DNA of 35,921 nucleotides from Chitinophaga pinensis (GTDB lineage: Bacteria; Bacteroidota; Bacteroidia; Chitinophagales; Chitinophagaceae): the NCBI GenBank assembly GCA_943327275.2, contig CALPWM020000003.1:1-35921 (forward strand). Direction: 5' to 3'. The position numbers and the translations under genes were made by a program. This document shows positions 1 through 35,921 of this stretch, piece by piece (positions within the stretch are counted from its first letter, which is position 1; the number at the start of each line of letters is the position of its first letter). The notes beneath the pieces were generated by a model, which saw nothing but the letters and a program-made list of their open reading frames with translations, had not been told where the DNA came from and made no database searches.

Positions 1-740
1 TAGAGCAATTGTGCGTTCGCCTTGTAAGCCAAACAGGTAGACTTTACTGCACGACCCTGCCAGTTGGCATAACTCTGGCCATAGAAACTGGCATAGTTTT
101 CTGGCAGATATTTCATGGCTGAATCAAGGTCCTTTTTGATAAATGCCACCACTTCATCAACCGTATTCCTGGGAAGATTGAAATCCTCAGTGGCCCCGTA
201 AGACCTGGTTACAATGGGGACTGCGCCATAATATTTAAACATCTCAATGTAATTGAATGCCCTCAGGAAAAAAGCCTCACCCTTCAACCGTTCCAAAAGA
301 TAATAAGCATTGGCAAATCCATCGTCGGAAAGTTTGATGGTGTCTTCATTCTGAATGACTACTACATTTTTGATGTTCTCAAAAAACACATTGATCTTCC
401 TTACTGTAGTAAAGCTTTTCCCCCAAATATCAAAAGGTGTATTCAATGCGTTCCATGAACCATTGTAAAAGACCCGGCTGGTATTGGTTGTACTTCCATG
501 AATGGCCTCGTCACTACCAGCAGCGAATCCTGCGTTGCCCAAAATGGTATACTCATTGACACGATCATTGTAAATATTGTTGATCCAGTTTCTGGCATTC
601 CTGATGTCTTCAAATGATTCCCCCAACGGAACATAATCATCAAGAGGCTTTTCAAGAAAAGATTTTTCGCAGGATGACAACATCAGCAATGCAGCGGAAG
701 CTGTCAGCAGAAGCACTTGTTTAACATTTATTTTTTGCAT
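1..740 (-). CDS. SusD/RagB-like nutrient-binding outer membrane lipoprotein, C-terminus truncated by window edge
   Basis: Open frame read by hand on the minus strand from ATG at 740 to the edge (absent from the ORF track because it has no stop): MQKINVKQVLLLTASAALLMLSSCEKSFLEKPLDDYVP... Lipoprotein Cys plus SusD-like GEAFFLRAFNYIEMFKYYGAVPIVT; directly downstream of a SusC gene. Confidence 0.9.
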   Translation of the reverse strand, partial: MQKINVKQVLLLTASAALLMLSSCEKSFLEKPLDDYVPLGESFEDIRNARNWINNIYNDRVNEYTILGNAGFAAGSDEAIHGSTTNTSRVFYNGSWNALNTPFDIWGKSFTTVRKINVFFENIKNVVVIQNEDTIKLSDDGFANAYYLLERLKGEAFFLRAFNYIEMFKYYGAVPIVTRSYGATEDFNLPRNTVDEVVAFIKKDLDSAMKYLPENYASFYGQSYANWQGRAVKSTCLAYKANAQLL

Positions 741-786
741 CGAATACGCTTTTAGATATTTCTTTGATGTCTTGATTGCTATTGTA

Positions 787-3700
787 TTAGAGATTCAATT
801 TGAATCCAACATTCACCACTTTCAACATGGGATAATCGTTCTGGATACCTGCTGAAGGACCTTCAGGATCAACCTCCGGAACAACACTCCATGTTGCAAG
901 GTTGCTGCCATTTACAAAAATGGTACCTGTTTTCATGCCCAGCTTTTTGAGGGCGTTGTTGCTTAGGTTGTAGGCAATTTCCAGGCTCTTCAAGCGGACA
1001 AAGTTTCCATTTGTCAACCATAAAGTGGAGTTCCGATAATTGTGGGTGTTGGCAACTGTGGTCAGGCGTGGCATGGTTGCAGTGGATGCTGTAGCAGGTG
1101 TCCAACGGTTGTTGAGAATATAGTCGGTTGGTCTTGCAGAAGACGGCAAAAATGACCTGAACACTTCGTAGTTGTGAAGGAAAATACTTCTGCTCTCTGA
1201 ACCGGTGAACAGTGCATTGATTTCAAAATTCTTGTACTTGAAACCAAGTTCTGCAGAATAAAAAATTTCAGGGTTGAATGGCTTTCCAATTGCAACGTCA
1301 TCACGGAAATCAATCAGGCCATCCTTGTTCTGGTCAACATATTTCACATCACCAGGCCTCAAATTTGCCTCATAAGATGATCTTGCACTGGCGGCAATGT
1401 CAGCGGCATCCTTGAAGAAACCTGCAGCAACCAATCCAAAGGGTTGGCCAATGGGCAGGCCAGTCCTGACTTCCCAGGGATTTTCTCTGATGGCCTCAGC
1501 TTGATAAACAATTTTGTTCTTGGTAAAGGTTGCCATTGTTTTGATGTATGCGCTCCAGTTCTTGCTGTAGGGCTTTTGCAATTTCAGCACCACATCTGCA
1601 CCCCTGTTGTTGCTGATCCCTACATTGGTGAATGGTACGGCAATACCGATGATGCTGCTGATATCCGCACGCCTTACTGGTGTGCCAGTTACATCCTCGT
1701 TGAAAACTTCTACCATCCCGGATAGCACTTCCTTGAAGAAAGAGAAATCAACACCAATATTGGTTTGCTTGTAAATCATCCAAGAGGCATCGGGATTACC
1801 CAAGGTACCTTCCGACAGTCCAGAAACCGTTGTTGGGGTTACACCAAAGGCAGGAGTTCCTCCAGATACGACCCTTCCGTTTTCATACGGGAATCGGAGA
1901 CCGGCGAAATGATCACTGCCCATTTCACCGTATGACCCACGAATTTTGAGAAGGTCAATCCACTTGGCACGGGCAAGTAATTTTTCCTTGGAGAGGATCC
2001 AGGATGCACCTGCTGAGGGGAACATGCCATTCTTTTTACCTTCCGCGAAGTTGTCACTTCCGCTATAAGAGGTCGCAACATCCAAAATATATTTCTCCTT
2101 GTAATTATAAGAGACTACGGCAGAAAGATTTCTCCTTGAAAAAGGAAGATCGGTTCCTGGTTCTTTCTGCCTTACCATGTAGGCCTTTGTTCTGACATTG
2201 AGCACGTGATTTTTTGCAATGGTCTTGTCATAATCAATGCCGCCTTCAAAAATATAACTGTGCCTCAGTGTAGAGCTTGTAACGGCTGGTTGCAAAACCA
2301 TGTCGTTTCCGTACTTGGTCAATGGAAGGCTTGGTCCATTGTATGTAAATACAGCATAATCGGCCTTCTGTGCCAATGCAGGCCTGACGAAGGTATTGAA
2401 TGCAAATCCTATGTTTGTCCTAAGACCTTTTGCAATGAAATCCAATTTCCTGAACACCCTGGCATTGCTCTCAGCGAAGCGGTGATCTTGGTGCTGATAA
2501 CCAGTGCTTTTCAAATATCCCACCGGATTGCGCTGGAAGGCATTGGTGCCGCCATAACTTCCATCAGGATTGTTGATGGGAAATAGCCCTGGAGGGTAGG
2601 CTGAGATATTTCTCCAAAGGGTTGTGGTACTGAAGTCTGTATGGGGTTGCACGCGGCGCTCAAGCCTTACGTTCACATCAAGTTGAACCAACGTATTCTT
2701 ATCAATGTCTACATCAATATTGGACCTGAAATTATAACGGTGATAGCTCTGGCCAAGCCTGTAGTTTGGATTGGAATTGCCATACTTAAAAAGCCCTTCC
2801 TGGTTGGTTGTTCCGAGCATAATAAAATACCTCGCAGTATTGCTACCACCTGAAGCGGTCAGGTTGATGCGTTGCTGCATCGCAGTCTTGTTTAAAACTG
2901 CTCCGTACCAATCTACATCCGGATATTTATATGGATCGCTGCCACTTTTGTATCCATCAAGATGAGCCTGGGTATACAATTGTGGAACACCGTCATTGGC
3001 AGATGCTTCCATGTGCAACATGGCATAGTCATAGGCCTTCAAAGACTTGGGCATGAAGATGGGTGATTGAAAACCATTTTGTACCAATACCGAAATATTG
3101 TTTTGGTTAGCAACCCCTCTTTTGGTTGTCACATAGATGCTTTTTCTTCCTCCTCTGTTGCCATATAGGGCATTGGAGATAGGATCTTTCAAAACATTGA
3201 GTGTGGCTATTTCAGCTGGCTCCAACTCTGCAAAGTTTCGCTCATACCCATCAACAAGGGTGTTGATTCCACCACCATCATTGAAAGAGGACGTGCCCCT
3301 GATCAGCAGGGTTGGATCTTCAAACCCAGGCTCAGCGTCACTTTGAGAGACAAACAAACCTGATAACTTTCCTGCAACGGTGTTTCTAAGGTTGATAAAA
3401 GGATTTTTCAAAAGGTCTTCCTCTCCTATTGTTGCAACAGATCCTGTCATCAACAATTTCTTTTTGGAATAAAACATCATGTTGACATTCTTGTTCCACT
3501 CATTTACAACAGAGAGCTTAACCTGTATTTTGTTTCGGTCTTTCACAATATATTCTTGCGCCTCATACCCTAAAGCAGTTACAACGAGGGTATCGCCATT
3601 GGTTATGCCATCAAGGCTGAATGTTCCAAACCGATTCGTTGTGATATCCTTGTTCAGGAACTTAGACTTGACATTTGCACTCTTTAATTGCTTGCCGAAC

Positions 3701-3807
3701 ATGTCCGTCACAAGTCCTCCGGCAGTAGTTTTGTTTTCTTTTTGTGAAAATGCTGCAAAAGATGATGTCAGCATGACCAGCAGAAAGAGTTTGAATTTAG
3801 TATTCAT
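787..3807 (-). CDS. SusC/RagA-family TonB-linked outer membrane protein
   Basis: 1006 aa; signal peptide, carboxypeptidase-regulatory-like domain (TAGGLVTDMFGKQLKSANV), plug with LLIRGTSSFNDGGGINTLVDGYER, C-terminal barrel ending ...VVNVGFKLNL; followed by SusD. Confidence 0.92.
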   Translation of the reverse strand: MNTKFKLFLLVMLTSSFAAFSQKENKTTAGGLVTDMFGKQLKSANVKSKFLNKDITTNRFGTFSLDGITNGDTLVVTALGYEAQEYIVKDRNKIQVKLSVVNEWNKNVNMMFYSKKKLLMTGSVATIGEEDLLKNPFINLRNTVAGKLSGLFVSQSDAEPGFEDPTLLIRGTSSFNDGGGINTLVDGYERNFAELEPAEIATLNVLKDPISNALYGNRGGRKSIYVTTKRGVANQNNISVLVQNGFQSPIFMPKSLKAYDYAMLHMEASANDGVPQLYTQAHLDGYKSGSDPYKYPDVDWYGAVLNKTAMQQRINLTASGGSNTARYFIMLGTTNQEGLFKYGNSNPNYRLGQSYHRYNFRSNIDVDIDKNTLVQLDVNVRLERRVQPHTDFSTTTLWRNISAYPPGLFPINNPDGSYGGTNAFQRNPVGYLKSTGYQHQDHRFAESNARVFRKLDFIAKGLRTNIGFAFNTFVRPALAQKADYAVFTYNGPSLPLTKYGNDMVLQPAVTSSTLRHSYIFEGGIDYDKTIAKNHVLNVRTKAYMVRQKEPGTDLPFSRRNLSAVVSYNYKEKYILDVATSYSGSDNFAEGKKNGMFPSAGASWILSKEKLLARAKWIDLLKIRGSYGEMGSDHFAGLRFPYENGRVVSGGTPAFGVTPTTVSGLSEGTLGNPDASWMIYKQTNIGVDFSFFKEVLSGMVEVFNEDVTGTPVRRADISSIIGIAVPFTNVGISNNRGADVVLKLQKPYSKNWSAYIKTMATFTKNKIVYQAEAIRENPWEVRTGLPIGQPFGLVAAGFFKDAADIAASARSSYEANLRPGDVKYVDQNKDGLIDFRDDVAIGKPFNPEIFYSAELGFKYKNFEINALFTGSESRSIFLHNYEVFRSFLPSSARPTDYILNNRWTPATASTATMPRLTTVANTHNYRNSTLWLTNGNFVRLKSLEIAYNLSNNALKKLGMKTGTIFVNGSNLATWSVVPEVDPEGPSAGIQNDYPMLKVVNVGFKLNL

Positions 3808-3833
3808 AAAATTTTCAATTACTTTTTTATGGA

Positions 3834-5528
3834 TTAGTACCCAGGATTTTGAACCAGTTTTCCTTTGCTCTTGTCAATCTCAGCTTGTGGGATTGGATAG
3901 AGATCCCAGTGGGGCAAGTACTTTCTTACCTGGAAGGCATACCGCGGAAACGAATATTTCTTGGTTGCATCATCATACAAAACCCTGAATCCCCACATGT
4001 TGCCTGCAAAATCTTTTGCTGCTGTTCTCCACCTGCGTGCATCGAAATTCCTATGTTCTTCAAAAGCCAGTTCAACATCACGCTCATTTCTGATGCGCTT
4101 CACAAGTGAGTCTTTGCTGATGGTGCTGGCAATGGCAGGCATTGCTACCCCAACCCTTGCCCTGACTGTATTCACAGCAGCAAAAGCTGCAGCCTGTGTT
4201 GTTGTATTTGCTTCAGTCAATGCTTCAGCATAGTTGAGATAAAGTTCTGCTAACCTGATCAAAGGCCAGTTCCTGTTGGCTGCAGCGCCTGGATCCATGA
4301 ACTTTTTGAACACCATGCCTGTCCAGCTTCCATCCGATTGCTTGTTGCTGTAAGTAGACCTGCTGTCAGCACCACCGGGGCCCCACCATGGCGCGTAATT
4401 AAATCCTCTGAAAAGCTCACCAGCCTGAATGACTGAAAGGCCCAGACGGGGATCTCTGTTCAAATAAGGGTTCGCTGGGTCATAACCGGAACCAGCATCG
4501 TAGATGGCCCTTCCCGTTGTTCTCATTTCATACTTGTCGATATGGTTCAGTGTTGGATTGGTACCGCCGTAAGCCAGGGATGGCATTCCCTCATAGGTAT
4601 CCAATGAGCAACCGCAGTTTTGGAATACAAACCAAATGATCTCGGAAGCACTTCTGGAAGCAGAAGTAAACAATGTCTGATAGTTGTTGAACAAAGCTGC
4701 ACCGTATTTGGTTGCCGTATCAATTGCCTGCTTGTTCGCCAATGCTGCATCCTGCCACCTGGCATTGAGTTTTGTCGGATTGTGCAATGGACTTGCGTAA
4801 TAGAGCAGCAGTCTTCCTTTCAATGCAACACTGATGGCCCGGTTCATCCGTCCAACGGTAGCAGCACTTGTGGGTGTCGGAGGAGGAAGATATTTTGTGA
4901 CAGTATCCAACTCATTTTTGATGAACTGCACTGTTTCATCCACCGTTTTTCTTGGCTGATTGTAATCATCGGTATTGCCAGACAAGACCCCTGCGGTACT
5001 CATTACATTGGTAACCAAAGGAACCCCACCATATCTTTTGAACAATTCGAAATAGTAAAATGCACGGAGGCCTCTGGCTTCCATCTTGGTCCTTAAAATG
5101 GTTGCCGCATCAATATCTGTAACCTTGTCTATGTTTTCCAGGTACATGTTGCAACGGCGAATTCCCTGATATGAAACATTCCAGACATCATCAGGATTAT
5201 AGTACTGATTGAATGTACCATTGGTCACATTCCAACTGCCCGTCCAAATAAAACTATTGGTTGCCTCATCTGTATAGGCAGCCAGGTATGAAGTTCCGGA
5301 CCTGTTTGACCCTACACGTATATTGAATCCGCTGTAGTTTTGCAGGTAGCCATACGCTGCGCCGAGTACTTTTTCTGCCTCAATCCAGGTTTTAAAAACA
5401 GCATCCTGTGTAAAAGCTGATGATACTGAAAAGTCTGGAGCCAGAAAATCTTTCTTACATGATGCATTAAGCAAGATGATGCCCATCAAGCCAATAAACA
5501 CTTTTTTATAATTAAACATGTATTTCAT
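3834..5528 (-). CDS. SusD/RagB-like nutrient-binding outer membrane lipoprotein
   Basis: 564 aa; lipoprotein signal ending ASCKKDF, GLRAFYYFELFKRYGGVPLVT, RLAELYLNYAEAL, RNERDVELAFEEHRNFDARRW. Confidence 0.95.
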   Translation of the reverse strand: MKYMFNYKKVFIGLMGIILLNASCKKDFLAPDFSVSSAFTQDAVFKTWIEAEKVLGAAYGYLQNYSGFNIRVGSNRSGTSYLAAYTDEATNSFIWTGSWNVTNGTFNQYYNPDDVWNVSYQGIRRCNMYLENIDKVTDIDAATILRTKMEARGLRAFYYFELFKRYGGVPLVTNVMSTAGVLSGNTDDYNQPRKTVDETVQFIKNELDTVTKYLPPPTPTSAATVGRMNRAISVALKGRLLLYYASPLHNPTKLNARWQDAALANKQAIDTATKYGAALFNNYQTLFTSASRSASEIIWFVFQNCGCSLDTYEGMPSLAYGGTNPTLNHIDKYEMRTTGRAIYDAGSGYDPANPYLNRDPRLGLSVIQAGELFRGFNYAPWWGPGGADSRSTYSNKQSDGSWTGMVFKKFMDPGAAANRNWPLIRLAELYLNYAEALTEANTTTQAAAFAAVNTVRARVGVAMPAIASTISKDSLVKRIRNERDVELAFEEHRNFDARRWRTAAKDFAGNMWGFRVLYDDATKKYSFPRYAFQVRKYLPHWDLYPIPQAEIDKSKGKLVQNPGY

Positions 5529-5542
5529 TTTGATTATAGTGT

Positions 5543-8500
5543 TTAGAAGGTTGTATAAATGGTGAAATTGTATGTCTGCAATTGAGGATACACATTACCA
5601 GCAGAAGTCCTGATTTCAGGATCAAACCATTTGAAGGATGACCATGTGTAAATATTGGCAGCGGTAAGCGACAACCGCAATGCATCTACCCCTAAACGCT
5701 GAACAATTGTTTTTGAGAAATTATAGCTCAAGGCAACATTTTTCAACCTGATATAAGAGGCATCCCTTACCCAGAAGGTTGAGTTTTGGAAATTGTTCTT
5801 GGCTGTTGATGAAGACTGTGTCAGCCTGGGATAGGTTGCAGTAGCGGCTGTTGCAGGTGTCCAGCGACCCATGTGGTGATTGGCCACCTTGGCACTGTTG
5901 TAAAACTCCCATCCACCTTGTGAAGAAACAAGAAGACTGGTGTTGGTTACACCCTGGAACATGACATCGAGATCAAAGTTCTTGTATGAAATTCCATTGG
6001 TGATGGCATAGGTGATTTCAGGAAGATCCGGGTTGCCGATATTGCCCTGATCATATTGATCAATCTTGCCATCACCGTTCAAATCCTTGTACTTGATATC
6101 GCCGGGAACAATCACTCCAAAAATGGATTGATCTGCCCATTTGCTGATCTCTTCTTTTGAATTAAAAAATCCTTCTGCGATATAGCCAAACTTCTCACCG
6201 AAGCGCTTGCCAGTCCTTTCCATCCAGGGGTATGGCCTTTGAGGTTCTGTTTGGTATAGGATTTTGTTGCGGGCATAATTGTAATTGCCTCCAATGTCAA
6301 AGGCAAAATCTTTGGACAGGCGTTTGTTGTATTTCACTTCCAACTCATACCCTTTGTTCTCCATCTTTCCAACGTTAACAGGAGGCGTATTGGCTTGACC
6401 TATCAATGTTGGTACATCTTGTCTGATCAGGAGAATATTATCCCTCTTGTCATAGAAAACATCAAAGTTTACACTCAGGGACTTGTTGAAAAACATCGAC
6501 TCAATTCCAATATTGTGTTTCCATGCTGTTTCCCAAGTTACATTTGGATTACCCAGGTTCAACTCGAAAGAACCACCGAGGGCATTGGCAGCGCCTGACC
6601 CAAAATTATATCCAGTTGCTGCTCCCCATGTATCAGGAAGATAGAGATAGCGGCGTCCACCAATGTTCGCATTACCTACTTTACCGCTGGACAACCTGAG
6701 TTTCAGGTAACTGATCCAGGGTGCTTTCTTTTCCATCCAGGCTTCTTCTGTAATCAGCCATCCTGCTGAGAAGGCTGGGAAGAATCCCATCCGCCTTCCC
6801 TTCGCAAAATTCTCAGTACCGTTGTATCCTATGTTGGCTTCAGCCAGGTATTTCCCTTTATAGGCATAGGTTGAACGGCCTGCGTAACCCAGCTTGGAGA
6901 ATGGGAAACTGCTACCACTTCTTGTTCTGTCTGCAAAAAACAAGGCCAATCCAGTAAACTCATGCTTGCCTGCAAAAGCCCTTTTGTAATCAAATGCACT
7001 TTCAACATAGGTATGCTTCGTTGAGAAGGTGCTCACCCATGTAAATGCCAATGCACTTTCAGCCCCTCTGGCTGTATATACAGGACGGCCGCCTGCATTG
7101 AGTGAATAATCAAAAGCCTGGTATGTTTTTGACCTTCTCTCCGCATATTCAAAATAAGTATCGTACACAAACTTGGTGCGAAACGAAAGACCTGGAGTAA
7201 TCATGTCTAACTTTTGCTTCAGGTCCATGTTGGCTTCGATATCCGTACGGAAATTATTGGTAAAGCCTCTTCTCGCTATATCTCCAACAAGGTTGGAATT
7301 GCCATAGAATGCACCAAGGGTACCATTGGGGTTGTACACAGGTGCATGATTGGGCGCCCACCTTGCCATGTTCCACCAGAGCAAACTGGTGGCACCGCTA
7401 CCAAAATCCAATCCGTCAGAAGGCACCACCTGCTTGGCATGCTTTGCCGAAAGAGACATGGAGAAGATGGTATTCTTGGTCAGTGAATAATCGATATTGC
7501 TCCTGAAGTTGAAACGCTGGTATTTGGTATTGGTATTGTAACCACCAAATTTGGTCAACTCAGGCCTCAACAATCCTTCCTGATCAAGAAAGGTACCGGT
7601 AAGAAAATACTTCAACTGGGAAGTACCGCCCCTTACGGTTACGTTGGCCTGTAACTGCGGTGCAGAGGGCCTCAACAAGGTATCGTACCAGTTGACATCA
7701 GGAAACAGATAGGGGTCAGAACCGTCTTTGTATTTTTGAAGTGCAGTAGCATCGTAAGGCATGAAATTGGGATCGCCCCCATCGTTCAAGTAAGCCTCGT
7801 TGAACAACGTTGCATAATCATAGGACTGGAGGTATTTTGGAAGCCTTGTAGGCCTTTGCATGGTGCGGTCTATCGAAACTGTCACCTTGGGTGCACTCAA
7901 AATACCCCGCTTTGTGGTGATGATGATTACACCATTTGCACCCCTCACACCAAACACAGCTGTTGCAGATGCATCTTTCAGGATGGAAATATTATCCACC
8001 TCATTGAAATCCACCTCATTGAACCTTCTTTCCACGCCATCCACAAGAATCAATGGAGTTTGACCGGCAGTATTAAAAGTACCGTATCCCCTGATCAGCA
8101 ACAATGAGGCATCGCCACCGGGCAAGCCAGACCTTTGTTGCGTAATCAACCCCGGAAGACGACCGGCAAGTGCATTGACAACGTTGGCAGTTGGCGTATT
8201 CTTCAAATCAGCCTGGCTTACAGAAACGATGGCCCCTGTTTGTGAGGCTTTTTTTTGTGTACCAAAGCCTACAACGATGACCTCACCCAATTCTGTATTT
8301 TTTGAAACCAGATTTACCTCTGTAACGTTGGTTGAATTTACGGTGATGGTCTTGCGCTGGTAGCCTGTGAAAGTGACTTCCAGGTTGGCTGGCAAGGCGG
8401 CCACACTGACTGTAAACATCCCGGAGGAATTGGTAAATGTCCCTTTTTGGGACTTTACATCTACAATACTTGCTTCTTCGAGGGGTTTCCCATTGTCCCC

Positions 8501-8584
8501 TTTTACAATTCCCTTGATTTGCACCTGAGCCACTGCCAGGCTGGAAATGAAAAGGAGGCTGAGAAAAACAAATGTTTTTTTCAT
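5543..8584 (-). CDS. SusC/RagA-family TonB-linked outer membrane protein
   Basis: ORF listed to 8638; the more likely start is ATG at 8584 (MKKTFVFLSLLFISSLAVAQ signal peptide). Carboxypeptidase-like domain, plug motif VFGVRGANGVIIITTKRG, canonical SusC architecture. Confidence 0.95.
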   Translation of the reverse strand: MKKTFVFLSLLFISSLAVAQVQIKGIVKGDNGKPLEEASIVDVKSQKGTFTNSSGMFTVSVAALPANLEVTFTGYQRKTITVNSTNVTEVNLVSKNTELGEVIVVGFGTQKKASQTGAIVSVSQADLKNTPTANVVNALAGRLPGLITQQRSGLPGGDASLLLIRGYGTFNTAGQTPLILVDGVERRFNEVDFNEVDNISILKDASATAVFGVRGANGVIIITTKRGILSAPKVTVSIDRTMQRPTRLPKYLQSYDYATLFNEAYLNDGGDPNFMPYDATALQKYKDGSDPYLFPDVNWYDTLLRPSAPQLQANVTVRGGTSQLKYFLTGTFLDQEGLLRPELTKFGGYNTNTKYQRFNFRSNIDYSLTKNTIFSMSLSAKHAKQVVPSDGLDFGSGATSLLWWNMARWAPNHAPVYNPNGTLGAFYGNSNLVGDIARRGFTNNFRTDIEANMDLKQKLDMITPGLSFRTKFVYDTYFEYAERRSKTYQAFDYSLNAGGRPVYTARGAESALAFTWVSTFSTKHTYVESAFDYKRAFAGKHEFTGLALFFADRTRSGSSFPFSKLGYAGRSTYAYKGKYLAEANIGYNGTENFAKGRRMGFFPAFSAGWLITEEAWMEKKAPWISYLKLRLSSGKVGNANIGGRRYLYLPDTWGAATGYNFGSGAANALGGSFELNLGNPNVTWETAWKHNIGIESMFFNKSLSVNFDVFYDKRDNILLIRQDVPTLIGQANTPPVNVGKMENKGYELEVKYNKRLSKDFAFDIGGNYNYARNKILYQTEPQRPYPWMERTGKRFGEKFGYIAEGFFNSKEEISKWADQSIFGVIVPGDIKYKDLNGDGKIDQYDQGNIGNPDLPEITYAITNGISYKNFDLDVMFQGVTNTSLLVSSQGGWEFYNSAKVANHHMGRWTPATAATATYPRLTQSSSTAKNNFQNSTFWVRDASYIRLKNVALSYNFSKTIVQRLGVDALRLSLTAANIYTWSSFKWFDPEIRTSAGNVYPQLQTYNFTIYTTF

Positions 8585-8863
8585 TTTGATGAACGAAAGT
8601 TTTGGTTTGCTAAAGCGGTTACGTGGTGGAAGGGACATCTGTTTGTTAGATCAAACAATCAAATTAAATTGCCCTGATTGCGGTTGAATACATGTGATTT
8701 TTGGTTTGATTAAGGGATGTTAAAGATTTGTGAAAGATAATTAAAAAAATAAATGCCTATGTTAAAATTATTTAATACAATACCTGATTTAACATAAAAA
8801 TCATTTTGAAAAAAAGTGGCCTTCTCCTCATGCATTTATGTATACCCAATTCCACTCATAAAT

Positions 8864-8900
8864 AAAAAAGCCCCTTGGATAACCAAGGAGCTCTCTTTTT
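8864..8900 (-). terminator. Intrinsic terminator downstream of the TlpA-like gene
   Basis: Stem AGCCCCTTGG (8869-8878) / CCAAGGAGCT (8883-8892), 4-nt loop, A-run 8864-8869 giving a U-tract on the minus transcript; T-run 8896-8900 also flanks the other side. Confidence 0.75.
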
Positions 8901-8913
8901 AAAAAAAAATCAA

Positions 8914-10083
8914 TTAGTCCGGCATCAACTCTGCCAATTTCTTTTCAAGGGTTTTATGAAGGTTCTCACTTGTTCCAAGTATTTTTAAAACGAACTTGCC
9001 ATTGCGATCAATCAGGAATTTTGTTGGATACCCGTTGATGTCGTGAGACTTTGCAAGATCATTGATATCTGCGTCATTCAACACATGCAACCAATCAATA
9101 CCATCTTCCTTGATGGCCTTGCGCCATGACACATCTTGCTGAGCTTTGGATCCACCAGCACTGAAAGCTTCGTTGGAAATACCGATGATCTCCAACCCCC
9201 TTGACTTGTATTTTGCATACAATTCCTTGAGCGCAGGGTGGCTTTTGCGGCAGGGCACACACCAGCTTCCCCAGAAATCAAGCAGAATGACCTTGCCTTT
9301 CAAATCGGCCGTATTGACTTGTTTGCCATCAACGCCCACCAGGGAAAACTGAATCATGGGCTGGCCCAGGGCAGTCTTTCTGTTGCTTTCTACTTTAAGG
9401 CCAAGTCCTTTTCCAGCTTTTGTATCCTTGTAGCGGGCATCGATTGCTTCATAACGCCTGTACATGTCATCAGAAGACATGACAAGAAAAAGATTGGACA
9501 ACATCAGGATGCTGGAAAATGAGGCAGGATGGGCATCAATGAACCTCATCCTCACTTGCTGATTCTCTTTGCGAAGCACGGAAAGCTTGGCCATCAGTAC
9601 TGCATTGCCAACAGTATCTTTTGCATTCAATTTTCTGTTGATTTCTTTTTGTATCTCCCAAGTTGCTCGGTTGAATGCAATCTCATCTTTCCGGTATGTC
9701 TCGTAGTCAATAATTTCTTTGTCCTTGGATTTGATGCTCGCGGCAAACGCCTCCTTGGCATCACCGGTGATGGTGATGGCTGCATTGGTCAACACAAACA
9801 TGAGGAAAGGAGGTGTCGATGCTGCCTTTCCAACACGAAGCATCAGGCTTGTGTCCAACACTTCCATGCGCACAATCTGTGGCTCATCCAACTGACCTTC
9901 CCACAGCACAATGCCCTTTTTGTTGGCTACCAGTGTATCATTGGTGTATTTTCCGTTTTTGTAATAAGATGCCTTCACTTTGTTGGTTCCCAAATGATCA
10001 AACTTGGCTTTCACGGTGAACCCTTCTTGCGCGAAGATGATCAAGGGCAATAAAAAAAGAATGAGCGTTGCTGTTTTTTTCAT
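8914..10083 (-). CDS. TlpA/ResA-like thiol-disulfide oxidoreductase (probable DUF4369 N-terminal domain + AhpC/TSA-type thioredoxin fold)
   Basis: 389 aa; signal peptide, C-terminal VILLDFWGSWCVPCRKSHPALKELY with CVPC active site. Confidence 0.9.
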   Translation of the reverse strand: MKKTATLILFLLPLIIFAQEGFTVKAKFDHLGTNKVKASYYKNGKYTNDTLVANKKGIVLWEGQLDEPQIVRMEVLDTSLMLRVGKAASTPPFLMFVLTNAAITITGDAKEAFAASIKSKDKEIIDYETYRKDEIAFNRATWEIQKEINRKLNAKDTVGNAVLMAKLSVLRKENQQVRMRFIDAHPASFSSILMLSNLFLVMSSDDMYRRYEAIDARYKDTKAGKGLGLKVESNRKTALGQPMIQFSLVGVDGKQVNTADLKGKVILLDFWGSWCVPCRKSHPALKELYAKYKSRGLEIIGISNEAFSAGGSKAQQDVSWRKAIKEDGIDWLHVLNDADINDLAKSHDINGYPTKFLIDRNGKFVLKILGTSENLHKTLEKKLAELMPD

Positions 10084-10115
10084 GTTACGATTTCTTGTTT
10101 GTAAAGTAAAGGTTA

Positions 10116-11573
10116 TTATTGATTGTCTGGCATGCCAGGATTCAATCGCAGAATTGCAGGGGGTATTCTCATGACCAGCCTATCTGCTTTAAGGGTGTAT
10201 GTTGCTCCATCCAATGGATGGGTAGCATCAACATTGTTGTACTTGGTGTCGTTCCAAAGACGCCTCATGTCGAACCACCTGAATCCTGTACCTGCAAACT
10301 CACGCTTTCTTTCATCCAAAATTGCTTTCATGATTGCATCTTGAGTGGTAGCGGCAACTGTTGCCTCAGCCAAAGGCATCCTTGTCCTTCTGAGTATTTC
10401 TAGGTCAGCCTTGGCACCAACAATATCGTTGGCCCTTGCCTTGCACTCAGCAATCATCAAATACAAATCTGCCAGATTGGGCCCCCAATTGACGGAGATG
10501 GGTCCATTCCGCTGTTGGCCAGGCAACCCCGGTGCAGGAACTGCATTGGTAGTGCTGTTGTTGAAATAGAATCTTCTCCTTTGATCGTTTGTGCTAAAAA
10601 GTGCAAAAACATTGGGCTTCAGGTAGACGGTATTTCTTGCCGTAGCAAAATTCAAGCTCATTATTTTGAGATAGATGTTTTCATTGCTGAGGGTTTGGGC
10701 AGGATATCTATTCGCGCCCAACCATGCCTGACCAGTCGTAATCCAGCTTGGCATGACTGTATTGTAGTTGTACAATGAAACCCCTACAGTATGGTTGGGC
10801 ATGGAGGCAAGCGACAAATTCAGTTGAACAAGCGCATTGGCATAGTCACCCATCCAGAAATAGGTTTGTCCCAACAAATAATAGCCTGCGGTTTGTCCCA
10901 ACCTAGCCCGGTTAACGGTGCGAACCGGCAAATCAGGAATGGACGCCTTTAACTCATTGATGATAAAATCATATACCTCCTTTACCGTTGCCCTTTTGAA
11001 ATTGGATCCGCCTGCATCTGCAACAGCCACAATGGGAATACCCAAGTCAGTCGATGCTGTTGAGGCATTGTATGGCTTTGCAAAATAGTTTACCTGAAAG
11101 AGATGCATATAAGCCCTGTTGGCCCTTGCTTCAGCCAACAATTCCTTTTTCTGTTGGAGGGTTCCATCAGTTGCATCCATCACGCCATTGGCAATAACAT
11201 TGTAGATGTAGTTCTGTGAGTAGAAGGTTCCCCATTCACTGGACTCATCCTCTTCCTGAAAAAGGTCATCCTTCCATTGGTACGCATTCTGATATGACAG
11301 TGGCTGTGTACTCAAATAGGCTGCGCTTGAAAAAACATCATCAGACATCAGTAGCGGTGCTCCGGGATATCCAATGATAAAAGGCAAGCTTCCTGGCACG
11401 CTCCTTACGTTGATCAGGCTGTAGAGATTCGTGTTATTAAAAAGCCCGTTATAATGATCAATTCTTTTGATCAGGTCAAGTCCTTTCGGTTCAACATCAA
11501 GAAACTTTTTACACCCTTGAAATCCTGTCATGAGTGAAATCAGCATCACTGCACTAAGCAATATTCTTTTCAT
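10116..11573 (-). CDS. SusD/RagB-like nutrient-binding outer membrane lipoprotein
   Basis: 485 aa; lipoprotein signal ...GFQGCKKFLDVEPKG; RANRAYMHLFQVNYFAKPY, DLYLMIAECKARAND, DERKREFAGTGFRWFDMRRL. Confidence 0.94.
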   Translation of the reverse strand: MKRILLSAVMLISLMTGFQGCKKFLDVEPKGLDLIKRIDHYNGLFNNTNLYSLINVRSVPGSLPFIIGYPGAPLLMSDDVFSSAAYLSTQPLSYQNAYQWKDDLFQEEDESSEWGTFYSQNYIYNVIANGVMDATDGTLQQKKELLAEARANRAYMHLFQVNYFAKPYNASTASTDLGIPIVAVADAGGSNFKRATVKEVYDFIINELKASIPDLPVRTVNRARLGQTAGYYLLGQTYFWMGDYANALVQLNLSLASMPNHTVGVSLYNYNTVMPSWITTGQAWLGANRYPAQTLSNENIYLKIMSLNFATARNTVYLKPNVFALFSTNDQRRRFYFNNSTTNAVPAPGLPGQQRNGPISVNWGPNLADLYLMIAECKARANDIVGAKADLEILRRTRMPLAEATVAATTQDAIMKAILDERKREFAGTGFRWFDMRRLWNDTKYNNVDATHPLDGATYTLKADRLVMRIPPAILRLNPGMPDNQ

Positions 11574-11594
11574 GATAATTTTCTTTTTCCTTTG

Positions 11595-14500
11595 TTATTT
11601 GAATGTAGTCCTGAAACCAACGGTATAGAAAGCAGGCATCCTTCCGGTTCTTGTTCCACTGCTTAGGTTGAAGAATTCAGGATCAATGTTCGCATCGTTG
11701 TTGTTCCACAACATTACATTGTTGACCTGCGTATAAAAGGAGCACTCTGACATGCCCAACTTGTTAGCCACTGATGCTGGAATTGCATAATTCAACGTCA
11801 TGTCGCGCAATTTAGCATAGGCTGCACTAACAATATGGGTATTGGCTTGCGTATAAATGTTCAGCAGGCGCAAACCATTCTGTGCAGTATTGCCAGTATA
11901 ACGGGGCACATTTGTATTTTGCTCATCACCGGGTTTTTGCCATCTTTCTGCAAGATATGTTGGGACATTGCTGGTCAAACGACCAGTAAAGAACTGGTTA
12001 ACATCCCTGCGCATTACATTGCCAAAATTATAAACTACCAGAAAAGAGACTGTGAATGGTCCATATGTAAGGTTATTTGTAATTCCACCATACCAGAGCG
12101 GCTGGGTTGTTCCCATGTACAAAGGATCACCGATGGTAAAATCACCAGACCGGCGGGCAGAGTCCTTACCATTGGCCTTCAATGCAACAGGATTTCCAAA
12201 TCTATCCAGGCCTGCATAATTGTATGCGAACAAACCATAAGCAGAATATCCTTCAGTGAAAGTTGAATTGACTCTTGAAGCCGCAGTTTGCGTCAGAGCA
12301 GACTTCAGGCTAAGGATCTTGTTCTCATTGTATGAGAGGGTAAAATCAGTTGTCCACTTGAATTTTTTGCTTTGGACATTGCTCGTATTGATTTGAATTT
12401 CAATTCCCTTGTTCTCGAGATTCCCCAGGTTGTTGTAAGCGAATGACCAACCGGTTGTGGGATCAGCAGGCTGAAAGCCCAGGAGGTCTGTTGTATTTTT
12501 CTTGTAGACATCAACAGATCCGGAAATCTTGTTGCCAAACAATGCAAAATCTAACGCAATATTGGTTGTGGCCGTTCTTTCCCATCCTATTTTCTCGTTA
12601 CGTGGATACAATACATTGTACCCGGTTCCAAGTCCAGAGAAATAGGCAACATTGGCTGCTGTCACAATATCATATGGTCCTCCAGATCCGGGATTGGGAG
12701 CATTTCCACCCAATCCGTAGGTCACCCGAAGGTTGAGGTTGTTGATGTTGTTTGACTTGAAAAAGGATTCCTTGGAAATATTCCAGGCACCACCCAAACT
12801 CCATATGGGCTTGTATTGCAGGCTCCTGTCGGTTCCAAATAAATTGGACTGATCAACACGGATACTGCCGTTAAATGTATATTTCCTGTTGTACGTGTAT
12901 GCAGTATTTGCATAAGCAGATACAAAACGTCTCTCCACTTCGGAATAGGTAACTGGTCTTGAATTCAATACGTTGTTGGTTGTTCTCGCTGGTTGAAAAT
13001 TAACCGGAGCAACAACACCCCTTACTGCCAATGAATCTTCATTGTACAAAGCATAGGTCATGGTTTGAAAATCATAGCCGCGTCTGTAGTTCTGCACACC
13101 AGTGTTCAGGTTGTTCCTGAGCTCTGTACCTGCAATAGCAGTCACCTGGTGTTTCTGTGCGAAGATCCTGTCAAAATTCAACTGATTCCTTACTGTCCAG
13201 GCTACTGCAGATGCATTTTGTGTGCTGTAATGACCGCCTGTTCTGGGGAGGAAATAGGTGGGTGCAACACCCGGGCTGCCGCCCGCTCTTGTAAAGTATA
13301 CCAACTCATCCCTGACCTTGTAGGAATTTTGATTGTAGTATTCATACCCATCTGTATTGGCCCTCTGGTATTGTGCCCTCGCCTCATACGTCAGTCCCCT
13401 GAAGAGTTTGATGGTAAGACCGGCATTGATGCGGGCGGAAAAATTAACCCTGTCGTTCAAGGTGTTGGCAGGTTCCCGCAATGGAACATAATCAAGGTTG
13501 ACCAAACTTTGCGCCTCAGAACTGGCCCTGAATTCTTCCTGGCGCTTCAGATAGGCTTGCGAAAGCGGATTGCCCTGGGCATCTGCAAACATGGCATAAG
13601 GCAGGTAGTTGCTGTTGGTTCCTGGAAGATCGCTCAGGAGGAAATTTTTGGTTTTCTCATAGGCGATATTGGTAATAATATCCAACTTGATGGCGGGCGA
13701 AAATGTAAAATTCTGCCTGAGATTCATCTGGTAACGGCTGAGATCGGTCTTCTTGTCGTTTTTATCCAATGTATAAGCAAGCGATCCATAATAAGAGTGA
13801 AACTTGCTGCCACCATCAAAGTTCAAACTGTTGTTGACCAGCATGGATGGCTGCGTCAAATACTGGTTGATTTGTCCGCGGTTGTTGTATTGTGCCAATG
13901 AATCAAACCTTGAACCGGCAAGTGATGCACTGATCAGCCCACGAGAGAGGTCGTACTGAATCCGCTCATGTGGAGGGATGATGGGCGTGGCACCAATAAA
14001 GTTGGTCACCGTAGCCCAGGGATAATCCGTTGCTGAGAAAATCCCTTTAGCAGTTTCTAAAAATTGTGATGTTCCCATCATGTTGAAATAGTCCAGATCG
14101 GGACGGCCCCTGAATGTGGTAAAGGCATTGAACTGCAACTTAATCTTCTGTGGCTGGTTCGTGCTTTTGCCTTTCTTTGTTTCGATGACGATAACGCCAT
14201 TGGCAGCAGCCGCACCCCAGATGGAAGCTGCTGTCGCATCACGCAATACTGTCATTGATTCAACATCCTGCGGATTGATCAGTGTAGACACTGAAGCATA
14301 ATCACTGATGGGTACTCCATCCACCACAATCAATGGTGACCTTGAGGCCTGTATGGTGGTAAGCCCCCTGATCAGGAACTTTTCATTGCTTGCGCCGTAG
14401 TTGACGGAAAGCCCTGGAACCAGTCCCTCCAGACGATCAACCACATTCATGCTCAGGCTTTTCTTATTGATGTCTTCATTGTTCACCGTTGAGAATGAAC

Positions 14501-15191
14501 CAGTACTTCTTTCCTTTGACAGTGCCTGGTAACCTGTATACACCAAGGCAATTGATTTCAGGTTCTGAGACTGTGGAACCAACTGGATATTGTATACTTT
14601 GTTTGATCCCAATTTGTAAGTGGCCATTGTGTAACCAACAAAAGAAACAACAATGGTTTGACCAGGGTCTGCGTCAATGCTGAATTTGCCATCCTTGTTG
14701 GTAACCGCCATCTTGTTGGTTTCTTTCACAGTGATGGTGGCACCTTCCAACGGAACACCAAGGGTATCTGTCACCCGGCCTGAAATGGTATTGGCCAACT
14801 GCTGCAATGCTTTTGAGGGTGATGATATTGCCTGCTTTTCCTTTACAACAATTGTCTTTTCCACAACAGAAAAACCGATGGGAAGATTTTTGAAACACAA
14901 TTCCAGTGCATCCTTCAGGTTGCCATTGGAGATGTCAATGCTGACCTTTCCAGCCTTGTTCAACAATTCATCTTTGTAAAAAAATTGGAACCCGGTTTGG
15001 CGATTGATTTCTGTAAAAACCTTCTGCAGCGATGCGTTTTTTAGGTTCAATGTCACCTGCTGTGAATAGGAATGTGCGGAAACCTGTAAAAAGGCCGCCA
15101 ACAACATCACCGCAGTGAACTTCATCTTGAGCAGGCTTTTAGGCCCTTTTCCTGCGCGGAAATACAGGAAACCCTTCTTCTCTACATGCAT
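11595..15191 (-). CDS. SusC/RagA-family TonB-linked outer membrane protein with N-terminal STN (secretin/TonB short N-terminal) signalling domain
   Basis: 1198 aa; STN-like VTLNLKNASLQKVFTEINRQTGFQFFYKDELL...VVEKTIVVKEK, CarbopepD-like ISGRVTDTLGVPLEGATI, plug LIVVDGVPISDYASV; adjacent to fecR/fecI-like genes. Confidence 0.95.
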   Translation of the reverse strand: MHVEKKGFLYFRAGKGPKSLLKMKFTAVMLLAAFLQVSAHSYSQQVTLNLKNASLQKVFTEINRQTGFQFFYKDELLNKAGKVSIDISNGNLKDALELCFKNLPIGFSVVEKTIVVKEKQAISSPSKALQQLANTISGRVTDTLGVPLEGATITVKETNKMAVTNKDGKFSIDADPGQTIVVSFVGYTMATYKLGSNKVYNIQLVPQSQNLKSIALVYTGYQALSKERSTGSFSTVNNEDINKKSLSMNVVDRLEGLVPGLSVNYGASNEKFLIRGLTTIQASRSPLIVVDGVPISDYASVSTLINPQDVESMTVLRDATAASIWGAAAANGVIVIETKKGKSTNQPQKIKLQFNAFTTFRGRPDLDYFNMMGTSQFLETAKGIFSATDYPWATVTNFIGATPIIPPHERIQYDLSRGLISASLAGSRFDSLAQYNNRGQINQYLTQPSMLVNNSLNFDGGSKFHSYYGSLAYTLDKNDKKTDLSRYQMNLRQNFTFSPAIKLDIITNIAYEKTKNFLLSDLPGTNSNYLPYAMFADAQGNPLSQAYLKRQEEFRASSEAQSLVNLDYVPLREPANTLNDRVNFSARINAGLTIKLFRGLTYEARAQYQRANTDGYEYYNQNSYKVRDELVYFTRAGGSPGVAPTYFLPRTGGHYSTQNASAVAWTVRNQLNFDRIFAQKHQVTAIAGTELRNNLNTGVQNYRRGYDFQTMTYALYNEDSLAVRGVVAPVNFQPARTTNNVLNSRPVTYSEVERRFVSAYANTAYTYNRKYTFNGSIRVDQSNLFGTDRSLQYKPIWSLGGAWNISKESFFKSNNINNLNLRVTYGLGGNAPNPGSGGPYDIVTAANVAYFSGLGTGYNVLYPRNEKIGWERTATTNIALDFALFGNKISGSVDVYKKNTTDLLGFQPADPTTGWSFAYNNLGNLENKGIEIQINTSNVQSKKFKWTTDFTLSYNENKILSLKSALTQTAASRVNSTFTEGYSAYGLFAYNYAGLDRFGNPVALKANGKDSARRSGDFTIGDPLYMGTTQPLWYGGITNNLTYGPFTVSFLVVYNFGNVMRRDVNQFFTGRLTSNVPTYLAERWQKPGDEQNTNVPRYTGNTAQNGLRLLNIYTQANTHIVSAAYAKLRDMTLNYAIPASVANKLGMSECSFYTQVNNVMLWNNNDANIDPEFFNLSSGTRTGRMPAFYTVGFRTTFK

Positions 15192-15225
15192 AATCTTGGT
15201 TGTTTTGGTTTATGATCAATATATA

Positions 15226-15244
15226 GTCTACTTTATAGGTAGAC
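15226..15244. promoter_or_regulatory. Short inverted repeat between the FecR-like gene and the STN-SusC gene (possible regulatory dyad)
   Basis: GTCTAC-TTTATAG-GTAGAC in the 103-bp fecR/susC intergenic region; function unproven. Confidence 0.3.
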
Positions 15245-15294
15245 AATACCTTAATTGTCTGATAGGTAACCCATTGCCACAGGATTGTTTGTGA

Positions 15295-16470
15295 TTAAAA
15301 CACAACAATCGTCCTTCCTTCTATTGCAAATCGAACTCCGCCCTCTTCCATAATTTTCAGTACTTGAGACAGATTGCTCTTCCGGCTCACAATACCTGAA
15401 AATGTCTCTGGATTCAGCTTCCCCTTGTAAACAACATCAATGTCGTACCAGCGACTGATCTCTCGCATGATGCTTTTTACATCCATGCCCTTGAAAATGA
15501 AAAGGTCATTTTTCCAGGCAACTTCCTGTTCCACATCAACATCATCAATCACCTGCATTTCAGGTTGTCTATAGGCAACCCTGATTTGCTGCCCGGGAAG
15601 AAGGGCCTGGGTTTTACCCAGCATCATGAAGTTGATTTTGCCTTCGAGCAGGGTGGTTCTCAGCAAATCCTCATCCTGATATGCATTGACATTGAAGGCA
15701 GTGCCCTTCACTTCGATCCTGGAACCGTTTTGCAAAGAAACCTTGAAAGGTTTTTCACCTTTTTTAACCTCGAAATATGCTTCACCCATCAGTTCCACCT
15801 GTCTTTCCTTGCCTTTAAACACAACCGGAAAACGAAGGGATGAGGCTGCATTTAACCAGACAAGCGTTCCATCAGACAAGACCAATTGGTACTTGCCTCC
15901 CCTTGGTGTCTGGATGGTATTGTAGGTGATTTCAGCATTTTCATTATCGCCATTGTACTGCAGGGTCCCATCCAACTTTATCACTTGTACATTCCCTTCT
16001 GCAGCGATGTCACCATTGGGAGCAGCATCAAGAGAAATGATTTTGCCATCAGCCAAAGTAAGTGTTGCCTTTGTTCCTCCCGGGAGTATCTCAACAGGCG
16101 CTGCTGAAGATTGAACAGGCTGGTCCATATTTGTTCTCCAGATAAAAAATGATGCCACCAATACTGCTGCCGCTGCTGCTGCCCAGGCGAAACGCTTGCG
16201 AAAACTGGACATATCTTTAATAACAGATGCTGATTGGCTTATTTCTGATGCAGCGCTCACCTTGTTCCAGGCAGCATCCACAGACAAGGAATTCATGAAA
16301 TCAATGGCAGATTGCTGTGCTTTTCCCTCAATAAGCCCATCATAAACCATTTGGTTGGATGGATTGGCCTCTAACCAGGCATTCAGTTTCAGTTGCTCAT
16401 CTGGCGTCAACCCATGGTTGATCTGCTTGGAGATCAGATTGGCATAATATATAATCTTTTCCTGTTCCAT
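15295..16470 (-). CDS. FecR-family anti-sigma factor
   Basis: ORF listed to 16497 uses TTG; ATG at 16470 (MEQEKIIYYANLISKQ). Single TM WAAAAAAVLVASFFIW, FecR core NTIQTPRGGKYQLVLSDGTLVWLNAASSLRFPVVFKGKERQVELMGEAYFEV, C-terminal DUF4974/STN-like end. Confidence 0.95.
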   Translation of the reverse strand: MEQEKIIYYANLISKQINHGLTPDEQLKLNAWLEANPSNQMVYDGLIEGKAQQSAIDFMNSLSVDAAWNKVSAASEISQSASVIKDMSSFRKRFAWAAAAAAVLVASFFIWRTNMDQPVQSSAAPVEILPGGTKATLTLADGKIISLDAAPNGDIAAEGNVQVIKLDGTLQYNGDNENAEITYNTIQTPRGGKYQLVLSDGTLVWLNAASSLRFPVVFKGKERQVELMGEAYFEVKKGEKPFKVSLQNGSRIEVKGTAFNVNAYQDEDLLRTTLLEGKINFMMLGKTQALLPGQQIRVAYRQPEMQVIDDVDVEQEVAWKNDLFIFKGMDVKSIMREISRWYDIDVVYKGKLNPETFSGIVSRKSNLSQVLKIMEEGGVRFAIEGRTIVVF

Positions 16471-16586
16471 TGGCTGGTTATTGACCTGCTGCTGCAATTC
16501 AGCATGAATTGTGATAGCAATAATTATTAAAACAACTGAACCTGTATTCCGGGTGAAAGAAAAAGAAAATAAATGCTAAGTAATAA

Positions 16587-17150
16587 TCAGGGGTTGAGTA
16601 GGAGCAACAAGGCAAAGGCGCGAGGGTCCATTTTCAGCCGCAACAATTGAAGGGCCCTTTTCTTTTGGGTCTTTACGGTGTTGATGGAGATATTCAGCTT
16701 TCGGGCGATTTCCTCATTTTTCATGCCTTCAAAAAAAGAAAGGGTAATGACTTTTTTACAGCCACTGGGAAGTCCCATCAACGCAAGGTGAACTTCACCA
16801 TAAACCTCAGCCCTGATCAGGTTGTTCAATGCAACAGGATCCTCTGAAATTGAGAGATGAGCAGAAAGGGCATGCTTCTCTTCAACAGCCTTGTGTTTGA
16901 TTTGATTGAGGCAGGCATTTTTTACCGATAAATAAAGAAAGGATTTGAGGGCATTTTCAGCAAAAAAATCATGTTTGCGACCCTGCAGCCGCAGGAAAAC
17001 ATCCTGCACCATGTCTTCCGCCATTTCCTTGTTATCGAGCATGGTGAATGCAAAATAGCAAAGCCTGGGATAATAGGCCCGAAATATCCCCTCCATGTTT
17101 TCTATTGCAACAGGTGAAGGATCCGTATTTCCGTCAGACATTGGCTGCAT
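16587..17150 (-). CDS. ECF-subfamily RNA polymerase sigma-70 factor (FecI-like)
   Basis: 187 aa; region 2 KEMAEDMVQDVFLRL, region 4 VITLSFFEGMKNEEIARKLNISINTVKTQKKRALQLL; upstream of fecR-like gene. Confidence 0.95.
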   Translation of the reverse strand: MQPMSDGNTDPSPVAIENMEGIFRAYYPRLCYFAFTMLDNKEMAEDMVQDVFLRLQGRKHDFFAENALKSFLYLSVKNACLNQIKHKAVEEKHALSAHLSISEDPVALNNLIRAEVYGEVHLALMGLPSGCKKVITLSFFEGMKNEEIARKLNISINTVKTQKKRALQLLRLKMDPRAFALLLLLNP

Positions 17151-17237
17151 GCCTTAAAATTAACGAATTAGGCATGAAATGGAATGAAAGGATACAGAAC
17201 TGCAGGAAAAATTGGTACCCCAGGGTTGAAATTCTCA

Positions 17238-18284
17238 TCAAACCCTCTCCAAAAAAACAGGATAGGTATTCCCGGCATTCCATTGTGCAACAATAAGATT
17301 TTTGTCCGGGTCAACACAGACATCATGGCAATGCTTGAAAATTGGTTTGTCTTGCACCATTGGTAACAGTTCACCATTCTTGTACGTGGGCCTGGTTCCG
17401 CCGGGGTTTGATACCACTTTGTTCTTTCCATCAAGGATGGTCACAAAACCAGCGTTGTAGGTAAGCATATGGTTTTTCAATGCTGAGAAACAAACACCGG
17501 AATACATCATCTCCCCATCAAAAACGGCGCGGCTGACATAGGCGCCGGGCACCTGAATGCTATACCTGTATTCTCCGTTGAGGCTGAATACCTTGAAACA
17601 GGTCTTGACCCTGTCGGTACACATCAGGACCGGATCATTGGGATTGCGTGTATCAAGGGTTATACCATGCGCCTGCTTAAAATATTTTTCACCAAAACTA
17701 TCCCCACCAAACTTTCTGATGAACTCGCCCTTGGCCGTATACTGCAAAATAAACTGGGAACCATAGCCATCCGCCACGTAGATATCGCCATTTGGGCCAA
17801 TGCAGGTTTCAGTAGGTTTGAATTTGTCGCAGTCTCCGTATGCCCCAATGAATTTGGGATGCTTCAAGGTCAGCAAGATCTTGCCGTCCAGGGTTGTCTT
17901 GTATACTTCGCCCAGCTCATGGTCGGTGACATACAGGAACTCCTCACCACCTTCATCGTGTATGGTCAAACCATGCCCTCCGGGGAACTGGTGACCCCAA
18001 CTGTCCAATAGTTTTCCTGAACGGTCGTAAATGATGATGTTGTTCTTGACCTCATTGGTAAGCAAGAAAATCCTCTTTTTCCTGTCCATCACCATCTCAT
18101 GGCAATCCTTGACCGGATGGCTTGTGCCAAGATTCCCCCAATTGTAATTCACGCGGTACTTAAAATCTCCGTGACCAATGACCGGGCCATCGTTGTTGAT
18201 TCGGTGAATGATGTTAAAAGGCTTTGCAAAAGCCATGCCTGCGATCAATACGGATGATTGTTTGACGAAATCGAGCCTTTTCAT
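17238..18284 (-). CDS. NHL-repeat/6-bladed beta-propeller protein, peptidyl-alpha-hydroxyglycine amidating lyase (PAL)-like
   Basis: 348 aa; repeated propeller strands (NGDIYVADGYGSQFILQYTAKGEFIRKFG), three regularly placed His motifs GGHGLTI, AHGITL, CHDVCV. Confidence 0.75.
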   Translation of the reverse strand: MKRLDFVKQSSVLIAGMAFAKPFNIIHRINNDGPVIGHGDFKYRVNYNWGNLGTSHPVKDCHEMVMDRKKRIFLLTNEVKNNIIIYDRSGKLLDSWGHQFPGGHGLTIHDEGGEEFLYVTDHELGEVYKTTLDGKILLTLKHPKFIGAYGDCDKFKPTETCIGPNGDIYVADGYGSQFILQYTAKGEFIRKFGGDSFGEKYFKQAHGITLDTRNPNDPVLMCTDRVKTCFKVFSLNGEYRYSIQVPGAYVSRAVFDGEMMYSGVCFSALKNHMLTYNAGFVTILDGKNKVVSNPGGTRPTYKNGELLPMVQDKPIFKHCHDVCVDPDKNLIVAQWNAGNTYPVFLERV

Positions 18285-18361
18285 GTTGCTTTAGTTTGAA
18301 GGTTGCAGAACAATCTGCACCACTGTCCGTTTGTACAAGGTATACATTTCGGAAACATAAA

Positions 18362-19570
18362 ATGACCAAACAAACCAAATGGTTTAATTTTGAATGCTCA
18401 ACTGAACCTTTGAGCCTTCCCTATTCCCATCAAATTTATCGCCATACCGATACGCTGCCCGTTTCCTGGGATTTGCTTGCAATCAACAACATTTTCCTGT
18501 CCAGACATTACCTGGAAGCCCTGGAAAAAGCAGCGCCAACCAACATGACCTGCCATTTTATTGGGGTCTTCAGGGGAACCGAGCTGGTTGCCATTGCATT
18601 GTCCCAATTCCTGGATTTGAATGCTATTGATTGCTACGGAAACAAAAACCAGATCAGGCATCTCTCCCTGAAAAACTACCTTTTCAGAAAATATTCCTCC
18701 AGGATCCTGGTGATGGGCAACAACATGCTGAGTGGACAAAATGCCTATGCAGTGTCAGAAACTGCCAATATTCCCAATGTGCTACAAGCCCTGAAGGATG
18801 CTGCAGATGCGCTAAAAACAGATTTCACTGCCAGGGGAGTCAACATCCACCTTACAACCTTCAAGGATTTTCAAGCCACTGAAATAGAAGATTTCAAAAT
18901 GCCCGCGTTCAAAGATGACCTGCGGTTTACTGTACAACCCAACATGGTGCTTGCCCTCAGCAATGAGTGGAAGACTGAGCAGGATTATGTCAATGCCATG
19001 TCTAAAAAATACAGGACCCAGTTCAAACGCAGCCGGACCAAGGCAATGGGCATTGAAAAAAGAGAACTTGGTCTGGAAGAAATCAGGGAACAAGAAGACA
19101 AGCTGCAGGAGCTCTATCTTCATGTGGCCAGCAATGCCCCATTCAACACTTTCTATCTGCCCAAACACCATTTCAGTGTACTGAAAGAAAAGCTTCAGTC
19201 TGCTTTCATGCTGATAGGATATTTTATGGATGATCAACTGATCGGCTTCAAAACCATGATCAGCAATGGAGAGGTGCTGGACACTTATTTTTTAGGGTAT
19301 GACGACAGCATCCAAAAAGAAAAAATGTTGTACCTGAACATGCTCTACGACATGACCAGCCATGCCATCTGTAAGGGTTTCAGTAAAATTATTTTTGGCA
19401 GGACTGCCCTCGAAATCAAAAGCTCCATCGGAGCGAAGCCAGAGGAAATCATCGGATTGATGAAACACAGCAACAGAACAATCAATCGCTTCCTGCCCTT
19501 CTTCTTCAATTACCTTGAGCCGAAAACAGTTTGGCAGGAACGGAACCCGTTTCAAGCTTCTTCGCAATAA
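18362..19570 (+). CDS. GNAT/FemAB-like acyltransferase-fold protein
   Basis: ORF listed from 18296 (TTG); ATG at 18362 (MTKQTKWFNF). C-terminal half KKYRTQFKRSRTKAMGIEKRELGLEEI...AFMLIGYFMDDQLIGFKTMISNGEVLDTYFLGYD resembles a FemAB/GNAT domain. Confidence 0.6.
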   Translation: MTKQTKWFNFECSTEPLSLPYSHQIYRHTDTLPVSWDLLAINNIFLSRHYLEALEKAAPTNMTCHFIGVFRGTELVAIALSQFLDLNAIDCYGNKNQIRHLSLKNYLFRKYSSRILVMGNNMLSGQNAYAVSETANIPNVLQALKDAADALKTDFTARGVNIHLTTFKDFQATEIEDFKMPAFKDDLRFTVQPNMVLALSNEWKTEQDYVNAMSKKYRTQFKRSRTKAMGIEKRELGLEEIREQEDKLQELYLHVASNAPFNTFYLPKHHFSVLKEKLQSAFMLIGYFMDDQLIGFKTMISNGEVLDTYFLGYDDSIQKEKMLYLNMLYDMTSHAICKGFSKIIFGRTALEIKSSIGAKPEEIIGLMKHSNRTINRFLPFFFNYLEPKTVWQERNPFQASSQ

Positions 19571-20492
19571 ACGACAAAACCTCAAATGCAGTCTCAGCCA
19601 TCCTGTTTCCCTTGTTGTCCAGTAGGGGATTGATTTCTGTAAATTCTATGCAACATACCTTTCCGCTATCCATCAATACATCAAGGATATTGATGATTTC
19701 CATGGGATAAAACCCAGTAGGGACAGGTGTTCCAGTTCCATAGGAAATGCTGTCGCAATCCATGGAATCTACATCAAATGAAATGTAGATACTATCACAA
19801 TCCTGTAATTGTTTCAGGCATGTTTCTACACAAGCTGAAATCTTTTTCTCCCGCATCTCATCAACCCTGTAATGCAATATCCCTTGCTGACGGATTAACG
19901 CTTCTTCAGCATGTTCAAAATCACGCAAGCCAAAATAAGCCAAATGATCAGGCCTGAGCTTGGGGCCCTCAATACCAATGTTCTTGACCTTGCTCCAGAA
20001 ATATTCTGTTGCTGCTTCTATAGGATTGAGTTGATGTTCGAGATTGTCCATGCCCAGCACTGCAGCCAGTGGCATGCCATGGATATTTCCAGATGGGGAT
20101 GTATAAGGCGAATGGAGATCGGCATGTGCATCCAGCCAGATGACACCAAGGGTATGGTTTGGATTGGCCGCTTTTATACCGCTGATGGTGCCCAGGGCAG
20201 AGGAATGATCGCCAGACAATACAATGGGGAAATGATTTGTTTTGATTGAAGTACGAACAGCATCAGCCACCCGTTCACATTGTTCAAATACATGTTCTAT
20301 GCGCTTGGCAAAAGGATTGGTATTTTTGTTGTAAATGCTTTCATTGTGCGTCTCTACATCAACATGCTCATGGCGATGAAAAAAATCATCGCCCTTGTTG
20401 ATGGACGCAATTTCCATGGCATCAATCCCCATGTCAGAACCCCGGGTCCCTGCGCCGATATCAGACCTGTTCTTGATGAGTTGAATGTTCAT
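19506..20492 (-). CDS. Arginase/agmatinase-family (ureohydrolase) protein
   Basis: 328 aa; metal-ligand motifs GDHSSALG, DAHADLHSP, SFDVDSMDCD; also SGNIHGMPLAAVLG. Confidence 0.92.
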   Translation of the reverse strand: MNIQLIKNRSDIGAGTRGSDMGIDAMEIASINKGDDFFHRHEHVDVETHNESIYNKNTNPFAKRIEHVFEQCERVADAVRTSIKTNHFPIVLSGDHSSALGTISGIKAANPNHTLGVIWLDAHADLHSPYTSPSGNIHGMPLAAVLGMDNLEHQLNPIEAATEYFWSKVKNIGIEGPKLRPDHLAYFGLRDFEHAEEALIRQQGILHYRVDEMREKKISACVETCLKQLQDCDSIYISFDVDSMDCDSISYGTGTPVPTGFYPMEIINILDVLMDSGKVCCIEFTEINPLLDNKGNRMAETAFEVLSFIAKKLETGSVPAKLFSAQGN

Positions 20493-20613
20493 ACCACTAA
20501 AATAAACGGGAATATTGAAAAGGCCCCGTTTAATTGATGATGTTGCTGTTAATTATTTTTAAAAATACGATGCCATATAAAACAAAGTGGCTTGCTGATT
20601 TATCCTTATTTTC

Positions 20614-21918
20614 ATGGGCAATAGAAGAAGAAAATTGAAGCGATTTTTTATAAAATGCCTGAGCACCATCTTGGTGTTGATCTGGGGAACATCCCTTTCA
20701 GCACAAATCAATCTTGTGAGCATTGCATTTTTTCCTGAAGGTGGAAAACTCATCACCGGGGAATCCTGCATCATTGGATTCAAGGCCACGTCAGCAAAGG
20801 GAGAGCCGATGGTTGTTCGGTGCAAAATTGTAGATGATAAAAAAAATATCTACGGAGAAGCCAGTACTTTTCATGAAGGAAGAGGATCTTTTGAAATCAT
20901 ACCCGAAGAGGGATACCAGTACTTTTTGACCTGCAGATTGGACAGCGCAGAGCAATCTTTTCCCTTGCCCACACATACTGCAAAAGGATTGGCACTGAAA
21001 CTGAGCCAGCATCCGCAAGGGTTTCAGTTTGAAATGGCCAACCATGCTGAATCAACGGAAGAACAACCTGCATCGATCATTGGAGCAATGAATGGGCGCA
21101 CCGTGTTCAGGATTGAAGTGCCCGTGGGAAAGCAAAATTTTCGGGGTGTCATTTCAACAGCATCTGCATCGATTCTTTCCGGTATCATGCAAGTTGCTGT
21201 CTTGAACAAGGAAAACAAGGCGATTTCAGAGCGGCTTGTATTTGTGCATCGCCCCATTGAAAAACTCCAGGTGACGAAAATAGATGCCCTTCTCCTTGAA
21301 GCCAATTGGTATGTTCAAACCACGGAGGATTCAGCCAAACAGGCACTGGACCTTCAGATGCTGACCCTTGATTTCAAACCCGGACTGATTCAACTGCTCA
21401 GCGGGAATGCCCCCATGGTCGTGGATTCCATCAAAAGCATGAATGAAGTGGTTGTGCGCGGCAAAAAAAGATCTGCCACCGAGGAACTGAATGACTTCTA
21501 TTCAAAGGGATTTTTTTCATCAGGTGAAACCAAGATTATTGACCTGGTCAATGGGCCAGACAAGATTGTGCATGAGAACATCATTGAATTCCTCAAGTTC
21601 AAAGTGCCGGGACTTTCTGTAGTTGACCCCAATTATGAAAATGCACCAATGCCAAGCATGGACCCATTTGATGAACCATCAGGATACCGGATTTATTTCC
21701 GACAGCAGGCCACGATCAGCAGTCTAGGCAACGCCCCCATGGCCATTTATTTGAATGAAGTTCAGATCAGCCCCACTGTGTTGGCCACGGTTCCCGCCAA
21801 TGACATTGTGATGATCAAAGTGTTCAGCAATTTTGCTATGGCTCCCGGAGGTGGAGCAGGCGGGGCTTTGGCGATTTACACCAAAAAGCCCAACTCCAAA
21901 AAAGGTTCATCATTTTGA
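20614..21918 (+). CDS. Short TonB-receptor plug-domain protein without beta-barrel; N-terminal region possibly macroglobulin (MG)-like
   Basis: 434 aa; signal peptide, N-terminal FFPEGGKLITGESCIIGFKATSAKGEPMVVRCKIVDD, C-terminal plug-like DKIVHENIIEFLKFKVPGLSVV...APMAIYLNEVQISPTVLATVPANDIVMIKVF...GGGAGGALAIYTKK; stops where a barrel would begin. Confidence 0.7.
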   Translation: MGNRRRKLKRFFIKCLSTILVLIWGTSLSAQINLVSIAFFPEGGKLITGESCIIGFKATSAKGEPMVVRCKIVDDKKNIYGEASTFHEGRGSFEIIPEEGYQYFLTCRLDSAEQSFPLPTHTAKGLALKLSQHPQGFQFEMANHAESTEEQPASIIGAMNGRTVFRIEVPVGKQNFRGVISTASASILSGIMQVAVLNKENKAISERLVFVHRPIEKLQVTKIDALLLEANWYVQTTEDSAKQALDLQMLTLDFKPGLIQLLSGNAPMVVDSIKSMNEVVVRGKKRSATEELNDFYSKGFFSSGETKIIDLVNGPDKIVHENIIEFLKFKVPGLSVVDPNYENAPMPSMDPFDEPSGYRIYFRQQATISSLGNAPMAIYLNEVQISPTVLATVPANDIVMIKVFSNFAMAPGGGAGGALAIYTKKPNSKKGSSF

Positions 21919-24693
21919 GCGCTTAGCCCCGTTGAATTTTCTCAAGTGGTAGGTAAAACTCAGGAGAAAATACCTGTTCAATACTTCTTGGCGCACGTCT
22001 TCAATGTAGTTGAGCTCAACATTTCTGTTGACGCTCTTGTTTGCATTCAACAGATCAAACATGGTGAGCCTCAACTCTGCTTTCTTTGCCTGCCCAAAGA
22101 GTTTGGCAACACCAGCGTTCCATAGTGGGATGGATTGGTTGATGGCAGAAGCATTTCCCCTGAACATGATGTAATCAAAATCGTTGGTGAAGAGCCATCC
22201 CTTTTTGGTATTGATGGTAGGCTCTGCAGAAATCCGGTGGTTGAAAAAATTGGCATTCTGCCTTCCTGCAATGGTGTACTTGATGTAATTGATGGATGAA
22301 TTTCCTGAGAGACCAAGATCTAACCAGTCTTTCAGGTTCAAATTGAAGTTCAGGCGACCGCCATAGGTATCCCTGAAGGTATAGCCTTTCACAGCATTGA
22401 AAAGGCTTACCTCTCTGCTGTTGTTGATCCAGGACATGATGTTGATGGAAGATTTGGGATTCTTCATCGATATGCTGTAATGAATGTTAACCCCTGAGGC
22501 ATATGCTCCATCAAGGTTCAATGGCTTGATGTATTGGGCTCCATTGGGCAAAGAATAGCCATCAACCAAAAGATTGGTGCCAGTTGTGTTCAATGTAATG
22601 GCATTGGATATTTTTCTTGCCGTGGTGGAGGCATTCATGTTGATGGAAAGATTGTTGGTCTTTCGCTTGTTCAGAAAATTATACGTAGCCTCCAGCCTGT
22701 TGGTGAATTCCTGCTTCAACAAAGGATTGCCTGCACGCACATACATGATGCTGCTGTTGTTGACCACGTCCTGCAGCTGGGTTACATAGGGCTGTTGAGT
22801 GAAGCCACGGTAATTCAGGCGCAAGCTCTGGGAACGACCCTTTCTGTATTGAAGAAAAAAGGTAGGAAAAACATCGACAAAAGAATTCTTGAGATCAGAT
22901 TTAGTGGTTCTGTTGTTGCTGGTCAGGGTTGCTTTTTGCACAGCAAGCCCCGCAACATAATTCCATAGTGGACTTATCTGCCTGCGGTAACTGACCCCAC
23001 TCCTGTTCGCTTTGTTGTCATTTTCAAAAGCATTGGTCAGGCCCGGAACCTTGATTGAATAGACCTTGGTCAACTTATTCAATTTGTTGGCCTGCTGATC
23101 AGATGTTCCTGTATTGTAATTGTAACTGTAAGTAAACTCGAGTTGAGATTTGGTGTTCAAAGGCTCGGTATAGGAAAGGCTTGCACCATAACGCATGCCA
23201 TCAACCAATGTTTCAGTCACCTGGTCCAAAGTATCGATGCCCCTGCTGTAGCGGTTATTGTAAGATAAATTCCTGGATTCTCGTTCGCTCTCATTTGCAC
23301 CATGGCTAAGATAGAGGCTCATGGTTCTTCCGCGTTTTTTGAATTTGTGACGGTAAAGGATGCTGCTGTAGACATTATAGCCCTGGCTGAAATAATTATT
23401 TACTGTGCTGAGGGCATTGATGGGCAAGGACTTTCCTTTGGTTGTAGTGGAACTGGAGCTGCTTGATGCATCAGACCACTGGTTGTTGTAATTCGATTTG
23501 ATCAATACTGAATTGGAACTGTCAAACATGTGATCAATCTCAATGTTGGCCCGGTGATTTTTATTGGTAGTGCCGGAAAATATAATACTTGAGTTGAACA
23601 ATGATGAATCTTTGACCACATAGGTTTCCCGCAATCGTTCCCGGTTGGTATTCGAAAAAATATCGCTGTAGAAATAACTCCCGCTCACTTTTGTAGTCTT
23701 CCCCCATTGGTCATCAAAATTCAATCCACCGCCTTTGGTTGTAGAAATTCCGTTGGCATTCCCGGAAAAAACATTGGTGCTTCCGTTTGGCGAAGCGTTA
23801 TTGCCCCCTCCGGCCTGCCCTGCTGTACCAAGGAAATCCTGCACCGAAAAATTCTGGTTGTTGATGTTGTTCATCTGACCGATGAAAGAAATTTTCTGGT
23901 CTCCATTGATCCTGTTGGCACTCACCGCATGGGCATAGCGTCCTTCATTTCCGACGGCAGCACTGCCCTTGCCAAAAAGTCCTTTTTTCCTGTCTTTCTT
24001 GGTGATGATGTTGATGGTGCGGATCCTGTTGCCATCATCAAATCCACTGAAGGCGCTCTGGTCGCTTACCGCATCAATGACCTGGATTTTTTCGATGATG
24101 TCAGCTGGAAGGTTCCTGGTAGCCATTTTGGGATCATTCCCATAAAATGGCTTTCCATCCACCAAAATCCTGGCCACCGGCTCACCCTGGGTTTTGATGG
24201 ATCCATCACGGTCTACCTCAACACCAGGCATTTTTTTCAACAGGTCTTCGGTGGATGCATTGGGAATGGTCTTGAACTGGCTGGCATTGAATTCAGTGGT
24301 GTCTCCATTGATGGCCATGGCAGCGGCCCTGATGATGATGCCGTCCAGCACGGTAGAAAACTTTACCATTGGGATGGTCCCCATATTTTTTTCGGGAGAT
24401 GCTTCGCTCAAGTCAAAAGGCTGGTCAACCTGCTGGTATCCTGAATAGGTAATGCGCAGGAGATAAGCCCCAAGGGGAAGATTGGCAATCTGAAAATCGC
24501 CATTGGCATTGGACATTCCATACCTCAGGAGGGCAGAGTCCTTTGCTTTCAATACTGAAACAGTAGCACCCTTTAGGGCAAGGGTGGAATCTTTCAAGGT
24601 ACCCTTTACCAATCCCGTCTTGTTCGATTGGGCCACTAGTGCTAAAGGCATTGCACATATGACAATAAAAACTATCCTAAAAATGAACCTCAT
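21910..24693 (-). CDS. Outer membrane beta-barrel / TonB-dependent receptor-like protein with carboxypeptidase-regulatory-like domain
   Basis: 927 aa; signal peptide, GLVKGTLKDSTLALKGATVSVLKAKDSALLRYGMSNANGDFQI, plug VARILVDGKPFYGNDPKMATRNLPADIIEKIQVID, long barrel ending YFLLSFTYHLRKF. Confidence 0.9.
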   Translation of the reverse strand: MRFIFRIVFIVICAMPLALVAQSNKTGLVKGTLKDSTLALKGATVSVLKAKDSALLRYGMSNANGDFQIANLPLGAYLLRITYSGYQQVDQPFDLSEASPEKNMGTIPMVKFSTVLDGIIIRAAAMAINGDTTEFNASQFKTIPNASTEDLLKKMPGVEVDRDGSIKTQGEPVARILVDGKPFYGNDPKMATRNLPADIIEKIQVIDAVSDQSAFSGFDDGNRIRTINIITKKDRKKGLFGKGSAAVGNEGRYAHAVSANRINGDQKISFIGQMNNINNQNFSVQDFLGTAGQAGGGNNASPNGSTNVFSGNANGISTTKGGGLNFDDQWGKTTKVSGSYFYSDIFSNTNRERLRETYVVKDSSLFNSSIIFSGTTNKNHRANIEIDHMFDSSNSVLIKSNYNNQWSDASSSSSSTTTKGKSLPINALSTVNNYFSQGYNVYSSILYRHKFKKRGRTMSLYLSHGANESERESRNLSYNNRYSRGIDTLDQVTETLVDGMRYGASLSYTEPLNTKSQLEFTYSYNYNTGTSDQQANKLNKLTKVYSIKVPGLTNAFENDNKANRSGVSYRRQISPLWNYVAGLAVQKATLTSNNRTTKSDLKNSFVDVFPTFFLQYRKGRSQSLRLNYRGFTQQPYVTQLQDVVNNSSIMYVRAGNPLLKQEFTNRLEATYNFLNKRKTNNLSINMNASTTARKISNAITLNTTGTNLLVDGYSLPNGAQYIKPLNLDGAYASGVNIHYSISMKNPKSSINIMSWINNSREVSLFNAVKGYTFRDTYGGRLNFNLNLKDWLDLGLSGNSSINYIKYTIAGRQNANFFNHRISAEPTINTKKGWLFTNDFDYIMFRGNASAINQSIPLWNAGVAKLFGQAKKAELRLTMFDLLNANKSVNRNVELNYIEDVRQEVLNRYFLLSFTYHLRKFNGAKRSK

Positions 24694-24834
24694 CTAGGGA
24701 TAAAAATATCTACTTTCTCTTTAAAAAACTTGATTTTATTTGGGGTCGTAATCAATTCTTTTGAAAAACCAAAACAGCAAAGGCTTTTCACTGCATAATT
24801 GCATAAATTAGGGGATTAAACATTATCACTGAAC

Positions 24835-26649
24835 ATGAAACCATTTTTGCTTGCTGCTGCCTTTTCCTTATTTACCGTTCTTGCCATCGCTCAAGACTGG
24901 AAACCGGTTGGAGATAAAATCAAAACCCAATGGGCAGAAAAAATTGACCCAGCCAATCCTTTGCCAGAATACCCACGCCCACAACTGGTGCGCGAACAAT
25001 GGCAGAACCTGAACGGATCCTGGGACTATGCCATTCTTCCAAAGGGAAGCAACGAACCTGCCGCATTTGATGGCAAGATCCTTGTTCCCTTTGCGATTGA
25101 ATCCAGCCTATCCGGTGTACAGAAAATGGTGGGCGATAAAAACGAGCTCTGGTACCACAGAACCTTCACTGTTCCGGCAGCTTGGAAAAACAAATCGCTG
25201 GTTCTGCATTTTGGAGCGGTAGACTGGAAAGCAGACATCTGGATCAATGACATAAAAGTAGGCGCACACCAGGGTGGCTATACCCCATTCAGCCTGGACA
25301 TTACTCCATTTATCTTGAAAGACAAGGCACAAAAGCTTGTTGTCAAGGTTTGGGACCCAACCGACCAGGGTTTTCAGCCACGGGGAAAACAAGTAAGCCT
25401 TCCAAAAGGAATCTGGTATACATCTGTTACCGGCATCTGGCAAACTGTTTGGCTTGAACCAGTTGAAGCTTCACATGTATCGGCATTGAAAACAGTGCCC
25501 AACATCGATGGTGGAAATATATCTGTATTGGCTTCCACATCTGGTACATCTGCCAACGACCTCATTGAGGTGAAGGTGATGGACAATGGCAAAATTATCG
25601 GTACGGGCAAGGCTGTTGTTGGACAAGAGGTTACCGTTGCTGTTCCCAATGCAAAATTGTGGAGCCCAGAATCGCCCTTTCTTTACGACGTGGAAGTTTC
25701 TATCCTGCACAATGGTGTTGCCACAGACAAGCTGAAAAGTTATTTCGGTATGCGCAAGATTTCGACCCAAAAAGATGCCAATGGAATCTTCCGCATGCAG
25801 CTGAACAACAAAGACTATTTCCAGTTTGGTCCGCTCGACCAGGGCTGGTGGCCTGACGGACTGTATACTGCCCCAACGGATGAAGCCCTTTTATATGATA
25901 TCAAGAAAACAAAAGACTTTGGTTTCAACATGATCCGCAAGCACGTGAAAGTGGAACCAGCAAGATGGTACTACCACTGCGACCGTGAAGGAATCCTGGT
26001 ATGGCAAGACATGCCCAGCGGAGATGCCAATCCCAAATGGCAGACACGCAATTATTTCAATGGCCAGGAATTGCAACGAAGTAAATTATCAGAGCAGAAT
26101 TTTATACAGGAATGGAAGGAAATCATGGACCTGACCTATTCCAATCCATCGGTTGTAGTGACAGTTCCTTTCAATGAGGCATGGGGGCAATTCAAAACAC
26201 CTGAAATCATTGAATGGACCAAGAATTACAACCCCTCCAGGCTCGTGAACCCTGCTAGCGGCGGGAATCATTATGATGTTGGCGACATGATTGATATCCA
26301 CAACTACCCCGAACCCGTGATGGGTTTGTTTGATTCAAAACGTGTCAATGTATTGGGCGAATATGGTGGCATTGGTCTGGTCAAAGACAACCATGTATGG
26401 GAGACCAACCGCAACTGGGGATATGTGCAATACAAAACCAGCGAAGAAGCCACAAAGGCATATGTTGATCTTGCAGAAAAGCTGAAAAAATTGATCCCCT
26501 TTGGCTACTCCGCGGCCGTTTATACCCAAACCACTGATGTCGAAAGTGAAATCAACGGCATCATGACATACGACAGAAAAGTTGTAAAACTCAACGAGGA
26601 ACAAATCAGAAAAGCCAACCTTGAGGTGATTGCTACTTTGAAAAAATAA
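24835..26649 (+). CDS. Glycoside hydrolase family 2 (beta-galactosidase/glucuronidase-like) enzyme
   Basis: 604 aa; signal peptide, sugar-binding-type N-domain ILVPFAIESSLSGVQK...LWYHRTFTVP, FNMIRKHVKVEPARWYYHCDREGILVWQDMP, catalytic NPSVVVTVPFNEAWGQF, LGEYGG. Confidence 0.93.
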   Translation: MKPFLLAAAFSLFTVLAIAQDWKPVGDKIKTQWAEKIDPANPLPEYPRPQLVREQWQNLNGSWDYAILPKGSNEPAAFDGKILVPFAIESSLSGVQKMVGDKNELWYHRTFTVPAAWKNKSLVLHFGAVDWKADIWINDIKVGAHQGGYTPFSLDITPFILKDKAQKLVVKVWDPTDQGFQPRGKQVSLPKGIWYTSVTGIWQTVWLEPVEASHVSALKTVPNIDGGNISVLASTSGTSANDLIEVKVMDNGKIIGTGKAVVGQEVTVAVPNAKLWSPESPFLYDVEVSILHNGVATDKLKSYFGMRKISTQKDANGIFRMQLNNKDYFQFGPLDQGWWPDGLYTAPTDEALLYDIKKTKDFGFNMIRKHVKVEPARWYYHCDREGILVWQDMPSGDANPKWQTRNYFNGQELQRSKLSEQNFIQEWKEIMDLTYSNPSVVVTVPFNEAWGQFKTPEIIEWTKNYNPSRLVNPASGGNHYDVGDMIDIHNYPEPVMGLFDSKRVNVLGEYGGIGLVKDNHVWETNRNWGYVQYKTSEEATKAYVDLAEKLKKLIPFGYSAAVYTQTTDVESEINGIMTYDRKVVKLNEEQIRKANLEVIATLKK

Positions 26650-26655
26650 AAGCAA

Positions 26656-26680
26656 TCCTGATGTGATTACAGCATCAGGA
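26656..26680 (-). terminator. Hairpin, possible minus-strand terminator for the FAD oxidoreductase gene
   Basis: TCCTGATG (26656-26663) / CATCAGGA (26673-26680), 9-nt loop; on the minus strand followed by TTGCTTTTATTTTTT. Confidence 0.5.
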
Positions 26681-26684
26681 AATG

Positions 26685-26725
26685 AATCCTTCTGAGGAAT
26701 TACATATTCCCCAGAAGGATTTTTT
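26685..26725 (+). terminator. Intrinsic terminator downstream of the GH2 gene
   Basis: AATCCTTCTG (26685-26694) / CAGAAGGATT (26712-26721) with inner GGAAT/ATTCC pairing, followed by TTTTTTATTT. Confidence 0.8.
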
Positions 26726-29700
26726 ATTTGCGAAGGATTTGTCCTGCCTTGATCATCTCCTTCTCCAACACATCATAAGGAACCTGCTGCATGCTGACTT
26801 TCTTGTCAATGGCCAATGATGCAGCAAGCGCGGCAGATTGGCCAAGAATCATGAACACCGGCTCCATCCGAATAGAGCCATAGGCAATATGTGAACTGGA
26901 TACGCATACCGAAACCAGCAGGTTTGAACATTCTTTTTCTTTTGGCAAGATTGCTCCAAAGTCAATGGAATAGGGCCTTTCAGGCTTCACCCCGATATCT
27001 CCTTCATTCTGAAGAAAACCATCAGGTGTGACATAGCGCTGTGTATTGTGTGAATCCAAAGAGTATGAACCCATGCCGATAGGACGTTTGATGTCAGTCT
27101 TGCCCAGAGCATCTTTTTCCGTCATCACAAAATCACCCAACATCCTCCTGGCCTCTCTGACATAAAGCTGATAAGGCCATCCACCATTGTCAACAAATTC
27201 ATCCTTGGCCAATCCATAGGTATTGAACTGCTGTTGGATGTCCTTGGGCACAGAAGGGTCATTGGCCATGAAATAGAGATAGCCCTTCTGGTACTTTTCG
27301 TGCTCCAAGATGATCTCCTTTCTGCGCACATAAGAAGCATCCGGATAATCATAGTTGGCCCCAATAAAATCACTGCTGAAAGGGCCATGGTTGTTGGTAT
27401 CCGTCTTCTTGTTGGGAACTGCATCAAACTTGGGAAATACATCGCGCCAGCCTGCTGCAAAAAGCCTTGAAAGAATTTCATAGCGCTTGGGGTCATAACC
27501 CTCCGGCTTGGGAAATGGAATGCTGTTGGCTGCTGCTGTACTCATGCACAACCGGTAACAGTAGGCCTGGATTTTATTGTCGCCATCACCCTTTTTCCCT
27601 GGAGGCGCAGCACTGACTTCTGGAAGCAAGCCACTTGAAGGAAGTCCGGGAATTTTATACGGATCAATTTTCTGTTTGAAATGGTGCGCATGGTGAAATA
27701 CCTCCGTTTGTACACCATTAAATTGTTCGCCGTATTGACCAGTCGCTTCCCTTCCAACTGTATATTTAACACCGGCGGCGGCCATCAGATCACCCTCGTA
27801 AGTGGCATCGATGAATGCCTTCCCTGCAAAGACCATTCCATCCAGTGTTTTAAAGGAAAGGATTTTATTGCCTTTCATGTTTACTCCTTCAAGAGAACGG
27901 TCAAGCCAACGGTCGCGGTAGACCATGATCCTGTTTTCGCTGATCATCGCTTCAAATGCTGCTTCAGCAACATGGGGTTCAAACAACCACATGGTTTTGT
28001 ATGCCGTGTCATTGGCAACAGTTCCTTGCCCTCGATTGCCAAACGCACTGCGTTGCTGCCATTTCCATGCACTGTCTGTTTGATAATGGTTGTAGAGTCG
28101 ATGATAGAAATTCCTGGCCAATCCACCGATGACGGTCTTGTCGCCAGTGTCGGTGTAACCCAAGCCATTTGATGACAATCCACCCAAATGCAAATCAGGA
28201 GAAACCACCACCACAGATTTCCCCATTTGTACCGCCTGCACGGCTGCAATGACGGCAGATGAAGTTCCACCATATACGACGATGTCTGCAGTGATTTTTC
28301 TTTCCAAAGACAAGACCTGCCCATCTTTCAGCAACTGTGCTTTCAAGCTTTCATAGGAAAGATCCTGCACATCGATATTTTTTTCCAAAGCCATGACTGC
28401 TGCAGTGGCAGCGGATTGCCCGAGCACCATGTACACCGGTTCCATGCGGATGGAACTATAGGCCACATGGGATGCAGACAAACAAACAGGCACCAGCAAA
28501 TTTGAACACTCCTTTCTTTGGGGGATGATGGAACGGAAACTGATTCCATAATAGGTTGACTTCTGCTTTCCATATCCACCCTCGAGCCTTACCTTCCCCT
28601 CGTTGTCCAATACCCGTGCTACATAATGACAATCCAAAGGATAGGTCGCTACTGCAACCGGATCAGCCACAGGCCTTGCTCCATTGCAGTTTTGCTCTGT
28701 CATGACGTAGTCGCTGATCATCCTTCTTGCTTCCCTCACATAAACCTGATAGGGAAAATGATCGGTATCGAGATATTCATCCTTGGGCCATCCCCAGGTT
28801 TTCATTTCTGTGCGCATGCTCAACGGCAATCGTTCGTCATTGCCAAGAAACCAAATCAGCCCCATGGAATAGTCTTTGTGCTTTGCGGCAATCTCAACCC
28901 TGGTTGCATGATCTGCATTGGGCCACGCATAAGAATTTCCCACAAAATTGCCCTGGTTGGTATCTGTCTTTTTGTTGGGCATGGGAGTGAATGAAATGAT
29001 GCTGCTCAATTCAATATCTGGATTGAGGGCAATCATTCTTGCCAAAAACTCATACCAAAGTGGGTTATAGTTCTTGGGCTTTACAACATCAATGCGGTTG
29101 GCAGCATCATTGGTCAAGGTCAGCCGATAGCAATAGGTTTGTGTGCGGTCATCACCAGTACCCTTATCACCTTGGGGCTTCGGATCAATGAAAGGCAATA
29201 ATCCGCTTTCTGGCTTTCCGGGAATAACATAAGGGTCGATGGATGTTTCGCCATTGCCGACAACTGCCCCGAGGCGAATGCCGTTCATGGTTTCGCCATA
29301 GGTGGCGTTGCTTTCACGACCAACCTTGAAAGAGAGTCCGGCCATGCGCATGAGATCACCCTCATAACTGGCATCAATGAACATTTTGGCAGGTATCTTC
29401 ATCCCGCTTTCCATGCTGATGATTTTCAAACGCCCGTTCTCTTTTATTGGCTCAGACTTGAGGTTGATGCGTTGGTTGTAAATCACCGTTACACCATGAT
29501 CTTGCAACATCTGTTTGAAGATTTTTTCACCGATGCCAGACTCATAGACCCACTGCATTTTCAATGAATCATTTTTGCCTGTAAAGGTTCTTTTCTTTGA
29601 CCGTTCAAAAAAATCTGTCCGATTTTCAGATTTCCATGCAGCTGAATCTAAGTAATATGCATAAATACGCTGGTAAAATTCCTTTGTAAACCCTCCAGCA

Positions 29701-29954
29701 ATCCGGAAATTGTTGAGGTCTGTTGCAGTGAGCCCCGAAGTAGCCATCCCCCCAAGATGCTTATTGGTGCTAATCAAAACCACAGACTTTCCCATCTTGG
29801 CTACCTGTAATGCAGCGGTGATGCCTGCAGGCGTTTCTCCATAAACGCATACATCAAAAACCCTTTCTTTTGCAGTGGCCGATGAAAAAATGAAGATGAT
29901 CAACAAGGGAATACTGAGCAGTCTTTTTAACAGGTTTTGGAAGCAGAACATCAT
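26724..29954 (-). CDS. Tandemly duplicated FAD-dependent oxidoreductase (two FAD_oxidored-type modules in one chain)
   Basis: 1076 aa; VFDVCVYGETPAGITAALQVAKMGKSVVLIS and ADIVVYGGTSSAVIAAVQAVQMGKSVVVVS each begin a ~520-550 aa module; both end KECSNLLVxVCxSxSHxAYxSIRMEPVxMxLGQSAA. Confidence 0.9.
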   Translation of the reverse strand: MMFCFQNLLKRLLSIPLLIIFIFSSATAKERVFDVCVYGETPAGITAALQVAKMGKSVVLISTNKHLGGMATSGLTATDLNNFRIAGGFTKEFYQRIYAYYLDSAAWKSENRTDFFERSKKRTFTGKNDSLKMQWVYESGIGEKIFKQMLQDHGVTVIYNQRINLKSEPIKENGRLKIISMESGMKIPAKMFIDASYEGDLMRMAGLSFKVGRESNATYGETMNGIRLGAVVGNGETSIDPYVIPGKPESGLLPFIDPKPQGDKGTGDDRTQTYCYRLTLTNDAANRIDVVKPKNYNPLWYEFLARMIALNPDIELSSIISFTPMPNKKTDTNQGNFVGNSYAWPNADHATRVEIAAKHKDYSMGLIWFLGNDERLPLSMRTEMKTWGWPKDEYLDTDHFPYQVYVREARRMISDYVMTEQNCNGARPVADPVAVATYPLDCHYVARVLDNEGKVRLEGGYGKQKSTYYGISFRSIIPQRKECSNLLVPVCLSASHVAYSSIRMEPVYMVLGQSAATAAVMALEKNIDVQDLSYESLKAQLLKDGQVLSLERKITADIVVYGGTSSAVIAAVQAVQMGKSVVVVSPDLHLGGLSSNGLGYTDTGDKTVIGGLARNFYHRLYNHYQTDSAWKWQQRSAFGNRGQGTVANDTAYKTMWLFEPHVAEAAFEAMISENRIMVYRDRWLDRSLEGVNMKGNKILSFKTLDGMVFAGKAFIDATYEGDLMAAAGVKYTVGREATGQYGEQFNGVQTEVFHHAHHFKQKIDPYKIPGLPSSGLLPEVSAAPPGKKGDGDNKIQAYCYRLCMSTAAANSIPFPKPEGYDPKRYEILSRLFAAGWRDVFPKFDAVPNKKTDTNNHGPFSSDFIGANYDYPDASYVRRKEIILEHEKYQKGYLYFMANDPSVPKDIQQQFNTYGLAKDEFVDNGGWPYQLYVREARRMLGDFVMTEKDALGKTDIKRPIGMGSYSLDSHNTQRYVTPDGFLQNEGDIGVKPERPYSIDFGAILPKEKECSNLLVSVCVSSSHIAYGSIRMEPVFMILGQSAALAASLAIDKKVSMQQVPYDVLEKEMIKAGQILRK

Positions 29955-30052
29955 TGAGAAATTTTAATGCGCGCAATTTATTGCATTCTACATTCTGATG
30001 GATTGATTTTCAGTGTGTATTTTATTGTAAAAATGAATCAAGAAATGCGCAT

Positions 30053-30060
30053 TACCTTTG
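30053..30060 (+). promoter_or_regulatory. Candidate Bacteroidota -7 box (TAnnTTTG) upstream of the nitroreductase gene
   Basis: TACCTTTG matches TAnnTTTG exactly, 18-25 nt before the GTG start; no well-spaced -33 TTTG seen, only a TTG about 25 nt upstream. Confidence 0.4.
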
Positions 30061-30077
30061 CCATCTAAATCATTCCC

Positions 30078-30803
30078 GTGTACCAAGAAGCATTTGAAGC
30101 CATTGTCAACAGCAGAAGATCCAACCGCAGTTATGACCCAGCAGTGGAAGTGCCTGATGAAGTCATCAAGAAAAGCCTGGAGCTGGCCATTTTATCCCCC
30201 AACAGCAGCAACATGCAATTGTGGGAATTCTATTGGATCAAATCTGAGGAATTGAGGGAAAAATTCACGCCACTTTGTTTGGGACAATCAGCGGCAAAGA
30301 CAGCCAAACACCTGATGGTCTTCGTTACTAGGCAAGACCACTGGAAGGCCCATGCCAAATGGAATTACAACAATTTCAAGGCAACGATTGTCGACAATGC
30401 ACCCACCAAAAGACAACAACGAGGGTTGGATTATTATGGAAAGCTCATGCCCGTGGTGTATGCCCAAGACTGGTTTGGTTTCATGACATTGATCAGAAAA
30501 GTTGTTTGCTTCATCAAAGGATTCAACAATCCTTTCGCACGCATCTCGGGCAGCCGTGATCAAAAAGTGATTGTTCACAAATCCTGTGCACTTGCAGCGC
30601 AAACCTTCATGCTGGCCATCTCTGCCCACGGATACGATACCTGCCCAATGGAAGGTTTTGATTCAAAGCGTGTAAAAAAATTGATGGGGCTTCCTGCCGG
30701 CGCTGAAGTCAACATGATTGTATCCATAGGCAAAGGCACTGAAAAAGGCATCCACGGAGAAAGAAAAAGACTGCCTTTTGAAGAGGTGGTTTTTGTGCGC
30801 TGA
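30078..30803 (+). CDS. Nitroreductase-family protein
   Basis: 241 aa, GTG start; FEAIVNSRRSNRSYDPAVEVPDEVIKKSLELAILSPNSSNMQLWEFYWI, C-terminal HGYDTCPMEGFDSKRVKKLMGLPAGAEVNMIVSIGKG. Confidence 0.92.
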   Translation: MYQEAFEAIVNSRRSNRSYDPAVEVPDEVIKKSLELAILSPNSSNMQLWEFYWIKSEELREKFTPLCLGQSAAKTAKHLMVFVTRQDHWKAHAKWNYNNFKATIVDNAPTKRQQRGLDYYGKLMPVVYAQDWFGFMTLIRKVVCFIKGFNNPFARISGSRDQKVIVHKSCALAAQTFMLAISAHGYDTCPMEGFDSKRVKKLMGLPAGAEVNMIVSIGKGTEKGIHGERKRLPFEEVVFVR

Positions 30804-30877
30804 CAATATTCCTAAAACAATGACGGAAATTGTATTTCGAGAGGTCTAGTCTTTTGGAATTATATGGGCTAAATTGC

Positions 30878-31531
30878 TCAATCTGTATCCTCTGCTTTCA
30901 ACAGCCTGATATCCCTCTCAAGCTGCTCCATGTCCAGATCGAGCGTACCATTGTAAATACCCCTGATCCTTCCGGTTTTATCTACAAGCAATACATGTTC
31001 GGTATGCAAAAAATCTGTGCTGTCTTTGGTAAAACCCAATGCCTCTTCTGCAAAATAAGACCTGCGGGCAAGGGTATAGATATCCGATTTGGGGCCGGTT
31101 AGTAAATGCCAATTGGGAGCATTGATCTTGTTCGTGTTGGCGTATTCCCTCAACCTTGAAACACTATCGCGCCAGGGAGTGACAGAAAAAGAAAGAAATA
31201 CTACCGCAGAATCCTTTTCATATGCATGGTTGAGTTTGGCAATCTTATTCATCATTCCAGGACAGATACTCCCACAACCGGTAAAAAAGAAATTGGCCAC
31301 ATGGATTTTGCCTTCTACATCTTTCTCAGAAAATGCATGACCATTCTGGTTTTTCAAATCAAATCTACCAATGGTATGGGTGATTATTTTTTCAACTGAT
31401 GCTGCACCATTCAAAAAAATCGGACTAAAATCTGGTGTATTATAATAGGGCAAAGCCTTTACTGAAGGCTGTTGCCTGCAAGCCGCCATCAGAAAAAACA
31501 AACTAATTGATGCCAACACTATCCGATACAT
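30878..31531 (-). CDS. SCO1/SenC-family protein (copper chaperone/thioredoxin-fold)
   Basis: ORF listed to 31639; ATG at 31531 gives a lipoprotein signal MYRIVLASISLFFLMAACRQQ. CxxxC motif FFTGCGSICPGMMNK and downstream His in FLHTEHVLLVDKTGRIRG. Confidence 0.9.
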   Translation of the reverse strand: MYRIVLASISLFFLMAACRQQPSVKALPYYNTPDFSPIFLNGAASVEKIITHTIGRFDLKNQNGHAFSEKDVEGKIHVANFFFTGCGSICPGMMNKIAKLNHAYEKDSAVVFLSFSVTPWRDSVSRLREYANTNKINAPNWHLLTGPKSDIYTLARRSYFAEEALGFTKDSTDFLHTEHVLLVDKTGRIRGIYNGTLDLDMEQLERDIRLLKAEDTD

Positions 31532-32015
31532 TGATACAGTTTTTTGTTCCGAGCAGACCGTAACGCCTGCCATTGCGGATGATGTAATTGGAACGGATGC
31601 TGCCATCGTCGTACCATTGTTTTTGCGCACCCGATTCATACCCCCTTTCGTAATTCATTTCACGAACTAGCTTTCCTTCTGGATTCCACTCTCTGCAAGT
31701 GCCCTGGTATTCTCCATTGGCGAAAAAATACTGCGCTTGTATTTTTCCATTGCTCCAATACCTTTTCAATGGGCCGGTTTTGACGCCCTGCACATAATAG
31801 CGCTGCTCCATCAAAACACCATTCTCATGAAACCTTCTGAACTCGCCATGTTCCATGCCATTGTAAAAAGATCTAACAGCAAGGGTATCAGCAGTACCGG
31901 GATAAAATTCATACTGCGCAATACCCTTGGGTTGCATCTTGCATCCCATCAAAAAAATCAGGCAAAGCGCAAACCAACTAATTCGAAACCGTACCAGCTG
32001 TTCCAAAGAAACCAT
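31503..32015 (-). CDS. MORN_2/YwqK-like repeat lipoprotein
   Basis: ORF listed to 32087; ATG at 32015 (or 32021) gives lipoprotein signal ...FALCLIFLMGCKMQPKG. Repeats YNGMEHGEFRRFHENGVLMEQRYYVQGVKTGPLKRYWSNGKIQAQYFFANGEYQGTCREWNPEGKLV. Confidence 0.8.
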   Translation of the reverse strand: MVSLEQLVRFRISWFALCLIFLMGCKMQPKGIAQYEFYPGTADTLAVRSFYNGMEHGEFRRFHENGVLMEQRYYVQGVKTGPLKRYWSNGKIQAQYFFANGEYQGTCREWNPEGKLVREMNYERGYESGAQKQWYDDGSIRSNYIIRNGRRYGLLGTKNCINVSDSVGIN

Positions 32016-32748
32016 TTCCATTGATATAAGGATCTGCATCCGTGATATGATAGTGATAAATGCCAGCAGGATAATCTGCTGTGGCATGCTTGTGCCCGTG
32101 GTAGGCGTCCAGGCTTGTGTTGCTCACTTTCGCACCATTCTCTTCTGGACCATATACCGGAAAGCCATCCAACAGAAAACCCAACAAGGATGACTTGTTC
32201 AACTTAGTTTGGGTCAGGTAAAGTGGCTCAACATGATAATGGTACATGCCGCCAGGAGCTGGATGGCCCCAGCTTTGGTCAAAGCTCGCCATTTCTCCAG
32301 TCAATGGTTGATTGGGGCCAGCATACTGGTTGAAGAATGGCACGCCATTTACAGTTACACCTATTGGCCCCAAGGGAGTTGGCTTCTTAATGCTTGCTTC
32401 AGCAGGATTGATGGGGATTTTGAAGGTATAGGAAAGTGTATTGATGGAATTGGGATTCTTCACAAATATTTTCCCTCCAAAAGTGGCCCCTGAAAATGCT
32501 TCATAGAGTGGATTTGTTGTTGCATAATAAGCACTCTTATGGTCTGGTGTGCCAGTGCTTTTGATGGTAACGAAAGTTCCATCAGCGGTGATGCTGGTGG
32601 CGCCGTATATCTTCTTGTAAACATCGGGGACCGCAGATGATGTTGAAGGGGTTGAGGGGGTTGAAGGAGTTGAAATTGCGGCCTTCTTGCAGGCGAAACC
32701 AAGAATGATGAGTGCCAATAAAGTGAAAAAATTGTTTTTCGTATTCAT
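31978..32748 (-). CDS. YHYH-domain lipoprotein
   Basis: 256 aa; lipoprotein signal ILGFACKKA, T/S/P linker, GGMYHYHVEPLY, LLDGFPVYGPEENG, AYHGHKHATADYPAGIYHYHITD. Confidence 0.88.
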   Translation of the reverse strand: MNTKNNFFTLLALIILGFACKKAAISTPSTPSTPSTSSAVPDVYKKIYGATSITADGTFVTIKSTGTPDHKSAYYATTNPLYEAFSGATFGGKIFVKNPNSINTLSYTFKIPINPAEASIKKPTPLGPIGVTVNGVPFFNQYAGPNQPLTGEMASFDQSWGHPAPGGMYHYHVEPLYLTQTKLNKSSLLGFLLDGFPVYGPEENGAKVSNTSLDAYHGHKHATADYPAGIYHYHITDADPYINGNGFFGTAGTVSN

Positions 32749-32766
32749 GTTTGCGATTTTAAAAAT

Positions 32767-33549
32767 TTATTGTTGATCGGGGGGAGGCAAAGGGCGTTTT
32801 CCACCATGGGGAGGATGGCCCTCACCTTGTTTCGGAGGATGTCCTTCTCCGGGAGGTGGTGGGCGATGTCCTTCTCCGGGAGGAGGTGGGCGATGTCCTT
32901 CTCTAGGTGGTGGTGGATGACCTTCACCGGGTGGAGGTGGTGGGCGATGTCCTTCTCCAGGTGGTGGCGGATGTCCCTCTCCGGGAGGTGGCGGGCGATG
33001 CTGATCAATTGCCGATGGATGTTTCCTATTGCTATCCGCTGCTGATGCAGGAAGATGATGATCAACAGGGCCGGGTGGAGCACCTTGGGGGGCTCTTGAT
33101 TCAGCCATCAAACCAGCCAATTGATCCAATAACCCATCAAATTTCTTTTTTTGCCTGTCGTTGCAGAGTGCCCTCAATTGTTGAAAATGTTCCAGATTGA
33201 GCAACTCCAGATCCTGAATTTTTATGGTGATGGCCTCTACTGCTTTCATTTTCTCCGGCTCGGGAATGACGGGTTGCTTAAGCAGTTGGAAAAGGTTTTC
33301 TTTGGCAATCCTGATATCCTTTTTTAAGGACCTTGCTGATGCCTGATGCGCCTCAATTAAATCCTGAAAAGAAAGCAGCTGACTTGAATCCAATTCAAGG
33401 GTTTGGACCAGAAACTCCCTGGGAGATCCTTTCTGGACTTGACTTTTAGAGGGCCTATTGATCCAAAATAACAAAATGGTTACTGCGTTGGCTAACAGGA
33501 GAAAAACAACCCACCAGGTAAGCACCCTGCTTTTTATCGTATTGTTCAT
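32767..33549 (-). CDS. Membrane-anchored Spy/CpxP/CnrX-like periplasmic (heavy-metal sensor-type) protein with His/Pro-rich repeat tail
   Basis: 260 aa; N-terminal TM VLTWWVVFLLLANAVTILLFWI, helical Spy-like core LELDSSQLLSFQDLIEAHQASARSLKKDIRIAKENLFQLL...LEHFQQLRALCNDRQKKKFDGLLDQL, tail (HRPPPPGEG)n. Confidence 0.8.
   Translation of the reverse strand: MNNTIKSRVLTWWVVFLLLANAVTILLFWINRPSKSQVQKGSPREFLVQTLELDSSQLLSFQDLIEAHQASARSLKKDIRIAKENLFQLLKQPVIPEPEKMKAVEAITIKIQDLELLNLEHFQQLRALCNDRQKKKFDGLLDQLAGLMAESRAPQGAPPGPVDHHLPASAADSNRKHPSAIDQHRPPPPGEGHPPPPGEGHRPPPPPGEGHPPPPREGHRPPPPGEGHRPPPPGEGHPPKQGEGHPPHGGKRPLPPPDQQ
32801..33000 (-). repeat. Coding tandem repeat, 24-30-nt units encoding H(R/P)PPPPGEG
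   Basis: Consecutive units HRPPPPGEG, HPPPPGEG, HRPPPPPGEG, HPPPPREG, HRPPPPGEG, HRPPPPGEG, HPPKQGEG, then HPPHGG. Confidence 0.92.
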
Positions 33550-33561
33550 GATCTCAACGGT

Positions 33562-33864
33562 TTAATAAATTGAATTGATGGATTGATTGTAGTCAGACGC
33601 AAAACGCTGAATTGAATACCCTTCGGCTTGGCTTTTCTCTTTTGATGAAAATTGAAAAAATAGGAAGCCATTCAATACCAACAAAAGTGACAATGCGGCA
33701 ATCGCCATTGCTGGTCTGACCACAAAGCCCCATTCCTCACCTGCTTTTCTGGCTTCCATTCTTGCCTTTAACCTGGTATAAAAAAACTCATCCGTTCCAA
33801 CTTCCTGGATATTATCCAACAACTGAAGATGGTCATCCAGCAAACTGTTTGAACTCTTGTTCAT
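33562..33864 (-). CDS. Small single-TM protein, candidate anti-sigma factor
   Basis: ORF listed to 33897 uses TTG; ATG at 33864 (MNKSSNSLLDDHLQLLDNIQ). One TM AMAIAALSLLLVLNGFLFFQF; starts about 10 bp after the ECF sigma stop codon. Confidence 0.65.
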   Translation of the reverse strand: MNKSSNSLLDDHLQLLDNIQEVGTDEFFYTRLKARMEARKAGEEWGFVVRPAMAIAALSLLLVLNGFLFFQFSSKEKSQAEGYSIQRFASDYNQSINSIY

Positions 33865-33874
33865 TGCACTTTTT

Positions 33875-34447
33875 TTATTGGTTGTAATATTGTTCAAGAT
33901 TCTTTTTTAGGATTTCTTTTGCCCTGCTTACCAAAGATTCGATCGCCTTTATCCCTAATCCCATGATTTCTGTTGCTTCCTCATATTTCATCCCTTGTAT
34001 CCGGATCAAGGTGAACGCCAATTGTTGTTTTTCAGGGAGTTGGCCGATGGCCCTGTACAAGGCCGTCGCTTTCTCCTTGTTTTCTGCAGCAATTCCAGGA
34101 TTCATTTCCACCACATCAATACTTCTCTTTTCTTCGGGCATCCACCAGGGAATGATGGCGTGTAGCCTTTGCCTGGTTTTCCTTTTCCTCAATTTTTCCA
34201 ATGCTTTTCTGATGGCGATTTTCTGCACCCAGGTGGAGAGTTTTGAGTCTCCCTTGAATGACACAATCGACCCATGAATCTGAATAAAGGTTTCCTGCAG
34301 CACATCTTCGGCATCATCCCTGTCTTGCAGAATGTTCAATACGGTATGATGTATGCGGTGGCTGAGGCTGTTCACCAACCACCGAAAAGCAAGTTCATCC
34401 CCCTGCCTCAAACCGCTTATGAGTTCCGCTTCATTCACATTACTCAT
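33875..34447 (-). CDS. ECF-subfamily RNA polymerase sigma-70 factor
   Basis: 190 aa; region 2 LQDRDDAEDVLQETFIQIHGSIVSFKGDSKLSTWVQKIAIRKALEKLRK, region 4 IGQLPEKQQLAFTLIRIQGMKYEEATEIMGLGIKAIESLVSRAKEIL. Confidence 0.95.
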   Translation of the reverse strand: MSNVNEAELISGLRQGDELAFRWLVNSLSHRIHHTVLNILQDRDDAEDVLQETFIQIHGSIVSFKGDSKLSTWVQKIAIRKALEKLRKRKTRQRLHAIIPWWMPEEKRSIDVVEMNPGIAAENKEKATALYRAIGQLPEKQQLAFTLIRIQGMKYEEATEIMGLGIKAIESLVSRAKEILKKNLEQYYNQ

Positions 34448-34487
34448 TTATAGATGCATACAAGATCGTAATCCTTCGGGGCAAAAC

Positions 34488-34521
34488 AAAAAAAGGGGAG
34501 CCATCTTACGATAGCCCCCCC
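34488..34521 (-). terminator. Intrinsic terminator of the T9SS cargo gene
   Basis: Minus-strand RNA GGGGGGCUAUC-GUAA-GAUGGCUCCCC-UUUUUUU: ~11-bp stem including two G-U pairs, GNRA tetraloop, U-tract. Confidence 0.8.
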
Positions 34522-34545
34522 TTCGAGTTTAATTTTGAAAACCTA

Positions 34546-35921
34546 TTAATTTGCCTTAATCAATTTTCCAGTTGTGCTGTAGGTTCCATTTCTGAATACA
34601 AACACAAGGTTTTTCCTTTGTGCAGCAGGCACATTGTACTCAATGTTTGTGGTTGTATTTGCTTGCATTTCACCTTCAAACAAATTGGCAACTTTCTGAC
34701 CAAGCATGTTATAGATAACAAGACTTGATTTGGCAGTTTGTTTGGCAGTCAAACGGAAGCTGATCTTATCGTTATAAGGATTGGGGAATGCTCCTACCGC
34801 GACGTTAACAGATCCACCATTGGAAGACGCACCCATCTCTTCTTGTGCGCCAATCATGGTCATGGCAGCACTTCTTTTCTTGCGATCATCATCATCGTCG
34901 TCATCTTTGCCTTTTTTGCAATCTGTAAATGCTACAAAGAATCTTCCGCGATCAAATGCCTCATTGACGGCTTTCAAGGTTTTGGTGATATCCTTGTAAG
35001 AAACATTGGCAGGAAGTTTAGACTTGTCAAACAAGACATCAACGGCAAACTTAACGAGGTCATTGATTGATTTTGATCCAGCAACACCATTCAGCACTTT
35101 AGAAGAAATGAACCTCTTCTTGTCATCATCTCTGTCGTCAGCGTCACAGTCATCATCTTCCCTATCATACTTTTCTTCTTTCCTGTCAACACAACCTGGG
35201 GCTCTCTTGGTAATGATACACTTATCGCCAGCTTTGCTCAGATCAAAGTTTCCAAGATCATCACCAACTTCAGGGATGCCAGTGTTCAAGGCAAGTGCAA
35301 TCACCTGTCCAAGCAACTCATTGTTGACTTTCAATGCTCTTTCTTTGCTCTTTTTATCGTTGCTGTTGCACTCGTAAGCTTCGCGGATGGCATCAGACTT
35401 GCCAGACATCGGAAGCATCCCGTTAAGGTTAACGCTTTCATTCCTGCTGATGATAAACATTCCCTTATATCCATCCTTTCCACCTTTCTCACCGAGTTTC
35501 AATGAGTAACCAGTCAATTTAGAAAGAGATGCATTGATAAGATCAATTGGCCTGTTGTAGGGGGTTGTTGCTGCTGCCTTACCATCTTTTACTTCAGTAA
35601 TGATGCATACTTTTCCTTTTTTGCTACCATAGTAAGATTGCGTGAAAGTATAGTAGGGAACTGAAACAATGTGAATATCCACGTTAGAACGATCACTTTC
35701 ACATCCATGCGCATTGGTCTGTGAATATTGGTACTTATACTTTTGCCCTGATTTTTCAGTTGAAGGCTTTGGTGCACTTTTGCTAGACTTCTCTACTGAT
35801 CCTTCATTCCAATACCAGTTTGATGTGTTGCTTCCTGTAGGTTTCAATGAAACCTCTTTGCTAACACCACCATGGTTATGGTCTTCCTTGTGATCAGCAT
35901 GTTTAGCAGGCTTGGGATGAA
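34546..35921 (-). CDS. Secreted protein with C-terminal type IX secretion (T9SS type A) sorting domain, Asp-rich tracts; N-terminus beyond window
   Basis: C-terminal VGAFPNPYNDKISFRLTAKQTAKSSLVIYNMLGQKVANLFEGEM...GTYSTTGKLIKAN. Listed start at 35847 is a TTG; the frame stays open to the edge (...HPKPAKHADHKEDHNHGGVSKEVSLKPTGSN). Confidence 0.88.
   Translation of the reverse strand, partial: HPKPAKHADHKEDHNHGGVSKEVSLKPTGSNTSNWYWNEGSVEKSSKSAPKPSTEKSGQKYKYQYSQTNAHGCESDRSNVDIHIVSVPYYTFTQSYYGSKKGKVCIITEVKDGKAAATTPYNRPIDLINASLSKLTGYSLKLGEKGGKDGYKGMFIISRNESVNLNGMLPMSGKSDAIREAYECNSNDKKSKERALKVNNELLGQVIALALNTGIPEVGDDLGNFDLSKAGDKCIITKRAPGCVDRKEEKYDREDDDCDADDRDDDKKRFISSKVLNGVAGSKSINDLVKFAVDVLFDKSKLPANVSYKDITKTLKAVNEAFDRGRFFVAFTDCKKGKDDDDDDDRKKRSAAMTMIGAQEEMGASSNGGSVNVAVGAFPNPYNDKISFRLTAKQTAKSSLVIYNMLGQKVANLFEGEMQANTTTNIEYNVPAAQRKNLVFVFRNGTYSTTGKLIKAN

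Follow-up and report, generated by a model that had tools for sequence, protein, structure and literature searches.

A CnrYXH-like operon of Chitinophaga pinensis linking a predicted envelope metal sensor to YHYH, MORN and SCO lipoproteins

The minus strand of a 35,921-nucleotide stretch of Chitinophaga pinensis DNA (GenBank assembly GCA_943327275.2, contig CALPWM020000003.1; the whole stretch is referred to here as the window) was found to carry six closely packed genes at positions 30878..34447, flanked by genes for a nitroreductase and a T9SS protein. In the 5' to 3' direction these encode an ECF sigma factor, a small protein with one transmembrane (TM) segment, a membrane-anchored sensor, and three lipoproteins of the YHYH, MORN-repeat and SCO families. 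The sigma and one-TM genes (the latter with an ATG start at 33864) are 10 bp apart, 12 bp separate the one-TM and sensor genes and 18 bp the sensor and YHYH genes, and YHYH overlaps MORN by 38 bp and MORN overlaps SCO by 29 bp. As the 29-bp overlap recurs in many relatives, the starts chosen for MORN and SCO are supported. This order and spacing had been given in a sequence-only reading of the same DNA, and all six open reading frames, at the same coordinates, together with their intergenic distances, confirm it. Upstream of the operon, a terminator-like hairpin (34491..34524, minus strand; 15-bp stem and T run), which is a consensus match only, would separate it from the T9SS-sorted gene.

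The sigma factor (190 aa, 33875..34447) contains Sigma70_r2 and r4_2 domains (Pfam), and its homologues suggest that translation begins at a GTG 9 bp downstream of the annotated ATG. Comparison with the PDB matched sigma-H, RpoE and SigW at 1e-20 to 1e-14 and CnrH (4cxf) at 3.7e-9; the protein stands no nearer to CnrH than to RpoE or SigW. The adjoining protein (100 aa, 33562..33864) had no match in a Pfam search. It is presumed to be the anti-sigma factor, with a CnrY-like layout, from its TM segment and the conservation of its slot: 68 of the 75 sensor loci show the order sigma gene, small gene, sensor gene, and one strong TM segment is present in 70 of the 71 proteins encoded between sigma and sensor.

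The sensor (260 aa, 32767..33549) consists of a TM segment (residues 3–30), four helices (43–149) and a Pro/Gly/His-rich tail of PPPPGEGH(R) units, encoded by a 27-bp tandem repeat (32838..33000, 6.1 copies, TRF) and differing in length between close relatives. A Foldseek search of the PDB with its AF2 model (pLDDT 87.5) returned CnrX or NccX for all of the top 15 matches, with TM-scores of 0.58–0.82 by target length, and profile searches matched NccX (0.0013) and Spy (0.0057). Thus the 260-aa protein, for which a Spy/CnrX fold had been proposed earlier, has the CnrX fold as modelled. The sensor itself scores 14.9–17.4 bits against Metal_resist (PF13801), below the gathering cut-off of 29.2, and the family is matched by 19 of 23 relatives (best E=1.8e-12). 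Of the CnrX ligands H42, H46, E63, H119 and M123, only H119 is kept, as H121; the sensor family conserves instead His68, His121 and Cys129, each at 93–95%. This set is retained in 23 of 25 sensors adjoining SCO and in 29 of 30 adjoining MbnP/MbnH. The literature searched contained no experimental work on sigma-linked heavy-metal sensors in Bacteroidota.

The YHYH lipoprotein (256 aa, 31978..32748) has two YHYH motifs and matches PF14240 well above threshold (E=1.4e-24; 87.5 bits, gathering cut-off 25). Proteins of this family are known from Bacteroidota, cyanophages, giant viruses and diatoms; the literature searched yielded no experimentally determined function. Across 55 sequences D157, H162, Y169-H172, D194, D214, H219 and Y231-H234 are invariant. 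Foldseek matched the model to viral YHYH proteins (E=1.6e-8), but as its confidence is low (pLDDT 69) and the PDB search gave no match, no function is claimed from the fold. The MORN lipoprotein (170 aa, 31503..32015) matches MORN_2 (PF07661; E=1.7e-14, 52.6 bits, cut-off 29.6) in three stretches, and among 99 sequences the lipobox C25 is conserved at 97% and the C-terminal C160 at 100%. The SCO1/SenC lipoprotein (217 aa, 30878..31531) exceeds the PF02630 cut-off of 22.8 bits (88.6 bits, E=4.6e-25), and its best PDB match is the SCO1/SenC lipoprotein 4hde (4.8e-21). Its Cys-x3-Cys motif and metal-binding His are intact, C86 and C90 being conserved at 99% and H176 at 98%. As the genome carries other SCO genes, this one is a dedicated paralogue.

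Two conserved modules that are often found apart make up the operon: YHYH-MORN-SCO (the trio), and sigma factor, one-TM protein and CnrX-fold sensor (the triad). All six genes recur in, for example, Pedobacter segetis and Spirosoma spitsbergense. MORN and SCO accompany YHYH at 76 of 80 related Bacteroidota loci and, in a class-wide sample of genomes that was not chosen by gene neighbourhood, at 20 of 25 loci; the grouping is therefore far beyond chance, and the conserved synteny expected by the sequence-only reading is borne out. Its view of a single six-gene system holds for the conserved gene order and gives way on unity, since the triad adjoins the trio at just 18 of 68 trio loci, about one in four, either head-to-tail or divergently, with at least seven gains or losses, and also occurs without any YHYH. 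In 296 genomes of the class, 35 of 85 sensor matches had a YHYH gene no more than 6 kb away against 0.28 expected, a count made with a sensor profile derived from YHYH loci and so biased towards this association.

A putative ECF promoter, GAAGGA-N15-CATCTA (34451..34477, minus strand), lies 5' of the sigma gene and is the sole zero-mismatch site in the window. The motif is shared by regions upstream of close sigma homologues (8 of 74 regions, against 0.09 in shuffles), and in divergent loci it is present on both strands, facing the sigma gene and YHYH. Among 75 trio operons with no triad upstream, 10 are preceded, at a fixed distance, by the related pattern AAGGW-N-CRTC, against 0.14 expected. 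When all 74 regions upstream of sigma genes were searched by two-block EM, no single promoter emerged, probably owing to excessive diversity among the sigma factors; the test by pattern succeeded within the subgroup to which the window belongs. In the whole genome the exact motif occurs twice, not above the reversed control, and no genome-wide regulon can therefore be called from it.

Support for copper as the metal, an earlier guess, came independently from the intact SCO residues and from a second recurring operon in which the same triad precedes MbnP, MbnH and YHYH. Both operon types share the triad and YHYH, and each places YHYH close to a partner of copper type, SCO in one and MbnP/MbnH in the other. 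MbnP (matching PF20243, with E down to 4e-53) is a copper-binding family, and MbnH a di-haem MauG-like enzyme; the Bacteroidota MbnP proteins fall below the strict TIGR04052 cut-off. MbnP had no match in the window genome, which is 79% complete, nor in the control genomes, so that the gene may yet be present. ScoC, PCuAC and MbnPH-like genes co-occur in proteobacterial copper operons (PMC9426467). The argument for copper is one of guilt by association. Copper down-regulates MopE/CorA-type proteins (PMC3621798), whose resemblance to MbnP lies mainly in their di-haem partner, and the operon may therefore answer copper scarcity and not excess.

We rate at somewhat better than an even chance that the locus is a CnrYXH-like metal-responsive operon, most likely for copper, controlling copper-handling envelope lipoproteins. 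The CnrX-fold protein would read periplasmic metal through its His/His/Cys site, while the one-TM protein would keep the sigma factor at the membrane; metal binding would shift the sensor/anti-sigma complex, and the freed sigma factor would transcribe its own operon from GAAGGA-N15-CATCTA, raising three lipoproteins that may bind, buffer or deliver copper. Among these, SCO would act as a copper or thiol-redox carrier, YHYH as a His-rich metal protein or metalloenzyme, and MORN as a partner bearing the invariant C-terminal Cys.

Spy-family proteins serve as chaperones too, and thiol redox is a further role of SCO proteins, so that envelope redox or protein-folding stress fits much of the evidence: a Spy-fold sensor would read misfolded protein or thiol state via Cys129, with SCO as a thiol-disulphide reductase. 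Spy and CpxP belong to the same fold group, invariant Cys residues occur in sensor and MORN besides the SCO pair, and in one relative a further CpxP/Spy-like gene lies between those for the sensor and YHYH. We nevertheless consider this unlikely, as the nearest structures are the metal sensors CnrX and NccX and not Spy, two conserved His accompany the sensor Cys, SCO keeps its metal-binding His, and the partner genes are copper-type. Less probable again is the same architecture serving zinc, nickel or cobalt, with YHYH as a surface Zn-dependent hydrolase. Nickel and cobalt are the metals sensed by CnrX itself, the phage YHYH domain is predicted to be a Zn hydrolase (PMC7824862), the invariant YHYH residues are His/Asp-rich, and in one relative YHYH is grouped with metallophosphoesterases; against this, SCO and MbnP/MbnH are copper-type and H42, H46, E63 and M123 of the CnrX Ni/Co site are absent. 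That the triad stands by chance before a constitutive lipoprotein operon is very improbable, for although a triad adjoins only a minority of trio loci and triads occur without YHYH, the excess of sensors near YHYH, the pairing in both operon types and both orientations, and the motif preceding both modules in divergent loci argue otherwise.

Beyond the operon itself, a wider reading, held tentatively and at somewhat under an even chance, is a Bacteroidota copper-status regulon in which CnrX-fold His/His/Cys sensors govern interchangeable YHYH-MORN-SCO and MbnP-MbnH-YHYH operons, YHYH being an exported copper protein, or a copper-dependent enzyme, of a new class. The placing of YHYH under a predicted metal sensor, beside SCO or MbnP/MbnH, makes the role of the family directly testable, and if the reading is true the CnrX sensor design is in wide use outside metal efflux, with other metal-binding residues.

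Among known systems, the YHYH lipoprotein shares family and predicted fold with PF14240 of phage tail proteins but belongs to a copper-type operon, and SCO shares fold family, Cys-x3-Cys and distal His with the SCO1/SenC copper chaperones but is tied to YHYH and MORN. The MbnP-MbnH system is represented, in the same class, by the sister operon, for whose MbnP-MbnH the window has MORN-SCO. CnrYXH/NccYXH of Cupriavidus metallidurans (mechanism in PMC7689651) likewise combines in one operon an ECF sigma factor, a one-TM protein and a membrane-tethered CnrX-fold periplasmic sensor, in which H119 aligns with H121. The order there is Y-X-H and the output a CBA efflux pump, none of which adjoins the window operon, with its sigma-TM-sensor order and lipoprotein output. 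Of the CnrYXH-type assignment made earlier, the architecture stands and membership does not, because four of the five CnrX ligands are replaced by the His/His/Cys set, the CBA pump is absent from the flanks and the sigma factor is not specifically related to CnrH, over which the structures of sigma-H, RpoE and SigW score better. The locus is best read as a CnrYXH-like system and not as an orthologue.

The operon occupies 30878-34447, where the six minus-strand genes noted by the sequence-only reading are present in the same order and with the same spacing. They encode, all on the minus strand, an ECF sigma factor (190 aa, with Pfam sigma domains well above cut-off), a one-TM protein (100 aa) without any Pfam match, a membrane-anchored sensor (260 aa) with a weak match to Metal_resist (PF13801), and three lipoproteins of 256, 170 and 217 aa, matching YHYH, MORN_2 and SCO1-SenC, respectively, well above cut-off. 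Gaps of 10 bp (sigma/TM), 12 bp (TM/sensor) and 18 bp (sensor/YHYH) separate the first four genes, and the last three overlap by 38 bp (YHYH/MORN) and 29 bp (MORN/SCO). A terminator-like hairpin (34524-34491) lies between the operon and the upstream T9SS-sorted gene. Elsewhere in the window, the ECF sigma/FecR/SusC-like/SusD-like cluster at 10116-17150 has the usual make-up of a locus for polysaccharide or TonB-linked uptake, and 26724-29954 is a single 1076-aa ORF whose two FAD_oxidored stretches are an apparent tandem duplication.

A search with the YHYH protein gave 80 Bacteroidota loci, picked by similarity, from Chitinophagaceae, Sphingobacteriaceae, Spirosomataceae, Flavobacteriaceae, Saprospiraceae and others. 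MORN and SCO genes adjoin YHYH in 76 of these, usually overlapping and in diverse genomic settings. As the set was similarity-chosen, the test was repeated on 296 genomes sampled evenly from the class, and of the 25 best YHYH loci that were inspected, 20 had both genes (one cut at a contig end), the remaining five being mostly of a 326-365-aa YHYH subtype. The YHYH-MORN-SCO trio is therefore a unit. In SCO, C86, C90 and H176 are kept at 98-99%; C160 of MORN is invariant in 99/99 sequences; and in YHYH D157, H162, H170, H172, D194, D214, H219, H232 and H234 are invariant in 55/55 sequences, as are the tyrosines of both YHYH motifs. At the sequence level, this conservation resembles that of functional metal or redox proteins.

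Five loci (L013, L077, L046, L056 and L173) carry paired YHYH genes close together, mostly in tandem. In three others (L162, L163 and L164) T9SS-sorted YHYH proteins lie beside two metallophosphoesterases, Pfam-checked in L163 and, in L162 and L164, suggested by neighbours of similar length; L163 also has an Lcl_C protein and a sigma-TM-sensor triad, and L164 has a 185-aa membrane protein, HupE-like in appearance, for which NCBIfam gave no confirmation.

The guess of a Spy/CnrX fold for the 260-aa protein proved right. Its AlphaFold2 model (pLDDT 87.5) places four helices after a TM helix, and the first 15 Foldseek PDB matches are CnrX and NccX (target-length TM-score 0.58-0.82, probability 1.0). 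A profile of 23 relatives, 19 of which match PF13801, found NccX (E=0.0013, TM segment included) and Spy (0.0057). Conservation over 75 sensors is 93-95% for H68, H121 and C129, and the model would place H68 and H121 at about the same level of two long antiparallel helices. The window sensor and its closest kin carry a Pro/Gly/His tail, encoded by a 27-bp repeat; most relatives are without it, so it is not essential. In one locus (L138:4888-5886) sensor and YHYH are separated by an insert encoding a 332-aa CpxP/Spy-like protein.

Sigma gene, small gene (an annotated one-TM family or <130 aa) and sensor occur in this order at 68 of 75 sensor loci, and 70 of 71 small proteins between sigma and sensor have one strong hydrophobic segment. 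The one-TM protein is probably the anti-sigma factor. Its lack of a Pfam match is unsurprising, because there is hardly any sequence similarity between anti-sigma factors of the CnrY type and those of other classes, even when they bind in a similar manner (PMC7406223). The window's genome (G000) has a second sigma/one-TM/CnrX-like sensor set, at L194 (contig C199) 2902-4299, in a different neighbourhood; YHYH is absent from its 4.6-kb contig.

The triad adjoins the trio at 18 of 68 judgeable loci (14 head-to-tail, 4 divergent). In a tree built from 88 trio YHYH proteins, this adjacency requires at least 7 changes, 17 by parsimony, and the pairing has therefore been made or broken repeatedly. 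The sensor profile matched 85 times in the 296 class genomes, 35 matches lying <=6 kb from a YHYH gene vs 0.28 expected, a count to be read with caution as the profile was built from YHYH loci. In L005 (5194-5502) the sigma start appears fused to the sensor-gene tail beside an intact YHYH-MORN-SCO, as though the middle of the triad had been lost or the locus misassembled.

The sigma gene is preceded by GAAGGATTACGATCTTGTATGCATCTA (34477-34451, minus). Similar patterns are present in 8 of the 74 regions upstream of sigma genes, mostly of close relatives or similar sigma groups, vs 0.09 in shuffles. At L010, L011 and L048, all divergent, the region between sigma and YHYH holds the motif twice, with one copy facing each gene, and likewise, judged by eye, at L056. 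Among 75 trio operons without a directly upstream triad, which include related species and are not independent, AAGGW-N13-18-CRTC precedes 10 (0.14 expected), with 61-70 bp between motif and aligned start; TTAAAC-N-RTCYAA, a second form picked after looking, precedes 20. This distribution fits putative sigma autoregulation and trio control, which would act in trans when the two modules are separated. The exact motif (GAAGGA-N14-17-CATCTA) occurs twice in the window's genome, not above the reversed control; the sole second site (L217 6075-6102; G000:C5:10074-10101) is followed 39 bp downstream by the gene of a 143-aa secreted protein (L217:5605-6036) with a weak DUF4890 match.

Among the sensor loci, about 20 complete examples of a second operon type, SIG-TM-SPY-MbnP-MbnH-YHYH, were found; its partner genes encode MbnP (matching PF20243 at E 2e-23 to 4e-53) and a di-haem enzyme of the MbnH/MauG type (PF03150, E about 1e-50). 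Triad and YHYH are common to both operons, and the rest differs, MORN and SCO vs MbnP and MbnH. SCO and MbnP are copper proteins, and the sharing of triad and YHYH by both operons is the main support for a copper reading. Copper operons of proteobacteria hold SCO and MbnP kinds together (PMC9426467). YHYH may either carry copper or act as an enzyme; for phage versions a Zn hydrolase was proposed (PMC7824862). The YHYH structure model, too weak for a fold claim, matches other YHYH proteins only. A concrete, testable hypothesis is now available for the YHYH family.

The CnrYXH architecture first read from the sequence is real and better supported than noted, but the system is CnrYXH-like and not CnrYXH: of the known CnrX ligands, H119 alone has a counterpart in the window sensor (H121), and the others are not kept. 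By analogy with CnrYXH, metal binding by the sensor would release the sigma factor (PMC7689651), and the signal may be either copper excess or copper scarcity. In CnrX metal activates; for copper-acquisition proteins such as CorA/MopE copper represses (PMC3621798).
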